Assembly: GCA_001563305.1 (NCBI GenBank)
Contig: CP013703.1
Location: 248,001 to 312,000 of the forward strand
Origin: a methanogenic archaeon mixed culture ISO4-G1
Lineage (GTDB): Archaea; Thermoplasmatota; Thermoplasmata; Methanomassiliicoccales; Methanomethylophilaceae
Length of the DNA stretch: 64,000 nucleotides
Reading direction: 5' to 3'
Of this stretch, positions 1 through 64,000 are shown piece by piece; within the stretch, counting starts at the first letter, position 1, and the number at the start of each line of letters is the position of its first letter. A model generated the notes under the pieces. That model was given only the letters and a program-made list of their open reading frames with translations. It did not search any database and was not told where the DNA came from. The position numbers and the translations under genes are program-made.

Positions 1-104
1 TATAGACGTTTTCACGCCGTATTCAATCCGTCCGTAACAACGTTAGGCACCCAGTCGCGATAGTTTATTATGGACCAGCACGATGCCCCGAGTAGGTTAT
101 CATC

Positions 105-1121
105 ATGGCGAAGATCAGGGTCGGAGTCAACGGTTTCGGAACCATCGGAAAGAGGGTCGCAACGGCTGTTGCGGCGCAGGACGACATGGAATTGGTTGGG
201 GTCACAAAGACCAGACCTTCGTTCGAGGCGAGATCCGCCATCGAGAAGGGATACGGTCTGTACGTCCCCGCGGAGAGCGTCCAGGCATTCAAGGATGCCG
301 GCATCGAGGTCAGCGGAACCATAGATGACCTGCTCAAGAAGGTCGACATCGTCGTGGACTGCACCCCCGGTAACGTGGGCGAGGAGTACAAGGCGAAGTA
401 CCAGGCCGCAGGCGTCAAGGCAATCTTCCAGGGAGGAGAGGACCACGCGCTCACAGGCATATCCTTCAATTCCACAGCGAACTACTCCGAGTCCTGGGGA
501 GCTCAGCTCTCCCGTGTGGTGTCATGCAACACGACCGGACTCCTGAGGACCCTGAACCCGCTGGACAAGAAGTTCAAGATCAAGAACGCCTTCGTCACCA
601 TCGTAAGGCGTGCGGCCGACCCCGGCGACGCGAAGACCGGACCCATCAACGCACTCGAGCCTTCGGTCAAGCTCCCGACCCACCACGGACCGGATGTCCA
701 GAGCATCATGCCCTGGCTGAACATCAGCACCATGGCGGTCAAGGCATCCACTACCCTCATGCACCTGCACACGGTGGTCGTACAGCTCTCCACCGAGGTC
801 AAGACAGAGGATGTCCTGGAGGTATTAAGGAACGCACCCCGCGTCAGGCTGGTCAAGAGCAAGGACGGCATCAAGAGCACCGCCAACATCATGGAGCTGG
901 CGAGGGAGCTCGGGCGCGACAGGTCAGACATGTACGAGATCGTGGTGTGGGAGGACGGCGTCAAGGTCGTCGGTAACACACTGTACTACTACCAGGCGGT
1001 CCACCAGGAATCCGATGTGATCCCCGAGAACGTGGACTGCATCAGGTCCATGTGCAAGCTCGAGCAGGACGCGGCAGCATCCCAGGCCAAGACGAACAAG
1101 GCGATGGGAATCCTTCACTGA
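105..1121 (+). CDS. gap: Glyceraldehyde-3-phosphate dehydrogenase, archaeal type II
   Basis: This 338-residue cytosolic enzyme interconverts glyceraldehyde 3-phosphate and 1,3-bisphosphoglycerate; in a methanogen it probably serves gluconeogenesis. The N-terminal nucleotide fold (GVNGFGTIGKRV, residues 7-18) and the catalytic Cys141 in SCNTTGL are visible, and the length matches archaeal type II GAPDH rather than the bacterial type I family. A TATA-like TTTATTA near 62-68 would place transcription start near 92, giving a leader of about 12 nt with AGGT before the ATG. It is followed 10 nt later by pgk, so the two consecutive pathway enzymes are co-transcribed. Confidence 0.96.
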   Translation: MAKIRVGVNGFGTIGKRVATAVAAQDDMELVGVTKTRPSFEARSAIEKGYGLYVPAESVQAFKDAGIEVSGTIDDLLKKVDIVVDCTPGNVGEEYKAKYQAAGVKAIFQGGEDHALTGISFNSTANYSESWGAQLSRVVSCNTTGLLRTLNPLDKKFKIKNAFVTIVRRAADPGDAKTGPINALEPSVKLPTHHGPDVQSIMPWLNISTMAVKASTTLMHLHTVVVQLSTEVKTEDVLEVLRNAPRVRLVKSKDGIKSTANIMELARELGRDRSDMYEIVVWEDGVKVVGNTLYYYQAVHQESDVIPENVDCIRSMCKLEQDAAASQAKTNKAMGILH

Positions 1122-1131
1122 AGGTCGGAAG

Positions 1132-2379
1132 ATGTCCAAGGACTTCAACACGCTCGAGGATTTCAACTACAGGGACAAGACCGTCCTCCTGAGGGTGGAC
1201 ATCAACTGTCCCCTCGACAAGCAGACCCTGAAGATCGTCAACGATTCGAGGATCAGGAGGGTCGTCCCCACCATCAGGGAACTGATGGGGAAGAAGGCCA
1301 AGCTGGTCATCCTGGCACATCAGAGCAGGAAGGACAAGTGGGACTTCATCAACCTCGAACAGCACGCGGAGCACCTCTCCAAGCATCTCAACGCCGCTGT
1401 CAAGTACGTCGACGATGTGCTCGGGGACGAGGCCGTGAAGGCGATCAAGGCGCTCCAGCCGGGAGAGGTCCTTCTCCTCGGCAACGTCAGGGCGATCGAC
1501 AGCGAGACCGCCAAGGGCGACATGCAGATGCATTCCCAGGGAGAGATCGTCCAGAAGCTTGCGCCGCTCATCGATTACTACGTCTGCGATGCGTTCGGAG
1601 CATCCCACAGGTCGCAGTGCTCCCTGGTCGGATTCCCCGCCAGGATCCCTTCCGCATCCGGAAGGCTCATGGCCAAGGAGATGTCCGCGCTGAAGTCAAT
1701 CTTCGAGAACCCCCGCCGGCCCTCGGTGTTCATACTGGGAGGGGCCAAGTTCGGGGACGTGTCCATCATGATTGACAGGGTGCTCGGCAACAACACCGCC
1801 GACACCGTCATACTCACGGGTCTCGCAGGCAACGCGTTCCTCCTCGCGAGGGGCGTCGACATCGGTGAGGCCAGTTCTCAGATCCTGTCGGAGGAGCTCA
1901 CACCCGAGAACCTCCAGGCCGCCAAGGATGTGATGTCCAAGTACGGACAGAGGATCCTCCTCCCCGTGGACGTCGCGGTCGAAAGGGACGGCAAGCGCGT
2001 ATCGGTCAACATCGGGGACCTCCCGACAAAAGAACCAGCGCTCGATATCGGTGATGCATCCGCCGAGAAGTTCGCCAAGGTCATAAGGTCCTCCAGGACA
2101 TCGTTCATGTCCGGCCCCGCCGGCATGATCGAGAAGCCAGACTTCGCCATAGGCACCCGCGTGCTGATGACCGCCATGGTCGACAGCGGCGGACAGTCCG
2201 TCATCGGAGGCGGACACACCGGAGGCGCGGCGGAGAAGTTCGACCTGGCCGACCGTTTCTCGTACGTCAGCACGGGCGGAGGAGCGTTGGAGACCTTCCT
2301 TCTGGGAGAGCCCCTGCCGGTCATCGAGGCCCTGAAGTATTCCAGGGAGAAGTTCGGCAGCGAGACCCAAAAGCTTTAA
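1132..2379 (+). CDS. pgk: Phosphoglycerate kinase
   Basis: This 415-residue protein has the archaeal PGK length and pattern: an N-terminal substrate half (VDINCPLD near residue 23; LAHQSRKDK near 62) and a C-terminal nucleotide half with a glycine-rich stretch (VIGGGHTGGAAEKF near residue 362) and STGGGALETFL near 382. It converts 1,3-bisphosphoglycerate and ADP to 3-phosphoglycerate and ATP, or the reverse in gluconeogenesis. It directly follows gap in an operon. It ends in TAA, one of only three TAA stops in the window. Confidence 0.96.
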   Translation: MSKDFNTLEDFNYRDKTVLLRVDINCPLDKQTLKIVNDSRIRRVVPTIRELMGKKAKLVILAHQSRKDKWDFINLEQHAEHLSKHLNAAVKYVDDVLGDEAVKAIKALQPGEVLLLGNVRAIDSETAKGDMQMHSQGEIVQKLAPLIDYYVCDAFGASHRSQCSLVGFPARIPSASGRLMAKEMSALKSIFENPRRPSVFILGGAKFGDVSIMIDRVLGNNTADTVILTGLAGNAFLLARGVDIGEASSQILSEELTPENLQAAKDVMSKYGQRILLPVDVAVERDGKRVSVNIGDLPTKEPALDIGDASAEKFAKVIRSSRTSFMSGPAGMIEKPDFAIGTRVLMTAMVDSGGQSVIGGGHTGGAAEKFDLADRFSYVSTGGGALETFLLGEPLPVIEALKYSREKFGSETQKL

Positions 2380-2403
2380 GTTTAAAGTAAGGATGCGGAC
2401 GCG

Positions 2404-2781
2404 ATGGCAAAAAAGAAGAGGCGCATAACCGAAGAGCCCGAGGAGGAGTATGAGTTCTCCCCTACCGAGTTCAACGAGAGGGAGTTCATCCTCAAGGAGA
2501 TCTACAGCACGAAGGTCTTCGCAGTGGCAATGGTCCTTGCGCTCATCGTCGGAGTCGTCACCGGCATCCTGATCAAGAACTACCCGATGGTCAGCGGAGA
2601 CTGGAACCTCATGTCAGTCATCGCGACGCTCATCTCGTTCGCAGTCATGTTCATGATCAAGAAGGTCGCGGCCATCCTCGGACTCCACCCCGAGCTGATG
2701 GACATCAAGTCCATGGCCGGTAACTACATCATCTACCTGGCGATGGCACTGGCGATCTGCATCATCACGATGCAGTTCTGA
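2404..2781 (+). CDS. Small three-helix membrane protein, function unknown
   Basis: This 125-residue protein follows pgk by 24 nt and may share its transcript. A charged N-terminus rich in Lys, Arg and Glu (residues 1-35) precedes three predicted transmembrane segments at about 39-58, 71-88 and 104-123. I do not recognise a family. The length and three-helix layout loosely recall EMC6-like proteins, but I see no motif that supports this. The link to glycolysis may be only positional. Confidence 0.75.
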   Translation: MAKKKRRITEEPEEEYEFSPTEFNEREFILKEIYSTKVFAVAMVLALIVGVVTGILIKNYPMVSGDWNLMSVIATLISFAVMFMIKKVAAILGLHPELMDIKSMAGNYIIYLAMALAICIITMQF

Positions 2782-2789
2782 AAACTATT

Positions 2790-3344
2790 TCAGAAACCCC
2801 TCTTTTTCAATTCACCGATGAGCAGTCCGATCGCTTTTCCGCGGTGGGACACCTTGTTCTTCTCGTCCACTGTGATCTCGGCGAACGTGTGCTCACCGTC
2901 GTGTGAAAAAATGGGGTCGAAACCGAACCCGTCCTGACCTGTCTGGTACTTCGTTATTTCACCGCGGCATACGCCGACGACGATTATGCGTTCGCCGTTG
3001 ATGTCGCACCCTATACAGCACCTGAATTCCGCATCACGGGCCTCACATCCTTCCATGAGCTTGAGGATGCCATCGTTGCCTATGGTCTTCTGAGCATACG
3101 CCGACCACACGCCGGGGAATCCTTTCAGCGAATCGATGAAGAGTCCCGTGTCGTCGATGATGAAGTCCCTGACGCCCTGAGATATGAGGGCATCCATGCC
3201 CTTCTCGACGACCTCCCTGAGGTCGCTGGTCTGGACCTCGTCGTAGGGTATCCTGCAGTGCTCCATCTCGATGCCGAGATCGTCGAACGCCTTCTGGAAC
3301 TCCGCGACCTTGCCTGGGTTGGATGTGATGACCTTTAGCTTCAT
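2790..3344 (-). CDS. rdgB: XTP/dITP diphosphatase (RdgB/HAM1 family)
   Basis: This 184-residue nucleotide-pool sanitiser hydrolyses dITP and XTP to monophosphates and pyrophosphate so that deaminated purines are not incorporated. The family signature SNPGKVAEF lies at residues 7-15, the acidic DDTGLFIDSL near 65, and the C-terminal SHRGKA motif near 165. The ATG at 3344 gives the standard N-terminus MKLKVITSNPGK and overlaps the stop of bud32 by ATGA, so an upstream ATG at 3356 is disfavoured. Its translation is probably coupled to bud32. Confidence 0.94.
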   Translation of the reverse strand: MKLKVITSNPGKVAEFQKAFDDLGIEMEHCRIPYDEVQTSDLREVVEKGMDALISQGVRDFIIDDTGLFIDSLKGFPGVWSAYAQKTIGNDGILKLMEGCEARDAEFRCCIGCDINGERIIVVGVCRGEITKYQTGQDGFGFDPIFSHDGEHTFAEITVDEKNKVSHRGKAIGLLIGELKKRGF

Positions 3345-3958
3345 GTGTATCTGCACCTGTTCTTGATGTCCGTGAGCTTCCTCTTGACCGCTTTCGCGTC
3401 GGGGATGTCGGAGAAGTATTCCTCCGTGAGGACCTCGAACGACGATTCCAGACCCACGTGCGCGGAGCTGAACGCCCTCTCCAGTAGTCTGAAGTCCACA
3501 CCGATGTCCTCCAGGTCCGCCTTGACGCAGCCCATCGAGAAATCAATGAAGCATATGTCGTCCCCTTCCATGATCATGTTGGATGTGGTCAGGTCCCCGT
3601 GGCAGATCCCTGCCGAATGCATCCTGGCGACCGCCGCACCGATCTTCCTGCAAATCTCGTCGGCCCTTTCGGGATGTTCGTCCAGAACCTCCTTGACAGC
3701 CTTCCCCTCTATGTACTCCATGACGATGGAGCACTCCTTGAGATCGATGTCATAGATGCAGGGCGTCCTGACGCCGGCGTCCCTCGCATCCTTCATGATC
3801 CTCGCCTCGTTGCGGGTCCTGAGGTTGCGGATGCGTGCGTCTATCTCGGGCAGCCTGTACGATTTGGGGGGTCTGATCTTGACCAGCGCCCTGCGTCCCA
3901 GATACTCTCCGATGGACACCGTGGCCTCTGCTCCGTGGATAGGCGATTCATTCATCAT
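3341..3958 (-). CDS. bud32: KEOPS complex kinase/ATPase Bud32, stand-alone form
   Basis: This 205-residue atypical small kinase is the Bud32 subunit of KEOPS, which supports the t6A modification of tRNAs reading ANN codons. Visible motifs are the VAIK-like ALVKIRPPKSYR near residue 28, MEYIEGKAVKEVL near 115, the catalytic-loop HGDLTTSNMI near 150 and the metal-binding IDFSMG near 165. In many euryarchaea Bud32 is fused to Kae1; here it stands alone. A TATA box on the minus strand (TTTATAT, about 3996-4005) lies inside an 11-bp inverted repeat shared with the divergent gene at 4007. It heads an operon with rdgB. Confidence 0.94.
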   Translation of the reverse strand: MMNESPIHGAEATVSIGEYLGRRALVKIRPPKSYRLPEIDARIRNLRTRNEARIMKDARDAGVRTPCIYDIDLKECSIVMEYIEGKAVKEVLDEHPERADEICRKIGAAVARMHSAGICHGDLTTSNMIMEGDDICFIDFSMGCVKADLEDIGVDFRLLERAFSSAHVGLESSFEVLTEEYFSDIPDAKAVKRKLTDIKNRCRYT

Positions 3959-3978
3959 CGTATCACAAGTCTTTTTTC

Positions 3979-4018
3979 TGTGTACTTCAATTCACTTCCG
4001 ATATAAATGAAGTACACA
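3979..4018. promoter_or_regulatory. 11-bp perfect inverted repeat in the bud32 / AIM24 divergent promoter
   Basis: TGTGTACTTCA at 3979-3989 is repeated as TGAAGTACACA at 4008-4018, with an 18-bp spacer that contains the bud32 TATA box. The right arm covers the start codon of the plus-strand gene at 4007. The symmetry is seen directly; a repressor-binding role is inferred. Confidence 0.5.
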
Positions 4019-4684
4019 ATCACAGGAGACAACCTCCAGTTCGTGAACGTGGAGCTCAGCCCCGGAGAGGAGCTCAGCTCGACAGCCGGTGCCATGGCGT
4101 ACATGACTGGCAACATGAGAATGGAAGCTGTGATGGAGGGAGGACTCTTCGCGGGAATCAAACGTTCCCTCTCCGGATCCTCTCTGTTCCTCGTCAAATA
4201 CAGGCCTGAGAACAGCACGGGTGTCGTGGGACTGGGCGGAAGCGTCCCCGGAAAGATCCTCGACATCGATGTCAGCAAGGGAAGCTGGATCGTCCAGAAG
4301 ACAGGATATCTGGGATCCGAGCCCACCGTGAAGCTGGATATGGCCTTCCAGAAGAAGATCGGATCGATTTTCTTCGGAGGAGAGGGACTGATCCTCCAGA
4401 AGCTTTCGGGAACGGGAATGGCATTCATCAACGCATGCGGTGACCTCAACGTGGTCGAGCTCAAGCCCGGCGAAGTCTACAAGGTCTCCACATCCAACGC
4501 AGTGGCATGGGAGGAGTCCGTCAGCTACGACATCTCCTCGGCCGGAGGAATCAAGACCGCGATGTTCGGAGGGGAGGGACTGTTTGTCACCACGCTCACC
4601 GGACCCGGAAAGATCGTCATCCAGTCGATGACCCTCGGAGACCTCGCGAACGCACTGATCCCCTATCTGCCCAGCAACAACTGA
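4007..4684 (+). CDS. AIM24 / TIGR00266 family protein
   Basis: This 225-residue protein belongs to the AIM24-like beta-rich family, typified by the N-terminus YTITGDNLQFVNVELSPGE and by repeated GGEGL segments near residues 125 and 187. The family is named for a yeast mitochondrial inner-membrane protein; its role in prokaryotes is unknown. The ATG at 4007 gives the canonical N-terminus. A small membrane protein follows 11 nt downstream, so the pair probably forms one operon and may act at the membrane. The start codon lies inside the right arm of the 3979-4018 inverted repeat. Confidence 0.9.
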   Translation: MKYTITGDNLQFVNVELSPGEELSSTAGAMAYMTGNMRMEAVMEGGLFAGIKRSLSGSSLFLVKYRPENSTGVVGLGGSVPGKILDIDVSKGSWIVQKTGYLGSEPTVKLDMAFQKKIGSIFFGGEGLILQKLSGTGMAFINACGDLNVVELKPGEVYKVSTSNAVAWEESVSYDISSAGGIKTAMFGGEGLFVTTLTGPGKIVIQSMTLGDLANALIPYLPSNN

Positions 4685-4695
4685 AGGTGATTGAA

Positions 4696-5007
4696 ATGGT
4701 TAACGAAGCACGCAACATGAAGAAGGCCGGGACCGGAAAGTCCGCGATCGGAGTTATCATACTGATCGCGCTCGCCATCTGGGTACTGTCGGATCCCGCG
4801 GTCCTCGAGGCATTCATGAACCTGGTCCTCGTCATCGTGGGAGCGATCGTGGTCATAGTCCTGATCATCATCGGAGTCATGTTCATCATGGCCATCCCGA
4901 TGTACGCCGCCAAGGGCGAACAGTACCAGGACGGAGTCGACTACAGCCTCAGCGACGTTAAGCCTGTCAAGGAGTCCTCATCCGAGGACGACAAGAAGGA
5001 AGACTGA
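4696..5007 (+). CDS. Small membrane protein with two hydrophobic segments
   Basis: This 103-residue protein starts at ATG 4696, 11 nt after the AIM24-family gene, with a short purine-rich leader. Hydrophobic segments at about residues 17-32 and 39-66 suggest two transmembrane helices, followed by an acidic, lysine-containing cytoplasmic-type tail ending SSSEDDKKED. I recognise no family. A longer reading upstream in the same frame would overlap the AIM24-family gene and is not needed. Its position suggests it works with the AIM24 homologue. Confidence 0.8.
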   Translation: MVNEARNMKKAGTGKSAIGVIILIALAIWVLSDPAVLEAFMNLVLVIVGAIVVIVLIIIGVMFIMAIPMYAAKGEQYQDGVDYSLSDVKPVKESSSEDDKKED

Positions 5008-5016
5008 AACCTTTCA

Positions 5017-5032
5017 CGGGGGGAGACCCCCG
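5017..5032 (+). terminator. Strong GC hairpin after the AIM24 operon
   Basis: CGGGGG (5017-5022) pairs with CCCCCG (5027-5032) around a GAGA loop, directly after the stop at 5007 and before the radB promoter. Only a weak T-run (ACTTTT) follows. Confidence 0.55.
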
Positions 5033-5081
5033 ATTCAACTTTTGATGCAATAATTATAATCCGCCATAGCGATGGGCCTGC

Positions 5082-5741
5082 GTGGATAGGATACCTCTGG
5101 GATGCTCCCAGGTCGATCAGCTCCTAGGCGGGGGGATCGAGAAGGGCAGCGTCACGCTGATCTATGGAGAGGCCGGTGCCGGCAAGACCAATGTGTGTCT
5201 GCAGCTGGCACGCAACGTCGCGCTGAAGGGCGTGAAGGTCGCGTACATAGACTCGGAGGGACTGTCCTCGGAGCGTCTCGGACAGGTGTTTGTGGGTCAC
5301 GAGGACGCCATAAAGAACCTTCTCATCTTCGAGGTACACAGCTTCACGGAGCAGTCCGACCGTATCGACAAGGTCGAGAAACTCGCGGCTGCTGGCACAA
5401 TCGAATTGGTCATCATCGACTCGCTCACGATGTTCTACCGCCTCAACTACGAGGACAGCTACGTGAGGAACGATTTCATAAGGCAGACCGAGACGCTGCT
5501 GAACATGGCGAGGCAGTATGAGATCGCGGTCATGCTGACATCGCAGGTCTACTCCAACATCACCAACGGCGGAGTGGAGTTCCTCGGAGGCCATGCGCTG
5601 CATCACAACGCGAAGACCATCATCCGTCTCGACAAGAGGACTGAGGGCCGCCGTGCGGCCGTAATAATGAAGCACAGGAGCCTTCCCGAGGGAAGGACTG
5701 CGCTGTACCGTATCACCGAATCCGGGATTTCGGATATCTGA
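5082..5741 (+). CDS. radB: DNA repair and recombination protein RadB
   Basis: RadB is an archaeal RadA paralogue of about 220 residues that keeps only the ATPase core; it assists homologous recombination. Walker A is GEAGAGKTN at residues 29-37, and a Walker B-like LVIIDSLT lies near 108. The first helix-hairpin-helix domain of RadA is absent, as usual for RadB. The start is GTG at 5082. A TATA box (TAATTATAAT, 5051-5060) is centred about 26 nt upstream, so the mRNA is probably leaderless, which decides the start. It is convergent with idsA. Confidence 0.95.
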   Translation: MDRIPLGCSQVDQLLGGGIEKGSVTLIYGEAGAGKTNVCLQLARNVALKGVKVAYIDSEGLSSERLGQVFVGHEDAIKNLLIFEVHSFTEQSDRIDKVEKLAAAGTIELVIIDSLTMFYRLNYEDSYVRNDFIRQTETLLNMARQYEIAVMLTSQVYSNITNGGVEFLGGHALHHNAKTIIRLDKRTEGRRAAVIMKHRSLPEGRTALYRITESGISDI

Positions 5742-6728
5742 TCAGACTTCTCTGTCCACGGCGTATCTTGCCAATGCGATCATGAATTCCTTGTCCTCGC
5801 TCTCGGGCAGGAACTGGATCTTCGCGATCGCGTTCTCGACTTTCTGCTTGGCCATGTCCAGGTTGTACTTGATCGCTCCGGCCTCGTCCATGATCTGCTT
5901 GGCGCGGGCGCACTGTGCGTCCGTCGCGTCGGGGTTGCCGAGGATGGACTTGAACTCCTCCAGGAGCTTGGGGTCCTTCAGCGAGGAGATGGTGTGGGTG
6001 ACCATGCAGGTGCACTTTCCCTTGCGGATGTCGTTCCCGACGGACTTCCCGGTCTTGCTGGAATCACCTGCGACGCCGAGATAGTCGTCGAACATCTGGA
6101 ATCCGAGTCCGAGCTCGATGGCGTACTCGTTGATCGCCTTGACCTCCTCTGGGGTGGCACCGCCGATGATAGCCCCGCCCGCGGCCGCTGCCGCGAAGAG
6201 GACGCTGGTCTTCAGCTTGATGGTCTCCAGATAGACCTCCTCAGAGACGATCTGACCTTCGTTGTTGATGTCCATCTGCTGACCGCGGGCGAGATCCCAG
6301 ACGGCCTGGCTGACATACTTCAGAGTGTCCCTCATCTTCTCTGCTGGCACATCGAGGTTCGCGATGATCTGGTACGCTTTCGCGAACAGTGCATCGCCTG
6401 CGAGGATCGCGGTGGGCATGCCGTATCCGACGTGGATGGTGGTCATCCCCCTGCGCTTGTCGTCCCCGTCCATGAGGTCGTCGTGGACCAGGGTGAAGTT
6501 GTGTATGTACTCGATGGCGACCGCCAGGGGCACGGCCTTGGAGGCATCCCCTCCGACCGCCCTGCAGCATGCGACCGCCATTGCCGGACGCATCCTCTTC
6601 CCCCCGGCGTACGGATACTGCCTGGACGCATCCATGAGGACTTTGGGCTCCTCGTCCCCGATATAGCTCTTGATAGGTCCGTCAAGTTCCGCGGACATCT
6701 TCTTCAGGTATTCTTTGGCGTCCATCAT
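5742..6728 (-). CDS. idsA: Short-chain isoprenyl diphosphate synthase (GGPP/FPP synthase type)
   Basis: This 328-residue trans-prenyltransferase condenses isopentenyl diphosphate with allylic diphosphates to make the C20 chains of archaeal lipids. The first Asp-rich motif is HDDLMDGDD near residue 92. The second is FDDYLGVAGD near 212, where the usual fourth Asp-rich position is Gly. Phe at the fifth position before the first motif is typical of archaeal GGPP synthases. The ATG at 6728 overlaps the stop of fni by ATGA; a second ATG lies at 6725. It is the last gene of ipk-fni-idsA. Confidence 0.94.
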   Translation of the reverse strand: MMDAKEYLKKMSAELDGPIKSYIGDEEPKVLMDASRQYPYAGGKRMRPAMAVACCRAVGGDASKAVPLAVAIEYIHNFTLVHDDLMDGDDKRRGMTTIHVGYGMPTAILAGDALFAKAYQIIANLDVPAEKMRDTLKYVSQAVWDLARGQQMDINNEGQIVSEEVYLETIKLKTSVLFAAAAAGGAIIGGATPEEVKAINEYAIELGLGFQMFDDYLGVAGDSSKTGKSVGNDIRKGKCTCMVTHTISSLKDPKLLEEFKSILGNPDATDAQCARAKQIMDEAGAIKYNLDMAKQKVENAIAKIQFLPESEDKEFMIALARYAVDREV

Positions 6729-7777
6729 AGTTGATCCATCCAATCCTTGGTCTCGCCGAGCACCACGTACTTGGCGTTGGAAAGCTGTTTGACGTTCTGG
6801 GAACCGGTCAGCAGCATGGCCGTCCTGAGTTCCTGCTTTATGATAATGAGTTTCTTCTTCACGGCCTCCGCGGACTCCGTGGCCTCCTTGAGGATCACGT
6901 TCGCGATACCGGCCGCATCCGCACCCATGGCGATCGCCGATGCCACGTGGATACCGTCGAGGATCCCTCCGGATGCGATGACCTGCATGCCGCAGTCCCT
7001 GGTCTGTGCGAGCGATGCCGGTGCGGGTATGCCCCAGTCGAAGAACGTGTCCCCGACGTTCGTCATCTCCTCGTCGCCGCTCTCCAGTGCGCGGTAGAAC
7101 TCCACCGCCGAGAAGCTGGTGCCTCCCATGCCGGCGATGTCTATCCCCTGCACGCCGATCCCCTTGAGCCTGTCGATGACCCTCTTGGACATGCCTGCTC
7201 CGGTCTCCTTGACCATGACCGGGCCCTTGCGGGCGAGGTCGCGGATCGCGTCGTAGCATCCCCTGAAGTTGGTGTCGCCCTCGGGCTGGACCATCTCCTG
7301 GAGGGGGTTGAGGTGAACTGCAAGTACATCCGCGTTCACGAGGTCGATCGCCCTCTCGATCATGTCCTCGTCGTACATCTTCCCGCTCTTCTGGGGGACC
7401 AGCTGGACCGCTCCGAGGTTGCCGATGACCAGTGGGACGTCGTAGTCCTTGATCACGCTGTAGCTGTTCTCGGACACGCCCATGACGCCGGCCCTCTCGC
7501 TGCCGACACCCATTCCGATGCCGAGCTCGGCGCAGGCCTCCGCGATGTTGGCGTTGATCTTCTTCGCCCCGGTGAAACCGCCGGTGATGGCCGTGACGAT
7601 GAGCGGGAACTCCAGGTCCTTGCCGAAGAGGTTGCAGCTCATGTCGATGTCGTCGGCGTCCAGTTCCGGCAGGGAATCGTGGACGAGCCTGATGTCGTCC
7701 CAGTAGCAGTAGCCTGGGGCCACGCGCTCCTCCTTGCATATCCTGATGTGGTCCGCTTTCCTGTCCTTGATAGTCAT
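6725..7777 (-). CDS. fni: Isopentenyl-diphosphate delta-isomerase type 2 (FMN-dependent)
   Basis: This 350-residue FMN enzyme interconverts isopentenyl and dimethylallyl diphosphate. Recognisable segments are the N-terminal RKADHIRI, the TAITGG motif near residue 63, MGVGSERAG near 94 and the FMN-phosphate region IAMGADAAGIAN near 288. Type 2 enzymes are the usual archaeal form and are unrelated to type 1. It lies 4 nt after ipk and overlaps idsA, so the three consecutive steps are made from one mRNA. Confidence 0.95.
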   Translation of the reverse strand: MTIKDRKADHIRICKEERVAPGYCYWDDIRLVHDSLPELDADDIDMSCNLFGKDLEFPLIVTAITGGFTGAKKINANIAEACAELGIGMGVGSERAGVMGVSENSYSVIKDYDVPLVIGNLGAVQLVPQKSGKMYDEDMIERAIDLVNADVLAVHLNPLQEMVQPEGDTNFRGCYDAIRDLARKGPVMVKETGAGMSKRVIDRLKGIGVQGIDIAGMGGTSFSAVEFYRALESGDEEMTNVGDTFFDWGIPAPASLAQTRDCGMQVIASGGILDGIHVASAIAMGADAAGIANVILKEATESAEAVKKKLIIIKQELRTAMLLTGSQNVKQLSNAKYVVLGETKDWMDQL

Positions 7778-7781
7778 TGTA

Positions 7782-8552
7782 TCACGGTCTGACCTTTGTG
7801 CATATTACGTCCTCCCCTCTGAGGAGGGCCTCCAATCTTCCCGGGACAGTGCCGTTGACAAGTACGCACTCGGCGCTGCCTCCGCAGATCTTGATCATCT
7901 CTTCTATCTTGCCCCTGATGCTTCCGGTGACGTCCACTGTGGAGGTCTTGGTGTCGACCTTGTCCAGCGATGAGCCGTCCACGTTCTCGATCAGTTCGGC
8001 ATCCGGGTGGGTCTTCGGGTCCGCGGTGTAGAGCCCGTCCACATCTGAGACGAATACGACCTTGTCCGGTTTGAATATCTTGGCAAGGACTTCCATGGCT
8101 TGGTCGCCGGAGCAGATCCCGAACTCCTTGGAACGGTCCGCGACCACATCCCCGAACATGACGGGCATGACGCCGATGTGCGCCAGACGCCTGATCGCCT
8201 CGTCGTCCTTGACGATGAGTTTCCCGTTGTCCATGACGAAACAGGATCCCGGAGGGACCGATACCGCGGGAAGGCCGACCTTGATCAGTTCCTCCACGAC
8301 CATGAGGCTCAGCTCCCTGACGTCGTGCTGGACCTGGGCCACCGCGGGCACCTGGCTGAAGTCCTGGAGTCCGAGCTGGAGCGAGTATTTCTTTGCGAGC
8401 ATGTGCCCGAAGGAACCGGCCCCGTGGACGATCATGACCCCTTTGCCGGAGGACGCTATCTCCTTGCACAACCTGGCGGTGGTCTCCTGGTCGAAGACCT
8501 TGTAGCGCGACTTGTCCGTAATGACGCTCCCGCCAAGCTTGATTAGAATCAT
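7782..8552 (-). CDS. ipk: Isopentenyl phosphate kinase
   Basis: This 256-residue amino-acid-kinase-fold enzyme phosphorylates isopentenyl phosphate to the diphosphate, the last step of the archaeal (modified) mevalonate pathway. The N-terminus MILIKLGGSVITDK, the GAGSFGH motif near residue 46 carrying the substrate-contacting His, and VSDVDGLYTADPK near 167 identify it. Two ATGs (8555, 8552) are possible. The TATA box at 8571-8580 is centred about 25 nt before 8552, favouring a leaderless start there. It heads the operon ipk-fni-idsA. Confidence 0.94.
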   Translation of the reverse strand: MILIKLGGSVITDKSRYKVFDQETTARLCKEIASSGKGVMIVHGAGSFGHMLAKKYSLQLGLQDFSQVPAVAQVQHDVRELSLMVVEELIKVGLPAVSVPPGSCFVMDNGKLIVKDDEAIRRLAHIGVMPVMFGDVVADRSKEFGICSGDQAMEVLAKIFKPDKVVFVSDVDGLYTADPKTHPDAELIENVDGSSLDKVDTKTSTVDVTGSIRGKIEEMIKICGGSAECVLVNGTVPGRLEALLRGEDVICTKVRP

Positions 8553-8643
8553 CATTGCGGAGATTCACTCCTTAAATAATAATGTAGGTGGTCGCAATCG
8601 TCGAAAGATCGAGACCCTGGTCCATCGGATGAGAGTGGAAAAG

Positions 8644-8769
8644 TGGCTGACAGCGTGCCTGAGTTCCCGTACACTTGCGCAATACAGTACAGACAGGTAC
8701 GCGGGCGGGCTTTACTGCCGGGTTCGGAATGGGACCGGGTGTGACTCCGCCGCTATGGCCGTCATGCCA
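8644..8769 (-). rRNA. rrf: 5S ribosomal RNA
   Basis: On the minus strand the conserved 5S core reads CCGGTCCCATTCCGAACCCG. The two ends form helix I: TGGC-A-TGACGGC at the 5' end pairs with GCTGTCAGCCA at the 3' end, with one bulged A, which sets the ends at 8769 and 8644 (126 nt). No 16S or 23S gene is adjacent, so this is an unlinked 5S gene with its own promoter. Confidence 0.93.
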
Positions 8770-8789
8770 ATACAGGGGATATGAGAGAA

Positions 8790-8797
8790 GTATAAAA
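8790..8797 (-). promoter_or_regulatory. TATA box of the 5S rRNA gene
   Basis: TTTTATAC on the minus strand is centred 25 nt upstream of the 5' end of the 5S rRNA inferred from helix I, the expected archaeal spacing. Confidence 0.75.
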
Positions 8798-8813
8798 CGT
8801 TTGTGATGAGCGT

Positions 8814-9044
8814 TCAGCAGAACGTCGTCTTGTCGCTCTCGAGGACCTCGTTCCAGAGCCTGATGGTCTCCTGAGCATCCTCTTCATCCATGATCTGGAT
8901 GGCGAACCCTGCGTGGATGACAGCCCACATGCCGACCTCCGCGTCGACCATGGACATGTTGGCCTTCCTGGTGACTCCGCCGAAATCGACGTCGGCCATG
9001 TCGCCCTCGATCTTTACAATCTTCCCGGGAATAGCTAGGCACAT
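8814..9044 (-). CDS. hypC: Hydrogenase maturation chaperone HypC/HupF
   Basis: This 76-residue protein is the small chaperone that, with HypD, carries the Fe(CN)2CO unit to NiFe-hydrogenase large subunits. The start at 9044 yields MCLAIPGKIV; the Cys at position 2 is essential in the family, so the upstream in-frame start at 9053 is rejected. It starts 5 nt after the nac stop, the last gene of alaX-nac-hypC. No other hyp gene is in the window, so the partner genes lie elsewhere. Confidence 0.94.
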   Translation of the reverse strand: MCLAIPGKIVKIEGDMADVDFGGVTRKANMSMVDAEVGMWAVIHAGFAIQIMDEEDAQETIRLWNEVLESDKTTFC

Positions 9045-9049
9045 CTGGA

Positions 9050-9424
9050 TCACTCCGTCATAATCTTGAGTATGGCCTCCGCCGGCTGCCCGTCCGTCGC
9101 TGCGAGGGCCGCGATTGCCTTGTCCCTGTCGCAGTTGGTCTGACTCATGACGAGCTCTATGTCCGCATCTTCGAATGTGACTTGTGGTGCCGCACCCTCA
9201 TCCGAAGAGGCAGCGGCCGCCCTGATGCTCTCCTGTCCAGAGACCTGGTAGCTCTTGGTACCGTTCATCTCGATGCAGACCACTTCCGCATTCCTGATGA
9301 CGATATCGTTGTTCTTGGTCCTGATGACGACCTCGACGACACCCTCGACGTTGGACTGCTTGATGCCCATCTGTTTCATGGCCTTCTGCATCTGACGAGG
9401 ATTCATTCTCATTCCGCCGGACAT
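9050..9424 (-). CDS. nac: Nascent polypeptide-associated complex protein, archaeal alpha-NAC
   Basis: This 124-residue protein forms a homodimer that binds nascent chains at the ribosome. A NAC domain (residues about 15-60, including IKQSNVEGVVEVVI) is followed by a C-terminal UBA domain (about 85-124, DIELVMSQTNCDRDKAIAAL). A GTG at 9430 overlaps the alaX stop as GTGA and is an alternative start giving two more residues; ATG 9424 is chosen because the remaining N-terminus fits the family. It lies between alaX and hypC. Confidence 0.93.
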   Translation of the reverse strand: MSGGMRMNPRQMQKAMKQMGIKQSNVEGVVEVVIRTKNNDIVIRNAEVVCIEMNGTKSYQVSGQESIRAAAASSDEGAAPQVTFEDADIELVMSQTNCDRDKAIAALAATDGQPAEAILKIMTE

Positions 9425-9426
9425 GG

Positions 9427-10626
9427 TCACCCCATCTGATGGCTTCGATTTAAAACTGTCCTTACGGCGGACACCAGCGCCTGGAGGACCTCTTCGGCCT
9501 TGGACACGTCGGGGACGCCGCCCTGAGCGAAGTCGGGCTTGCCCCCTCCCCTGCCCTCGAAGCCCTTGAGCACATCGGAGAGGATGGTCCTGCAGTCGAC
9601 CTTCTGTGTTCCGGATGCGAGCATCACCGACAATGTGCCAGATACTGATACGAATGCTGCCACTCCGCCCTTGGACCTGATGGATTCCATGGCATCGTTC
9701 AGGGCGTTTCTGTCACCTCCGGGGATGACCGCCGAGTAGACGTCCACGCCGCTGACGTTCTCCGGTGCGATTCCCTTCATCATGAGCTTGGTGGCGTCCT
9801 TGAGGAGCTTGTTCTTCAGCTCCAGCTCCTGCTTCATGTTGCTGACGGCCTTGGGTGCGTCCTCGTTCTTGCATCCGATGGCGTCGATGACCTCCAGTGC
9901 GATGTTGGACAGCTCGATGGAGGATGCCTTCGCGGCCTCCCCGACCTTGAAGTGGATCTCGTATCCTTCCTTCCCGGCCTTGACCTTGCGGTCGACGATG
10001 AGCATGCCGAGCTCCGATGTCTCGAGGACGTGGACGCCGCTGCATGCGGAGTAGTCGATGTCCCCGATGGCCACGACGGTGATCTCCTCGTCCTCGCCGA
10101 TCTTGTCCAGCTTGATCCTCACCTTTTCGAGCTCTGGGTCATCCCTGTCCATGATGCTGTGGGTGACAGACAGGTTGTCCGCAATCGCCTTGTTGGCGAA
10201 CTCCTCGGCGGCCCTGATCTGCTCCCAGGTGAGGTCCCTGTCCACGATGACGTACTTGCTCTCTGGCGAGATGTAGATCTTCACGATGTTGAGTTCCTCG
10301 CACTGCCTCTGGAGGGATCCGAACAGGAGGTGCTCCCCCGTGTGTCCCTGCATGAGGTCGTAGCGTCTGTCCCAGTCCACGGCGCACCATACGGTGTCGC
10401 CCTCCTTGAGGTCGTTGCCCGGACAGACGTGGACGATGTCCCCTTCCTTGTTGTAGAAGACCTCCTTGACCTTGCAGTTGCGGATCATTCCGGTGTCGCA
10501 GACCTGGCCACCGCCTCCCGGATAGAACGCGGTGCAGTCCAGGATGACCTCGTCACCCTTGACCGAGACCACATGGGCCTCGAAATCGAAAATGTATCCG
10601 TCGAATCTGAAGATCTCATCGGTCAT
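9427..10626 (-). CDS. alaX: Alanyl-tRNA editing protein AlaX, large form
   Basis: This 399-residue trans-editing factor hydrolyses Ser- or Gly-mischarged tRNA-Ala. An N-terminal beta-barrel with the GGGGQ motif (residues 37-41) precedes the editing site with HTGEH (95-99) and the second zinc pair in SACSGVHV (near 194-201). The C-terminal 130 residues resemble the DHHA1 domain of AlaRS, making it the AlaX-L type. A minus-strand TATA (CGTTATTATGG) lies about 33 nt upstream in the region shared with divergent aspS. It leads the operon with nac and hypC. Confidence 0.93.
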   Translation of the reverse strand: MTDEIFRFDGYIFDFEAHVVSVKGDEVILDCTAFYPGGGGQVCDTGMIRNCKVKEVFYNKEGDIVHVCPGNDLKEGDTVWCAVDWDRRYDLMQGHTGEHLLFGSLQRQCEELNIVKIYISPESKYVIVDRDLTWEQIRAAEEFANKAIADNLSVTHSIMDRDDPELEKVRIKLDKIGEDEEITVVAIGDIDYSACSGVHVLETSELGMLIVDRKVKAGKEGYEIHFKVGEAAKASSIELSNIALEVIDAIGCKNEDAPKAVSNMKQELELKNKLLKDATKLMMKGIAPENVSGVDVYSAVIPGGDRNALNDAMESIRSKGGVAAFVSVSGTLSVMLASGTQKVDCRTILSDVLKGFEGRGGGKPDFAQGGVPDVSKAEEVLQALVSAVRTVLNRSHQMG

Positions 10627-10735
10627 CGTATCTGCTGCGACGATACTTTCCAGCCATAATAACGTTGGCTCTTTTCGGCACTTTTTATTTATAGGTCCTT
10701 AATAGTAGCGTGCGACTGTAATTAGAGGCGCTCTT

Positions 10736-12556
10736 ATGAGAAGAACGAACACCTGTGGCGAACTTAGGGTCTCCGATCTGGGGAAGAAGGTCTGCCTGCA
10801 GGGATGGGTCAGGTTTTCCAGGGACCACGGCGGGGTGCAGTTCATCGACCTTGCCGACAGGTACGGGATCACCCAGGTCGTTTTCGACCCTCAGGACCTT
10901 CCGGCAGGCTGTGATGCGAAACAGCTGAGCGACGTGATCAATACATTCACCCGCGAATGCGTCATCTCCATCGACGGAATCGTAAGGAATAGGGTCGAGG
11001 GCACAGAGGATGCCAGGAACCCGACGGGACAGATCGAGGTCCTTATCACAGGGGCGGAGCTCCTCAACACATGCGCCATCCCGCCGTTCGAGATCGGCGA
11101 CCAGAAGGAGGGAGTGCTCCCCAACGAGGACACCAGGCTCAAGTACAGGTATCTGGACCTCAGGAGGACCGAGATGATCAACGCGATGGTCTTCAGGAGC
11201 AAGCTCGTGCATCTGGCCAGGCAGTATCTGGAGCAGAACGGCTTCCTTGAGATCGAGACCCCCATCCTGGGAAGGTCCACCCCCGAGGGTGCCAGGGACT
11301 ACATCGTCCCGTCGAGGATCCACCCGGGAACGTTCTACGCCCTCCCGCAGTCGCCCCAGCAGTTCAAGCAGATGCTCATGGTCGCCTCCATGGACCGTTA
11401 CTATCAGGTCGCAAGGTGCTTCCGCGACGAGGATTCGCGTAAGGACCGCCAGCCCGAGTTCACCCAGCTGGACCTGGAGATGTCCTTCGTCGACATGAAG
11501 GACATCCAGGACATGATGGAGGGACTGATGTCCTACATCTGGAAGGGACTCTACAACAAGGAGCTCAAGACGCCTTTCCCGCACATCGCCTACCGCGACG
11601 CGATGGAGAGGTTCGGATCGGACAAACCCGATATGAGGTACGGACTCGAGTTCGTCAAGCTCACCGAGGTCGTCAGGGACGCCCCGTACAAGATCTTCCA
11701 GAACATCCTGGAGAAGGGCGGCATCGTCGCCGGAATCAACCTCAAGGCCGATGTGGCTGGAGAGAAGATCGGAAGGAACGACGTCGACCGTTACATCGCA
11801 TATGCAAAGAAGGTCGGCCTGGGCGGTCTCACATGGATGAGATGCGTCAACGGCCAGCTCGAATCCAACATCGTCAAGTACTTCACGCCCGAGATCCTCG
11901 AGAACATCAAGAAGACAATGGGCGCCGAGGAGGGTGACCTCATATTCATCATCGCGGGACCCTGGAAGTCCACATACGAGGGCGGAGGGTTCCTCAGGAA
12001 GAAGATCGCAGAGGATCTGGGTCTTGTCCCCGAGAACGAGTTCCAGTTCTTCTGGATGGACCAGTGCCCCATGTTCGAGATAGACCCCGTGTCCGGCAAG
12101 TACGACGCGTTCCACCACCCGTTCGTCCTCCCCGAGAACGACCTAGACGACGACTACGTCGGAGGAGCATGCTTCGACCTCTGTCTGAACGGCAACGAGC
12201 TCGGATCGGGATCGCTGCGTATCCACAACGCAGAGAAGCAGATCGAGGTCTTCCACAAGCTCGGTCTCGACGACGAGAGGATCCAGAGGAACTTCGGATA
12301 CTTCGTCGAGATGCTCAGTTACGGTGCGCCTCCCCACGGAGGTATCGCCATCGGAATCGACAGGATCTGCGCCATCCTCCTGAACAAGGATTCCATCAGG
12401 GACGTCATCGCATTCCCCAAGAACAAGAGGGCGGTGTCTCTGCTGGACGGTTCCCCGTCGAAGGTCGACGACGACAAGCTCGAGGAGCTCCAGATCATAT
12501 CCCTCGCGGGCGAGGACCTGGACCTCTCGGAGTACGAAGACACTCCCGAGGAGTGA
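10736..12556 (+). CDS. aspS: Aspartyl-tRNA synthetase, bacterial type, probably non-discriminating
   Basis: This 606-residue class II synthetase has bacterial AspRS architecture: N-terminal anticodon-binding OB fold (1-110), catalytic core with motif 2 FRDEDSRKDRQPEF near 226, an inserted GAD-type domain (about 290-415) and motif 3 GIAIGIDR near 541. Archaeal AspRS is normally about 430 residues without the insertion, so this gene looks bacterial in origin. His31 (RDHGGV) and Gly81 match positions linked to relaxed tRNA-Asp/tRNA-Asn recognition in bacterial enzymes. That would feed Asp-tRNA-Asn to the GatCAB encoded at 14.9-17.8 kb. GAGG precedes the ATG by 8 nt. Confidence 0.95.
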   Translation: MRRTNTCGELRVSDLGKKVCLQGWVRFSRDHGGVQFIDLADRYGITQVVFDPQDLPAGCDAKQLSDVINTFTRECVISIDGIVRNRVEGTEDARNPTGQIEVLITGAELLNTCAIPPFEIGDQKEGVLPNEDTRLKYRYLDLRRTEMINAMVFRSKLVHLARQYLEQNGFLEIETPILGRSTPEGARDYIVPSRIHPGTFYALPQSPQQFKQMLMVASMDRYYQVARCFRDEDSRKDRQPEFTQLDLEMSFVDMKDIQDMMEGLMSYIWKGLYNKELKTPFPHIAYRDAMERFGSDKPDMRYGLEFVKLTEVVRDAPYKIFQNILEKGGIVAGINLKADVAGEKIGRNDVDRYIAYAKKVGLGGLTWMRCVNGQLESNIVKYFTPEILENIKKTMGAEEGDLIFIIAGPWKSTYEGGGFLRKKIAEDLGLVPENEFQFFWMDQCPMFEIDPVSGKYDAFHHPFVLPENDLDDDYVGGACFDLCLNGNELGSGSLRIHNAEKQIEVFHKLGLDDERIQRNFGYFVEMLSYGAPPHGGIAIGIDRICAILLNKDSIRDVIAFPKNKRAVSLLDGSPSKVDDDKLEELQIISLAGEDLDLSEYEDTPEE

Positions 12557-12563
12557 AACATTT

Positions 12564-12582
12564 CAGGGCCTTCGGGCCCCTG
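12564..12582 (+). terminator. Hairpin with UUCG loop after aspS
   Basis: CAG-GGCC (12564-12570) pairs with GGCC-C-CTG (12575-12582) around a TTCG loop, with one bulged C, 8 nt after the aspS stop. No T-run follows. Confidence 0.45.
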
Positions 12583-12645
12583 TCTATCATCGATACTTGG
12601 CCGGAAGGCAAGAAATCATTATTTCCGACATGACGATTCGTCACC

Positions 12646-13053
12646 ATGGAAAACAAGAACATCATGATCATCATAGCCGTGATGCTGGCATTTGAGGTCG
12701 TCATCGCGGGTGTTGTGATATACGGTATGGTCGGCAACGGCGGACAGGAGGACTCATACTCCCTGTACATAGGACTGAACGATTCCATAACCCACGAGGA
12801 CTACGATCCGGAGGAGGCCGCAGGATGGGTGGATGAGATCGTACTGAAGTATTCCGACGGTCTCACACGCTACATGGCGAACGGGGCCTACACCTATGAC
12901 GACGGCACCGTGGCCCACGAGAACTCGCTGGTGTACGTCCTAGTCGGGGTCTCGATCCAGGATATACACAAGATCTGCGATGAGGCGAAGGAGAGACTTC
13001 ACCAGTCATCCATCCTCATCACGGCAGAAAAACAGACTTCGGAATTCTATTGA
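12646..13053 (+). CDS. Membrane-anchored extracytoplasmic protein, function unknown
   Basis: This 135-residue protein has one N-terminal hydrophobic segment (about residues 5-28, uncleaved anchor or signal) and a soluble domain outside the membrane. Segments SYSLYIGLND and NSLVYVLVGVSIQDI suggest an alpha/beta fold resembling small DUF3574-like proteins, but I cannot assign it. A TATA-like CATTATTT about 27 nt before the ATG suggests a leaderless mRNA. It is followed by a strong hairpin shared with the convergent nitroreductase. Confidence 0.72.
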   Translation: MENKNIMIIIAVMLAFEVVIAGVVIYGMVGNGGQEDSYSLYIGLNDSITHEDYDPEEAAGWVDEIVLKYSDGLTRYMANGAYTYDDGTVAHENSLVYVLVGVSIQDIHKICDEAKERLHQSSILITAEKQTSEFY

Positions 13054-13081
13054 GGGATTGGGGGCCAATGGCCCCGATCCC
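13054..13081. terminator. Long hairpin between convergent genes
   Basis: GGGATT-G-GGGGCC (13054-13066) pairs with GGCCCC-GATCCC (13070-13081) around AAT, with one bulged G. It begins directly after the stop at 13053 and ends 6 nt before the end of the minus-strand gene, so it can terminate both. Confidence 0.6.
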
Positions 13082-13086
13082 GTTCT

Positions 13087-13599
13087 TCAAAGGAAGGTCA
13101 CGGTTTCGTCCAGGGGTTTCCTGGATGAGTGCATCGGACCGGGTTTGCAGTCGTCCGCGGGATACCCCAGCGGGAGAAGGTTGTAGACCGTCTCATCCTC
13201 TGGGAGGTTGAACGTTTCCTTGACCTTCGCGGGATCGAACCACCCCACCCAGCAGGTGCCGAGTCCGAGGGCGTGTGCCTGCAGCATCATCTCGTCGGTG
13301 ACGATCGCGGCATCGGTCTCCCCGCGGTTCTTACCGGAGAAGTGGCTGACCCATTCGAGGTCGTGCCTCATGGCAATGATCAGTACGATGGGTGCATCGA
13401 AATGCATGCACCATTCCCTGTCGAACTTCTTCCTGGCCTCGGGTGATTTCACCACATATACGTGCTGTCCCTGCATGTTCTTCGCAGTGGGGGCGAGCCT
13501 GCCAGTCTCGAGGATCTTCTGGAGCTTCTCATCCTCGACGGGCCTGTCGCTGTACTTCCTCACGGAGTATCTGGATTTGATAACGTCTTCGAATTGCAT
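13087..13599 (-). CDS. Nitroreductase-family flavoprotein
   Basis: This 170-residue protein matches the short nitroreductase family, FMN- and NAD(P)H-dependent reductases of unknown natural substrate. The N-terminal signature IKSRYSVRKYSDRPV (residues 7-21), APTAKNMQGQ near 36 and GTCWVGWFD near 117 are FMN-binding segments. AT-rich TATA-like sequence (TTTTTCAATATC) lies about 25 nt before the ATG, consistent with a leaderless message. Shorter than the 200-residue classic members, as many archaeal ones are. Confidence 0.88.
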   Translation of the reverse strand: MQFEDVIKSRYSVRKYSDRPVEDEKLQKILETGRLAPTAKNMQGQHVYVVKSPEARKKFDREWCMHFDAPIVLIIAMRHDLEWVSHFSGKNRGETDAAIVTDEMMLQAHALGLGTCWVGWFDPAKVKETFNLPEDETVYNLLPLGYPADDCKPGPMHSSRKPLDETVTFL

Positions 13600-13661
13600 G
13601 GGATGAAATCATCATGATATTGAAAAAGGGATATGTCAGGATGAGTAACTTTTGTATCTAA

Positions 13662-14771
13662 TCATTCTATTGTTATTATCCTTAAAGGGTCTTTGAACGA
13701 GTATCTCATGGACTTTGTCTTTCCGTGTTTTTCCAGAATATCCATTTCAATCAGTTTGTCTAGCTTACTCCTGAGTGTTTGATTTCCGATTCCAGGTATC
13801 CATGTGCAAGCTTCATTGAAAGTGAACGATTTCACTTCTTTGATCTTATGGACAATCGCACGTGTGTTTTCATCCATGTCGCTCAAGCGGTCCTTCTCTT
13901 TGAAAACCAAAACTGCATCCCTATATGCCTTGAGCAGCGACTCAGTGAAGTACATGATCATCTGAGAATATGATCCAGTGGAATCTGCGAATGCTAAAAG
14001 ATCATAGTATGTGCCGGAATCAGACAGCATCTCCTTCTCGAATTTGCATAATCTGCAGTTTTTCAGACCCAATTCCTGCATGAGGATCTGGAATAGTGTG
14101 CGCCCCGTCCTTCCGTTACCATCTTTGAACGGATGTATGCTCTCAAATTCGTGGAAGAATATTGTCGCAGTCACAATCTCATCATACGGCGAGTTGTTCA
14201 ACCATTCGACCAGAGATTCTAGCTCGACTTCTATGCTCTGAGGAGGACATGCGATGAAGTATTCCGTCCCGTCGGATCCAACTACACTGGCTTCTTCGTT
14301 TCTGAAAACTCCGGGAGCAATATTATCGTTGACATCTTTCATCAGAATCGAATGAACATTTTTCACAACGTTTGTATCCCAGGGGAGACTCAATTCCCTC
14401 TTGGCAAAGAACGAGTATAGGTGATTGAGAATTTCTTGTGTGGGTCCGTTGTTAACTTCTATATATTCGCCTCTGGTAAATCTTGTTGTCAGTCTTTTAA
14501 CTTCTTCAAGGGAGAGCTGGTTGCCTTCAATCTTTGTGGACCAGTGGATGTTATTCGAATACGCATCCTTTACCAATTCCAAATAATCCTCAGAACCTAG
14601 CACAAAACCGTCAAGCATCGAGTCCAGTTTTCTGATCTCATGGAGCATTTCGCGATATTCAAGAGGTAGAGATAGCGTTGGTTGGAAAGGTATCTTGCGC
14701 TTATGCCTTACAGGATATCCGACGGGTCTGAATTTGGAATAGTCGAGTTTATTATGGTAATCGTCAGGCAT
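13662..14771 (-). CDS. Fic-domain protein (class II, N-terminal inhibitory helix)
   Basis: This 369-residue protein has a Fic_N-like domain (residues 25-100), the inhibitory motif STKIEGN (78-84), the catalytic Fic motif HPFKDGNGRTGR (213-224) and a C-terminal winged-helix (about 300-355). Fic enzymes transfer AMP or other phosphate-containing groups to target hydroxyls; the Glu of the inhibitory motif blocks productive ATP binding. Base composition is clearly more AT-rich than neighbouring genes, and it sits in AT-rich flanks, suggesting recent transfer. No antitoxin partner is adjacent; with the inhibitory helix in cis none may be needed. Confidence 0.92.
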   Translation of the reverse strand: MPDDYHNKLDYSKFRPVGYPVRHKRKIPFQPTLSLPLEYREMLHEIRKLDSMLDGFVLGSEDYLELVKDAYSNNIHWSTKIEGNQLSLEEVKRLTTRFTRGEYIEVNNGPTQEILNHLYSFFAKRELSLPWDTNVVKNVHSILMKDVNDNIAPGVFRNEEASVVGSDGTEYFIACPPQSIEVELESLVEWLNNSPYDEIVTATIFFHEFESIHPFKDGNGRTGRTLFQILMQELGLKNCRLCKFEKEMLSDSGTYYDLLAFADSTGSYSQMIMYFTESLLKAYRDAVLVFKEKDRLSDMDENTRAIVHKIKEVKSFTFNEACTWIPGIGNQTLRSKLDKLIEMDILEKHGKTKSMRYSFKDPLRIITIE

Positions 14772-14879
14772 AATGATAAGAAATAATAGAATATAATATA
14801 AAAATATATCTGTATTAATATATGTTATTATAATAATCGAATAGGATAATAAATTTCGATATCACTCAGTAATAGAATG
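14772..14879. other. AT-rich upstream region of the Fic gene
   Basis: About 108 bp of very AT-rich DNA with several possible TATA boxes for the minus-strand Fic gene. I see no gene, repeat or attachment-site duplication in it. Confidence 0.5.
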
Positions 14880-14893
14880 TGGGCTTTCGCCCA
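14880..14893 (-). terminator. Hairpin downstream of gatB
   Basis: TGGGC (14880-14884) pairs with GCCCA (14889-14893) around TTTC, 7 nt beyond the gatB stop; AT-rich sequence follows. Confidence 0.4.
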
Positions 14894-14899
14894 TGTGTT

Positions 14900-16243
14900 T
14901 CAGAACCTTGCCTCGATGAGCTTCTTGGCGGTCTCCACGACCTCTGCGGAGGAGTATCTGCCTCCGGTCTGCTTCATGACGAATCCGATGACCTGGTTGG
15001 CCGCCTTGTCGTTCTTCTGGTAGTCGGAGACGATCCTGGGGTTCTCGTCGAGGAATCCGTTGATCAGGGCCTCCAGGCCCGCAGACTCTTCCTGTGCGGC
15101 GGATGCGTCCACACCGGTCATGTAGGATTTGATCTCAATGGCGCACTGGGTGTCGGTGATCTTACCGTCTGCGAAGTCCCTGATGAAATCCTTCAGTCTG
15201 GACAGGTCGACCTCCCCGTCGCGCTCTTCCATCGCACGCCAGTTGGCGCTTATGGGTCCTCCGACCCACTTCACCGCATCGGCCACTCCGAAGTCCTTGG
15301 CGACATCCTCGAACAGGTCCGCCAGGTCCATTGACGTGTTCACGAGCTGCTTGGCCATCTTCTGGTCGATGCCGTACTGCGATGACAGTCTAAGGATCTT
15401 GTTCTGGGGGCTCTCGTCGATCCTGATGGAGTCGGCGAGTTCCCTGATGTGATAGATTCCGAGGTCTGGCTCATCGATGTAACCGTACTGGTCCTCGAAC
15501 TCCTTGACCCTCATGCTGATGGTGACGTCCCTGTCGGGGTCGTACCTCCTGGTCTCCCTGACGATCTTCTTCTTGGCCTTGATCATGGCGATCTGTCTGA
15601 CCATCTCCGAGTGGAGTGCCTTCTCCGCGTTCTTGAGTCCGGTGACGTTCTTGATCTCGACCCTCTCGGTGCCCACGGAGATGTTGCAGTCGCATTTGAC
15701 CTCCCATTCCAGGTCCGCAGGGATCTGGAGCAGGTGCTTGATGTCCCCGATCATCTGCGTCAGGAACTGTCTCGCCTCTGCAGGATTCGCGATGTCTGGC
15801 TCTGTCACGATCTCGGCAAGGGGAACACCCGATCTGTTGTAGTCCACGAGGGATGTGAGGTCGGCGGTCCTCTTGGTGCTTCCAGGATCCTCCTCGATGT
15901 GGATACGGGTGATCCTGATGGGCTTCTTGCCGTCGAGGTAGTAGACTCCTCTTTCCCCGATGGGGTTGTCGTACTGCGTGATCTGGACGCTCTTGGACAT
16001 GTCGGGATAGAAGTAGGTCTTCCTGGCGAACCATGTGGTGTCGTTGATCTCGCAGTTGAGCATCTTGGCGATCATGATACCGTACACCAGGACCTGCCTG
16101 TTCAGGACGGGCCTGGATCCGGGCATCCCGAGACATGTGGGGCAGACGTAGGTGTTCGGGAACTCGCAGTCCTCGGTCGGGCAGGAGCAGAACATCTTGG
16201 ATTTGGTCGGGAGCTGCACGTGGCACTCCAATCCGATCTTCAT
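14900..16243 (-). CDS. gatB: Asp/Glu-tRNA amidotransferase subunit B
   Basis: This 447-residue subunit binds the misacylated tRNA and phosphorylates the aminoacyl group before amide transfer. The N-terminal KIGLECHVQL, two zinc-type cysteine pairs (CSCPTEDC and CPTC, about residues 18-36) and the cradle segment with EIVTEPDI near 140 identify GatB; the C-terminal YqeY-like helical tail ends near 447. The ATG at 16243 overlaps the gatA stop by ATGA, so the three gat genes are translationally coupled in the order C-A-B. Confidence 0.95.
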   Translation of the reverse strand: MKIGLECHVQLPTKSKMFCSCPTEDCEFPNTYVCPTCLGMPGSRPVLNRQVLVYGIMIAKMLNCEINDTTWFARKTYFYPDMSKSVQITQYDNPIGERGVYYLDGKKPIRITRIHIEEDPGSTKRTADLTSLVDYNRSGVPLAEIVTEPDIANPAEARQFLTQMIGDIKHLLQIPADLEWEVKCDCNISVGTERVEIKNVTGLKNAEKALHSEMVRQIAMIKAKKKIVRETRRYDPDRDVTISMRVKEFEDQYGYIDEPDLGIYHIRELADSIRIDESPQNKILRLSSQYGIDQKMAKQLVNTSMDLADLFEDVAKDFGVADAVKWVGGPISANWRAMEERDGEVDLSRLKDFIRDFADGKITDTQCAIEIKSYMTGVDASAAQEESAGLEALINGFLDENPRIVSDYQKNDKAANQVIGFVMKQTGGRYSSAEVVETAKKLIEARF

Positions 16244-17568
16244 ATCGACACCTCCGGTCTCCTGAGGTCGAACTGCTTCTCCCAGTCCTCCGCGACGGAG
16301 AACAGGACATCCTCGTTCCAGTGGTCCGCGACGAACTGCATGCCGACCGGCATGCCGTTGGAGTCGTATCCGCACGGGACGGACAGATGGGGCGTTCCGG
16401 CGAGGTTCGCCGGGACGGTGAGATAATCGGCCTTGTACGAATCCAGTGCCGACATCTTCGAGATGTCGTCGAACCTGGGTGCCGTGAACGGCATCGTGGG
16501 CGCGAGGACCGCATCGTGGGTCTCCAGCACCCTCTTGTAATCGTTGATGACGACCTGCCTGACCTCCCTGGCCTTGGCGTAGTGCCTTCCTCCGAATCCG
16601 GCCATACGGGTGAAGGTCCCGAGCAGGATCCTCCTCTTGGCCTCGTCCCCGAAGTACTGGGAACGGACCGCTGTGAAATAATCGTCGAACTTGAGCGAGT
16701 GGTCGCCCTCCTGGTGACCGTATCTCATGCCCACATACCTGGCTAGGTTCGTGGACGCCTCGGATGTCGCCAGGACGTAATACGCCGGCATGGCGAACTT
16801 GAGCGAGGGCATGTCGACGTAGTCCACGTCCACGCCCATTGACCTGAGGTCCTCCAGCGCTGACTTGAACGCGGACTCGACCTCCTTGGACAGTCCTTCG
16901 ATGCCCTCCTTCGGGACGGCGACGGAACCCATCCTGCGGTAGGCGGTCCTGAACTCCGGCTGGACCATCGATGTGGGGTCCCTCTCGTCCTTGCCGGCTA
17001 TCATTTCCATGAACTTCTTCAGGTCGGTCGCCTTCTGCGAGAGGACGCCGATCTTGTCCAGCGAGTTCCCGTAGTCGATGAGGCCGTATCTGGATACGCG
17101 CCCGTAGGTGGGCGCTATGCCGTACACACCGCAGAACGATGCGGGACAGCAGATGGAACCTCCCGTGGAGACCCCCAGGGACACATGGTCCTCGATGACG
17201 GACGCCGCACACGCGGACCCTCCGGACGAACCTCCGCAGGCCCTCTCCAGGTCGAAGGGGTTCCTGGGGATCTCGAATCCCGAGTTCGTGGAGAACGTTC
17301 CGAATCCGAACTCGTCCATGTTGGTCTTCCCGATGAGCTTCCCGCCGGCCTTCCTGATCTTGTCGATGCATGTCGCGTCGAACACCGGGTGGTATCCCTC
17401 CAGGATCCTGGAGCCCGCGCAGGTCTCCATGTCCATGGATGTCAGGTTGTCCTTCGCTGAGAACAGGAACTTGGCATCGCCAGCCTCCGTGTCGGATGTC
17501 ATCGCGTGGAACATCTGGTACTTGTCGTTGATGGCCTTGAGGTCCGAGAGGATAGAATCCATCGTCAT
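16240..17568 (-). CDS. gatA: Asp/Glu-tRNA amidotransferase subunit A (amidase)
   Basis: This 442-residue amidase releases ammonia from glutamine for the transamidation. The Ser-cisSer-Lys triad can be placed: Lys in SAKDNL (near 39), the GGSSGGSA loop (near 115) and the STGGSI segment (near 138). In most GatA the latter reads DTGGSIR; here Asp is Ser and Arg is Cys (VSTGGSICC). The start ATG 17568 overlaps the gatC stop by ATGA; a second ATG lies at 17562. The protein is slightly short for the family (450-490). Confidence 0.93.
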   Translation of the reverse strand: MTMDSILSDLKAINDKYQMFHAMTSDTEAGDAKFLFSAKDNLTSMDMETCAGSRILEGYHPVFDATCIDKIRKAGGKLIGKTNMDEFGFGTFSTNSGFEIPRNPFDLERACGGSSGGSACAASVIEDHVSLGVSTGGSICCPASFCGVYGIAPTYGRVSRYGLIDYGNSLDKIGVLSQKATDLKKFMEMIAGKDERDPTSMVQPEFRTAYRRMGSVAVPKEGIEGLSKEVESAFKSALEDLRSMGVDVDYVDMPSLKFAMPAYYVLATSEASTNLARYVGMRYGHQEGDHSLKFDDYFTAVRSQYFGDEAKRRILLGTFTRMAGFGGRHYAKAREVRQVVINDYKRVLETHDAVLAPTMPFTAPRFDDISKMSALDSYKADYLTVPANLAGTPHLSVPCGYDSNGMPVGMQFVADHWNEDVLFSVAEDWEKQFDLRRPEVSI

Positions 17569-17837
17569 GAAAGCCTCGGCCCCCTGACGTATCTCTCGTA
17601 GGTGTCCATGTCCCTCAGGAGCTCGTCGGCGTCGAACTCCACCTTGGGGACGTCGTCCCTCGTTATGTCCTCGACCTTGATCGGATTGACGCCGCGCTCG
17701 TTGCACTCCGGAGCCTCATTGAGCAGCTCGAAGTAGCTGAGGATGTCCCCCAGGTCCTTGCAGTATCTCTCCGCCTCCTCATCAGTTAGATCGATGTGGG
17801 CGAATTTGGCAACGTCTCTAACGGTCTTCAAATCCAT
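17565..17837 (-). CDS. gatC: Asp/Glu-tRNA amidotransferase subunit C
   Basis: This 90-residue subunit wraps around GatA and stabilises the GatAB complex. The N-terminal helix VRDVAKFAHIDLTDEEAERY (residues 6-25) and the central ILSYFELLNE are typical. A TATA-like TTTTTTAAC about 33 nt upstream suggests a short leader. It is the first gene of gatCAB; with the non-discriminating AspRS at 10.7 kb this points to Asn-tRNA formation by transamidation. Confidence 0.92.
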   Translation of the reverse strand: MDLKTVRDVAKFAHIDLTDEEAERYCKDLGDILSYFELLNEAPECNERGVNPIKVEDITRDDVPKVEFDADELLRDMDTYERYVRGPRLS

Positions 17838-17879
17838 TGTCAGGCCTTCGGCGGTCTATCGGCCTTATGTTAAAAAATA

Positions 17880-18419
17880 TTACGCGCTCTTCTTAACGAA
17901 AATGAAGCCGTAGAGGGTGACCTTGCCCTGTTCGAATTTGAACGACTCGCCGAACGATTCGAAGTAATCCTCGAGCCCGATGCCCAGGACGGATACCGAC
18001 GGGATGATCATGTCGGGGAACCTGCAGGGGTCGGGATATGCGCATTCGCCGCAGTACGTGCAGGGGCCGTCCATGTATCCGTCGCACTCCACGCCGTTGT
18101 CCCTCAGTTCGATGACCATGCGTCTGACGGTGCGCTGCATGTCGTTGGAGATGGAGACCATGAGCTCCTTGTCCTTCCAGTCCGCCTCGAAGGTCCTGTG
18201 GATCAGGATGACGTAGTCGATGTCCTTGTAGTACTCCTCCACGTTCCTCATGCCGCCGGGGTTGCATCCCCAGTTGGTGTTGTAGTGTCCGCAGAGGTTC
18301 TCCTTGCACTTCTGGAAACCGGTAGCGTAGTTGTCCGCATTGTACACTGGCACAGGTGCTTTGATTACAGTGAGGTCTTCATATTCCTTCTTGGATGCGA
18401 TAGCTTCCCAGGGTTCCAT
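17880..18419 (-). CDS. DUF2284 predicted metal-binding protein
   Basis: This 179-residue protein has the conserved cysteines of the DUF2284 family: Cys38, Cys43 and Cys52 in the N-terminal third and a ferredoxin-like run (CTYCGECAYPDPC, near 119-131) that could bind a metal or Fe-S cluster. Function is unknown; family members are common in anaerobes. The TATA-like TTTTTAAAG at about 18443-18452 is 26-28 nt before the ATG, so the message is probably leaderless. It ends with TAA. Confidence 0.85.
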   Translation of the reverse strand: MEPWEAIASKKEYEDLTVIKAPVPVYNADNYATGFQKCKENLCGHYNTNWGCNPGGMRNVEEYYKDIDYVILIHRTFEADWKDKELMVSISNDMQRTVRRMVIELRDNGVECDGYMDGPCTYCGECAYPDPCRFPDMIIPSVSVLGIGLEDYFESFGESFKFEQGKVTLYGFIFVKKSA

Positions 18420-18574
18420 GAGAAAATGTATCGCTCTTCGTCTTTAAAAACATAGGATGATGCCTCCCACTCCGTAGAATCGGAACGAGCGGAGCAGTAT
18501 CCGGGGGCGATAGAGGTGAATTTTCACGTCTAAGGACGAAAGACCTTTATTATCTGGATGGTTTAAAACCACTC

Positions 18575-19090
18575 ATGGCAGCAGCTGCAACCCCTGAGAA
18601 ACAACTCGCCGCAGGAATGAAGGCGATGGAAGAAGGAGACTTCAAGAAGGCATACTCGTCCTTCAAGAAGCTCGTGGTGGAGTTCCCCGAGAATGCCGAG
18701 TGCTGGTTCTACAAGGCCGAATGCGGGAACTATGCATCCGGGATGTTCGGGGCGAAAGCGGACGTCGACGAGATCATCGAGGCGTACAAGAAAGCGATGG
18801 AGCTGGACCCGGAGCGTGCCGACTACTATCAGGCATACGGTCTGTTCTGCATCTCCATCCAGAAGTATGATGAGGCCGAGAAGGCCTACTGCGAAGCAGC
18901 GGAGATCGACGAGTCGCTGTCATCGTCGCTCTATTCCGAGTTCGCGATCGAGTACTTCAACAACGTGATGGCACAGTACGGGGAGATCATGGAGGATCCC
19001 AAGGCCCGTGCGCCCTACGCCAAGAAGGCCCTGCAGTACATGCTCAAGGCCCTCGAGATCGACGCAGAGGAAGCGAAATCGCTTCTGTGA
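18575..19090 (+). CDS. TPR-repeat protein
   Basis: This 171-residue soluble protein is built of tetratricopeptide-type helical repeats: about residues 8-41 (KQLAAGMKAMEEGDFKKAYS), 42-81 and 82-120 (AYGLFCISIQKYDEAEKAY), plus a last helix pair near 125-165. Such proteins mediate protein contacts; no partner can be named. CTTTATTATC about 27 nt upstream of the ATG is the likely TATA box. A perfect hairpin closes the gene and separates it from the convergent ohrR. Confidence 0.82.
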   Translation: MAAAATPEKQLAAGMKAMEEGDFKKAYSSFKKLVVEFPENAECWFYKAECGNYASGMFGAKADVDEIIEAYKKAMELDPERADYYQAYGLFCISIQKYDEAEKAYCEAAEIDESLSSSLYSEFAIEYFNNVMAQYGEIMEDPKARAPYAKKALQYMLKALEIDAEEAKSLL

Positions 19091-19105
19091 AACTTTAGGT
19101 TAACG

Positions 19106-19131
19106 GACTCTGGGTCTAATGACCCAGAGTC
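19106..19131. terminator. Perfect 11-bp hairpin between convergent genes
   Basis: GACTCTGGGTC (19106-19116) and GACCCAGAGTC (19121-19131) pair without mismatch around TAAT, between the ends of the TPR gene and of ohrR. It can act in both directions. Confidence 0.6.
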
Positions 19132-19141
19132 ACGATTCTAT

Positions 19142-19576
19142 TCATTCTCTTAGAATTCCCAGGACCTTGTACAGCAGCCTGTACAGTTCGGCACCCTCTT
19201 CGGGTTCGAGGGGGATGCACGAGGCGATCCTCCCCGGCACGGAGACGGCCTTGTCACGGAGTTCCCAGCCCTTGTCGGTGACAGATATCACAACGGAACG
19301 CTCGTCCTCCTCGGAACGGGTGCGTCTCACGTAGCCTTTTGACTCCATCTTCTTGAGCAGCGGCGTCAGCGTGCCCGAGTCCAGGAAGAGCTTCTCCCCC
19401 AGGTCGTTGACGTTGCACGATTTCTGTTCCCACAGGACCATCATCGCGATGTACTGGGTGTACGTGAGGTCAAGCTCCTCCAGGAAGGGATGGTATCTTC
19501 TGACGATCTCCTTCGCGCATGCGTACAGCGGGAAGCAGACCTGGTTCTCCAGCTTCAGGCAGTCGTATCCGTCCAT
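19142..19576 (-). CDS. ohrR: MarR-family peroxide sensor, OhrR-like
   Basis: This 144-residue winged-helix repressor carries the OhrR-type N-terminus LENQVCFPLY with Cys14 at the position of the reactive peroxidatic cysteine, followed by LTYTQYIAMMVLWE and the recognition helix LDSGTLTPLLKKMESKG. OhrR proteins release DNA when this Cys is oxidised by organic peroxides. The ATG at 19576 lies 5 nt after gpx, so both are in one transcript. Two OhrR-type boxes lie in the gpx promoter (20075-20104), implying autoregulation. Confidence 0.9.
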   Translation of the reverse strand: MDGYDCLKLENQVCFPLYACAKEIVRRYHPFLEELDLTYTQYIAMMVLWEQKSCNVNDLGEKLFLDSGTLTPLLKKMESKGYVRRTRSEEDERSVVISVTDKGWELRDKAVSVPGRIASCIPLEPEEGAELYRLLYKVLGILRE

Positions 19577-19581
19577 GGTAA

Positions 19582-20055
19582 TCACAGGAGCTTCGCGATG
19601 TCCGCATCGATCTTCTCGGGTTTGTCGGTGGAACCGTAGCGCTCCACGACGTTCCCCTCGCGGTCCACGAGGAATTTGGCAAAGTTCCATTTGATCTTCT
19701 TCCCGAGAAGTCCGCCCTTCTGGGACTTCAGGAATGTGTAGAGCGGGGACTCGTTGTCGCCGTTGACATCGATCTTGGAGAACTGGCGGAAGGTGGTGTT
19801 GTACTTCATCTGGCAGAACTCAACGATCTCCTCATCCGTGCCGGGGGCCTGGTTGCCGAACTGGTTGCACGGGAAGTCGAGGATCTCGAAGCCGTCCTTC
19901 TGGTACTTGTCGTAGAGGTTCTGCAGACCCTCGTACTGGGGTGTGAAACCGCATCCAGTGGCCGTGTTGACTATCAGGAGCACTTTGCCCTTGTATTCCG
20001 AAAGGCAGACGTCCTGTCCCTTTGCATCCTTGACTGTGAAATCGTATATTCCCAT
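19582..20055 (-). CDS. gpx: Glutathione peroxidase-family thiol peroxidase
   Basis: This 157-residue thioredoxin-fold peroxidase reduces hydrogen or organic peroxides. The catalytic Cys35 in TGCGFTPQY is encoded by a Cys codon, not UGA; the FPCNQFGNQ segment carries the second Cys and the Gln, and KWNFAKFLVD carries the Trp and Asn of the active site. Archaea lack glutathione, so thioredoxin is the likely donor. ATG 20055 is chosen because it gives MGIYDFTVKD and has GGAG 9 nt upstream; ATG 20070 is an alternative. It forms an operon with ohrR. Confidence 0.92.
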   Translation of the reverse strand: MGIYDFTVKDAKGQDVCLSEYKGKVLLIVNTATGCGFTPQYEGLQNLYDKYQKDGFEILDFPCNQFGNQAPGTDEEIVEFCQMKYNTTFRQFSKIDVNGDNESPLYTFLKSQKGGLLGKKIKWNFAKFLVDREGNVVERYGSTDKPEKIDADIAKLL

Positions 20056-20074
20056 GTTTTTCAACTCCATTGGT

Positions 20075-20104
20075 TACAATTAGATTGTATACAATTTAAT
20101 TATT
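20075..20104 (-). promoter_or_regulatory. Tandem OhrR-type operators in the gpx promoter
   Basis: TACAATTAGATTGTA (20075-20089) matches the bacterial OhrR box TACAATT-N-AATTGTA with one mismatch, and TACAATTTAATTATT (20090-20104) abuts it with two. The minus-strand TATA box (TATAAATA, 20101-20108) overlaps the second box and the predicted transcription start (about 20079) lies in the first, a repressor layout. Confidence 0.75.
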
Positions 20105-20139
20105 TATAGGATTTGATGAGGACATGAGATCGTTCGGGA

Positions 20140-20961
20140 TCAGTATCTGTACTGCCTCTGGAACTGCTGGTCGTCCTCAGGCATCCTGATTCCGGTCCAG
20201 GTGTAGAGGTTGTACTGGAGCGTCGTCACGTTGCGGACGTTCGCCCTCGCATATCCCTTCATGCATGCGGACGAGATCAGACCGATGATGGCCGCGACGA
20301 TTGCCAGCACGATGACGATGAAAATCGAACCGTCCATCGGGATGTCCTTGGCCACGAGCAGCATGGATGAGCCTATCAGGCAGACACCGGTGATTGTGGA
20401 GAACATGGGGACGATGACGCCGACGAATGCGAAGATCAGGGCCAGCATCACGAACAGGAGCACCTCCATGTAGTCGAAGCTGGCGAACAGCAGCGACTTG
20501 CCGGTGGTCGACATCGGGACGGCGAGAAGTGCAACCATCACAAGGGCCAGTGTCGCAAGGGACAGTCCGATCGCGATGAAGCGCAGGTTCTTCCTGTTGT
20601 TGGGTGCGCCGTTCAGATACACCGGCTCGAGGTTCCTGCCGTAATCCATGTTGTTGGTGTACGGCTGGAACGGCGGCATGTAGGGCTGGTTGGGATAAGG
20701 CTGATATGTCTGGTACTGCGGAGGGTACTGCTGATAGGGCTGGCCATACGGCTGGTATGGCTGAGGCTGGTACTGGACCGCCGGGGGCTGGGCGTAATGT
20801 ACGTTCGGATTGTAGGATCCGATGCGTTCCACACCGTTATCCATGGTCGGCACGTAGCCGTCATGGGTTTCCTGGACCGGTTTGCTGATCTCCGCACCAC
20901 AGCTATAACAGAAGCGGTTGCTTTCTGGGTTTTCCTTTCCGCAGTTGCCACAGAATGCCAT
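20140..20961 (-). CDS. Zinc-ribbon membrane protein with Tyr/Pro/Gln-rich linker
   Basis: This 273-residue protein has an N-terminal zinc ribbon (CGNC near 4-7 and CYSC near 18-21), a long low-complexity linker dominated by Tyr, Pro and Gln (about 50-105) and four predicted transmembrane helices (about 127-148, 160-178, 185-205, 212-235). The function is unknown. ATG 20961 is chosen because AGGG lies 6 nt upstream and the ribbon then starts at the N-terminus; ATGs at 20967 and 20976 are alternatives. The TATA box is AATTATAAATAA near 20992-21003. Confidence 0.8.
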   Translation of the reverse strand: MAFCGNCGKENPESNRFCYSCGAEISKPVQETHDGYVPTMDNGVERIGSYNPNVHYAQPPAVQYQPQPYQPYGQPYQQYPPQYQTYQPYPNQPYMPPFQPYTNNMDYGRNLEPVYLNGAPNNRKNLRFIAIGLSLATLALVMVALLAVPMSTTGKSLLFASFDYMEVLLFVMLALIFAFVGVIVPMFSTITGVCLIGSSMLLVAKDIPMDGSIFIVIVLAIVAAIIGLISSACMKGYARANVRNVTTLQYNLYTWTGIRMPEDDQQFQRQYRY

Positions 20962-21061
20962 GTTCATCCCTTGCATCTATGAGCCAGAACTCTTTATTTA
21001 TAATTGTTGCAGGGCGACAGACGATTGTGCCCACGGTGTCTGAGAGAAGTTAGGATAAGAA

Positions 21062-21139
21062 TGGTAGCGAGGAGTCGATTTGAACGACCGATCTCCGGGT
21101 TATGAGCCCGACGGGATATCCTGGCTACCCCACCTCGCT
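21062..21139 (-). tRNA. Initiator tRNA-Met (CAU), CCA encoded
   Basis: The cloverleaf reads with acceptor AGCGAGG/CCTCGCT, anticodon loop CTCATAA (anticodon CAU) and T-arm GGTCG-TTCAAAT-CGACT. The three stacked G:C pairs at the base of the anticodon stem (GGG/CCC) and the A1:U72 pair mark an initiator rather than an elongator. The 3' CCA is encoded (21062-21064). A minus-strand TATA (TTTTATAATA, near 21168) lies about 28 nt upstream. Confidence 0.93.
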
Positions 21140-21185
21140 ATAATGAACGCTATGAAAGGGTATTATAAAATGTTTTTCCGGACGT

Positions 21186-21518
21186 TCAGAAGAACTTCTT
21201 CAGGAACATCAGATCGTCGAGTTTTCCCTTGACCTGGACCTTCTTGAGGACGAACGCCCTCATGGGCCTGAGCGTACCGTCGATGAGTCCCTGGAGGTTC
21301 TCCGGCGTGGTCGTCAGCGTGACGTCCGCCTCCTGCAGGAGCATGGGTACGAAGTCGTAGATCTGGGCGTTCTTGAGCTTCATCGAGTACGTCTCGGATC
21401 CAAGATCGATGTTGAATGTCTTCGTCAGGGGTTCGACCTCTTTCCTTACCTCAGGGTCCTTCTCCATCTTCCTGTGGAACTTGTTAATCAGTTCCTGGAT
21501 GCTAGCTTCCATGGTCAT
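21186..21518 (-). CDS. SCP2 sterol-carrier-like lipid-binding domain protein
   Basis: This 110-residue protein consists of a single SCP2-like domain: an N-terminal amphipathic helix, beta strands with KTFNIDLGSETYSMKLKN, and the C-terminal pocket segment ENLQGLIDGTLRPMRAFVLKKVQVKGKLDDL. Such domains bind hydrophobic ligands; the archaeal ligand is unknown. ATG 21518 has GGTGA just upstream; a GTG at 21527 overlapping the rnhB stop is possible. It is co-transcribed downstream of rnhB. Confidence 0.85.
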   Translation of the reverse strand: MTMEASIQELINKFHRKMEKDPEVRKEVEPLTKTFNIDLGSETYSMKLKNAQIYDFVPMLLQEADVTLTTTPENLQGLIDGTLRPMRAFVLKKVQVKGKLDDLMFLKKFF

Positions 21519-21523
21519 CTTTT

Positions 21524-22168
21524 TCACCAATCGTCGAGTCTAGTGACTTTTCTCTGCGACAGCATCTCTCTGACAGGTTCCCAGGATGTGCGCACGTGCG
21601 GCGGGGCCCTCCCGTTCTTGGCGATCCAGTCATGGATAAAGTCCATGGTGTAGTGGTCGCTGGGATACCCGCTCCCGACGTCGGTACCGAATTCCCGGTG
21701 TATGTCCTCCATCATCCTGTCCCTCGTGACCTTGGCCACGATGGATGCTGCTGATACTATAGGGTATGTGTCATCGGCTTTATGTCTTGCGATAACCTCT
21801 ACGTCATTTCCGAGCAATGCCGAGAGCCTCAGACCGAATGCCGATTCGTTGATATCGGGGCAGTCGGCGTATACCGCATCTGCCCTCCACTTCGATGTGC
21901 CTTCGGCGAACATGTTGAGCTCGATCTCGTTCAGGGACAGCCTCTTGCGCTGCTCGTCGATCTCCTCCGATGAGATGATGACGGTGCACCAATGGTCGGC
22001 CGCTGAGAGAATCTCGTCGTACATGGCCTCGCGGCGCTTCGGCGTCAGCTTCTTGGAGTCCTTGACCCCTATGGCCTTCAGGGCGGAATCGTCCCCGGCG
22101 TAGACCACACCGACAACCAGAGGGCCCATCACAGAACCCCTTCCCGCCTCGTCGACCCCGCAAAGCAT
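21524..22168 (-). CDS. rnhB: Ribonuclease HII
   Basis: This 214-residue endonuclease cleaves RNA in RNA/DNA hybrids and removes misincorporated ribonucleotides. The signature GVDEAGRGSVMGP (residues 4-16) carries the first catalytic Asp-Glu pair; AKVTRDRMM near 148 and GSGYPSD near 169 are further family motifs. It is divergent from mptA; the short shared region contains a palindrome and a TTTAAA that can serve both directions. Confidence 0.95.
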   Translation of the reverse strand: MLCGVDEAGRGSVMGPLVVGVVYAGDDSALKAIGVKDSKKLTPKRREAMYDEILSAADHWCTVIISSEEIDEQRKRLSLNEIELNMFAEGTSKWRADAVYADCPDINESAFGLRLSALLGNDVEVIARHKADDTYPIVSAASIVAKVTRDRMMEDIHREFGTDVGSGYPSDHYTMDFIHDWIAKNGRAPPHVRTSWEPVREMLSQRKVTRLDDW

Positions 22169-22188
22169 CAGCCATCTACCAAAATAAC

Positions 22189-22211
22189 TGTAGGCCTACA
22201 TCATTTTAAAG
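22189..22211. promoter_or_regulatory. 12-bp palindrome beside a bidirectional TATA in the rnhB/mptA gap
   Basis: TGTAGGCCTACA (22189-22200) is a perfect palindrome directly upstream of ATTTTAAAG (22203-22211). The latter is centred 27 nt before the mptA ATG (leaderless) and about 38 nt before the rnhB ATG on the other strand. An operator role is inferred. Confidence 0.45.
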
Positions 22212-22233
22212 TAGTTTCGAGATAGCACGTTCG

Positions 22234-23118
22234 ATGACGCTCAAGTGTGACCTTCAGTACGGAAAGGGAGAATCCCAGTACAGACTCACCCGTGTAGGGG
22301 TCAAAGGTGTACGTAAACCGATCCTCGTTCAGAGGGAAGGGATCAACGGGACCCTGAACAACATCCTGAACTGCAGTATCGACATCTATGTCGACCTCCC
22401 GAAGGACCAGAAGGGTTCGCACATGTCCAGGAACGTGGAGGTCCTGAACGAGATCGTCGAGGACTCCGTCAGGCACCCCATCACAGCCATCGAGGATGTG
22501 GCCGCGGAGATCTGCAAAAAGCTTATGGTCCACCACGAGTACGCCCAGGAGGGAGAGGTCAGCATCGAGGCGGAGTACTTCCGCGCATCCAAGACCCCGT
22601 TGGGCAAGGACACATTCGAGTCATACACCATCCTTTCCGGAGGGCACATCACCCGCGGAGGGGAGATCACCAAGATGATCGGGGTCGAGGTCATCGGAAT
22701 GACCGCATGTCCCTGCGGACAGCAGACAGTCACGGAGATGCTAGACATCCACAGCGAGCACCCCGTCATGACCCACAACCAGAGGAACGTATGCAGCATC
22801 ACGGTCTACATGCCCATGGATGTCAACGTGGAGGCGGACGACCTCATCGACCTGGTCGAGGACTCGTTCTCGTCGCCGACGTACGAGCTGCTCAAGAGGC
22901 CGGACGAGGGACAGGTCATCATCAACGCCCACTCCAAGACTAGGTTCGTGGAGGATGTCGTCAGGTGCGTGCTGGACAACTTCGTGAAGAGGTATCCGGA
23001 CCTTCCGGACGAGGTCTTCGTCGACGTCATCAGCGATTCAGAGGAATCTATCCACAAGCATGACGCGTTCGCCGAGAGGGAAGCGACCCTGGGCGAGCTC
23101 CGCAGCGAGAACCAGTGA
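22234..23118 (+). CDS. mptA: GTP cyclohydrolase MptA (methanopterin biosynthesis)
   Basis: This 294-residue Fe(II)-dependent type IB GTP cyclohydrolase converts GTP to 7,8-dihydroneopterin 2',3'-cyclic phosphate, the first step of methanopterin synthesis in methanogens. The metal-site region TACPCGQQTVTE near residue 156 and the downstream HNQRN near 176 identify the family. The TATA box is centred 27 nt before the ATG. A PAS-domain gene begins one base after the stop, so the two are coupled. Confidence 0.94.
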   Translation: MTLKCDLQYGKGESQYRLTRVGVKGVRKPILVQREGINGTLNNILNCSIDIYVDLPKDQKGSHMSRNVEVLNEIVEDSVRHPITAIEDVAAEICKKLMVHHEYAQEGEVSIEAEYFRASKTPLGKDTFESYTILSGGHITRGGEITKMIGVEVIGMTACPCGQQTVTEMLDIHSEHPVMTHNQRNVCSITVYMPMDVNVEADDLIDLVEDSFSSPTYELLKRPDEGQVIINAHSKTRFVEDVVRCVLDNFVKRYPDLPDEVFVDVISDSEESIHKHDAFAEREATLGELRSENQ

Positions 23119-23119
23119 C

Positions 23120-23494
23120 ATGGACCTATCACCTATATTCAAGAGCATCATCGACCAGGATACGGCACCCGTCGTGATCTGCGATACCGCTCATTTTGTC
23201 ATCTACATGAATCCGGCGGCGGTCGAGCATTATTCCGACAGGGGAGGCTCGAGCATAATCGGGCGCCTGATCTTCGACTGCCACAACCCCAGGTCCGGAG
23301 AGGCCATCCGCAGGGTCTTCGATTGGTTCGCCAAGGACAAGGGGAACAACATAATCCACACGATGTTCCTCGAAAGGACCAACGAGGACATCTACATGGT
23401 CGCACTGCGCGACGAGAAGGGTGAGCTCATCGGTTATTACGAGAAGTACGAGTCCAGGACCAGGGACGAGACCCCGTTGTATAAGTTCGAGTGA
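23120..23494 (+). CDS. Single PAS-domain protein
   Basis: This 124-residue protein is essentially one PAS domain: TAPVVICDTAHFVIYMNPAA (residues 14-33) is the typical N-cap and first strands, SIIGRLIFDCHNP follows, and the last strands are DIYMVALRDEKGELIGYYE. No kinase, cyclase or DNA-binding output domain is present, so it probably signals by protein contact or binds a small ligand such as a flavin or heme. ATG 23120 starts one base after the mptA stop; a longer upstream reading only shadows mptA. Confidence 0.85.
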   Translation: MDLSPIFKSIIDQDTAPVVICDTAHFVIYMNPAAVEHYSDRGGSSIIGRLIFDCHNPRSGEAIRRVFDWFAKDKGNNIIHTMFLERTNEDIYMVALRDEKGELIGYYEKYESRTRDETPLYKFE

Positions 23495-23509
23495 GGAGGG
23501 GAGGCAGGA

Positions 23510-24280
23510 TCACTCCTGCTCTCCGTTGAATTCCTCCAGTTTCACATCGAGGACCGAGATGTCCGAGACGTATACGTCCTGAGGGCACTCGAGGTCATCG
23601 AGGCATCCCACCCAGTAGACCACGAGTCCGGGTCCGAAGAGTTGGGTGTAGGGGATAAGCTGTTTCCTTGAGTTGTATTTGAACTCAGTGTTGTCTCCGA
23701 AGGAGGCCTTGCTCTCGACCCAGCAGATCTTGTGGCCCTTGTACATCACGGGCTTGTCGAGGAGACAGTCGGGGGTCTTGGTGAACTCGGTCCCCCTAAG
23801 GTCGTTCTCGGTCCTGTACGTGATGCCCTGACTGTCCAACCACTGATGTGCCAGATCCTCTCCCCAGATGCCCCTTTCCTTCTGACGGACGTTGGCATCG
23901 GGCGAGTAGACTATGTCGTTGGCGATGGCCTCGCGGATCTCGTCGGCGACCTCGGGGCTCTCGAGGGAGTCCGGGTCGTTGATCGAGGCCCAGAAGTCCT
24001 TCTTGGAGGTCCCGTCCTCCTGGAAGATGAACATCGCTGTGAGGATCGGTGGGAACTTGTACTTGTCCGAGAGCTCCATAATCGTCTTGCCCTTCTTCCA
24101 CTCCTTGAGCATCTTGGGGGTGTTCTGCTTGACGATGTAGAACCTCTTCTTCACATCCCTGCTGGTCTTCTGCGTGTAGAGCGTGTCCAGCAGCCTGCTG
24201 TCGTAACGGCCCTTGTGGGCCTCCAGGTCCGATGGCTTCCTGAGACTGTTGTAGAGTTCCTTGTACTCTGCGTAGTCCAC
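23510..24280 (-). CDS. TPD-motif nuclease-fold protein, archaeal CDIN1 (C15orf41) homologue
   Basis: This 256-residue protein carries the diagnostic TPD motif (FTKTPDCLLDKPV, TPD at 169-171) followed by WVESKASFGD (187-196), the Asp and Glu-x-Lys of a PD-(D/E)XK nuclease fold. An N-terminal helical region with a helix-turn-helix-like segment (about 65-88) precedes it. The human homologue CDIN1 partners with codanin-1 and is mutated in congenital dyserythropoietic anaemia; the archaeal role is unknown. The start is GTG, 4 nt after the flavoprotein gene upstream, so it is co-transcribed with it. Confidence 0.88.
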   Translation of the reverse strand: MDYAEYKELYNSLRKPSDLEAHKGRYDSRLLDTLYTQKTSRDVKKRFYIVKQNTPKMLKEWKKGKTIMELSDKYKFPPILTAMFIFQEDGTSKKDFWASINDPDSLESPEVADEIREAIANDIVYSPDANVRQKERGIWGEDLAHQWLDSQGITYRTENDLRGTEFTKTPDCLLDKPVMYKGHKICWVESKASFGDNTEFKYNSRKQLIPYTQLFGPGLVVYWVGCLDDLECPQDVYVSDISVLDVKLEEFNGEQE

Positions 24281-24284
24281 TGTA

Positions 24285-25634
24285 TCACGAGAGGTTCTTG
24301 CAAAGGTCCTCTACGGCCGCGATGACCACATCCTGTACCATGGATGTGGGCGGGCAGTAGGCGTTCTCAGAGCGCACGAGGAAGTCCTCGGCGGTGACAC
24401 CGTTGATGGCGGCGGAAGTCAGCCAGTCGATACGGCCAGTGGCCTCCTCTCCTGCGATGATCTGTGCTCCGATGATCCTGTGGGACGTCTTGTCCGCCAG
24501 GACCTTGACGATGAGCTCCTTTCCACCGGGATAGTATCTGGCGCGGGTGAGGCCCTTGGCCTTCCCCTCCACGACGTCGACGCCGTACCAGGATGCAAGT
24601 CCTTTGGAGAGTCCCGTTCCGGCGATCTGCTTCTCGCCGATCAGGCTGACCCACGGGCTCGCGACGGGTCCGAACAGCTTCTTGTCGCCGCAGACCGCGT
24701 TGTTACCTGCGACGATCCCCTGCTTGACTGCGGTGGAACCGAGCTGGCTCATTGTGGCGCCGTTCATGATCGCGGACTCGCACTGGACGAGGTCCCCTGC
24801 GACGTAGATGTCGGGGACGAGCCTGCCCCTCTTGTAGGGCTGGAGCGTCGGTGCGACGATGACCGCATTGAGCTGTCCGATGTCGAATCCCAATGCCTTC
24901 GGGATGTCGAGGTTGGCGCGTACACCAGTAGCGAAGATCATGACCTCGCAGGGGTACTCCTTGCCGGCGGCCGTGACGCTGGTGACCTTGTCGGTACCGT
25001 TGACGGACTGGATCGGCGCCTTCATGACGAACTCGATCCCCATCTCCTCTAGGTGCTTCTGCATGATGTCGGCCATGTCCTTGTCCGCGATACGGGGGAT
25101 GACCTGGTCCATCATCTCGATGACCGTGACGTTCTTCCCCATGTTCTTGAACGAGACCGCGAGCTCGAGACCGATGACACCCGCTCCGCCGATGACGACG
25201 TTCTTGGCGTCCTTCAGAGCCTCCTGGATGTTCTTTCCGTCCTTCACGGTCCTGACGATGAACACGTTCTTCAGTCCCGTTCCCTCGATGGGGGGCACGA
25301 ACACCCTTCCACCGGTGGCTATGATCAACGAATCGTACTGGTATGCTTTTCCGCCTGCGGTGACGGTTTTGGCAGCATCGTCCACGGACTCGACCGTCGT
25401 TTCGGTGTACACCTTGATTCCACGGTGCTTCTCGTAGAATTCTGGAGTGTGCATCACGACGTCGGTCCATTTGCTCTTTCCCTCGATACCCCATGGAATG
25501 GCGCAGGGGGAGTATGCGATGTCACTGTCCTGTGTGAAGACGGTGATCTCGCACTCAGGGTCCTTGGCCCTGGCGGTAGAGGCTGCGGTCATTCCCGCGG
25601 CCCCCGAACCGATGACTATGATTTTCTTTGCCAT
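24285..25634 (-). CDS. FAD/NAD-dependent oxidoreductase, CoA-disulfide reductase / NADH oxidase family
   Basis: This 449-residue flavoprotein has the FAD motif VIGSGAAGMTAA (residues 6-17), the single redox Cys in YSPCAIPWG (near 42), an NAD-binding VVIGGAGVIGLELA (near 150) and a C-terminal dimerisation domain. Relatives reduce CoA or other disulfides, polysulfide, or oxygen; substrate choice cannot be told from sequence. ATG 25634 gives the FAD fold at the N-terminus and has GGAG 9 nt upstream, so starts at 25649 and 25667 are disfavoured. The TPD-motif gene follows in the same operon. Confidence 0.9.
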   Translation of the reverse strand: MAKKIIVIGSGAAGMTAASTARAKDPECEITVFTQDSDIAYSPCAIPWGIEGKSKWTDVVMHTPEFYEKHRGIKVYTETTVESVDDAAKTVTAGGKAYQYDSLIIATGGRVFVPPIEGTGLKNVFIVRTVKDGKNIQEALKDAKNVVIGGAGVIGLELAVSFKNMGKNVTVIEMMDQVIPRIADKDMADIMQKHLEEMGIEFVMKAPIQSVNGTDKVTSVTAAGKEYPCEVMIFATGVRANLDIPKALGFDIGQLNAVIVAPTLQPYKRGRLVPDIYVAGDLVQCESAIMNGATMSQLGSTAVKQGIVAGNNAVCGDKKLFGPVASPWVSLIGEKQIAGTGLSKGLASWYGVDVVEGKAKGLTRARYYPGGKELIVKVLADKTSHRIIGAQIIAGEEATGRIDWLTSAAINGVTAEDFLVRSENAYCPPTSMVQDVVIAAVEDLCKNLS

Positions 25635-25813
25635 GTCGGCTATCTCCATTCGGGACATTGGGGGCACATTATTATATTTATTGCAGGCGCCTGCGAGGCC
25701 AAAACATCAAATTTCTGACATCTGGCACATTGCTCTAACCTGTTTAGAAGGTGCTACGCGTCAGCAACAAAGGATTAAATCCGCTCCCAGCATATTCCAG
25801 CGCAGGTACCCAG

Positions 25814-26806
25814 ATGAAAGAAAGGAGATCACCCTACGAGCTTGAAGCCCTCTGGAAGGAAGGCGACATGGTAGGAGGCGAGAAGGCCAGGGCTATGGTC
25901 GTCATCATGCGCACCAACGGATGCTGTTGGGTGAAGCACGGAGGTTGTACCATGTGCGGCTACCGCGAGGCATCGCTGATGAACGTCACGCCGGAGGATC
26001 TCCTCAAACAGCTGGAACAGGCCAAGTCCAAGTACAAGGATGAGCCGTTCGTCAAGATATACACATCGGGCAGTTTCTTGGACGACAACGAGATCCCGCC
26101 TTCCGTCAGGGAGACGGTCTTCGACGAGTTCAGGGGATGCGGGCGCCTCCTGTTCGAGAGCCGCCCGGAGTTCATAACCCCCGATGTGGTCGGCAGCCTG
26201 CCGAAGAACGCGACGGTCGCACTGGGGCTCGAGAGCTCGAACCCGGAGGTGCTGAGGACATCCGTCCACAAGGGATTCACCCCGGAGGACATCAGGAGGG
26301 CAGGGGAACTGCTCAAGGACAACGGCCTCGGGGTCAGGACATACCTGCTCCTCAAGCCGCCCTTCATGACGGAGGAGATGGCGATAAAGGACGCCGTCCA
26401 GTCGGCCAGGTTCGCGGATCCGTTCTCGGACGAGATCTCGGTCAACCCGCTGAACGTCCAGAGGGGCACCTACGTGGAGCGCCTGTGGAAGAGGGGCGAG
26501 TTCAGGTCCCCGTGGATCTGGTCGCTCATAGAGGTGTTCAGATAGCTGTCCGGTACCGTGAACGCGCGCCTCATGTCATCCCCCTCGGGAGGAGGGGCCA
26601 TGAGGGGCGTCCACAACTGCGGTCAGTGCGACCAGGCGGCCTTGGAGGCCATAGAGAGATTCAGTTACTCGCAGGACGTCAAGGACCTTGACATAACCTG
26701 CGGATGCAGGACCAAATGGGAGGCCTACCTGCGTTCCGAGGCGATCCTCGGTTCGCCCGCGGACCTCGACAGGGACTTCGAAAACGAGTTAGCGCTAAGG
26801 ATGTGA
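25814..26806 (+). CDS. Archaeosine synthase radical SAM subunit RaSEA with in-frame TAG (probable pyrrolysine)
   Basis: RaSEA works with the ArcS lysine adduct on tRNA position 15 to form archaeosine. The radical SAM cysteines are in GCCWVKHGGCTMCGY (Cys37/38, Cys45, Cys48). The reading frame meets TAG at 26543-26545 (codon 244) after WSLIEVFR and continues in the same frame for 86 codons to TGA at 26806. The continuation holds the family's C-terminal cysteines, HNCGQCD (269, 272) and TCGC (296, 298). Read through, the protein is 330 residues, a normal length; stopped at TAG it would be 243 residues without that domain. Pyrrolysine insertion is the best explanation in this lineage; a nonsense mutation is the alternative. 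ATG 25814 follows AGGT. Confidence 0.85.
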
Positions 26807-26811
26807 GAGGG

Positions 26812-27135
26812 ATGGATTACGACATAAAGAAAGGATGGTTCAAGAACATCGAAGGAGACCTGCTGGCACAGTTGATGGGAGAGGTCTTCGGGAACGTCAA
26901 GAGGGAGGGCGACAAATGCATCTCATCGTACGGTGTCCTCGACGTCATCGAGGTCACGGTTCTGAGCAAGGACAAGCTCGACATCACCACCAAGAACAGG
27001 GAAGGGCCCATGACCGACGAGCAGATCCTCGATAGCAAGAGGAAGCTCAACATCTTCGCCGAGAAGGCCACGGGCTTCGACGCCAAGGCCCGCATGAAGA
27101 GGGCGCAGAAGAAGGCCAAGGAAGGCACTCTCTGA
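26812..27135 (+). CDS. Conserved archaeal protein, DUF5611-like
   Basis: This 107-residue soluble protein starts at ATG 26812, 5 nt after the RaSEA stop, with GAGAGGG just upstream. It begins MDYDIKKGWFKNIEGD, has a beta-rich middle (VLDVIEVTVLSKDKLDITTKN) and a basic helical C-terminus (AKARMKRAQKKAKEG). It resembles the archaeal DUF5611 family, but I hold this loosely. Co-transcription with RaSEA could link it to tRNA or RNA metabolism. A CCCTCGC/GCGAGGG hairpin follows. Confidence 0.72.
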   Translation: MDYDIKKGWFKNIEGDLLAQLMGEVFGNVKREGDKCISSYGVLDVIEVTVLSKDKLDITTKNREGPMTDEQILDSKRKLNIFAEKATGFDAKARMKRAQKKAKEGTL

Positions 27136-27145
27136 GAAACACACG

Positions 27146-27177
27146 CCCTCGCTTCCTATATTATTAGTACGCGAGGG
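27146..27177 (+). terminator. Hairpin after the RaSEA operon
   Basis: CCCTCGC (27146-27152) pairs with GCGAGGG (27171-27177) across an AT-rich 18-nt loop, 10 nt after the stop and just before the ribosomal TATA box. Because of the long loop, I call it with modest confidence. Confidence 0.4.
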
Positions 27178-27182
27178 TATTC

Positions 27183-27192
27183 TTTAAATATA
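27183..27192 (+). promoter_or_regulatory. TATA box of the ribosomal superoperon
   Basis: TTTAAATATA is the only strong TATA-like element upstream of uL3. It predicts transcription start near 27214, giving a leader of about 170 nt before the uL3 ATG. Confidence 0.6.
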
Positions 27193-27214
27193 ACTTATCT
27201 ATACGACATTTTGG

Positions 27215-27385
27215 ATTGGACATAATAGTGTCCGACCAGACGCACCGGGCAATGCGGTTGCATCCCACGTCTGCTTCATACGCTACGGCTTTTGGAAGCG
27301 AATATGGCGTCACGGTCGGAACATTAAGACGTTCGTCTGATAAATCGCGAGGTTAGCGAAGAGACCCTCGCAGGTATGTGAAAAT
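27215..27385 (+). ncRNA. Structured 5' leader of the ribosomal protein superoperon (candidate)
   Basis: Four hairpins can be drawn: GGACAT/GTGTCC (27218-27233); a branched stem CAGACG/CGTCTG (27237-27273) enclosing GGG/CCC and ATGC/GCAT with a GGTT loop; AGAC/GTCT (27327-27338); and GCGAGG/CCTCGC (27347-27371), 14 nt before the uL3 start. The AGACG and CGTCTG words each occur twice, so alternative pairings exist. Such a long structured leader is unusual here, where many messages are leaderless. A role in control by a ribosomal protein is inference. Confidence 0.45.
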
Positions 27386-28384
27386 ATGCCACAAAGAAGA
27401 CGTCCACAGAAAGGATCTAGGGCATTCGGCCCTAGGAAGAGAGCACAGTCTCAGACACCGAGGCTCGACTCTTGGCCAGAGATCAGCGGCGCCCCTAAAA
27501 TCCAGGGCTTCGCTGGTTACAAGGCAGGAATGACACACGCTTTCATCGTTGACAAGCGTGCAAAGAGCACCACCTCCGGAATGGAGCTCCAGGTGCCCGT
27601 GACCGTCGTCGAGGTCCCCCCGATGAAGATCGCGGCAGTCAGATTCTACGAGAGCAGCATCGTTGGACTGAAGACAGCAGGAGAGGTCTGGGCAAAGGAC
27701 CTCGACCCGCTCCTCGACAGGCGCCTCAACGTTCCCAAGAACCACGATGAGGCTTCCTTCGCTAGGTATGAGGGACTGGACATCGAGGATGTCCGCGTAC
27801 TCGCTTACACCCAGCCCAAGGCAGTCTCCGGAGTACCCAAGAAGGTACCCGACCTCATGGAGCTCAGGATCGGCGGCGGAACGATCGACGAGAGGGTAGC
27901 ATACGCAAAGCAGATACTCGGTACCGAGGTCGCATTCACCGACTTCTCCCCCGAGGGATCACTGGTCGATGTCATCGCAGTGACCAAGGGTAAGGGATTC
28001 CAGGGAGTGACCAAGAGGTGGGGAGTCAAGCTCCTGTCCCACAGGAACAGCAAGCACCGCCGCGGAATCGGTAACCTCGGACCCAAGAGACCCGGATACG
28101 TCAGATCGACCGTTCCCGGATCCGGACAGATGGGATACCACCAGAGGACCGAGTTCAACAAGAAAGTCATCAAGGTCGGAACAGACGGCGCAGAGGTAAC
28201 CCCCAGGGGAGGATTCCTCAACTACGGAGAGGTCAGGAACACATACATCCTCGTCCACGGCTCCGTACCCGGACCCACCAAGAGGCTCATCAGATTCAGA
28301 GATGCGACCAGGCTTCCCAAGAAGGCCGACATGGAGGCAGTCGACGTGACATACGTCTCTGTCGATTCGAAACAGGGGGCATGA
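27386..28384 (+). CDS. rpl3: Ribosomal protein uL3
   Basis: This 332-residue large-subunit protein binds 23S rRNA near the peptidyl transferase centre and aids assembly. The basic N-terminus with FGPRKRAQSQTPR, GFAGYKAGMTH near residue 47 and the loop VTKGKGFQGVTKRWGVK near 200 are typical of archaeal and eukaryotic uL3. It is the first gene of the S10/spc superoperon and is preceded by a long structured leader. Confidence 0.97.
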   Translation: MPQRRRPQKGSRAFGPRKRAQSQTPRLDSWPEISGAPKIQGFAGYKAGMTHAFIVDKRAKSTTSGMELQVPVTVVEVPPMKIAAVRFYESSIVGLKTAGEVWAKDLDPLLDRRLNVPKNHDEASFARYEGLDIEDVRVLAYTQPKAVSGVPKKVPDLMELRIGGGTIDERVAYAKQILGTEVAFTDFSPEGSLVDVIAVTKGKGFQGVTKRWGVKLLSHRNSKHRRGIGNLGPKRPGYVRSTVPGSGQMGYHQRTEFNKKVIKVGTDGAEVTPRGGFLNYGEVRNTYILVHGSVPGPTKRLIRFRDATRLPKKADMEAVDVTYVSVDSKQGA

Positions 28385-28388
28385 GTAA

Positions 28389-29165
28389 ATGGCAACAACA
28401 AATGTTTATGCAGTCAGCGGCGGAGTCGCCGGAACCGTTGAGGTCCCCGAGGCATTCGCAACCCCCTACAGGCCCGACATCATCAAGAAGGCAGTCCTTG
28501 CGGCAGCGGCCAACGGCAGGCAGCCCTACGGACCCGGTGCAAGGTCTGGAATGAGGCACGCGGTCAGCTTCCGCGGAAAGGGAACCGGATCCGCACGTAA
28601 CCAGAGGATCCACGGACTCGGAAAGGCCGGAGAGTCACCCAACAACGTCTCGGGAAGGAGGGCACACCCGCCAGTACCCGAGAGGATCTGGGCACAGAAG
28701 GTCAACAAGAAAGAGGCGAAGATCGCACGCGCATCCGCACTCGCAGCAACAGGCTGTGCGGACTGTGTCAAGGCACGCGGACACCAGTTCGATGATTCCG
28801 TCACCTTCCCCATCGTCGTCGAGGACGCATTCAGCGACGTGAAGGAGACAGCAGAGGTCATCGAGGTTCTCGAGAAGATCGGAATCGGCTACGACCTTGA
28901 CCGTGCAAAGGACGGACGCAAGATCCGTGCAGGAAGGGGAACTATGAGGAACAGGAAGTACCGCACCCCCGTATCCGTTCTCATCGTCGTCGCAGACGAG
29001 GAGAGGAACGCACCGATCTTCAAGAGCGCATCCAACATCCCCGGAGTTTCCGTTGAGGAGATCAAGACCCTCAACACGAGCATCCTTGCTCCCGGAGGAG
29101 ACGCAGGAAGGCTCACTGTCTACACCAAGGCAGCTATCGAGGCAATAGGAGGCTGGACACAATGA
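28389..29165 (+). CDS. rpl4: Ribosomal protein uL4
   Basis: This 258-residue protein lines part of the peptide exit tunnel; its extended loop is seen as RQPYGPGARSGMRHAVSFRGKGTGSARNQ (split here into the region of residues 38-66). Length and the C-terminal DVLLxxxx-equivalent region fit archaeal L4. It starts 4 nt after uL3 and its stop overlaps the uL23 start by ATGA. In some bacteria uL4 represses its own operon; the leader upstream of uL3 makes that testable here. Confidence 0.96.
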   Translation: MATTNVYAVSGGVAGTVEVPEAFATPYRPDIIKKAVLAAAANGRQPYGPGARSGMRHAVSFRGKGTGSARNQRIHGLGKAGESPNNVSGRRAHPPVPERIWAQKVNKKEAKIARASALAATGCADCVKARGHQFDDSVTFPIVVEDAFSDVKETAEVIEVLEKIGIGYDLDRAKDGRKIRAGRGTMRNRKYRTPVSVLIVVADEERNAPIFKSASNIPGVSVEEIKTLNTSILAPGGDAGRLTVYTKAAIEAIGGWTQ

Positions 29166-29443
29166 AGCAGAGTGATGTTCTCATCAGGCCGTTCGTGACT
29201 GAGAAGTCCACGAACCACATGACCGGCACTCCCACACAGAACTACAAGGACGGAAATAAGATCGAGTTCATTGTCCACAGGAACGCGGACAAGGACACCA
29301 TCAAGACCGTCTTCGAGGAGCGCTTCGAGGTCAAAGTAGAGAAAGTCTGGACCAGAATCCAGAAGGACGGAAAGCACGCCATCATCAAGCTCGCGGAAGG
29401 ATACTCCGCAGAGGATGTAGGTATGAGAGTCGGAGTCTTCTGA
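29162..29443 (+). CDS. rpl23: Ribosomal protein uL23
   Basis: This 93-residue protein binds 23S domain III at the tunnel exit and contacts SRP and the translocon. The N-terminal DVLIRPFVTEKST and central IEFIVHRNADKDTIKTVFEE are family hallmarks. It overlaps uL4 by ATGA and is followed by uL2 after 11 nt. Confidence 0.96.
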   Translation: MKQSDVLIRPFVTEKSTNHMTGTPTQNYKDGNKIEFIVHRNADKDTIKTVFEERFEVKVEKVWTRIQKDGKHAIIKLAEGYSAEDVGMRVGVF

Positions 29444-29454
29444 GGTGAGTGATT

Positions 29455-30150
29455 ATGGGAAAAAGATTGATACCAATGAGAAGGGGTCGCGGAACCTCTT
29501 TGTACCGCTCACCCAGCCACAGGCACGTTGACGACGTCAGGCTCCCCGCGTTCAACGAGGGAACCGCAGTCATCAAGGACCTGATCCAGGCACCCGGAAG
29601 GACATGCCCTCTCGCAGTCCTTGACGTGAACGGTAAGATAGACTACCAGCTGGCAGTCGAGGGAACCAAGGTCGGTCAGACGATCGTCATCGGCGGCTCC
29701 GAGATCAAGGCTGGAAACATAACGATGCTCTCCAAGATTCCCGAGGGAACCACCGTGCACAACGTCGAGGCAAGGCCCGGCGACGGTGGAAAGTTCGTGA
29801 AGACCGCCGGATCCTCCGGAACCGTCGTCTCCAGGGGAGACAAGGTCATGGTCCTCATGCCCTCAGGTGCCATCAAGGAGTTCAGCCCCACATGCCGCGC
29901 CGCAATCGGTGTGGTCGCTGGTGGCGGAAGGGGAGACAAGCCCCTCGCGAAAGCAGGTAAGAACGTTCTGACACTCAGGTCCAGATCCAAGGCGCCCTTC
30001 AAGACGAAGGGAGTCGCGATGAACGCTGTGGACCACCCCCACGGAGGAGGAAGCCACGCACACGTCGGAGGACCCAACTGTCAGAAGAGAACAGCATCGC
30101 CTGGTCAGAAGGTAGGATTCCTGCCTCCTAAGAAGAAAATAAGGAAGTGA
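29455..30150 (+). CDS. rpl2: Ribosomal protein uL2
   Basis: This 231-residue protein is needed for subunit joining and peptidyl transfer. The N-terminal GKRLIPMRRGRG and the conserved C-terminal AMNAVDHPHGGGSH (near residue 183) with the peptidyl-transferase-proximal His are present. ATG 29455 has a GGTGA ribosome binding site; a GTG at 29449 is rejected because it would place it too close. Next gene, uS19, starts 5 nt after the stop. Confidence 0.97.
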   Translation: MGKRLIPMRRGRGTSLYRSPSHRHVDDVRLPAFNEGTAVIKDLIQAPGRTCPLAVLDVNGKIDYQLAVEGTKVGQTIVIGGSEIKAGNITMLSKIPEGTTVHNVEARPGDGGKFVKTAGSSGTVVSRGDKVMVLMPSGAIKEFSPTCRAAIGVVAGGGRGDKPLAKAGKNVLTLRSRSKAPFKTKGVAMNAVDHPHGGGSHAHVGGPNCQKRTASPGQKVGFLPPKKKIRK

Positions 30151-30155
30151 TTGCA

Positions 30156-30617
30156 ATGGGAAAGAAGATTATTGCAGGATCGGCAAAAGCCTCGAGGAGG
30201 AAGTCCAGGAAGAAGGCGTCGGCAATCCAGGCACGCAGGAAGAAGGAGTTCCTGTACCGTGGATTCACGATGGAGGACCTTCTGGCGATGTCGTTCGAGG
30301 AGGTTCTCGGACTCATGCCTTCAAGGTCAAGGAGGACATACCTCCGCGGTCTGAACTACGAGCAGCAGCTCCTGTTCGACAAGCTGAAGGACGCCACCGA
30401 GCCCGTCAGGACCCACCGCAGGGACCTGCCGATCATACCCCAGTTCGTGGGAAAGACCGTCAGCGTCTACAACGGTCGCGAGTTCAAAGACATAGAGATC
30501 AAGCCCGAGATGATCGGCTGCTTCATTGGAGAGTTCGTCCAGACAAGGAAGCTTCCAGTGCACTCCGGACCCGGAGTCGGTGCTACTAGGTCATCCAAGT
30601 TCATGCCGTTGAAGTGA
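30156..30617 (+). CDS. rps19: Ribosomal protein uS19
   Basis: This 153-residue head protein of the small subunit is slightly longer than most archaeal homologues because of a basic N-terminal stretch (residues 5-27). The core EFLYRGFTMEDLL, RRDLPIIPQFVGKTVSVYNGREF and the C-terminal GEFVQTRKLPVHSGPGVGATRSSKF (read in two parts near 120-150) identify it. ATG 30156 is chosen over an upstream in-frame GTG that overlaps the uL2 stop. Confidence 0.96.
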   Translation: MGKKIIAGSAKASRRKSRKKASAIQARRKKEFLYRGFTMEDLLAMSFEEVLGLMPSRSRRTYLRGLNYEQQLLFDKLKDATEPVRTHRRDLPIIPQFVGKTVSVYNGREFKDIEIKPEMIGCFIGEFVQTRKLPVHSGPGVGATRSSKFMPLK

Positions 30618-30627
30618 GGTGTCAGAT

Positions 30628-31080
30628 ATGGTTAATTCAGGTTATACTGCAGTAGCTGACCCCGACACGACAGCAAAGGCACTCGGAAGGGAGATGCCCA
30701 TCTCCCCCAAGTTCGCCCGCGAGGTCGCCGGCATGGTACGCGGAATGAAGGTCGAGACCGCTCAGAAGGCTCTCGAGGAAGTGATCGAGAAGAAGAGGCC
30801 CGTTCCCCTTAAGAGATACAATAAGAGAGTATCTCATAAGGCGGGAGTCGGACCCGGAAGATACCCGGTGAAGGCCGCCAAGGCGATCCTCAGCGTTATC
30901 GACAGCGCTGTCTCCAACGCGGAGTACAAGGGACTCGACGTCTCAGGCATGGCCATCGCCACGATATCCGTCTCCAGGGGACGCGTCATCCCCGGGCACA
31001 TGCCCAGGGCCCACGGACGTGCCACCGAGTGGAACCAGGATACCGTCAACGTGGAAGTCATCATCCAGGAGGTTGAGTGA
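30628..31080 (+). CDS. rpl22: Ribosomal protein uL22
   Basis: This 150-residue tunnel-lining protein has the archaeal-type core ALGREMPISPKFAREVAGMV (near 17-36) and the tunnel loop and C-terminal strand ISVSRGRVIPGHMPRAHGRA (near 114-133). ATG 30628 is used; the GTG at 30619 directly after uS19 is an alternative. The stop is followed one base later by the uS3 start. Confidence 0.96.
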   Translation: MVNSGYTAVADPDTTAKALGREMPISPKFAREVAGMVRGMKVETAQKALEEVIEKKRPVPLKRYNKRVSHKAGVGPGRYPVKAAKAILSVIDSAVSNAEYKGLDVSGMAIATISVSRGRVIPGHMPRAHGRATEWNQDTVNVEVIIQEVE

Positions 31081-31081
31081 A

Positions 31082-31771
31082 ATGGCAGCAGAGAGAAAGA
31101 TCGTTGCCGAGTACGTCCGCAGGGTTCTCCTCAAGGAGTACCTCATGAAAGAGGTCAGCCGTGCCGGATTCGGAGGACTCGACGTCCAGAGGACACCCAT
31201 GGGAACCCGTGTCATCCTCACGACTGAGAGGCCGGGACTCGTCATCGGAAGGCGCGGTCAGACAATCAAGACTCTGACCCAGGTAATCGAGGAGCAGTTC
31301 GGCTTCGAGAACCCCCAGATCGAGGTTCAGGAAGTCGAGAACGCAAGCCTCAACGCACAGATCATGGCCGAGAAGCTGGCCTTCTCCCTTGAGAGGGGAT
31401 GGCACTTCCGCAGAGCAGGACACTCCACGGTCCGCAGGATCATGGATGCCGGCGCACGCGGATGCTACATCATCGTGGCAGGAAAGCTCTCCGGTCAGAG
31501 GCACAGGACTGAGAAGTTCAAAGAGGGCAACATCAAGTTCTGCGGAGAGACCAAGGCCCAGTTCATCGAGCACGGCTACGCCGTCGCGAAGCTGAAGATG
31601 GGAGTCATCGGTGTCACCGTCGAGATCATGGTCAAGGACGCGAAGATGCCCGCGGACATCAACGTCCTCAACAAGACAGAGGCTGCGGCAGTCCTGCCCG
31701 ATCTCTTCAACGCACCCGCCGTCGAGGCACCCGCCGAGGCGGAGGTCGAGGTAACAGAGGAGGCGCAGTGA
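31082..31771 (+). CDS. rps3: Ribosomal protein uS3
   Basis: This 229-residue protein of the mRNA entry site has a KH domain (RPGLVIGRRGQTIKTLTQ, near 48-65) and a C-terminal domain ending in an Ala/Glu/Val-rich tail (PAVEAPAEAEVEVTEEAQ) typical of acidic archaeal extensions. The ATG lies one base after the uL22 stop; a longer upstream reading only overlaps uL22. Confidence 0.96.
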   Translation: MAAERKIVAEYVRRVLLKEYLMKEVSRAGFGGLDVQRTPMGTRVILTTERPGLVIGRRGQTIKTLTQVIEEQFGFENPQIEVQEVENASLNAQIMAEKLAFSLERGWHFRRAGHSTVRRIMDAGARGCYIIVAGKLSGQRHRTEKFKEGNIKFCGETKAQFIEHGYAVAKLKMGVIGVTVEIMVKDAKMPADINVLNKTEAAAVLPDLFNAPAVEAPAEAEVEVTEEAQ

Positions 31772-31772
31772 G

Positions 31773-31976
31773 ATGGCCGCACTGAAAACAGCAGACATCA
31801 GGAACATGTCCGTCGAGGAGCGCAATCAGAAACTGAAGGAGCTCCGCGACGAACTGATGCACGAGAGGGGAGTCTCCGCCATGGGCGGAGCACCTTCCAG
31901 CCCCGGAGCCATCAAGGCCCTGAGGCTCAACATCGCTCGCATCCTGACCGTCCAGAAGGAGGAGGAAAAGATCTGA
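31773..31976 (+). CDS. rpl29: Ribosomal protein uL29
   Basis: This 67-residue helical-hairpin protein sits near the tunnel exit beside uL23. The pattern [21 protein letters not shown] and the C-terminal [14 protein letters not shown] fit the family. It starts one base after uS3 and shares one base with the following aIF1 gene (TGATG). Confidence 0.95.
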
Positions 31977-32275
31977 TGGCTGAGATTTGCCCCGTATGTG
32001 GACTGCCCAAGGAACTCTGCATGTGCGAGGAGATCGCACGCGAGCAGCAGACCGTAAGGATCTCAGTCGACAGCCGCAGGTACGGAAAGATGGTCACCGT
32101 CATCGACGGGATCGATGAGAACGACATCGACATCGCCGACCTCGCGAAACAGCTGAAGAACAAGTGCGCCGCCGGCGGAACATACAAAGACGGACGCATC
32201 GAACTCCAGGGAGACCACAAGAAAAGAGTGAAGTCGGTCCTGGAGGAAATGGGATTCCGCACAGAGGTAAGATGA
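31976..32275 (+). CDS. Translation initiation factor aIF1 (SUI1)
   Basis: This 99-residue factor promotes start-codon selection on the small subunit. The N-terminal [15 protein letters not shown] is a compact zinc-type cysteine cluster (residues 5-18), followed by the SUI1 fold with [11 protein letters not shown] and the basic [21 protein letters not shown] region. Its position between uL29 and rnp1 is the standard archaeal order. Its stop overlaps rnp1 by ATGA. Confidence 0.95.
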
Positions 32276-32526
32276 AAGATAATCTCTTCATTAGAACTGA
32301 GTTCATTGGATTGGACGTGGAAGTGCTGTCTACACCATACTCGGGTATTTCCGGTAAGGTGGTCGACGAGACCAAGAACACGTTTACCATCGATTCGGCC
32401 GGAACTGAGAGAATGGTACCCAAGCCAGGCAATGAATTCAGGTTCACATATGAAGGCAGAACCATCGACATCATCGGATCAAAGATAGTTTACCGACCAG
32501 AGGACAGAATCAAAAAGGTTAGGTGA
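32272..32526 (+). CDS. rnp1: Ribonuclease P protein component 1 (Rpp29/Pop4)
   Basis: This 84-residue Sm-like protein is a subunit of archaeal RNase P, which matures tRNA 5' ends. [14 protein letters not shown], the [11 protein letters not shown] turn and [16 protein letters not shown] at the C-terminus are typical. The ATG overlaps the aIF1 stop; a longer reading starting inside aIF1 is rejected. Its end overlaps a GTG that is an alternative start for uS17. Confidence 0.94.
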
Positions 32527-32531
32527 ATAGA

Positions 32532-32864
32532 ATGACAGCAAAAATCAAGGACATCGGATTCGACGTCGTCCCTCCAACTTCGGAGTGCAATGACCCCAAC
32601 TGCCCCTTCCACGGAGCGTTGGCTGTCAGGGGACAGACGATCGACGGAGTGGTTGCCACGGTCAAGATGAACAAGACCGTCGTCGTAGAGCGCAACTACA
32701 TGAGATACATGCACAAGTACGAGAGATACGAGAAGAGGTCCAGCAGGTACGTCGCACACGCGGCACCCTGCCTGGGACTCAAGGTCGGCGACAGGGTCAC
32801 CATCGCGGAATGCAGGCCCCTGTCCAAGACAGTAACTTTCGCAGTCATCGAGAAGAAGGAGTGA
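32532..32864 (+). CDS. rps17: Ribosomal protein uS17
   Basis: This 110-residue protein is an OB-fold binder of 16S rRNA. It has the archaeal CNDPNCPFHG segment (near 20-29), a cysteine pair not found in bacterial S17, then VVATVKMNKTVVVERNYMRY and GDRVTIAECRPLSKT. ATG 32532 is preferred over the GTG at 32523 that overlaps rnp1. Confidence 0.96.
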   Translation: MTAKIKDIGFDVVPPTSECNDPNCPFHGALAVRGQTIDGVVATVKMNKTVVVERNYMRYMHKYERYEKRSSRYVAHAAPCLGLKVGDRVTIAECRPLSKTVTFAVIEKKE

Positions 32865-32869
32865 TCTAA

Positions 32870-33268
32870 ATGAAGGGAATCGCCGGAAACCAGACGAGGG
32901 GACTTCAGAACGGATCCCAGCTCGATGTCATCGACAACACTGGAGCAAAGGTAATCGAGATCATCACGGTCCCCGGTTACCACGGAACAGCAAGGAGGGT
33001 ACCCTCGGCAGGAGTCGGGGACCTCGTAATCGCATCGGTCAAGAAGGGAACGCCCGCGATGAGGAGGCAGATCGTCTTCGCAGTCATCGTGCGCCAGAGG
33101 CGCCCCATGAGGAGACCCGATGGAACCATGGTCTTCTTCGAGGACAACGCAGCGGTCATCACCACTGAGACCGGAGAAGTCAAGGGAACAGACATCAAAG
33201 GCCCTGTAGCCAGGGAAGCCGCCGAGAGGTGGCCCCGTGTGTCCGCTACCGCGAGCACGATCATCTGA
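32870..33268 (+). CDS. rpl14: Ribosomal protein uL14
   Basis: This 132-residue protein forms an intersubunit bridge. Hallmarks are LDVIDNTGAKVIEIITV (near 21-37), GDLVIASVKKGTPAMRR and the GxRVPSAG-like RRVPSAGVGD. It begins 5 nt after uS17 and is followed by uL24. Confidence 0.97.
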   Translation: MKGIAGNQTRGLQNGSQLDVIDNTGAKVIEIITVPGYHGTARRVPSAGVGDLVIASVKKGTPAMRRQIVFAVIVRQRRPMRRPDGTMVFFEDNAAVITTETGEVKGTDIKGPVAREAAERWPRVSATASTII

Positions 33269-33278
33269 GGTGTGTGAA

Positions 33279-33650
33279 ATGGTAAGCAGCAAAGCAAGGA
33301 CACAGAGGAAGGCACAGGCCAACGCAACCGCGCACGTGAAGAGGAAGATGCTCTCAGCCCACCTCAGCGATGACCTCCGTGAGAAGTACGGAAAGCGCAC
33401 CGTCAGGGTATGCAAGGGAGACACCGTGATCGTCGTCCGCGGAAACGAGGACATCAGGAACATCGAGGGTAAGGTCGTAAACGTCTACACCAAGACCGGA
33501 CGCGTCGCAATCGAGGGCGTCACGATCAAGCAGGCGGACGGAACAGAGGCCGAGCGCCCGATCCACGCATCCAATCTCGTGGTCACCAAGCTGAACACGG
33601 AGGACCAGTGGAGAATGGATTCACTGTCGAAGAAGGAGGCTAAAGAATGA
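33279..33650 (+). CDS. rpl24: Ribosomal protein uL24
   Basis: This 123-residue assembly-initiator protein contains a KOW motif (VCKGDTVIVVRGNEDIRNIEG, near 43-63, with the flanking strands VVNVYTKTGRVAIEGV). The lysine- and arginine-rich N-terminus is typical of archaeal forms. ATG 33279 has GGTG upstream. Its stop overlaps eS4 by ATGA. Confidence 0.96.
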   Translation: MVSSKARTQRKAQANATAHVKRKMLSAHLSDDLREKYGKRTVRVCKGDTVIVVRGNEDIRNIEGKVVNVYTKTGRVAIEGVTIKQADGTEAERPIHASNLVVTKLNTEDQWRMDSLSKKEAKE

Positions 33651-34354
33651 GCGACCACATGAAAAGATTGGCAGCGCCCAGGTCATGGCCCCTGAAGAGG
33701 AAGGCAAGCATATTCATTGCCAAGCAGTCCCCCGGAGCACACTCCATCGAGGACTCAATGGCAGCTGTCACCGTCCTCAGGGACATGGTCGAAGCATGTG
33801 ACACCGCCAGAGAGGCTAAGAGGATCATCGGAAACCGCGAGCTCTTCGTCAACGGCAAGGCCGTGAAGAACCCCAAGGCACCGATCGGATTCATGGATGC
33901 GATCAGCATCCCCAAGATGGACCTCTACTACCGTATGTTCATCACCGGAAAGGGAAAACTCACCCTCGTCCCCATCAGCAAGGATGAGGCGGCATGGGGA
34001 GTTTACAAGATCCTGGGCAAGACCGTCGTCAAGGACGGAAAGTTCCAGCTCAACCTCTCCGGAGGAAAGAACATCGTCCTCGACAAGAACGATTACAAGT
34101 GCGGAGACAGCCTGAAGATCGAGTACGACGGCCAGAAGATCGTCGAGTGCTACCCGTTCGCAGCAGGCAGCTCGGTCCTGATCAAGGACGGAACGCACTC
34201 CGGAGCCGTCAAGACCGTCAAGGAGGTCAAGGTCATCCGCAGTTCCGCACCCAACGTCGTGGTGTTCTCGGACGACACAGAGACCATCGTGGACAACTGC
34301 TACATCATCGGAGCAGACAAGCCCGCGATCACAATGCCGGAGGCATCCGAATGA
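33647..34354 (+). CDS. rps4e: Ribosomal protein eS4
   Basis: This 235-residue archaeal/eukaryotic small-subunit protein has the N-terminal MKRLAAPRSWPLKRK, an S4-type RNA-binding domain (near 40-95, with ELFVNGKAVKNPKAPIG), a central domain and a C-terminal KOW-like segment (SSVLIKDGTHSGAVKTVKEV, near 172-191). It has no bacterial counterpart. It overlaps uL24 and uL5 by ATGA at both ends. Confidence 0.96.
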   Translation: MSDHMKRLAAPRSWPLKRKASIFIAKQSPGAHSIEDSMAAVTVLRDMVEACDTAREAKRIIGNRELFVNGKAVKNPKAPIGFMDAISIPKMDLYYRMFITGKGKLTLVPISKDEAAWGVYKILGKTVVKDGKFQLNLSGGKNIVLDKNDYKCGDSLKIEYDGQKIVECYPFAAGSSVLIKDGTHSGAVKTVKEVKVIRSSAPNVVVFSDDTETIVDNCYIIGADKPAITMPEASE

Positions 34355-34860
34355 GCACGATGAGAGATCTCCACGTTGAGAAGGTCGTCATCAACATCGG
34401 TGTCGGCGAGGCCGGAGAGAGGCTCGCAAAGGCAGAGAAGGTCCTGGAGATGGTCACCGGACAGAAGCCCGTTGAGACACTGTCCAAGACGGTCAACAGG
34501 GACCTCGGAATCCGTGAGGGAATGCCTCTCGGATGCAAGGTCACGCTCAGGGGAGACGATGCTATCAACTTCGTCAAGGCCGCACTCGCCATCAGGGAGA
34601 TGCGTGTCCCCGAGTACTCCTTCGACAAGGAGGGCAACATGTCCTTCGGAATCTCCGACTACACCGACTTCGAGGGAATGAAGTACGACCCCGAGATCGG
34701 AATCTTCGGAATGGACATCAGTGTCGTCCTCAGGAGACCCGGAAACAGGATCACCCAGAGGGCACTCCTCAAGAGGAGGATCCCCAAGTCCCACCGCGTC
34801 GGACGCGATGAGGCTATCCAGTACATGAAGGACAACTTCCAGGTCGAGGTGATCCAGTGA
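34351..34860 (+). CDS. rpl5: Ribosomal protein uL5
   Basis: This 169-residue 5S-rRNA-binding protein of the central protuberance has the archaeal length (bacterial forms are about 180). [23 protein letters not shown] and GCKVTLRG are hallmark segments. ATG 34351 overlaps the eS4 stop. Its own stop overlaps the GTG start of uS14 (GTGA). Confidence 0.96.
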
Positions 34861-35018
34861 AAGTAAACACGCAGAAACCAAAGAAGCAGTTCGGAAGATC
34901 TGTTGGATGCACCCGCTGCGGACGCCGCAGAGGAATCATCAGAAGGTACGGAATGCATCTGTGCCGCCAGTGCTTCAGGGACATGGCCCCAGAGCTCGGT
35001 TTCAAGAAGTATTCGTGA
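34857..35018 (+). CDS. rps14: Ribosomal protein uS14, zinc type
   Basis: This short 53-residue gene starts at GTG 34857, overlapping the uL5 stop as GTGA. The product has a Cys4 zinc site (CTRC near 18-21 and CRQC near 36-39) and the family pattern [21 protein letters not shown], ending in FKKYS. It binds 16S rRNA in the subunit head. Its place between uL5 and uS8 is the canonical archaeal and bacterial order, which supports the call despite its size. Confidence 0.95.
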
Positions 35019-35028
35019 GGTGACAGAA

Positions 35029-35418
35029 ATGCAGAGCGATCCACTTAATGACGCAATGTGCGTAATTAAAAATGCATCCGTAAACGGAAAGTCTGAGTGT
35101 ACGATCGAGCCCTCGTCAAAACTCATCGGCCACGTGCTGAAGGTTATGCAGGACTACGGTTACATCAGCCAGTTCGAATACGTAGAGGATGGAAAGGCAG
35201 GTAAATTCCACGTCATGCTCGATGGAGCGATCAACGACTGTGGTGTCATCAAGCCCAGGTATTCCGTCAAGGTCAACGACGTCGAGAAGGTCGAGGCAAG
35301 GTTCTTGCCCGCCCAGGACTTCGGTCTCTTGATCATGACGACAACCGCGGGAGTGATCACCCAGGAGCGCGCCAAGGAGCTCGGAATCGGCGGAAAACTC
35401 TTAGCCTATGTGTATTGA
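35029..35418 (+). CDS. rps8: Ribosomal protein uS8
   Basis: This 129-residue protein binds the central domain of 16S rRNA. DPLNDAMCVIKNASVNGKSE at the N-terminus and the C-terminal GLLIMTTTAGVITQERAKE are typical of archaeal S8 (TTxxGVMxxxxA pattern). ATG 35029 follows uS14 by 10 nt with GAGGTGA as ribosome binding site. uL6 follows after 9 nt. Confidence 0.96.
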   Translation: MQSDPLNDAMCVIKNASVNGKSECTIEPSSKLIGHVLKVMQDYGYISQFEYVEDGKAGKFHVMLDGAINDCGVIKPRYSVKVNDVEKVEARFLPAQDFGLLIMTTTAGVITQERAKELGIGGKLLAYVY

Positions 35419-35427
35419 GGAATATAG

Positions 35428-35979
35428 ATGACAATAGCAGGGAAAATCGAAAGCACCATCGCTATCCCCGGTGGGGTATCCGTCACATACGACGCAGGTA
35501 CCATGAAGGTCAAAGGACCTAAGGGAGAATTAAGCAGAAACTTCGCGTACCCTAACATATGTATTGCCGTCGGAGAAGGAAAAGTCAGCGTCAGCTGCGA
35601 GTACCCGAGAGTCAAGGACAAGGCCATGGTTGGAACCTTCGTCGCCCACATCAGGAACATGATCAGGGGCGTCACAGAGGGCTTCAAGTATGAGCTGAAG
35701 ATCGTCTTCTCTCACTTCCCGATGAAAGTTGCTGTGAAAGGCGACCGCGTTGAGATCAACAACTACATGGGAGGACATGCCCCCCGCTACGCCAACATCA
35801 TCGGAGGATGCACAGTCAAGATCTCCGGTCAGGATGTCACCGTAGAGGGAATCGACATCGAGGCATGCGGACAGACAGCGGCCAATCTCGAGAAGGCCAC
35901 CCAGAGGGGAGGCTTCGACAAGAGGGTCTTCGAGGACGGAATATACATCGTCGGCAAATCACACAAGGTGAGACAATGA
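35428..35979 (+). CDS. rpl6: Ribosomal protein uL6
   Basis: This 183-residue protein has the two-repeat L6 fold near the sarcin-ricin loop: VTYDAGTMKVKGPKGELSRNF in the first repeat and VTVEGIDIEACGQTAANLEKAT in the second. Its stop overlaps the eL32 start by ATGA. Confidence 0.96.
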   Translation: MTIAGKIESTIAIPGGVSVTYDAGTMKVKGPKGELSRNFAYPNICIAVGEGKVSVSCEYPRVKDKAMVGTFVAHIRNMIRGVTEGFKYELKIVFSHFPMKVAVKGDRVEINNYMGGHAPRYANIIGGCTVKISGQDVTVEGIDIEACGQTAANLEKATQRGGFDKRVFEDGIYIVGKSHKVRQ

Positions 35980-36668
35980 CCGTGAAAGATTTCAAGGACC
36001 TTCATGGCATGAACGACACCAACGTCGAGGAGCTCAAGTCCATCGGTATCAACACCGTCGAGGAGCTCGAGGCAGCCATCAACGACGACCAGAAGGTGAA
36101 GGAGGTCATCAAGACACTCTCCGGAGTCGGACCCAAGACTGTGGCCGGCTGGAAGGACGCCTTCAACGGCGAGGCACCCAAGAAGGAAGCCCCCGCAAAG
36201 AAGGAGGCACCCGCAGAGGAGCCCGCAGCCGAGATCGTCGAGGCCAAGGAGGTCGAGTACGTCGTCAAGAAGAAGGCGGAGATCGACCCCGAGACCGCTG
36301 ATGCGCTCGCGAAGAGGGCACTCATCTCCGGAAGGAGGCCCGCATTCAAGAGGCAGGAGTGGTTCAGATACGCCAAGTTCAAGGACTCCACATGGAGGAA
36401 GCCCAAGGGAATCCACTCCAAGATGAAGAGGAGGCTCAAGAGGCGCGGACCCATCGTGGACATCGGATTCCGCGGACCCGCTTCAGTCAGGGGACTCCAC
36501 CCGACCGGATTCGAGGAGGTCCTCGTCTACAGCGTAGACGCACTGGACAACATCGACCCGAAGAAGCAGGCTATCCGTATCGGCGGAACCGTCGGAACGA
36601 AGAAGAGAATGGCAATCGAGGACAGGGCCGACGAGCTCGGTATCAGGATCCTCAACAGGATGGTGTGA
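35976..36668 (+). CDS. rpl32e: Ribosomal protein eL32 with N-terminal helix-hairpin-helix extension
   Basis: The C-terminal 125 residues (from about 106) form standard eL32 (RRPAFKRQEWFRYAKFKDST, KMKRRLKRRGPIVDIGFRGP). The first 55 residues form a helix-hairpin-helix-like domain (NVEELKSIGINTVEELE, LSGVGPKTVAGW), joined by a Lys/Glu/Ala/Pro-rich linker (about 63-88). Total length is 230, against about 130 for minimal eL32; halophilic archaea carry comparable extensions. The extension may add rRNA contacts. Confidence 0.94.
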   Translation: MTVKDFKDLHGMNDTNVEELKSIGINTVEELEAAINDDQKVKEVIKTLSGVGPKTVAGWKDAFNGEAPKKEAPAKKEAPAEEPAAEIVEAKEVEYVVKKKAEIDPETADALAKRALISGRRPAFKRQEWFRYAKFKDSTWRKPKGIHSKMKRRLKRRGPIVDIGFRGPASVRGLHPTGFEEVLVYSVDALDNIDPKKQAIRIGGTVGTKKRMAIEDRADELGIRILNRMV

Positions 36669-36670
36669 CC

Positions 36671-37129
36671 ATGACAGACCTGAAGAACCAGAGAAGGATG
36701 GCCGCAGAGATCCTGAAATGCGGCGAGAACAGAGTCTGGATCAACCCGGACAAGATCGACGAGGTCGAGGACTGCATCACACGTGCAGACGTCCGCACCG
36801 CGATCGCATCCGGTCTGATCAAGGCGAAGGCCAAGAACGGTACCTCCAAGGGAAGGATAAGATACGTTCAGGGACAGAAGGCCAGCGGAAAGAGGAAGGG
36901 ACCCGGTTCCAGGAAGGGAACGGCGAACGCCCGCGTCCGCGACAAGGAGCGCTGGATCGCTACCATCAGGCCCATCCGTGACGAGCTCAAGACCCTCAGG
37001 GCCGACGGCAAGATCACGCCCTCCGTCTACAGGCTTTACTACAGGAAGGCCAAGGGAGGAATGTTCAAGTCCCGCAGGCACCTTAGGCAGCACATGATCG
37101 CTGCCGGACACCTCAAGGAGGAGATCTGA
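36671..37129 (+). CDS. rpl19e: Ribosomal protein eL19
   Basis: This 152-residue archaeal/eukaryotic protein has no bacterial homologue. NQRRMAAEILKCGENRVWINPDK at the N-terminus, the basic GQKASGKRKGPGSRKGTANAR (near 78-98) and the long C-terminal helix (YRLYYRKAKGGMFKSRRHL) are diagnostic. ATG 36671 is 2 nt after eL32; its last base is the first base of uL18. Confidence 0.96.
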   Translation: MTDLKNQRRMAAEILKCGENRVWINPDKIDEVEDCITRADVRTAIASGLIKAKAKNGTSKGRIRYVQGQKASGKRKGPGSRKGTANARVRDKERWIATIRPIRDELKTLRADGKITPSVYRLYYRKAKGGMFKSRRHLRQHMIAAGHLKEEI

Positions 37130-37629
37130 TGGCAACAGGACCTAGATACAAAGTTGCGTTCCGCAGAAGAAGAGAACTCCGCACCGACTACTACACCCGT
37201 AAGAAGCTCCTCACCGCGAGAGAGACCAGGGCCGTCGTAAGGAGGTCCAACAAGAACATCACCATTCAGTTCGCGGACTTCGCAATGGAGGGTGACAAGA
37301 TCATCGTATCCGCGACCACGAAGGAGCTGAAGGCGATGGGCTGGGAGTACTCCTGTTCATCGATCCCCGCAGCCTACCTGGTAGGATACCTTGCAGGAAA
37401 GAAAGCAATGAAAGAAGGCATCGAGTACGCGGTTCTCGACATCGGAATGCAGAAGGTCCAGCACGGCGGAGTCCTCTTCGCCACTGTGGCCGGTATGATC
37501 GATGCGGGAATCGAGGTTCCCTGCAGCGAGGACGTCCTCCCCGAAGAGGACAGGCTCAAGGGAAAGCACATCGACGACGCGCTCGAGGCCGCAATCGACA
37601 GCATGAAACAGAAGATGGAGGCTGATTGA
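37129..37629 (+). CDS. rpl18: Ribosomal protein uL18
   Basis: This 166-residue 5S-rRNA-binding protein has the archaeal pattern GPRYKVAFRRRRELRTDYYTRKK at the N-terminus and the core SIPAAYLVGYLAGKKAM, GIEYAVLDIG. Its 5S partner gene is at 8.6 kb. It shares one base with eL19 and is followed by uS5 one base after the stop. Confidence 0.96.
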   Translation: MATGPRYKVAFRRRRELRTDYYTRKKLLTARETRAVVRRSNKNITIQFADFAMEGDKIIVSATTKELKAMGWEYSCSSIPAAYLVGYLAGKKAMKEGIEYAVLDIGMQKVQHGGVLFATVAGMIDAGIEVPCSEDVLPEEDRLKGKHIDDALEAAIDSMKQKMEAD

Positions 37630-37630
37630 A

Positions 37631-38311
37631 ATGGCTGACTGGGTTCCAAAGACAAGACTCGGACAGATGGTCCTCAACGGCGAGATCACAACGATGAGCG
37701 ACGCCCTGGCGACCAAATTGCCTCTCCGTGAGCCCGAGATCGTGGACATCCTGCTCCCCGATCTTCAGGACGAGGTCATCGACCTGAACATGGTCCAGAG
37801 GATGACCGACTCCGGAAGGAGGGTCAGGTTCGCCGTTACCTGTATCGTAGGTAACGGTGACGGATTCATCGGATACGGAAGGGCAAAGGGAAAAGAGGTC
37901 GGACCTTCCATCAAGAAGGCTATCGACAATGCGAAACTGAACATAATCGAGATCAAGAGGGGCTGCGGTTCCTGGCAGTGCGGATGTGGAAACCCCCACA
38001 GTCTGCCCTTCGAGGTTAAGGGATCCACCGGATCCGTTACCGTCACCCTCAAGCCCGCACCTCGCGGAGTGTCCCTCGCAGTAGGAGACGTCGCAAAGAG
38101 TCTGCTGACCCTTGCCGGCGTCCAGGATGCATGGGGATTCGCCAGGGGTAACACCAAGACGAAGGTCAACTACGCCATGGCCACATTCGAGGCGCTCAAG
38201 ATGACATCCCGCATGAGGGTCACCGACGAGCAGGCGAAGGGACTGAACATCGTCTCCGGGCCCACCGGTATCAAGTTCGCAGAGACCGACATCGATGCAG
38301 AGGAGGAGTGA
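37631..38311 (+). CDS. rps5: Ribosomal protein uS5
   Basis: This 226-residue decoding-fidelity protein has WVPKTRLGQMV near the N-terminus, the double-stranded-RNA-binding-like GRRVRFAVTCIVGNGDGFIGYG (near 58-79) and the C-terminal GVSLAVGDVAKSLLTLAGV. Two cysteines in GSWQCGCG are seen as in other archaeal S5. Its end overlaps a GTG alternative start of uL30. Confidence 0.96.
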   Translation: MADWVPKTRLGQMVLNGEITTMSDALATKLPLREPEIVDILLPDLQDEVIDLNMVQRMTDSGRRVRFAVTCIVGNGDGFIGYGRAKGKEVGPSIKKAIDNAKLNIIEIKRGCGSWQCGCGNPHSLPFEVKGSTGSVTVTLKPAPRGVSLAVGDVAKSLLTLAGVQDAWGFARGNTKTKVNYAMATFEALKMTSRMRVTDEQAKGLNIVSGPTGIKFAETDIDAEEE

Positions 38312-38313
38312 AG

Positions 38314-38778
38314 ATGACATACGTAGTAATCCGTGTACGCGGACAGCCCGACGTGAACTACAACATCGAGTACACGATGGGACTCCTTGGCCTGAACAAG
38401 GTCAACAACTGTGCCGTCATCCCCGAGAACGCATCGACCAAGGGAATGCTCCAGGTAATCAAGGACTACTGCACCTGGGGAGAGATCGACGAGGCCACCC
38501 TCGCCGCGCTGATCCGCGCACGCGGAAAGGTCATTGGCGACAAGGCGCTCGACGACGACTACCTCAAGGAGAACTCCGAGTTCAAGTCGGTAGACGAGAT
38601 GGCCAAGGCCATCATCGAGAACAACTACAAGATGAGGGATGTCGTGGGCGTCAAGCCCATCTTCCGTCTCCACCCCCCTATCAAGGGATACGAGGGCAAC
38701 AAGCGTTCCTTCCAGAACGGCGGAGCACTCGGATACAGGGGACAGAAGATCAACGACCTCGTCAACAGGATGATCTGA
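38314..38778 (+). CDS. rpl30: Ribosomal protein uL30
   Basis: This 154-residue protein is the long archaeal/eukaryotic L7/L30 form. TYVVIRVRGQPDVNYNIEYTMGLLGL at the N-terminus and FRLHPPIKGYEGNKRSF near 113 are typical. ATG 38314 has the GTG 38308 as an alternative, 3 nt inside uS5. uL15 follows after 10 nt. Confidence 0.95.
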   Translation: MTYVVIRVRGQPDVNYNIEYTMGLLGLNKVNNCAVIPENASTKGMLQVIKDYCTWGEIDEATLAALIRARGKVIGDKALDDDYLKENSEFKSVDEMAKAIIENNYKMRDVVGVKPIFRLHPPIKGYEGNKRSFQNGGALGYRGQKINDLVNRMI

Positions 38779-38788
38779 GGTGTGAGAT

Positions 38789-39211
38789 ATGCCAAGCAGA
38801 ACCAAGAAATTCAGGGGATACAGGACACACGGCCGCGGTAAGAAATCCGGACGTGGAGCAGGTATCATCGGTGGACACGGTATGGCCGGATACGGCAAGA
38901 CCGGGAAGATCGGAATGCTGAAAGAGGACAGGAACTACTTCGGCCGCCACGGGTTCAAGAGACCCCAGTGCACCGTAGAGGCAAACCGCACCATCAACGT
39001 CGGCGAGCTGTCCGAGAAGATCGAGACATTCGTGAGCATGGGATTCGCGGCAAAGGAGGGCGACGCATACAAGCTCGACCTCACAGAGGCCGGAATCGAC
39101 AAGCTCCTTGGAAACGGCAACATCGACATCGCTGTCAACGTCACGGTCGAATCCGTGTCCGAGAAGGCACGCGAGAAGATCGAGGCAGCCGGCGGATCCA
39201 TTGCAGAGTGA
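38789..39211 (+). CDS. rpl15: Ribosomal protein uL15
   Basis: This 140-residue assembly protein begins with a basic glycine-rich extension (RGYRTHGRGKKSGRGAG, near 8-24) and GHGMAGYGKTGKIG, followed by the C-terminal globular domain with VTVESVSEKAREKIEAAGG. It closes the ribosomal-protein part; secY follows after 23 nt. Confidence 0.95.
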   Translation: MPSRTKKFRGYRTHGRGKKSGRGAGIIGGHGMAGYGKTGKIGMLKEDRNYFGRHGFKRPQCTVEANRTINVGELSEKIETFVSMGFAAKEGDAYKLDLTEAGIDKLLGNGNIDIAVNVTVESVSEKAREKIEAAGGSIAE

Positions 39212-39234
39212 GTATATCGGGAAGGTAGAAAGAG

Positions 39235-40764
39235 ATGGAAGAGACACAGAGTCTGCTCTATAAGATTAAGCCTCTGTCAGACAGGCTCCCCTCGGTCAAG
39301 AGGCCTGAAGGCCACGTGCACTTCAGGACCAAGATGATGTGGGTAGTCATAGTGCTGGTACTGTACTTCGTCATGACGAACGTGTACCTGTACGGTCTCG
39401 ACAGGGAATCTATGCTGGACATGTTCGCCCAGTACAGGACGATCATGGCCGGAGCTTCCGGATCACTACTGCAACTCGGTATAGGACCGATCGTTACAGC
39501 TTCGATCATAATGCAGCTGTTCGTCGGTGCAAAGATCATCAAACTGGATCTCTCGAAACGCGACGACAAGGCATGCTACCAGTCCGTCATGAAACTGCTG
39601 GTCATCGTGATGATCATCTTCGAGGCCATCCCGCAGGTCGCGGGATACCTCACCCCCTCCAGCGGACTCACGTCCGCCATCGGAGGCCTGGGAGGAAGGC
39701 TCATCCTGATACTGCAGCTGTTTATAGGTTCCTATGTGCTGTTCATGATGGACGAGGTGGTGTCCAAGTGGGGTATCGGAAGCGGTATCTCGCTGTTCAT
39801 CGCAGCCGGTGTGGCACAGCAGCTGTTCACAGGTACGTTCAACTGGGAGATGGTCTCCCTGGGAACAGGCGCGGAAGTGCCTGCAGGAACCATCCCGAGG
39901 GCACTGTACTACGCGTTCACGCTGACCCCCGAGCAGATGTCATCCTACGGATACGAATCCATATTCCTCGGCAGCCCCAACCCGGCGATCGCCCTGATAG
40001 GTACACTGGTGATATTCTTCATAGTCGCCTATCTCGAGTCGACACGTATCGAGCTCCCGTTGTCGCACGGCAACGCGAGGGGTGCCCGCGGACGCTATCC
40101 GATCAAGCTGCTCTACGCGAGCAACATCCCCGTCATCCTGATGTCGGCCCTTCTGGCCATCGTCAGCATGGTGGCGCTGCTCCTGTACAGCAACGGATTC
40201 CTCAGCACGATCCCGCTGATCGGAGGAAACTCCGCAATCGGATACTTCGAGGAAGGATCGACCACCGCCGCAGGCGGTCTCGCATGGTACCTCTCGGCAC
40301 CTACGGGACTCACGGCATGGCTGATGCCCATACTGGATCCCGCGACATACGGTGACGGTCTGCACGGACCCCTCAACCACATCGCCCACGTGATCATCTA
40401 CTTCACAGTGATGGTCATGGGTTCCATACTGTTCGCCAAGTTCTGGGTGGAGACCACGAACCTCGGTCCCGAGTCGGTCGCCAAGCAGATTCAGAGGAGC
40501 GGTATGCAGATGCCCGGATTCCGTCGCGACCCCCGTGTCCTGAAGCGTGTCCTGGAGAGGTACATCCCCACGATCACGATCATGTCGGGAGCCATCGTCG
40601 GAGCATTGGCGGCATTCGCGGATATGGTAGGTACTACCGGAAACGCCAGCGGAACAGGAGTTCTGCTGACCGTCGGTATCATCATCCACTTCTACGAGGC
40701 CATGGGCCGTGAGCAGATGATGGAGATGAACCCCATGATGAGGGGATTCTTCGGTGGAGAGTGA
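39235..40764 (+). CDS. secY: Preprotein translocase subunit SecY (Sec61 alpha)
   Basis: This 509-residue membrane protein is the channel of the archaeal Sec translocon. Ten transmembrane helices can be traced, starting near residue 39; the plug region and GASGSLLQLGIGPIVTASIIMQL near 71-93 and KWGIGSGISLFIAAGVAQ near 178 are conserved. The C-terminal TGVLLTVGIIIHFYEAMGRE is typical. EMC3 follows 5 nt later, placing two membrane-insertion factors together. Confidence 0.96.
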   Translation: MEETQSLLYKIKPLSDRLPSVKRPEGHVHFRTKMMWVVIVLVLYFVMTNVYLYGLDRESMLDMFAQYRTIMAGASGSLLQLGIGPIVTASIIMQLFVGAKIIKLDLSKRDDKACYQSVMKLLVIVMIIFEAIPQVAGYLTPSSGLTSAIGGLGGRLILILQLFIGSYVLFMMDEVVSKWGIGSGISLFIAAGVAQQLFTGTFNWEMVSLGTGAEVPAGTIPRALYYAFTLTPEQMSSYGYESIFLGSPNPAIALIGTLVIFFIVAYLESTRIELPLSHGNARGARGRYPIKLLYASNIPVILMSALLAIVSMVALLLYSNGFLSTIPLIGGNSAIGYFEEGSTTAAGGLAWYLSAPTGLTAWLMPILDPATYGDGLHGPLNHIAHVIIYFTVMVMGSILFAKFWVETTNLGPESVAKQIQRSGMQMPGFRRDPRVLKRVLERYIPTITIMSGAIVGALAAFADMVGTTGNASGTGVLLTVGIIIHFYEAMGREQMMEMNPMMRGFFGGE

Positions 40765-40769
40765 TTTGA

Positions 40770-41474
40770 ATGGCGAATCCAGGCAGCCCCGAGAGCATGC
40801 AGGCGTCTATGAGTCAGCAGCCGCCCATGTCGGGCAAGACGATGATCGGAATGATGTTGGCGATGCTGATAGCATTCGGTACCATCGGCTTTAGGCAGCA
40901 GATTGGAGGCGCGCTGGATTTCGTATTCAAGTACATCGCGTTCGATGGCAACTATCCTGTGCTGACACTCGTCATCGCAGGTGTCATCATGATCTCGCTG
41001 GGTACCTTCGTCAGGGGATTCCTCCAGGACCCCCTCAAGATGGCGAGGAACCAGCAGATCCAGAGCGATTTCAACAGGGAGTTCCGCCAGGCAAGGATCG
41101 AGAACAACCTGTTCAAGATGAAGAAGCTCCAGGAGATGCAGCCCGAGATCACCGCGATGACCATGCAGCAGAGCACGGACATGATGAAGGTCATGCCCAT
41201 CACGATGCTGTTCGTCATCCCCATCTACGCATGGGTATGGTACTTCCTCAATGTAGGAGGGGCATACTTCGATACGGACGTTATCGTGATGATGCCCTGG
41301 TGCGCCATCGACTTGAACGGTTTCATGTTCGGGAGCTTCCCTGTGTGGATCTTCATCTACACGATGATCAGTCTGCCGATCGGTCAGATCGAGAACAAGC
41401 TAATCAGGCTCTACCTCCTGAAGAAGGAGCTCAAGAGACTTGAGATCGAAGTCCAGAGAGCTGAGATCGAATGA
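40770..41474 (+). CDS. EMC3/TMCO1-family membrane insertase (DUF106)
   Basis: This 234-residue membrane protein belongs to the Oxa1/YidC-like superfamily as its archaeal EMC3/TMCO1 branch. Hydrophobic segments lie at about 29-48, 60-85 and 139-170 with a long charged helix between (about 90-130, FNREFRQARIENNLFKMKKLQEM), then a C-terminal segment near 190-210. Family members insert tail-anchored or short-tail proteins beside SecY, matching its place. It overlaps cmk by ATGA. Confidence 0.93.
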   Translation: MANPGSPESMQASMSQQPPMSGKTMIGMMLAMLIAFGTIGFRQQIGGALDFVFKYIAFDGNYPVLTLVIAGVIMISLGTFVRGFLQDPLKMARNQQIQSDFNREFRQARIENNLFKMKKLQEMQPEITAMTMQQSTDMMKVMPITMLFVIPIYAWVWYFLNVGGAYFDTDVIVMMPWCAIDLNGFMFGSFPVWIFIYTMISLPIGQIENKLIRLYLLKKELKRLEIEVQRAEIE

Positions 41475-42004
41475 GAATAACCATAAGCGGTCCTCCCGGA
41501 TCCGGGAAGTCGACCGCCTGCAGCAAGCTGTCGGAGAGACTGGGCCTAGAGTCCGTCATCTTCGGAAAGATATTCCGCCAGCTTGCTGCAGAAAAAAACC
41601 TTTCACTGGGTGAGCTCGGCGAGTTGGCCGAGAAGGACCCTTCTATCGACAAGATGATCGATTCCAGGATACTGGAGATTGCCAGGGCGAACGAGGATAT
41701 CATACTGGAATCGAGACTGTCAGCATACATGTGTGCCCGCAACGGCATACCAGCATTCAAGGTCTACATCGACGCAAGTCCGGAGGTCCGCATGGCCCGC
41801 ATCGGAGTGCGCGAGGGGGAGACGGTGGAGGAGGCATGTGCCAAGACCCTCGACCGTCAGAGGTCGGAGGCGAAGAGGTACAAGATGTACTACGACATAG
41901 ACATCGAGGACAAGAGCGTCTACGACTTCATCATAAACACCGATGACCTGGATCCAGATCAGGTCGTCGAGAAGATCATCGAGGCCGCGGGTGTGTCGAA
42001 TTGA
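41471..42004 (+). CDS. cmk: Cytidylate kinase, archaeal type
   Basis: This 177-residue P-loop kinase phosphorylates CMP and dCMP. The P-loop GPPGSGKST is at residues 7-15; the short length and DASPEVRMARIGVREGET near 102 fit the archaeal branch. In many euryarchaea eL34 and eL14 genes flank cmk; neither is present here. It overlaps EMC3 and cbf5 by ATGA and TTGA, so it is translationally coupled to both. Confidence 0.94.
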   Translation: MRITISGPPGSGKSTACSKLSERLGLESVIFGKIFRQLAAEKNLSLGELGELAEKDPSIDKMIDSRILEIARANEDIILESRLSAYMCARNGIPAFKVYIDASPEVRMARIGVREGETVEEACAKTLDRQRSEAKRYKMYYDIDIEDKSVYDFIINTDDLDPDQVVEKIIEAAGVSN

Positions 42005-42999
42005 TCGTCAAGGACCCTAACGCAATCCCTGACAAGTGGGGAAAGAGACCGTCCGACCGTTCGCTGGGCGAACTGCTGGAAGGCGGACTGATAATCCTGG
42101 ACAAACCGTCGGGCCCCACATCGCACCAGGCCACGGCATGGGTAAGGGATGCCCTCCACGCCGAGAGGGTCGGACACGGGGGAACTCTGGACCCCTACGT
42201 CAGCGGAGTCCTGCCGATAACCATCGGGAAGGCCACGCGCCTCACGGACATAGTCCTGTCCTCGGACAAGGAGTACATCTGTCTGATGAGGCTGCACGAC
42301 GACCGCTCCGAGAAGAGGATACGCGAGGTCATGTCGAGGTTCGTCGGCAAGATCTATCAGCTGCCCCCGGTAAGGTCATCGATCAAGCGTCAGCTCAGGA
42401 TCAGGACTATCAGGGAACTGGAGATCCTCGATATCAGGGGACGCGATGTCCTGTTCAGGATGTCATGCGATGCTGGCACATATGCGAGGACGCTCTGCGT
42501 GGACATCGGCGACGTGCTCGGATGCGGTGCGAACATGGTGGAGCTCAGGCGTTCCCGTTCCGGAAGGATGACCGAGCAGCGCGCGGTCACCCTGCAGGAC
42601 ATCAGGGACGCGTACGTGTTCTGGCAGCGCTACGGGCGCGAGGATTGGCTCAGGAGCATGATCATCCCCATGGAGGCCCTCGTGGAGCCCCTTCCGAAGA
42701 TCATTGTCAAGGCCACCGCGGTCGATGCGGTCTGCCACGGTGCGGACCTGAACATCTCCGGCATACACATGCTGGACGAGGACATCCGCAAGAACGCGCT
42801 CGTCGCCATGATGACTGCCAGGGGAGAGCTGATCGCCATAGGGAGGATGGCCATGTCGTCATCCAAGATCATGTCCACCACCAAGGGCAAGGCCGTCGAC
42901 ACGGAGCGCGTGTTCATGGATGAGGGGCACTACCCGCGCATGTGGCACTATTCCACCGACCTGGAGGAGCTGGCAGAGCCTCCCGAGTTCGTTGAATAA
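42001..42999 (+). CDS. cbf5: tRNA/rRNA pseudouridine synthase Cbf5 (TruB family)
   Basis: This 332-residue enzyme makes pseudouridine 55 in tRNA and is the catalytic subunit of H/ACA RNPs. The catalytic Asp lies in GGTLDPYVSGVLPI (near 60-73). The C-terminal PUA domain spans about 235-315 (PLPKIIVKATAVDAVCHGADL). The start is the TTG at 42001 overlapping the cmk stop; the first clear ATG is too far in, and the residues between match the family. It ends the superoperon with TAA. Confidence 0.94.
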   Translation: MIVKDPNAIPDKWGKRPSDRSLGELLEGGLIILDKPSGPTSHQATAWVRDALHAERVGHGGTLDPYVSGVLPITIGKATRLTDIVLSSDKEYICLMRLHDDRSEKRIREVMSRFVGKIYQLPPVRSSIKRQLRIRTIRELEILDIRGRDVLFRMSCDAGTYARTLCVDIGDVLGCGANMVELRRSRSGRMTEQRAVTLQDIRDAYVFWQRYGREDWLRSMIIPMEALVEPLPKIIVKATAVDAVCHGADLNISGIHMLDEDIRKNALVAMMTARGELIAIGRMAMSSSKIMSTTKGKAVDTERVFMDEGHYPRMWHYSTDLEELAEPPEFVE

Positions 43000-43037
43000 G
43001 CATTTATTCCTGCTTCCCGTTTACACTTCTGGTCGTC

Positions 43038-43376
43038 ATGTCGCTTTTCGAGAAGAGGACGCAGGTCTACGGTCCGGAGACAATGGTGGTAGGTGAATTC
43101 GATCCCACCGCCGACGGGCTGTACCGCAACATAGTGACCATAGCGCTGACGGTCAAGCCCAACCATGTCCTGTATGTGAAGGTCCAATCGGACAATCCTG
43201 TGGACATTGTGGTGGCCAGGGAGGACGGTTCGGCCGTTCAGCACAAGGACAGGCAGAAGGACATCCTGATGGGGCCGTATCCCACGGAGAAGCACAAGAG
43301 CATGGGTATCATCCTCGGAGTGTTCCGCGGGGACAAGGCGACCGTCACTGTAGAGGCTTGGACGGAGAGGAAATGA
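43038..43376 (+). CDS. Small soluble protein of unknown function, coupled to a membrane protein
   Basis: This 112-residue protein appears all-beta (TMVVGEFDPTADGLYRNIVTIALTVKP, YVKVQSDNPVDIVVARED, KATVTVEAW) and could be a small beta-sandwich. I do not recognise a family. GCATTTATTCC is centred about 28 nt before the ATG, so the mRNA is probably leaderless. Its stop overlaps the start of the next membrane-protein gene by ATGA, which ties the two together. Confidence 0.78.
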   Translation: MSLFEKRTQVYGPETMVVGEFDPTADGLYRNIVTIALTVKPNHVLYVKVQSDNPVDIVVAREDGSAVQHKDRQKDILMGPYPTEKHKSMGIILGVFRGDKATVTVEAWTERK

Positions 43377-44452
43377 AGACGAAGAAGAAGGTCTCGTTCG
43401 CTACCGGCAGGGAGCAGGTCAGCATGATGAAGACCATCGACAAGCGTACGGGAATCCTGTTCCTGGCACTGTTCGCCGCATCCCTCATCGTGTACTGGGT
43501 GCTGCTCAACTATTACGACTTCTCTGTTTACATGGGGCTGCCCGTGATGGCCATCCCGTTCGCCGTCATCGGACTGATATATTACGTCCTGAACAGGAGA
43601 TATTATGCGGTCATCGCGACGATAGCGATCTCCGCTGTGGCTTACTTCATAATGCCGACCAGCGTGCTGTTCATCATCTACCTGCTGATCTGCACCGAGG
43701 GTGTGGCCCAGATGACCGAGATCATCCAGAGGCAGGTGTTCTACGGTATTATCGCCTCCGTCGAGAGGGTGAACATCAAGAAGAAGATGAGCCTGAAGGA
43801 CAGGATAGTTGTGTTCTTCTTCAACATCCCGGTCGACCTGGACACCCGTAATCTCATGATAGACAGGAACGTCTCGAGGAACAAGCTCCCGTGGAGGGAC
43901 ATGTGCGATACGATACTGCTGGCACTGTTGTTCTGCATGTTCTTGTGGATATATGTCTTCCTCAACCCGTCGTTCTCCATCGGGACCTCCGGCGTGCCGA
44001 TATACACGTTCACCATCGTGCTCTATCTGTCGATGCTCGTGATGCCTTGGTCCATCTTCAACACGCTGGATGTGAGGATCGCGACGGAATATCGCGACTT
44101 CAAGCTGTACAGCGGTCTTATCGAGACCTTCAAGAGGATGTTCCTGCCGATTCTGGCGGCGATGCTGTTCCTGATCGCCGCGGTCAACTCGGGTCCGGAC
44201 GGCCTGTATTACGTGGGCATGTCCCTGGTGATGATCGTGGTCATGATCATCTTCACATCGGTGCTGTACTACACAAGCAACGAATCCGCGGTCGTCAACG
44301 ACATCCTGGACAGATGGCAGGGATTCCATCCCTCCGAGATCTACTCCGGTTACTCGGATTCCAAGTTCATGGACCTTGCGAACCTCCCGGGCACCCCCAA
44401 GAGGGATCCCAGGGATTGCTTCCAGCCCGAGCTCAGAGTTCGTAGCCGTTGA
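43373..44452 (+). CDS. Polytopic membrane protein of unknown function
   Basis: This 359-residue protein has about eight predicted transmembrane segments (about 28-45, 53-70, 75-110 as two, 185-205, 215-240, 260-285 and 295-315) and a cytoplasmic-type basic loop near 120-165 (VERVNIKKKMSLKDR). The C-terminal 45 residues are soluble. No family is recognised and no catalytic motif stands out. ATG 43373 overlaps the 43038 gene. Its last 20 bp overlap the convergent gene ending at 44433. Confidence 0.8.
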   Translation: MKTKKKVSFATGREQVSMMKTIDKRTGILFLALFAASLIVYWVLLNYYDFSVYMGLPVMAIPFAVIGLIYYVLNRRYYAVIATIAISAVAYFIMPTSVLFIIYLLICTEGVAQMTEIIQRQVFYGIIASVERVNIKKKMSLKDRIVVFFFNIPVDLDTRNLMIDRNVSRNKLPWRDMCDTILLALLFCMFLWIYVFLNPSFSIGTSGVPIYTFTIVLYLSMLVMPWSIFNTLDVRIATEYRDFKLYSGLIETFKRMFLPILAAMLFLIAAVNSGPDGLYYVGMSLVMIVVMIIFTSVLYYTSNESAVVNDILDRWQGFHPSEIYSGYSDSKFMDLANLPGTPKRDPRDCFQPELRVRSR

Positions 44453-44876
44453 AGTTCTTGTTCATCTGGCCGGGTGCGTTCAGAGAATTGATGATGGGCA
44501 GGAAGACCTGTCCCGACGACATCCCAGGGGTCTTGTTGAGACCGATGATCTCCGGTTCGTGGTAGTTGGTGATGATGACCTGGTACTTCTGCCTGGTCCC
44601 CTCGACTTCGATGACCGGGATGTCGATCGACTTGAGCGTGTCCAGGACGCAGTCCGCCATGTTCTGGATTTGCTCCGGGGTGATCTTGTCGTCCAGCCTG
44701 ATGAAGAATGTGTGCTCCTCGGTTTGGGAGTTGAACATGTACTCGACCTCGGACTCGGAGAGGATCTGCTTGAATTCCTTCCCCTTCTCGTCGTCGGCGG
44801 CGAGTTCGGTCATACGCTCTTTCCAGGTGTAAGGGATGTCGATGTAGATCGCTTCCTTACCGAGAATCTTCCACAT
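44433..44876 (-). CDS. Conserved protein of unknown function
   Basis: This 147-residue soluble protein begins MWKILGKEAIYIDIPYTWKERM and has alternating helices and strands (SEVEYMFNSQTEEHTFFIRLDD, KYQVIITNYHEPEIIGL). I recognise no family. ATG 44876 is chosen over longer in-frame starts up to 45005 because a minus-strand TATA box (ATTTTATA, about 44900-44907) is centred 27 nt upstream, implying a leaderless message, and the longer form would run into trpS. The end overlaps the 43373 gene by 20 bp. Confidence 0.75.
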   Translation of the reverse strand: MWKILGKEAIYIDIPYTWKERMTELAADDEKGKEFKQILSESEVEYMFNSQTEEHTFFIRLDDKITPEQIQNMADCVLDTLKSIDIPVIEVEGTRQKYQVIITNYHEPEIIGLNKTPGMSSGQVFLPIINSLNAPGQMNKNFNGYEL

Positions 44877-44958
44877 GTCTGCTGGAATCGCCACCTCCCT
44901 ATAAAATGTTCTGCGCCCGCGTGCGCCTTTATTAATAAGGACGCGATAACGTGTCCTT

Positions 44959-46080
44959 ATGCCAGAGGAATTCACGGTCACCCCATGGGAGGTCAAGGGC
45001 GACATCGACTACGATGAGCTCATGCGCAAGTTCGGTACGACCCCCATAGACGACGCCCTCCTGAAGAGATTGGCGGGATACGGTGAGCTGCACCCGATGC
45101 TCAAGCGCGGGATATTCTACACTCACAGGGATCTGGCATGGCTGCTCGACGAGTACGATAAGGGCAACAGGTTCGTCATCTACACAGGTAGGGGGCCCTC
45201 CGGGAACACCCATCTGGGCCATATCATGCCCTGGATGTTCAACAAGTGGATGCAGGACACGTTCGGCGTGGACATGATCTTCCAGATGACCAACGACGAG
45301 AAGTTCCTCTTCAAGGACCTCTCTCTGGACGACACCACGAACATGGCGTACCAGAACGCGCTGGACTTCATCGCCCTGGGATTCGATCCCAAGAAGACCA
45401 GGATCCTCCTCAACACCAAGAACGTCGACAAGCTGTACCCGCTGGCGCTGAGTGTGGCCAAGAAGACCACGTTCTCCACCGCCAAGGCGGTCTTCGGATT
45501 CGACAACTCGACGAACATAGGTTCGATATTCATAACGGCGATGCAGTCCGCCCCCGCGTTCCTCCCGTCCGTGGAGGCCGGCAGGCAGGTACCCGTCGTG
45601 ATCCCGTGCGGGATCGACCAGGACCCCCACTTCAGGGTCACCAGGGATGTGGCGCCCGGACTCAACTTCCCCAAGCCGGCATCTATCTACTGCAAGATGA
45701 TGCCCGGGCTGTCCGGAGGGGACAAGATGTCCTCGTCCGATGAGAACGCCACGATATACACCACCGACACCGCCAAGCAGGTGAAGAAGAAGGTCGGAAG
45801 GGCCTTCACCGGCGGATGCGTCTCGGTGGAGGAGCAGAGGGAGAAGGGAGGCAATCCCGAGGTCTGCTCCGTCTTCAAGTACAACTATTTCATGTTCGAG
45901 CACAGCGACGACGAGATCAACGAGATGGCCCGCAAGTGCCGCAGCGGAGAGATCCTCTGCGGAGAATGCAAGATGTGCCTCACGGAGAAGATTAACGTCT
46001 TCCTCGAACAGCATCAGGACAAGAGAGAGAAGGCCAAGGACGTCATAGCGGATATGGCGTACGACGGATTTGAATGGTGA
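44959..46080 (+). CDS. trpS: Tryptophanyl-tRNA synthetase, archaeal/eukaryotic type
   Basis: This 373-residue class I synthetase has the HIGH-like GNTHLGHIMP (near 81-90) and KMSSS in GGDKMSSSDEN (near 255). The length and N-terminal extension match archaeal and eukaryotic TrpRS rather than the shorter bacterial form. TTTATTAATAAG about 25 nt upstream of the ATG indicates a leaderless mRNA. pheS begins 5 nt after the stop, so the two synthetases share a transcript. Confidence 0.96.
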   Translation: MPEEFTVTPWEVKGDIDYDELMRKFGTTPIDDALLKRLAGYGELHPMLKRGIFYTHRDLAWLLDEYDKGNRFVIYTGRGPSGNTHLGHIMPWMFNKWMQDTFGVDMIFQMTNDEKFLFKDLSLDDTTNMAYQNALDFIALGFDPKKTRILLNTKNVDKLYPLALSVAKKTTFSTAKAVFGFDNSTNIGSIFITAMQSAPAFLPSVEAGRQVPVVIPCGIDQDPHFRVTRDVAPGLNFPKPASIYCKMMPGLSGGDKMSSSDENATIYTTDTAKQVKKKVGRAFTGGCVSVEEQREKGGNPEVCSVFKYNYFMFEHSDDEINEMARKCRSGEILCGECKMCLTEKINVFLEQHQDKREKAKDVIADMAYDGFEW

Positions 46081-46085
46081 TCCCC

Positions 46086-47603
46086 ATGGTAAGCGCAGAG
46101 ATTCTGGAAGGATTGAGCTACAACGAGAAGAAACTGCTCCTGGCACTTGAGTCCAGGGGAGGGACCGCATCGCCTGCGGACCTGATCTCGGGAGGCAGCT
46201 TCGCCCTCGAAGTGGAGATCATGGGGGCCGCATCATGGCTCGAGTCCAAGGGCATGGCCGGCATCAAGGAGCAGGTCGAGAAGTTCGTCACACTGGAGGA
46301 CGAGAGCGTCGTCACGGAAGGACTTCCCGAGAGGATCGCCATCACCAAGATCGACGCCAATGGCGGAAGGATCGACATGGACGAGCTCGCCGCCGAGATG
46401 CCCGGCATGGACAAGATCGCGGTCGGATGGCTGAAGAGGAAGGCCCTTGCCGACATCGTCGCCGAGGGCGACAGGAAGTTCCTCGTCCTGACGGACAAGG
46501 GAAAGGCCACGCTCGGACAGGAGATGCCCGACGAGGCGTTCCTCAAGAGGCTCAAGGAGAACCCGGTCCCCGACGCGGAGGCCGACAAGAACCTCGTCAA
46601 GGACCTCAAGGGAAGGAAGGGCGTCATCGGAGAGAAGGTCGTCACATCTAGGACCATCACGCTCACGGACCTCGGAAGGGAGGTCGCCGGTTCCGGACTG
46701 GAGCTTAAGCCCCAGGTCACTGACATCACGGACCGTCTCATACAGTCCGGCGAGTGGAAGGATGTCGAGATCAGGAAGTACGACATCCAGACGTTCGCGC
46801 CCGCTATCACACCGGCAAAGAAGCACCCCCTGTCCAGGCTCGGATCCGACATCAGGAGGATGTTCACCGACATGGGATTCACGGAGATGTCCTCCGAGTA
46901 CGTCCAGCCGTCGTTCTGGAATCTGGATGTGCTCTTCACGCCCCAGGACCACCCCGCAAGGGACCTTCAGGACACATTCTATCTGGAGAACCCGAGGACG
47001 ATCCACATCGACGACGAGGAGCTGGTGGAGAAGGTCAGGAACATCCACGAGAACGGAGGGGACACGGAGTCCACCGGATGGGGCGGCAAATGGTCGAGGG
47101 AGATGGCGGAATCCGCTCTCCTCAGGACCCACAGCACCGTCACCAGCATCAGGTACATCGCCGCCCACCCCGACGCGCCCCAGAAGGCGTTCTCGATCTC
47201 GAGGATATTCAGGAACGAGTCCATCGACGCCACACATCTTCCCGAGTTCACCCAGATCGAGGGTATCGTCATCGACGAGAACGCCGATTTCGACATGCTC
47301 ATCTCCATGATCAAGGAGTTCTATTCCAGGATGGGATTCGATCAGATCCGCATCCGTCCCGCATACTTCCCGTACACCGAGCCGTCCCTGGAGATCGAGG
47401 TCTTCTTTAACGGCAAGTGGATGGAGCTGGGAGGGGCCGGTATGTTCAGGCCCGAGGTCCTAGCGCCGTTCGGCGTGAAGACCCCCGTCCTGGCATGGGG
47501 ATTCGGTTTCGAGAGGCTCGCCATGCTCAAGTGGAACATCAAGGACATCAGGGACCTCTACATCTCGGACATCGACAGCCTCAAGAGGAACACGGTCTTC
47601 TGA
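46086..47603 (+). CDS. pheS: Phenylalanyl-tRNA synthetase alpha subunit
   Basis: This 505-residue class II catalytic subunit has N-terminal winged-helix modules (about 1-180), the catalytic-domain HPARDLQDTFY near 280, motif 2 RTHSTVTSIRYI near 340 and motif 3 WGFGFERLAML near 475. ATG 46086 has GGTGA 5 nt upstream; the ATG at 46074 and GTG at 46077 overlap trpS. The beta subunit gene is not in the window, so pheS and pheT are unlinked here. Its end overlaps the convergent regulator by 23 bp. Confidence 0.95.
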   Translation: MVSAEILEGLSYNEKKLLLALESRGGTASPADLISGGSFALEVEIMGAASWLESKGMAGIKEQVEKFVTLEDESVVTEGLPERIAITKIDANGGRIDMDELAAEMPGMDKIAVGWLKRKALADIVAEGDRKFLVLTDKGKATLGQEMPDEAFLKRLKENPVPDAEADKNLVKDLKGRKGVIGEKVVTSRTITLTDLGREVAGSGLELKPQVTDITDRLIQSGEWKDVEIRKYDIQTFAPAITPAKKHPLSRLGSDIRRMFTDMGFTEMSSEYVQPSFWNLDVLFTPQDHPARDLQDTFYLENPRTIHIDDEELVEKVRNIHENGGDTESTGWGGKWSREMAESALLRTHSTVTSIRYIAAHPDAPQKAFSISRIFRNESIDATHLPEFTQIEGIVIDENADFDMLISMIKEFYSRMGFDQIRIRPAYFPYTEPSLEIEVFFNGKWMELGGAGMFRPEVLAPFGVKTPVLAWGFGFERLAMLKWNIKDIRDLYISDIDSLKRNTVF

Positions 47604-48786
47604 GCCAGTCCATCATCAGGTCCAGTTCGGTGCGCCTGCGTTCATTCCTGCACAGCGACAGCGCCGTGTTCACGAGCATAGCCGCCCTGTTCCTGCGATG
47701 CTCCGCGATCTCGCAGAGCGCCTCGCAGCGGAGGAGTTCATCCAGTCTGAAAAGGCAGCCCGATTCAAGCATGTGCTTCCTTGTCTCCTCGAGGCACGCC
47801 TCGGCATCGGAGATTCTGCCGTTCCTGAGAAGCGACATCCCCAATGCGATTCCGGTATCCCTGTCGCCATTCCGTCCGCACATTGCAAGTGCCAGAGCAT
47901 CCTTTTTGTTCCCCTTCATCAGCAGGATCTCCGACCTTGCGGAGTTCCCCAGTTCAGGGTCAGTCCCGGAGACGGAATCCGCCAGGACGTATGCGGATTC
48001 GAGGTCGTGGACGTCAAGGGCCATGCGGACGGCGATGCGGGATATGTCCGGATCCGGGTGCCTCATCGCCAGTGTCATCACGGCATCGAACAGCTTCTCG
48101 TCGCAGCAGTCCATGACCTCGTACCTCATGGACCTGATGATCATCATCGCCTCCCTGTCCCTCTCCGCCCCGATGAGGTGGATAAGCTTCTTCGTGAAGG
48201 GTCTGTCGTGATCGATGCACCAATCCGCCGCCTTACTGTGCCAGTGCTTCAGATCGTCAGGGGTTCCCTTATCGAGAAAGGCCTGACGGATGCTGTCCTT
48301 GATGTAGGCCTTGCCGTCCCGCGTGAAACGGATCAGCTGCATATTGTCGGGGAGGTCCTGACGGGCCACATCCTCGTCCAATACGCACAGGAGACCGTAA
48401 TAGTCCGTCTGCCCGTCAGTCAATCGCTTGATGTCCTCGAAGGTGCGGTCGTTGACCGTGAGGTCCATCTCCGCCAGGTTCACGCCCATATCCATGTATG
48501 CGTGCTCCAACTCCAGATACCTGTTCCTCCCCAGTTCCGTGATAACGTATATCTTCCTCTTCATCGGCCTGGTCCCGCCCTTGACGGTCGCGCTGCCTTC
48601 GATGATGTACTTGCTGTCCAGCAGCTTCTTGATGAGGATGCTGGCGTGCGAGCGTGAAATCCCGACGCTCATGCCGATCCCGTCCTGGGTGAGCTCGTAC
48701 GGTGCGCCGTGCTGGATGTCGTATCTGATGTATCTGTACCTGTAGAGGTGCGCAAGCACCCTGTCCATGAGTGAAACGCTTTGCAT
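47581..48786 (-). CDS. Winged-helix regulator with helical-repeat C-terminus
   Basis: This 401-residue protein has an N-terminal winged helix (about 15-85; LTQDGIGMSVGISRSHASILIKKLLDSKYI) and a long C-terminal array of helix pairs (about 210-390) resembling TPR or HEAT repeats. Such a layout suggests a regulator whose repeat domain senses a partner. ATG 48786 is favoured because the minus-strand TATA-like ATTATAT (48811-48817) is centred 27 nt upstream; in-frame GTG 48801 and TTG 48807 are alternatives. I cannot name a regulon. Confidence 0.78.
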   Translation of the reverse strand: MQSVSLMDRVLAHLYRYRYIRYDIQHGAPYELTQDGIGMSVGISRSHASILIKKLLDSKYIIEGSATVKGGTRPMKRKIYVITELGRNRYLELEHAYMDMGVNLAEMDLTVNDRTFEDIKRLTDGQTDYYGLLCVLDEDVARQDLPDNMQLIRFTRDGKAYIKDSIRQAFLDKGTPDDLKHWHSKAADWCIDHDRPFTKKLIHLIGAERDREAMMIIRSMRYEVMDCCDEKLFDAVMTLAMRHPDPDISRIAVRMALDVHDLESAYVLADSVSGTDPELGNSARSEILLMKGNKKDALALAMCGRNGDRDTGIALGMSLLRNGRISDAEACLEETRKHMLESGCLFRLDELLRCEALCEIAEHRRNRAAMLVNTALSLCRNERRRTELDLMMDWLRRPCSS

Positions 48787-48875
48787 GAGGAGATTACTCA
48801 CGTTCAAACAATATAATCGTCGTACCCGCTCTCTAGGGATTAAAAAACTTAAACAGGGGATGTATTGGGAGGGGT

Positions 48876-49718
48876 ATGTCCCGCCTACTGGTGTGCAGCG
48901 AACCCGATCTTCCCTCCGTTAACATGAGGGAGTTCCTTCTCGGTTTCGACGATTGGGAGGAGTTCGGCGGCGACGGCCGGAACACCTATCTCCGCTGCGG
49001 GGACACGGTCATGGTGAACATCCCCGACCTGCACATCTACCACGAGGACCTGGACAAGGAGGTCGAGGCCTTCGGTGTGAAGATTGACGACATAATCGTC
49101 ATGTCGAAGCATTCGGCGGCCAGCGGAAGACCCGCCCTGACGGCGCATCCCATCGGCAACTACCATGAGAACCAGTACGGAGGAAGGGCGGAATCCCTCG
49201 TCAAGGCGAGTCCCGCCCTCATGTCGGAGGCCCTCAGGCTGATCGTCGGGAAGAACGACATGCCGGAGACGCAGACATGCTTCGAGGTGACCCACCACGG
49301 TCCGTGGATGGAGAAGCCCACGTTTTTCATAGAGGTCGGAAGCGAGCAATCGCAGTGGGAGAACAAACACGCCGCAGAGATACTGGCACATGTGATCAGG
49401 GATCTCGATCCGCATCCCGAGTACCCCGTTGCGATCGGGGTCGGCGGAGGCCATTACGCCCCCAGGTTCTCGGAGGTGGCGCTCAAGTTCAAGGTCAATT
49501 TCGGCCACATGCTCCCCAATTATCAGATGGAGGGCCGCGACGACGAGGACATCGTCAGGATGATCAGGCTGGCGAGCGAGGCTACGGGTACGAAGCTGGC
49601 GTACCTTCACCGCAAGTCGATGAAGAAGCCGGAGGAGAGGAGGATATCCTCCCTCATAGAATCCGCCGGTCTCGAGCAGATCTCATCCAGCGATCTGGAG
49701 CCGTTCAGTGGGAATTGA
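48876..49718 (+). CDS. dtdA: D-aminoacyl-tRNA deacylase, archaeal/plant type
   Basis: This 280-residue enzyme removes D-amino acids from tRNA and is unrelated to bacterial Dtd. Conserved blocks are VMSKHSAASGRPALTAHPIGN (near 71-91), CFEVTHHGPWMEKPTFFIEVGS (near 130-151) and GVGGGHYAPRF (near 189-199), the GEK1-type metal site. GGAGGGG lies close upstream of the ATG. Its last 14 bp overlap the convergent pyrH. Confidence 0.93.
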   Translation: MSRLLVCSEPDLPSVNMREFLLGFDDWEEFGGDGRNTYLRCGDTVMVNIPDLHIYHEDLDKEVEAFGVKIDDIIVMSKHSAASGRPALTAHPIGNYHENQYGGRAESLVKASPALMSEALRLIVGKNDMPETQTCFEVTHHGPWMEKPTFFIEVGSEQSQWENKHAAEILAHVIRDLDPHPEYPVAIGVGGGHYAPRFSEVALKFKVNFGHMLPNYQMEGRDDEDIVRMIRLASEATGTKLAYLHRKSMKKPEERRISSLIESAGLEQISSSDLEPFSGN

Positions 49719-50385
49719 CGGTCGTTCCCTTGATGGGCTTCCCGAGGATGGCGTTCCTGAGCTCTTCCAGGTTCCTTCCGTCTATTATCAGGATGTCCAT
49801 CTTGTTCTCCTTGGCCAGTTTCACGCCCAGAGGGTCGAAGACGCTGGATTTGGAGGCCCCGTGCTCCTTGTAGACGATGTCGGCGAGTTCGTCGATGGTC
49901 ATCGATGTGATCCTCTTCGCATCGGGGTTCTTGCGGGGGTCGTCGGTGTAGACCGCGTCGACGGCGGTGCCGTTCACGATCCTGTCCGCCTTCATGGCCG
50001 CTGCCACCATGGACGATACCGCATCGGTGGTGTGACCGGGGACCGTTCCGCCCATTACGGCGATCTTTCCCGGTGCCGAAGCCTTGGCGGTCTCGAGGAC
50101 ATCGTCGGTCACCGTGTCGGGCATATCCCCAAGTGCCAGACTGAGCAACTGTGCGTTCATCCTCGTGGCGGCGATCCCCAGGATGTCCTGAGCGTACGTG
50201 TCCCCTCCGAGGTCCCTCGCGATGCCGGCATAATACCTGGCTGTCTTCCCGCCTCCGCAGACGACCGCGATCTGGACCTCCTTCGATACCTCCTTGAGCA
50301 TTTCAGCAAGCTTGCGGATGAACTCCGCATCGTTCTCTCCGGGCACGAGGATGGAACCTCCGATCGACACGACTACCTTATCCAT
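49705..50385 (-). CDS. pyrH: Uridylate kinase, archaeal type
   Basis: This 226-residue amino-acid-kinase-fold enzyme phosphorylates UMP for pyrimidine nucleotide synthesis. The N-terminal VVVSIGGSILVPG, VVCGGGKTARYYAG (near 46-59) and AVYTDDPRKNPDAK (near 156-169) are typical. ATG 50385 gives the kinase fold at once; a longer reading from 50418 is rejected. It is transcribed divergently from prf1. Confidence 0.94.
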   Translation of the reverse strand: MDKVVVSIGGSILVPGENDAEFIRKLAEMLKEVSKEVQIAVVCGGGKTARYYAGIARDLGGDTYAQDILGIAATRMNAQLLSLALGDMPDTVTDDVLETAKASAPGKIAVMGGTVPGHTTDAVSSMVAAAMKADRIVNGTAVDAVYTDDPRKNPDAKRITSMTIDELADIVYKEHGASKSSVFDPLGVKLAKENKMDILIIDGRNLEELRNAILGKPIKGTTVNSH

Positions 50386-50505
50386 TGGATTACCGGAGGA
50401 CGGTATGATCTGGACCAATATGAATGTTTACGGGACGGTCGCGCCAGCCCGCGGGCGCGCACAACCTTTTTATTATAAAGGCCGATGGGTGGCGCAGGTG
50501 GACCT

Positions 50506-51735
50506 ATGGGAGACGCTAACTCAGAGGACAGAGCGAAATACGATTTCAAGAAGGATATGCAGGAGATCATGAACTACAGGGGAAGGGGAACAGAGCTCAT
50601 CTCCTGCTACGTTCCGGAGAACAAGCCGATCTCCGATGTCATGGCATATCTTAGGAACGAACAGTCTCAGGCATCCAACATCAAGTCGAAGACTACGATG
50701 AAGAATGTCCAGAGCGCCATCGATTCCATCGCTTCTCGACTCAAGACCTACAAGCAGGCCCCTCCGAACGGAGTGGTAATCTTCTGCGGAGAGGTTCCCC
50801 GCGCAGGGGACCAGACTAAGATGGTCCAGTACGTGATCCACCCACCGGAGGCCATCACCGCTTTCCTCTACAGATGCGATTCGGATTTCTTCACCGAGCC
50901 GCTCGAGTCCATGATGCTGGACAAGAAGTGCTACGGTCTCATCACCATCGACAGGTCCGAGGCCACCCTGGGAATCCTCTCGGGAAGCAGGATCCAGGTC
51001 CTGAAGCACTTCGATTCGCTCGTTCCCAGCAAGCACCACCAGGGAGGTCAGTCCTCCGTCCGTTTCGAGAGGCTTATCGAGATCGCGGCCCACGAGTTCT
51101 TCACCAAGGTCGCGGACAACTGTACGGAGTACTTCCTCAACAGGCCCGAGCTCCTGGGCATACTGGTCGGAGGACCGGGATACACCAAGGAGTTCTTCGT
51201 CAAGGAGGAGTACCTCCACCACGAGCTCAGGAAGAAGGTCATCACGCCCCTGGTCGACACCGGTTACACCGACGAGTCCGGACTCAGGGAGCTGGTCCAG
51301 AACTCCCAGAACATCCTGACGGGACTCCAGCTCTCGAGGGAGAAGGTCTTCATGCAGAGGCTGTTCACCGAAATCAGGAAGGCCGACGGAGGTCTCTCCG
51401 CATACGGAGAGAACGATGTGAGGACGCAGCTCGCCAACGGCGCAGTGGACGTGCTCCTCGTGTCGGAAGCGATCAAGAAGAGGCGCATCACCGTACAGTG
51501 CCAGTCCGGCCATGTCCACGAGATGACTGTGGACGATGCGGACGGGAAGTTCACCTGTCCCGAGTGCGGTGCCAACGCGCAGGTAATCAATGACGAGGAC
51601 TACATCGACGACTTATTCAACAAGGCGGAGGTGTTCAACACGCGTCTTCAGCTGATCTCCCCCGATTCGGAGGAGGGAGACATGCTGCTGAAGGCATTCG
51701 GAGGGGTTGCGGCCCTCCTGAGATACAAGATGTGA
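50506..51735 (+). CDS. prf1: Peptide chain release factor aRF1
   Basis: This 409-residue factor reads stop codons and releases the peptide. The decoding motifs are intact: NIKS at 58-61 (in QASNIKSK) and YRCDSDF at 122-128; the catalytic GGQ is at 180-182. A C-terminal cysteine region (CQSGHVH, CPEC) follows near 337-360. ATG 50506 is preferred over 50485, because the TATA box (TTATTATAAA, 50469-50478) predicts transcription start near 50499 and AGGTGG precedes 50506. There is no obvious loss of the UAG-recognition motifs. Confidence 0.95.
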   Translation: MGDANSEDRAKYDFKKDMQEIMNYRGRGTELISCYVPENKPISDVMAYLRNEQSQASNIKSKTTMKNVQSAIDSIASRLKTYKQAPPNGVVIFCGEVPRAGDQTKMVQYVIHPPEAITAFLYRCDSDFFTEPLESMMLDKKCYGLITIDRSEATLGILSGSRIQVLKHFDSLVPSKHHQGGQSSVRFERLIEIAAHEFFTKVADNCTEYFLNRPELLGILVGGPGYTKEFFVKEEYLHHELRKKVITPLVDTGYTDESGLRELVQNSQNILTGLQLSREKVFMQRLFTEIRKADGGLSAYGENDVRTQLANGAVDVLLVSEAIKKRRITVQCQSGHVHEMTVDDADGKFTCPECGANAQVINDEDYIDDLFNKAEVFNTRLQLISPDSEEGDMLLKAFGGVAALLRYKM

Positions 51736-51740
51736 GTGAA

Positions 51741-53501
51741 ATGACGATCATGAACGATTTCCAGGAAGAGATCCGCCAGAGGGTCTCATCGGCCCTGAAG
51801 GACATGGGCAGCGAAGGAGCAGAATTCGTCGTAGAGGCATCGGCGATGGAAGGCGTGGACATGGCGGTCCCGTGTTTCCCCCTGGCGAAGGCGCTCAGGA
51901 AGGCCCCGCAGGCGATCGCCGACGAGCTCGCATCGAAGATACAGCCGTCCGGGATGATCTCCAAGGTCTCGTCCGTCAACGGCTTCCTCAACTTCAACAT
52001 CGATCCGGAGACGCTGATCAAGGCGACCCTGGACGAGATCATCAGGTGCCAGTCGTGCTACGGCTCCATGCCCCTCACAGGCGTGAGGGTCAACGTCGAG
52101 CACACCTCCACCAACCCCACCGGACCCATCCACGTCGGAAGGGCCAGGAACCCCATCATCGGTGACACGCTGGCAAGGTGCCTCAAGAGGTGCGGACACA
52201 AGGTCACGACCGAATACTACGTCAACGACGTGGGGAAGCAGGTCGTCGTCCTCACCTGGGGAGTCAACAACGTCTCCGACGAGGAGGCCGCGAAGAACTC
52301 CGAGGAGCACATGAAGGAGATCGGCCAGAACGAGAAGGAGAGGGACAAGACCGATCACAGGCTCGTCGCCAAGTACCGTGTGGCCAACAAGAAGATGGAG
52401 TCCGACCCCGCCGTCAAGGAAGAGATCTCCGAGATGATGAGGCGCTTCGAGGAGGGCGACCAGGAGATCATCGATACCGTAAGGCACACCGCGGAGATCA
52501 TGCTGGACGGACTCAGGGAGACCCTGGGCCAGATCAACGTCGTCCTCGACAGGTACACATGGGAGTCCCAGTACATCGCCGACGGGTCCGCGAAGGCGGT
52601 CGTCGAGAAGCTGAAGGCATCCAAATACGCCGGTCAGACCGAGGACGGCGCATGGTACGTGGACCTCAAGGACTTCGGGGTCCAGGGTAAGAATACCAAG
52701 TTCACGTTCACAAGGTCCGACGGTACCACTCTGTACACCACCCGTGACCTCGCATACCATCTCGACAAGTTCACCAGGGCCGACAGGATCATCGACGTCC
52801 TCGGAGAGGACCAGAAGCTGGGATCCAAGCAGCTCTGCTCCGCACTGGAGATCATGGGCGAGGACAAGCTCCCGGAGCCCCTGTTCTACGCGTTCGTCTC
52901 CCTCCCCGAGGGGAAGATGTCCACCAGGAGGGGTGTCGTCGTCTATCTGGACGACCTCATCGACGAGGCGGTCGACCGTGCCTACGAGGAGATCAAGAAG
53001 AGGCGCACGGACATGTCCGAGGAGAAGATGCGCGAGATCTCCAGGACCGTCGGAATCGCGGCGGTCAGGTTCAACATCATACGTGTCCAGCCCGAGAAGC
53101 AGTTCGTCTTCAAGTGGGAGGATGCTCTCAACTTCGACGGCAACTCGGGACCCTATCTCCAGTACGTTCACGCAAGGGCGTGCAGCATGCTGAGGAAGGC
53201 GGGGGAGTTCACCCACGACACCGACCCGGCCAAGTTCACGGAGCCATCCGAGATCAACCTCATCAAGATCCTGTCCAAGTACGAGGAGGTCCTCAGGGCC
53301 GCCGGAAACGACATGCGCATCCACATGATCCCGGCATACGGGCACGAGCTCGCCAGCGCATTCAACCAGTACTATGCCGCGGTGTCAATCCTTAACTCCA
53401 AGGACAAGAGGGACGCGAGGCTGACGCTCGTAGAGTGCGCCAAGATCGTCCTGGCCGATGTCCTGGACTGCCTGGGAATGGGTGCCCCTGAGGAGATGTG
53501 A
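51741..53501 (+). CDS. argS: Arginyl-tRNA synthetase
   Basis: This 586-residue class I synthetase has the N-terminal Add1 tRNA-binding domain (1-100), the HIGH-like HTSTNPTGPIHVGRARN (near 119-135), the KMSK-like EGKMSTRRG (near 390-398) and a C-terminal helical anticodon-binding domain (about 450-586). ATG 51741 follows prf1 by 5 nt; a GTG at 51732 overlaps it. The GNAT gene follows in the same transcript. Confidence 0.95.
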   Translation: MTIMNDFQEEIRQRVSSALKDMGSEGAEFVVEASAMEGVDMAVPCFPLAKALRKAPQAIADELASKIQPSGMISKVSSVNGFLNFNIDPETLIKATLDEIIRCQSCYGSMPLTGVRVNVEHTSTNPTGPIHVGRARNPIIGDTLARCLKRCGHKVTTEYYVNDVGKQVVVLTWGVNNVSDEEAAKNSEEHMKEIGQNEKERDKTDHRLVAKYRVANKKMESDPAVKEEISEMMRRFEEGDQEIIDTVRHTAEIMLDGLRETLGQINVVLDRYTWESQYIADGSAKAVVEKLKASKYAGQTEDGAWYVDLKDFGVQGKNTKFTFTRSDGTTLYTTRDLAYHLDKFTRADRIIDVLGEDQKLGSKQLCSALEIMGEDKLPEPLFYAFVSLPEGKMSTRRGVVVYLDDLIDEAVDRAYEEIKKRRTDMSEEKMREISRTVGIAAVRFNIIRVQPEKQFVFKWEDALNFDGNSGPYLQYVHARACSMLRKAGEFTHDTDPAKFTEPSEINLIKILSKYEEVLRAAGNDMRIHMIPAYGHELASAFNQYYAAVSILNSKDKRDARLTLVECAKIVLADVLDCLGMGAPEEM

Positions 53502-53503
53502 GG

Positions 53504-54004
53504 ATGACGGAGATTCGTCAGCTGAAGATCAAGGACATCCAGGGCGTGCGCGACCTTGAGATCTCCTGCATCAAGGAATACTTCGCGGAGACCATCGAGA
53601 ACAAGTGGGAGGACCTCCCGCAGGAGTGGAAGGACAACCTGGGTGCCAGCAGCAAGAACCACTTCAAAGCGTATCTGGACAGCGGTGTCAGCTTCGTAGC
53701 GGTTGAGGACGGCGAGGTCATCGGATTCATCTTCGCCCAAATCCTCCACCACATCTGCGACGAGGACAATTTGCTGTGGATCGAGAACATGGGCGTCCAT
53801 CCGTACTTCAGGCGCAACATGATCGGCTACCAGCTGCTCAGGGAATGCGTGAAGAAGGGTCGCGAGCTGGGCTGCACCGTGGCGCACAGCATGATCCAGG
53901 AGGACAACGCACCGTCGATCCTCCTCCACAAGAAGCTCGGGTTCTTCATGGACAGGCGCGAGGTCGCACTCATGGACCTCCGCGACCCCAAGCTCAAACT
54001 CTGA
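53504..54004 (+). CDS. GNAT-family N-acetyltransferase (RimI-like)
   Basis: This 166-residue acetyltransferase has the GNAT fold: strands SFVAVEDGEVIGFIFAQIL, LLWIENMGVHPYFRRNMIGYQLLRE (acetyl-CoA motif A near 88-112, here RRNMIG instead of the usual Q/RxxGxG/A) and the C-terminal APSILLHKKLGF. The target is unknown; N-terminal protein acetylation is one possibility. ATG 53504 is used; GTG 53498 overlaps the argS stop. Confidence 0.86.
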   Translation: MTEIRQLKIKDIQGVRDLEISCIKEYFAETIENKWEDLPQEWKDNLGASSKNHFKAYLDSGVSFVAVEDGEVIGFIFAQILHHICDEDNLLWIENMGVHPYFRRNMIGYQLLRECVKKGRELGCTVAHSMIQEDNAPSILLHKKLGFFMDRREVALMDLRDPKLKL

Positions 54005-54007
54005 ACC

Positions 54008-54068
54008 GGATGGGTCTCCCCCATCCTACTTCTGTTTTCAAAACAAAGGGAAGGCGGGTCTCCCCGCC
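54008..54068. terminator. Cluster of three hairpins between convergent genes
   Basis: GGATGGG/CCCATCC (54008-54026, loop TCTCC), TGTTTT/AAAACA (54033-54045) and GGCGGG/CCCGCC (54053-54068, loop TCTC) lie between the GNAT gene and the minus-strand gene ending at 54078. They can stop transcription in both directions. Confidence 0.6.
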
Positions 54069-54077
54069 GAATGAGTT

Positions 54078-54695
54078 TCAGTTCTTCTTCTTGGAATCGA
54101 GGTATCTCTGCCTTTCGGTCTTGGCCGCGGCGGGTGTCTTCTCCTTGGGAGCGGCGGTTCTCTCGGCCTTCTTCTGGGCTTCGATCTCCTCGAAGGTCAG
54201 CTGGTTCTTCTCCTTGGGAGCGGAACGCGACTTGTAGATGACGAGTGCCGCTATGAGGATGATGATGACGATGATGACACCGTATGTCGCCCAGTTGCCC
54301 CAGATCGATGTGTTGTACTCGACGGTCAGGTACACGTCCTTGTAGACGTCGTTGGAGAACGTGATCTTCAGCTGGATGGATCCTGCGCCGCTCTTGTTGT
54401 AGTTGAACGGGATCACGATCTTTCCTTCGTCGGTGACCTCGAAGGTCTGGGAGATAGGCTCGATGAGCGGGACCGAGGGGTTGGAGCGGTCGTAGACGTT
54501 GATGACGCACGTGTCGTTCCTGTCCGCGACGTAGTCGAGGACGATTTCCACGGTCTTGTCCCTGTCCATCTTTATGACGTCCCCTCCCTCGACCGTGATC
54601 GAGGAGACGGTACCGTCGCTTTCCCCTGCGGGGATGACGAAGGCCAGTGCCATCGCGAGCATGAGTGCCGCTGCTAGCAGTGCCTTGGATTTCAT
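54078..54695 (-). CDS. Exported, C-terminally anchored protein with cytoplasmic basic tail
   Basis: This 205-residue protein has an N-terminal signal peptide (KSKALLAAALMLAMALAFVIP, about 2-22), a beta-rich extracytoplasmic domain (about 28-135), one transmembrane segment (about 141-160) and a Lys/Glu/Ala-rich C-terminal tail (TFEEIEAQKKAERTAA, RYLDSKKKN). No family is recognised. ATG 54695 overlaps the purP stop by ATGA, so translation is coupled to purP although no purine role is apparent. Confidence 0.82.
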   Translation of the reverse strand: MKSKALLAAALMLAMALAFVIPAGESDGTVSSITVEGGDVIKMDRDKTVEIVLDYVADRNDTCVINVYDRSNPSVPLIEPISQTFEVTDEGKIVIPFNYNKSGAGSIQLKITFSNDVYKDVYLTVEYNTSIWGNWATYGVIIVIIILIAALVIYKSRSAPKEKNQLTFEEIEAQKKAERTAAPKEKTPAAAKTERQRYLDSKKKN

Positions 54696-55849
54696 GTTAC
54701 GATTTCCTCCACGCGTTCCTCGTCGATCGCTCTTCTGATCTCCATGGCGAGCCTCTTTCCGGAGGACATCTCCTGCCTCCACAGCGAGTTGCCGTAGGGG
54801 TGTCCGACTGACATGTGGACGTTCGTTCCGCCTCCGATACGGGGCGCGACGTCGTAGATGTGGAAGTGCAGGTCCTTGTCGACGCAGGTCTGCAGGCAGA
54901 ACGGCCCGATGATACCTGGGTCATAGAACTTCTTGGTGGCCGCGACGTACTTCTCCGCGAGCTCGTACGCCTTGGGGAGGAGCGACTCCCTGAGGGTGGC
55001 CGAGTTGTGTCCGCAGACGGTGTACTCGGGGATGATTCCGTCCTCCTCGAGCTCGACCTGCTGCTTCCCGGGAAGCCTGCAGTATCCGTCGAGGGACGAT
55101 TCGAACCTCCAGTCGATACCCAGGAGCTCCAGCCTCTCGCCCTTCTCCTCCAGCGGGGAGTAGAAGAAGTCGAGGTTGAACACGGGACCGATGATGTACT
55201 GCTCCATCCTGGCGTCCTTGAGGAAGTCGGGTTCGATGACGCCCTGCTTGATGAGCTCGGTGGACTTCTCGACGAACTGGTCGTAGTCCTTTGCGGTGAA
55301 GAATCCCCTCTCGAGCTTCTTGACCTTGTGGTGGACCTTGATGATGGTGAGTCCGTTTATGTCCTCGGGCTTCTCGACCTTCTTGGGGAACGGGAGTCCG
55401 GCCTCGTTGAGGATCCAGTAGTAGTCCTTGGGGTCTCCCCTCTCCTCGGACCTGAGGAGGTTCCTGCTTCCGACCATGGGGAGCTTGAAATCGTCCTCCA
55501 CGGCGTCGATCCCGCAGTAGGAGACGAACGACCTGTTGGGGACGAAAAGGACGTTGTTGTTCAGGAGGTTCTGCTGGACCTCCGGCTTCAGGATGCTGCT
55601 GTACTTGTCAAGGACGACTGCCTCGTCGACGGTCCCCCTGCGGAGGTTGCCTTTGTCGTCGTAGATCGTCTTGTAGTACCTTGTGAATGGGGAATCCCTT
55701 CCTTCCTGACAGATGGCGACGGTCTTGAAGCCTTCGGATTTGGCTCCGTCGCATGTGTCCAGACCCGAATGGGACCCGACAACTCCGATCTTGGCTTCCT
55801 TGAGGTTGATCTTCTCGAGGTTGCCAAGAACCTCCTCTCTGCTGATCAT
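54692..55849 (-). CDS. purP: FAICAR synthetase PurP (formate-dependent)
   Basis: This 385-residue ATP-grasp enzyme converts AICAR and formate to FAICAR, the archaeal replacement for the folate-dependent purine step. GSHSGLDTCDGAKSEGFKT (near 25-43), VPNRSFVSYCG (near 103-113) and the ATP-grasp end HIYDVAPRIGGGTNVH (near 337-352) are diagnostic. The TATA box (GGTTATATT) is part of an 8-bp inverted repeat at 55854-55882. It is the first gene of a pair with the exported protein. Confidence 0.95.
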   Translation of the reverse strand: MISREEVLGNLEKINLKEAKIGVVGSHSGLDTCDGAKSEGFKTVAICQEGRDSPFTRYYKTIYDDKGNLRRGTVDEAVVLDKYSSILKPEVQQNLLNNNVLFVPNRSFVSYCGIDAVEDDFKLPMVGSRNLLRSEERGDPKDYYWILNEAGLPFPKKVEKPEDINGLTIIKVHHKVKKLERGFFTAKDYDQFVEKSTELIKQGVIEPDFLKDARMEQYIIGPVFNLDFFYSPLEEKGERLELLGIDWRFESSLDGYCRLPGKQQVELEEDGIIPEYTVCGHNSATLRESLLPKAYELAEKYVAATKKFYDPGIIGPFCLQTCVDKDLHFHIYDVAPRIGGGTNVHMSVGHPYGNSLWRQEMSSGKRLAMEIRRAIDEERVEEIVT

Positions 55850-55853
55850 GACT

Positions 55854-55882
55854 GGTTATATCGCGCGGGCGGTAATATAACC
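55854..55882 (-). promoter_or_regulatory. 8-bp inverted repeat spanning the purP promoter
   Basis: GGTTATAT (55854-55861) and ATATAACC (55875-55882) are perfect inverse copies with a 13-bp spacer. The distal arm is the purP TATA box and the proximal arm lies at the expected transcription start, so a bound protein would block initiation. The role is inferred. Confidence 0.45.
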
Positions 55883-55914
55883 GTCGGTTTGAAGTGATGG
55901 TGAAGAAGGATGAG

Positions 55915-55987
55915 TAGCCTCGCCAAGATTCGAACTTGGGTCGCAGGATCCAGAGTCCCGCATGATTGACCACTACACTACGAGGCT
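55915..55987 (-). tRNA. tRNA-Gln (CUG)
   Basis: The cloverleaf has acceptor AGCCTCG/CGAGGCT, anticodon stem CGGGA/TCCTG with loop CTCTGGA (anticodon CUG) and T-arm CCAAG-TTCGAAT-CTTGG. The 3' CCA is not encoded. The A1:U72 pair is the identity feature that archaeal GatDE uses on tRNA-Gln. The likely TATA box (minus strand, GTATTATAAGG at about 56013-56023) lies inside the end of the 56007 gene. Confidence 0.93.
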
Positions 55988-56006
55988 ATCAGAATCCCCG
56001 ATTCGG

Positions 56007-56300
56007 TCACTCCTTATAATACTTTTCGCGGTCGATGTATTGCTCGAGAAGGTTCTCGCACTGGTTGATCATCTTGGCGACCTCTCTTCCCTTGTCGGTG
56101 AGCTTCCAAATGATCCTCAGTCTGTCCTTGCAGACGGTGCTCTCGATGAGGCCCGCATCCTGGAGCTTCAGCGCGGATTCCTTCACGGAATGGTAGGAGC
56201 CGCAGTATGCCATCCTGGTGCTAGTGAACTCCTTTTCCTTGTACAGGACCAGCATGAGGCTGACCATGTTGCGGTCGTGCAGGATAGGTTTTGGGTTCAT
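56007..56300 (-). CDS. Small winged-helix transcription regulator
   Basis: This 97-residue protein is a single winged helix: LYKEKEFTSTRMAYCGSYHSVKESALKLQDAGLI forms the helix-turn-helix (about 19-52) and RLRIIWKLTDKGREVAKMI the wing and last helix. It resembles small archaeal ArsR/PadR-like regulators. ATG 56300 is chosen over 56321 because TATA-like CATTAAATCC lies about 28 nt upstream. TCAAG-N9-CTTGA (56341-56359) just before that TATA is a possible operator. Its 3' end contains the tRNA-Gln promoter. Confidence 0.78.
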   Translation of the reverse strand: MNPKPILHDRNMVSLMLVLYKEKEFTSTRMAYCGSYHSVKESALKLQDAGLIESTVCKDRLRIIWKLTDKGREVAKMINQCENLLEQYIDREKYYKE

Positions 56301-56381
56301 AGTGAAAAATAGCCGCTCCAAGGATTTAATGGAATATCAATCAAGTTTCAATTGCTTGACTAATGTCAGAAAAGGGAAGGG

Positions 56382-56398
56382 AAGGGGCAAAGCCCCTT
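56382..56398 (-). terminator. Hairpin after adk
   Basis: AAGGGGC (56382-56388) pairs with GCCCCTT (56392-56398) around AAA, 5 nt beyond the adk stop on the minus strand. Confidence 0.55.
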
Positions 56399-56402
56399 GG
56401 TT

Positions 56403-57029
56403 TCACTGGATTGCCTTCTTGACCTGGGCGAAGATCTCGTTGATGTCGCCGGTACCGTCGATGGTGACCAGCTTGCCCTTCTTGGCGTAGTAGTCGATGA
56501 GGGGCATGGTGTTCTTGCGGTAGACCTCGAGTCTGTTCTTGACCGTGGCCTCCTTGTCGTCGTCCCTCTGGTAGAGCTCCGCACCGCACTTGTCGCAGAT
56601 GCCTTCCTTCGCGGGCTTCTTCGTGACGAGGTGGTAGACCGCGTTGCACTTGGGGCATGAGCGCCTCTGGGTGAGCCTGGAAATGAGCTCCTCGTCGGCG
56701 ACGTCGAAGTTGAGTGCGAGGTCGACATCCATCTGGGATGCGAGGGCGTCAGCCTGCTCGACGGTCCTGGGGAATCCGTCCAGGAGGACTCCTCCCTTGA
56801 CTGTCGCGATCTTCTCCTTCATGAGGTTGATGATGAGGTCGTTGGGGACGAGGGCTCCGGAGTCCATGTACTCCTTGGCCTTCTTCCCGAGTTCGGTACC
56901 GTTCCTGACGGCCTCACGGAGCATGTCACCGGTCGAGAGCCTGGTGTATCCGTATTCATCAGTGAGTTTCTCTCCCTGTGTACCTTTTCCGGCTCCAGGG
57001 GGTCCAAGCAGGACTATGGTCGTCTTCAT
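56403..57029 (-). CDS. adk: Adenylate kinase, bacterial long form with zinc LID
   Basis: This 208-residue kinase interconverts AMP, ADP and ATP. P-loop GPPGAGKGTQ is at residues 8-17; the LID holds a Cys4 zinc site (CPKC near 128-131 and CDKC near 148-151) as in Gram-positive bacteria. The archaeal short adk usually near secY is absent from that locus here. The minus-strand TATA (CTTTTATAGG) is centred about 27 nt before ATG 57029, so the message is probably leaderless. It is divergent from cbiZ. Confidence 0.95.
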   Translation of the reverse strand: MKTTIVLLGPPGAGKGTQGEKLTDEYGYTRLSTGDMLREAVRNGTELGKKAKEYMDSGALVPNDLIINLMKEKIATVKGGVLLDGFPRTVEQADALASQMDVDLALNFDVADEELISRLTQRRSCPKCNAVYHLVTKKPAKEGICDKCGAELYQRDDDKEATVKNRLEVYRKNTMPLIDYYAKKGKLVTIDGTGDINEIFAQVKKAIQ

Positions 57030-57115
57030 GATTATCGTCAGAGCATCCACCTATAAAAGGTGGCCACCGGCGTCCGGGCTGTGCAGGTTATATTACTGTG
57101 AGGACATACGAAATT

Positions 57116-58276
57116 ATGATTTCGTGGCGCGAGTACATTGAGGCCGAAGATACAAGCAGTCGCAGGGAATACGGGAGGATGTGCTCGGGCATAACGCTCC
57201 TCAGACAGGGCAGGGCCCTGCTGGCCATGCTGCCCAACGAGAACTTCAGGGTGCTGTCGTCGGGTTTCACCAACGGCGGTGTGATGGAGTCGCCCGAGGC
57301 CGTGGTGAACGTCACCGGCATGGGCGGACAGGTCGAGTACGATGTTATGAAGGGCGGACTCGACGAGAACGACGCGTGCGGGCTGACTTATGCGAAGAAG
57401 CTTGGTCTGGATCCCTCCAAGACCGTACTCCTCGGGACGGCGGCCAACATGGACAACGCGGCGGTCAGGAGCATCGTTTCCGATGACGGCATATGCATCT
57501 CGGCAGCGATCACCGCGGGAATCGACCACAACGGAGGGCGTTCCGGGGATCCGGCGACGTACGACGAGTCCGTGGCAAGACATGTCACCAATTCGGGGAC
57601 CATCATCACGATCATGGTCATAGACGCGGACCTGTCGGAAGGTGCACTCTTCCAGGCCATGCTGATGGCCACCGAGGCCAAGAGCTGCGTCATCCAGGAA
57701 CTCCAGGCCAGGAGCCTGTACAGCCGCAGCATCGCCACGGGTTCCGGTACCGATCAGGTGGCGGTCGTGTCCAACACCGCCTCCGGCAACAAGATCGACA
57801 ACATCGACAGATCATCGCATCTGGCACATGCCATCGCGGACTGCATCAAGCAGACCTTGCCCGAGGCCTTCGAGAGGCAGGCGGGGATGGATGCCAAGCG
57901 CCAGTGGGATCCCTTCATGCAGATGAAGCGCTACGGTGTCGGAGTGGAGACAATGCACGACGACATCCGTCAGTCGGCCACCATGAAAGAGATCGAGGCA
58001 GCCCTGGACAAGATGCATACCGACAGGCAGCTGGCGGCCACGGTTTCAGCGATCCTCGGCATAGCCGACGATGTATCGGCAGGCCTGATCAGGGCGGACA
58101 GCGGTCTGGAGGCGGCCAAGAGGATCGCCGAGAGGATGCTGATCCGCGATCTCAAGGATCCGGCGGAGCTGCTGAGGTTCGGGAGCTTCGACGACATCCC
58201 GAAGCTGCTGTCGTATTCGATGGCCATACGTCTCAAGGCCGTCATCGAGGAAGGGAGGTGTGTGGATGCAGAGTGA
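57116..58276 (+). CDS. cbiZ: Adenosylcobinamide amidohydrolase CbiZ-like, first tandem copy
   Basis: CbiZ cleaves the aminopropanol side chain of (pseudo)cobinamides so that cobyric acid can be reused for cobamide assembly. VLSSGFTNGGVMESPEAVVNVT (near 46-67), AAITAGIDHNGG (near 131-142) and ATGSGTDQVAVVSNT (near 208-222) match the family core. A helical C-terminal domain of about 130 residues is shared with the next gene. ATG 57116 has TTATATTA (57088-57095) centred about 25 nt upstream, so it is leaderless; the GTG at 57098 would lie upstream of the transcript. Confidence 0.88.
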   Translation: MISWREYIEAEDTSSRREYGRMCSGITLLRQGRALLAMLPNENFRVLSSGFTNGGVMESPEAVVNVTGMGGQVEYDVMKGGLDENDACGLTYAKKLGLDPSKTVLLGTAANMDNAAVRSIVSDDGICISAAITAGIDHNGGRSGDPATYDESVARHVTNSGTIITIMVIDADLSEGALFQAMLMATEAKSCVIQELQARSLYSRSIATGSGTDQVAVVSNTASGNKIDNIDRSSHLAHAIADCIKQTLPEAFERQAGMDAKRQWDPFMQMKRYGVGVETMHDDIRQSATMKEIEAALDKMHTDRQLAATVSAILGIADDVSAGLIRADSGLEAAKRIAERMLIRDLKDPAELLRFGSFDDIPKLLSYSMAIRLKAVIEEGRCVDAE

Positions 58277-59159
58277 CATCATCAGGACCGACGACGTGAC
58301 CACGGTGGTCCTCGACGGTAAATGCGACGGACTCGTCACCGGCATCGGATTCACCGGCCCCATCGCCAAGGTCGTCATGTGGGACGGGGAGACGGCATGC
58401 CGCGGGAACACCCTCTACATGCATGTGGGGTCGCCCTCCAAGGTCTCCATCAAGGAACTGACCTTCAACACAACGACGGTCACCGCATTGACCTACGCGG
58501 ATGTGGGCTCCGGCCTGGAGAGGGCCGGCTACGACCCCTCCGGAGGGGATGGAAGGATCACCGTCGTATTGATATTGGATGCGGATGTGCCAGATTCCAC
58601 ATTGGCAAGGGCCGGTATCACCGTCACGGAAGGTATAACGGCAGCCTTGCAGGACCTGAGGGCGATGTACAACGCGCTCCAGGCATCGGGCTCGGCGGTG
58701 CAGGAGATCGCCGTCATCCGCGACAACGATTCCTCGCTGTTCCTCCGCGGGGCAGGCAAGCACACCAAGCTCGGTGAGCTAATAGGGCGCTCCGTCGTGG
58801 AATCCGTCAAAGAATCGGCGGCTCTCAACGGGACCAGCCTGACCGGGCGCATGAGCGTCATGTCCATGATGGCATCCTGCGGTTACGACCAGGAGAGGCT
58901 GTTCAGGATATCAGGGAGTCCGGACCTGGGGCAGTTCCTGTCCAAGGCCGTCGTCAGGGACTCCGATCCCATGGCCATCGCGGCCGTGGCATCCGTGATC
59001 CGCATCTGCGACGCGGTCAGCTGGGGACTGATGTCCGAGTCCGAGGGAAGGAAGGTCGCATCGGAGGTCCTGAGGGGCTGCATAAGGGAGCCGTCCGGGC
59101 CGGAGAACACCCTCGGCATGCTCGCCACCACGGTATCCCTCTTCCTGGCAGGTCTCTGA
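58266..59159 (+). CDS. CbiZ-like protein, second tandem copy
   Basis: This 297-residue paralogue overlaps the first copy by 11 bp and has a strong GGAGGTG site before ATG 58266. The CbiZ pattern is recognisable (FNTTTVTALTYADVGSG, RGAGKHTKLGELIGRSVVES), as is the shared C-terminal domain (IRICDAVSWGLMSESEG against IADDVSAGLIRADSG in the first copy). The N-terminal strands are more divergent. The two may form a heteromer or differ in cobamide substrate. Confidence 0.82.
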   Translation: MQSDIIRTDDVTTVVLDGKCDGLVTGIGFTGPIAKVVMWDGETACRGNTLYMHVGSPSKVSIKELTFNTTTVTALTYADVGSGLERAGYDPSGGDGRITVVLILDADVPDSTLARAGITVTEGITAALQDLRAMYNALQASGSAVQEIAVIRDNDSSLFLRGAGKHTKLGELIGRSVVESVKESAALNGTSLTGRMSVMSMMASCGYDQERLFRISGSPDLGQFLSKAVVRDSDPMAIAAVASVIRICDAVSWGLMSESEGRKVASEVLRGCIREPSGPENTLGMLATTVSLFLAGL

Positions 59160-59231
59160 GCACGGGTCCAGCGTTCCTCTGAACATCAGCTTTAAATCCG
59201 TATTAGTGTAATCGCGCGTACAGGTGTTCGA

Positions 59232-60680
59232 ATGGAACAGAGGATAATCGATGAGATTGAAAAGGTGGTCGGAAAGGAAGGATACTCCGTCGAGCCAGCA
59301 GTTCTATACACATACGGATTCGATGCATCGATTTTCCACAACAACCCGGATATGGTCGTCCAGCCCAGGACCACCGAGCAGGTATCCGAGATCATGAAGA
59401 TCGCCAGCAAGTACAAGATCCCGGTGACCCCCAGGGGCTCAGGGACCGGACTGTGCGGCGCCGCCGTCCCGATCAAGGGAGGTATCGTCATGGCCATGCA
59501 GAGGATGAACAAGGTCCTCAGGGTCAGCGTCGAGGACCTCTGGGTGGACGTCCAGGCCGGATGCATCTACAACAATCTCAACGAGGAGCTCGAGAAATAC
59601 GGCTTCTTCTTCCCCCCGTCCCCCGGATCCGCCGAGGCATGTCAGGTCGGCGGAATGGTCGCCACCAACGCATCGGGTATGCGCGCGGTCAAGTACGGCG
59701 CCACCAGGGATTTCGTCATGGGACTCACCTTCGTCAAGGCCGACGGAGAGATCGTCCGCTGCGGCACCAGGACCATCAAGGATGCGTCCGGATACCAGCT
59801 GGCACGTCTCCTGTGCGGTTCGGAGGGCACCCTCGGTATCATCACCGAGATCACCTTCAAGATCACCACCAAGCCGAAGAAGTCGGCGTACTGCCTCTGC
59901 TGCTTCAACGATGTCGAATCCGCAGGCAAGTGCATCTCCGCGATCATCGCCAAGCCCCTGATCCCCGCATCCTGCGAGCTCATGGACAGCATCAGCATCA
60001 ACGCCGTGAACAAGGCGCGCGGCAATCCCATGCCCGACTGCGGAGCGCTCATCATCGTAGAGTGCGACGGAGAGACCGACGAGGTCGTCGACAGGGATAT
60101 AGCAATAGTCGCAGAGGTCGCAAACTCCCAGGGAGCGATATCCGTCACCCCCACCAAGGACAAGGCGCTGATCAACAAGTGGACCGATGCAAGGAAGTCC
60201 GTCATGGTCTCCCTCGCGGCACTGAAGCCCAACTGCTCGTCTGTCTCGCTGGCCGACGACATGGGAGTGCCGATCTCCAAGGTCCCCAACGCGGTCAAGG
60301 CGTTCCAGGAGATCGCGGCGAAGTACAACGTCACCATCGCGACCTACGGACACGCATCCGACGGCAACCTCCACACCAAGATGGTCATCGACCCCACCGA
60401 CAAGGACGAGTGGGAGAGAGGCATCCAGGCGGTCAACGAGATCTTCGATGTCTGCATCGAGCTGGGCGGGACCGTCACCGGAGAGCACGGTGTCGGAATA
60501 TCCAAGGCTCCCAACTATCAGAAGGAGAGGGCCACCGAGCTGTCCAGCATCAGGGCCATCAAGAAGGCGTTCGACCCGGACAACATTCTCAACCCCGGCA
60601 AGTCCGAGCAGTGGGAGGGCACCATCCTCAGGAACCTGAGGTACCCCTGCAAGCTCAACCGAATAACGGACGAATCATGA
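59232..60680 (+). CDS. glcD: FAD-binding oxidase, glycolate oxidase / D-lactate dehydrogenase family (GlcD)
   Basis: This 482-residue VAO-type flavoprotein oxidises 2-hydroxy acids such as D-lactate or glycolate. The FAD-binding region has VTPRGSGTGLCGAAVP (near 64-79), SPGSAEACQVGGMVATNASG (near 131-150) and GSEGTLGIIT (near 197-206); the C-terminal YGHASDGNLHTK and GEHGVG hold the active-site His residues. It lacks a fused Fe-S domain, and no GlcF-like partner is adjacent. AGGTG precedes the ATG. Its end overlaps the convergent protease gene by 26 bp. Confidence 0.92.
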   Translation: MEQRIIDEIEKVVGKEGYSVEPAVLYTYGFDASIFHNNPDMVVQPRTTEQVSEIMKIASKYKIPVTPRGSGTGLCGAAVPIKGGIVMAMQRMNKVLRVSVEDLWVDVQAGCIYNNLNEELEKYGFFFPPSPGSAEACQVGGMVATNASGMRAVKYGATRDFVMGLTFVKADGEIVRCGTRTIKDASGYQLARLLCGSEGTLGIITEITFKITTKPKKSAYCLCCFNDVESAGKCISAIIAKPLIPASCELMDSISINAVNKARGNPMPDCGALIIVECDGETDEVVDRDIAIVAEVANSQGAISVTPTKDKALINKWTDARKSVMVSLAALKPNCSSVSLADDMGVPISKVPNAVKAFQEIAAKYNVTIATYGHASDGNLHTKMVIDPTDKDEWERGIQAVNEIFDVCIELGGTVTGEHGVGISKAPNYQKERATELSSIRAIKKAFDPDNILNPGKSEQWEGTILRNLRYPCKLNRITDES

Positions 60681-61362
60681 TGTAAAGGTCGTTCGGTATC
60701 CAGTAGAGTACCGCAATCAGTTCCACCACAGCGATAGCCAGCGTCACTCCCCAGATGACCTTGTTCCAGGGCAGGATCTTCGATCCGTCCAGCGGGGGGA
60801 GCGGAAGGAGGTTGAACACCGCCAGGAACGCGTTGAGGTGGCACATCATCAGGAACAGGAGCACCCATGCGGAATAGTTCATGAGGTAGCATCCGCAGAT
60901 GGAGATCAGGCACAGGACGATGTTCACGACGGGTCCCGCAAGGCTGATCTTGCCCTCGGTCTCCCTGGTCATGTTGCCGCGTATCATGACGGCACCGGGG
61001 ACGGCGAACAGAAGACCGAACAACGGTGTGATGAGCGTTAGGAGCAGTCCGACCGGCCACATCCTGAACTCCGACCAGAGTCCGTACTTCTGGGCCGTGA
61101 ACTTGTGACCAAGCTCGTGGCACAGGAAGCTCATGACGACTATCGCCGCGCTGAGTCCGAACAGCCCGATGTACTCCATGCCCTCGCCCAGCGTGACCCT
61201 GAAGTAGTACAGGAAGTGTTCGTTGTCGCGGTACAGGAGCGTGAACGCTATGGCCATGGCCAGCACTGCGATGAAGATATCCCTGAGCTCAATCCTGCTG
61301 AAACGGGGCTTGCCGAATCCAGGGTTGACCCTTTGGAGATTGTCGTAGTACCTGTCGTCCAT
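60655..61362 (-). CDS. Site-2 protease-family (M50) membrane metalloprotease
   Basis: This 235-residue membrane protein has the zinc motif HELGH (CHELGH, near 96-100) and the third ligand in LPPLDGSK (near 188-195), the hallmark of intramembrane S2P proteases. About six transmembrane helices surround them. No PDZ or CBS domain is present. Targets are unknown; such proteases often release membrane-bound regulators. ATG 61362 is supported by TTTATAAA (61384-61391) centred about 26 nt upstream. Confidence 0.9.
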   Translation of the reverse strand: MDDRYYDNLQRVNPGFGKPRFSRIELRDIFIAVLAMAIAFTLLYRDNEHFLYYFRVTLGEGMEYIGLFGLSAAIVVMSFLCHELGHKFTAQKYGLWSEFRMWPVGLLLTLITPLFGLLFAVPGAVMIRGNMTRETEGKISLAGPVVNIVLCLISICGCYLMNYSAWVLLFLMMCHLNAFLAVFNLLPLPPLDGSKILPWNKVIWGVTLAIAVVELIAVLYWIPNDLYIMIRPLFG

Positions 61363-61436
61363 AGTCGAAGATATGATATCTTGTTTATAAAGCCAACCTA
61401 CCAAGATTAATTACCTTAGTCGGGCTTCATTTCAGC

Positions 61437-62150
61437 ATGGAAACCTTCAGAGGCCTCTGCTTCCTGCATGATCCCGATGTTTCAAGGAGAGCGATCATAT
61501 TCGACATGTACGGGACGTTGGTGAAGGCGAGGTTCGGGAATCTCGATGACATCTACAACGCGTTCTTCGAGCTGTTCCCGGATGCCGACAGGGAGGACGT
61601 TTCCAACGAGTACCAGCGGTACATCTCGCATTGCGAGTCGGCCAACGGCAGGCACCACGAGGTCACAATTCACATGGTGCTGGAACATCTCGATTCCGTG
61701 TTCGGTACGCAGAACGACAGCCTGAAAGCGGAGGACCTCCTGATGAGGTCCACACACACGTTCATCCCGGTCAGGGGGGCAGAGGAGACCCTGAGGTACT
61801 TCAGGGACAGGGACTACAGCATCGGGGTGCTGAGCAACACCGCCTACCGCGGATCGGTGGTTAAGGGCCTGCTGGAGGACGTCGGATTCGGAGGGCTTAT
61901 CGACAGGGTCGTGAGCAGTGCCGACGTCGGCTACAGGAAGCCGCACGACGAGGCCTACTCGGCAGCGGTGGGTGCGCTGGGCAAGAGGGCGGAAGATTGT
62001 TTCTTCGTCGGCGACAGCGAGGACAAGGACTTCATCGGGCCCAGGAGGTTCGGCATGAGGGGTTCGTTCCTGATCGACCCGGAGAGGCCTTCCAGGGAAC
62101 TTGGCATCGTGGCCTCGATAGCGGACGTGCCCTCGTTCTTCCGCGATTGA
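61437..62150 (+). CDS. HAD-superfamily hydrolase
   Basis: This 237-residue phosphatase-like protein has the four HAD motifs: nucleophile Asp in IIFDMYGTLV (near 20-29), Thr/Ser in VLSNTAYRG (near 130), Lys in YRKPHDEAY (near 165) and the acidic FVGDSEDKD (near 190-198). The cap domain lies between motifs 1 and 2. Substrate is unknown; relatives include phosphoglycolate phosphatases. It is divergent from the protease gene. Confidence 0.88.
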   Translation: METFRGLCFLHDPDVSRRAIIFDMYGTLVKARFGNLDDIYNAFFELFPDADREDVSNEYQRYISHCESANGRHHEVTIHMVLEHLDSVFGTQNDSLKAEDLLMRSTHTFIPVRGAEETLRYFRDRDYSIGVLSNTAYRGSVVKGLLEDVGFGGLIDRVVSSADVGYRKPHDEAYSAAVGALGKRAEDCFFVGDSEDKDFIGPRRFGMRGSFLIDPERPSRELGIVASIADVPSFFRD

Positions 62151-62180
62151 GATTTATTAGCATACTGGATACGGGATCAT

Positions 62181-64000
62181 ATGGCCAAGAGGAACATAGC
62201 CCACGGGAAGGAGGTCTGCAGATGGTGCGACAGCTGCGGCACGCTCATCCTGGGCGATTCGTGTTCCCGCTGCGGTTCCGAGGGACGCGAGTTCGAGATC
62301 AACAGCCCGGGGGACATCCGTCCGTGCATGGGCGACAGCATCCCGATGGTGCTCGGTCTCTTCAGGGAAGCCTTCGGAACGTCGGAGCCCCTCGAGGGCA
62401 AGGCCATGTTCCTCAACAAGATCCCGGGGGAGGACCGCACCGACGAGATCGTCGCATCCGGTCAGGTCCTGGGGATTCTGAGGTTCGACATGCGCTCGGA
62501 CCGCATGGTCCTTGAGATCAGGCAGCCCGGTGCGGATATGTTCGCACCCTTCGCCAAGAAGAACATAGTGGTCTTCGGAGGGATGTCCGGACACCTCAAG
62601 GGGAAGGCAGTGCCAGGCGAGAACATCATCGATGTAATCGGGGAGTTCTCCGCGGGCGACACGCTCATCCTGAAGAAGGGCCAGAAGATAGGTCCCGGCA
62701 TAGCCCTGGCGGACAGTGTGTCCCTGAAGGGGGAGGAGAGGGCGGTCAAGATCCGCGACCTCTCGGCACCGGCGGAGATGGACATCTCCCCGGACGCGGA
62801 CCTCAGGACCTTCGTGGAGGCCAACAGGGATCACATAAAGCGCATCAGCAGGCATGCGGTGAAGGAGATCAAGAGGTTCCTCGAGGAGAAGAACCAGAGG
62901 GGCCTGCCGGTGACGGTGTCTTTCTCCGGAGGGAAGGATTCCCTCGCGGCGTACGGTCTGGCATCCCAGGCCGTAGAGAGCCCGGAGCTGATGTACATCG
63001 ACACGGGACTGGAGTTCCCGGAGACAGTGAACTATGTCAAGGCGTTCGCACTGGAGCATGGAAACAAGCTGCACACGGCGCACGGCAAGGACGGTTTCTG
63101 GGACAATGTTGACACATTCGGCCCTCCCGCCAAGGATTTCAGATGGTGCTGCAAAGTCTGCAAGCTCGGACCGATAACGGACATGATCTCGGAGAGGTTC
63201 CCCAACGGCACGATCACCGTGGAAGGCAACCGCTGGCTGGAGTCCTACGCCCGTTCGGGCATAGGGTTCGTGACCAAGAACCCGTTCGTCCCCAACCAGG
63301 TGAACCTGAACCCCATCCGCTCATGGTCCGCGGCGGAGGTCTGGGGATACATCCTGACCTTCGGACTGGAGTACAATCCTCTGTACGAGAGGGACTTCGA
63401 GAGGATAGGATGCTACCTGTGCCCCTCATGCCTTTCCAGCGAGTGGAGGAACACCGGACGCATACACCCGGGCCTCTACGGAAGATGGGAGGAGTACCTT
63501 CACAGGTATGCCGAGGAGAAGGGCCTTCCGGCGGAGTATGCGGACATGGGCTTTTGGAGATGGAAGGTGCTGCCGCCAAAGATGATCCAGCTGTCCGAGG
63601 AGATGCGGATCAGCCTGAAGCTGAAGAGCGGTTCGGGGCCGTCAATGAAGATGCTCAAAGGAGCATCGCCCTGTGCGGCTGGAGGCTACTCCATGGAGGC
63701 GGTAATCAACGTACAGAGGAGCAGGGACTTCTCGTACGTCGAGGATGCGCTGCGCACGGTGGGCGAGGTCAAGTACTCCCCCGAGTTCGAGATCGCGCTC
63801 CTGAAGATGCCCGCGGGAAGGGCGAAACTGTTCGGAGGCGGGCAGGTGTCCGTCACCGCACCGGATGCAAAGAACTCGAAGCTGGTCTTCGAGAAGGCGG
63901 TCAAGGCCCTCATCCGTGCCGAGCTCTGCACCGAGTGCGGGATATGTGCCAGAGGGTGTCCCCGTCATGCCATAACCATAAAGGGCGGGATGCGCGTCGA
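62181..64000 (+). CDS. PAPS-reductase-like sulfurtransferase with zinc ribbon and ferredoxin domain (3' end cut)
   Basis: At least 606 residues are in the window with no stop. Order of domains: N-terminal zinc ribbon (CRWCDSCG, CSRCG; residues 13-35), a PUA/OB-like domain (about 90-200), the PP-loop SFSGGKDS (247-254) of the PAPS reductase/adenylyl fold, further Cys in CCKVCK and CYLCPSC, and near the cut a 4Fe-4S motif (Cys583, 586, 589, 593). Such archaeal proteins are annotated as PAPS reductases, but the domain mix suggests tRNA or cofactor thiolation is possible. TTTATTAG centred 25 nt before the ATG indicates a leaderless mRNA. Confidence 0.87.
   Translation, partial: MAKRNIAHGKEVCRWCDSCGTLILGDSCSRCGSEGREFEINSPGDIRPCMGDSIPMVLGLFREAFGTSEPLEGKAMFLNKIPGEDRTDEIVASGQVLGILRFDMRSDRMVLEIRQPGADMFAPFAKKNIVVFGGMSGHLKGKAVPGENIIDVIGEFSAGDTLILKKGQKIGPGIALADSVSLKGEERAVKIRDLSAPAEMDISPDADLRTFVEANRDHIKRISRHAVKEIKRFLEEKNQRGLPVTVSFSGGKDSLAAYGLASQAVESPELMYIDTGLEFPETVNYVKAFALEHGNKLHTAHGKDGFWDNVDTFGPPAKDFRWCCKVCKLGPITDMISERFPNGTITVEGNRWLESYARSGIGFVTKNPFVPNQVNLNPIRSWSAAEVWGYILTFGLEYNPLYERDFERIGCYLCPSCLSSEWRNTGRIHPGLYGRWEEYLHRYAEEKGLPAEYADMGFWRWKVLPPKMIQLSEEMRISLKLKSGSGPSMKMLKGASPCAAGGYSMEAVINVQRSRDFSYVEDALRTVGEVKYSPEFEIALLKMPAGRAKLFGGGQVSVTAPDAKNSKLVFEKAVKALIRAELCTECGICARGCPRHAITIKGGMRV

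Follow-up and report, generated by a model that had tools for sequence, protein, structure and literature searches.

A probable pyrrolysine codon in the archaeosine radical SAM gene of the methanogen ISO4-G1

The RaSEA reading frame and its internal TAG

RaSEA, the archaeosine radical SAM protein, is the final enzyme of archaeosine synthesis in the sheep-rumen methanogen ISO4-G1. Its gene occupies positions 25814..26806 on the forward strand of the window, the 64,000-nucleotide stretch of DNA analysed here, to which all unprefixed positions refer. The frame consists of 243 codons, a TAG at codon 244 (26543..26545) predicted to encode pyrrolysine (Pyl), a further 86 codons (245-330, 26546..26803) and a TGA at 26804, giving 330 residues when read through. 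Translation yields MKERRSPYELEALWKE...VFR before the TAG and LSGTVNARLM...NELALRM after it, which confirms the first-pass annotation in its description of a frame that meets TAG at 26543-26545 and continues for 86 codons to TGA.

The 330-residue read-through product matches the NCBIfam model for RaSEA, TIGR01210, over residues 13-309 (E 3e-97), scoring 325.6 bits against a curated cut-off of 212.15 bits and taking in model positions 1-306 of 313. As this match crosses the TAG, a single family lies on both sides of it. RaSEA is present in one copy only in the genome. Essentially the entire frame aligns, at 72-87% identity and with zero stops, with relatives from 28 further genomes in the genus, so that the continuation past the TAG is not a product of chance.

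Residue invariance was scored over 35 homologues across the order. All three cysteines of the radical-SAM motif C37-x7-C45-x2-C48 (25922..25957) are invariant. Beyond the TAG, the motif HNCGQCD (residues 267-273, 26612..26632) is invariant at H267, N268, C272 and D273 and nearly so at C269, while TCGC (residues 295-298, 26696..26707) is invariant at C296 and C298; the protein thus carries invariant cysteines in both its radical-SAM and its C-terminal region. The group of invariant or nearly invariant residues after the TAG further includes R252, the GGG at 259-261, R264, G265, W302 and D317. The proposal that the two downstream cysteine motifs belong to the same family as the upstream part is therefore upheld, both by the span of TIGR01210 and by the conservation of the cysteines. 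Because these family-wide residues sit after the TAG, a 243-residue product would be without them. In an AlphaFold2 model (overall pLDDT 88.4), which resembles Elp3-type radical SAM enzymes, as does the sequence, residue 244 lies at the end of a helix spanning residues 235-245.

History and constraint of codon 244

An order-wide search returned a RaSEA match in 136 of 147 genomes, and the other full-length proteins among the matches listed, from about 130 genomes of the order, are all free of internal stops. In an alignment of 49 relatives, column 244 holds Gln (28), Arg (11), Glu (3), Thr (3), Lys (3) or Ser (1), and never TAG, which is found in the ISO4-G1 genome only. Within the genus, Gln occupies the column in 24 of 28 genomes and is encoded by CAG in 21 of these. 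The simplest history suggested by this distribution is a CAG to TAG change on the ISO4-G1 branch, in which a single C-to-T transition would have replaced an ancestral Gln codon. Position 244 is thus a tolerant polar site that has undergone a lineage-specific change.

The sequence past the TAG is conserved in the manner of a gene under purifying selection. Compared with nine relatives from the genus, the downstream 85 codons of ISO4-G1 RaSEA give dN/dS values of about 0.08-0.19, versus 0.06-0.12 upstream, values that are rough because synonymous sites are close to saturation; most relatives with a sense codon at this position, when compared with one another, give about 0.08-0.19 for the same downstream part. 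Residues private to ISO4-G1 number 1 of 85 downstream and 5 of 243 upstream. The part after the TAG is not, by these measures, clearly relaxed, which argues against a 3' end that has long been dead, but is compatible with a very recent mutation.

We know of no firm requirement for downstream RNA structure in Pyl decoding. Near the RaSEA TAG, the search for such structure yielded nothing special (z about -1), and downstream RNA signals are described as not obligatory for Pyl decoding (PMC4153887).

Pyrrolysine machinery and the use of TAG in the genome

The pyl genes that decoding of this UAG calls for are all there and intact in ISO4-G1 (genome G000): pylT, with anticodon CTA, at G000:C1:657602-657672; pylS, which follows it and scores 263 bits against TIGR02367; pylB, with 429 bits against TIGR03910; and pylC and pylD, whose ORFs were assigned by position and sequence. 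TIGR03912, the model of the PylS N-terminal domain, has no match in the genome; the synthetase of ISO4-G1 is of the PylSc type, which is without that domain. The ISO4-G1 PylRS-tRNA pair has already been employed for UAG decoding.

The pyl cassette adjoins an mtmB with an in-frame TAG, and TAG interrupts both copies of mtmB, mtbB and four of the five mttB-family genes. The fifth of the latter, at G000:C1:959396-960823 (L092), has no in-frame TAG and is on that account probably a non-Pyl (MtgB-like) member. Pyl is catalytic in methylamine methyltransferases, and every full-length MtmB found in a search of 30 genomes of the genus has the TAG. MtmB, MtbB and MttB of ISO4-G1 resemble RaSEA in having TAG within the frame, and in these methyltransferases it is decoded as Pyl. 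The MtmB codon, however, is conserved throughout the genus, whereas that of RaSEA is confined to one species and falls at a variable site; position 244 of RaSEA is therefore not a functional Pyl site of the methyltransferase type.

TAG usage was surveyed in 482 kb, or 30% of the genome, with a simple codon-score gene caller. Among 430 sampled genes, 382 terminate with TGA, 34 with TAA and 14 with TAG, and 11 of these 14 have a coding-like in-frame extension past the TAG, leaving plausible TAG stops in about 3 of 430 genes (0.7%). Family matches cross the TAG in RaSEA and, as judged with Pfam, in a dimethylamine methyltransferase, a UvrD-like helicase (UvrD_C at 377-748, across the TAG at codon 689), SfsA and a VTC-domain protein. 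Extensions in the same frame past TGA or TAA were treated likewise as a control, and among the ten scanned with Pfam there was no clear match spanning the stop: most either had differing families on each side or were matched on a single side, and three were uninformative, namely two Sel1-repeat proteins and a protein without matches. Since matches span TAG but not the TGA and TAA of the controls, the interruptions are specific to TAG, a pattern as expected of Pyl decoding and not of error or random decay.

Several other interrupted frames came to light in the survey. The helicase gene, UvrD/PcrA-like with a PD-(D/E)XK domain, has a second in-frame TAG at codon 763 (L055:16111-19065). The TAG of sfsA lies at codon 166 (L057:2307-2990, G000:C1:822307-822990; also in L158) and is common to a second species (G085; 74% identity) at the same column, the gene being uninterrupted in 23 other members of the genus; it was either retained through speciation or acquired twice. 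With the VTC-domain protein and a secreted-looking protein, SfsA makes three TAG-interrupted frames within 6 kb (L057:2307-8044, G000:C1:822307-828044). A 339-residue protein with no Pfam match has TAG at codon 217 and is coding-like on both sides (L051:16429-17445, G000:C1:356429-357445).

Archaeosine synthesis and the meaning of the RaSEA codon

Decoding as pyrrolysine, in line with the proposal of the first-pass annotation that this UAG is read as an amino acid, is by far the best explanation of the codon, given the intact pyl genes and the family match across it. Very likely, the RaSEA UAG is read by the organism's own tRNA-Pyl(CUA) and PylS, arose from an ancestral CAG and is tolerated. 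Translation of the TAG at 26543 as Pyl would compete with termination and would yield RaSEA at its full length of 330 residues, Pyl occupying position 244. Tolerance would follow from a site that takes many polar residues in a genome where UAG already serves for the most part as a sense codon. The frame, the family match across the TAG, the pyl genes, the codon history and the constraint on either side are seen directly; insertion of Pyl itself, the efficiency of that insertion and activity of the enzyme are inferred.

A different outcome would be expected if ISO4-G1 were abandoning archaeosine synthesis, in which case the TAG would be a true nonsense mutation and the product a dead fragment of 243 residues. 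This alternative is retained on account of arcTGT, the first enzyme of the archaeosine pathway acting on tRNA, which is present but frameshifted in the assembly. An apparent one-base deletion leaves one ORF of 425 aa and another of 246 aa in place of the single ORF of ~645 aa found in relatives; the base loss, relative to at least five of them, lies at L100:1720-1810 (G000:C1:1163220-1163310), outside the window. The coincidence of two apparent lesions in one pathway is noteworthy because no other frameshift shows up in the 135 ISO4-G1 orthologues compared with genome G077, a comparison of which only the frameshift count in the ISO4-G1 direction was used, in-frame stops, nearly all of them in N-terminal ORF over-extensions, being left out. 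Yet the downstream part of arcTGT retains 84-91% identity with close relatives, ArcS (573 aa) and QueC are present and intact, RaSEA shows no clear relaxation after its TAG, and TAG is overwhelmingly a sense codon in this genome. Split ArcTGT, moreover, occurs naturally in some archaea, and the missing base may reflect a sequencing error, such a split enzyme or the onset of pathway loss. Taken together, these observations make recent loss of the pathway unlikely.

Confinement of the TAG to one genome, a single transition away from the codon of its relatives, would also result from a sequencing or assembly error at a real CAG, and the assembly, built from 454 plus MiSeq reads (PMC4824259), possibly contains an indel error in arcTGT. 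The genome is nevertheless finished and circular with MiSeq data, in which consensus substitution errors are rare, and the interrupting stops sampled are of the TAG type, unlike random error; such an error is very unlikely. Separate synthesis of a 243-residue N-terminal and an 82-residue C-terminal part that then assemble could begin from the first in-frame start after the TAG, a GTG four codons on (26558..26560), but no Shine-Dalgarno-like run precedes it, no split RaSEA is seen in the order among the matches listed, and the pyl system offers a simpler route, making a split gene highly improbable. Low-level readthrough of stop codons is general and Gln is the ancestral residue, but decoding by a near-cognate tRNA (Gln, Lys or Tyr) is scarcely credible in a cell with a dedicated UAG-decoding tRNA-Pyl that its methyltransferases require.

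Under decoding by tRNA-Pyl, RaSEA is a likely case of Pyl outside methylamine metabolism, as had been proposed, although such cases are not new in this order (PMC4153887, PMC4824259, PMC5011839). Methanomassiliicoccales genomes are already known to carry them, with 16 predicted Pyl genes outside methylamine metabolism in M. alvus (PMC4153887), 46 amber genes in ISO4-H5 (PMC5011839) and, in ISO4-G1 itself, 25 Pyl genes alongside a complete pyl operon, nine of these genes encoding methylamine methyltransferases and 16 not (PMC4824259). As with RaSEA, the TAG stands inside ordinary genes, with sense codons in the homologues, in genomes with a full pyl cassette in which TAG is a rare stop. RaSEA is, however, not named in the texts of the three reports; that on ISO4-G1 names one further Pyl gene, a nonribosomal peptide synthase, and RaSEA may be among those counted there but not listed. 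RaSEA is accordingly a new housekeeping example. In three papers that mention both pyrrolysine and archaeosine, the titles and abstracts give no sign of a link between the two.

A further parallel is Thg1, the tRNA-His guanylyltransferase of Methanosarcina, in which Pyl is attributed to neutral evolution (Heinemann 2009, as cited in PMC4153887). Thg1 is reportedly likewise a tRNA-processing enzyme with a lineage-specific UAG at a dispensable position, but differs from RaSEA in enzyme, order and residue; neutral cases of this kind need no conservation of TAG among orthologues. As in Thg1, the replacement of Gln by Pyl in RaSEA was most likely close to neutral.

The first-pass annotation had gone further in making archaeosine formation depend on the Pyl system. 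Any such dependence would be limited to this species at most, and would presuppose both a working pathway and a need for readthrough; that the G+15 modification, widespread in archaeal tRNA, should now depend obligately on Pyl in ISO4-G1 seems doubtful. Without RaSEA, two steps would be expected to suffer, since in T. kodakarensis ArcS is active only when complexed with RaSEA (PMC11298593). The RaSEA of that organism belongs to the same family by TIGR01210, and arcS is also found in ISO4-G1; unlike the ISO4-G1 gene, none of the relatives examined has an in-frame stop.

The codon matters for annotation because a pipeline in which TAG always ends a gene would reduce RaSEA to a 243-residue fragment. 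The genes that seem to need UAG decoding are thereby joined by a named housekeeping enzyme that is single-copy and whose product, archaeosine in tRNA, can be assayed. If dependence on Pyl were true, the modification state of tRNAs across the pool would be governed by how much Pyl is available, and the cell would be locked into keeping its pyl genes independently of methylamine use. RaSEA would permit a direct test of whether neutral UAG codons entrench the pyl system.
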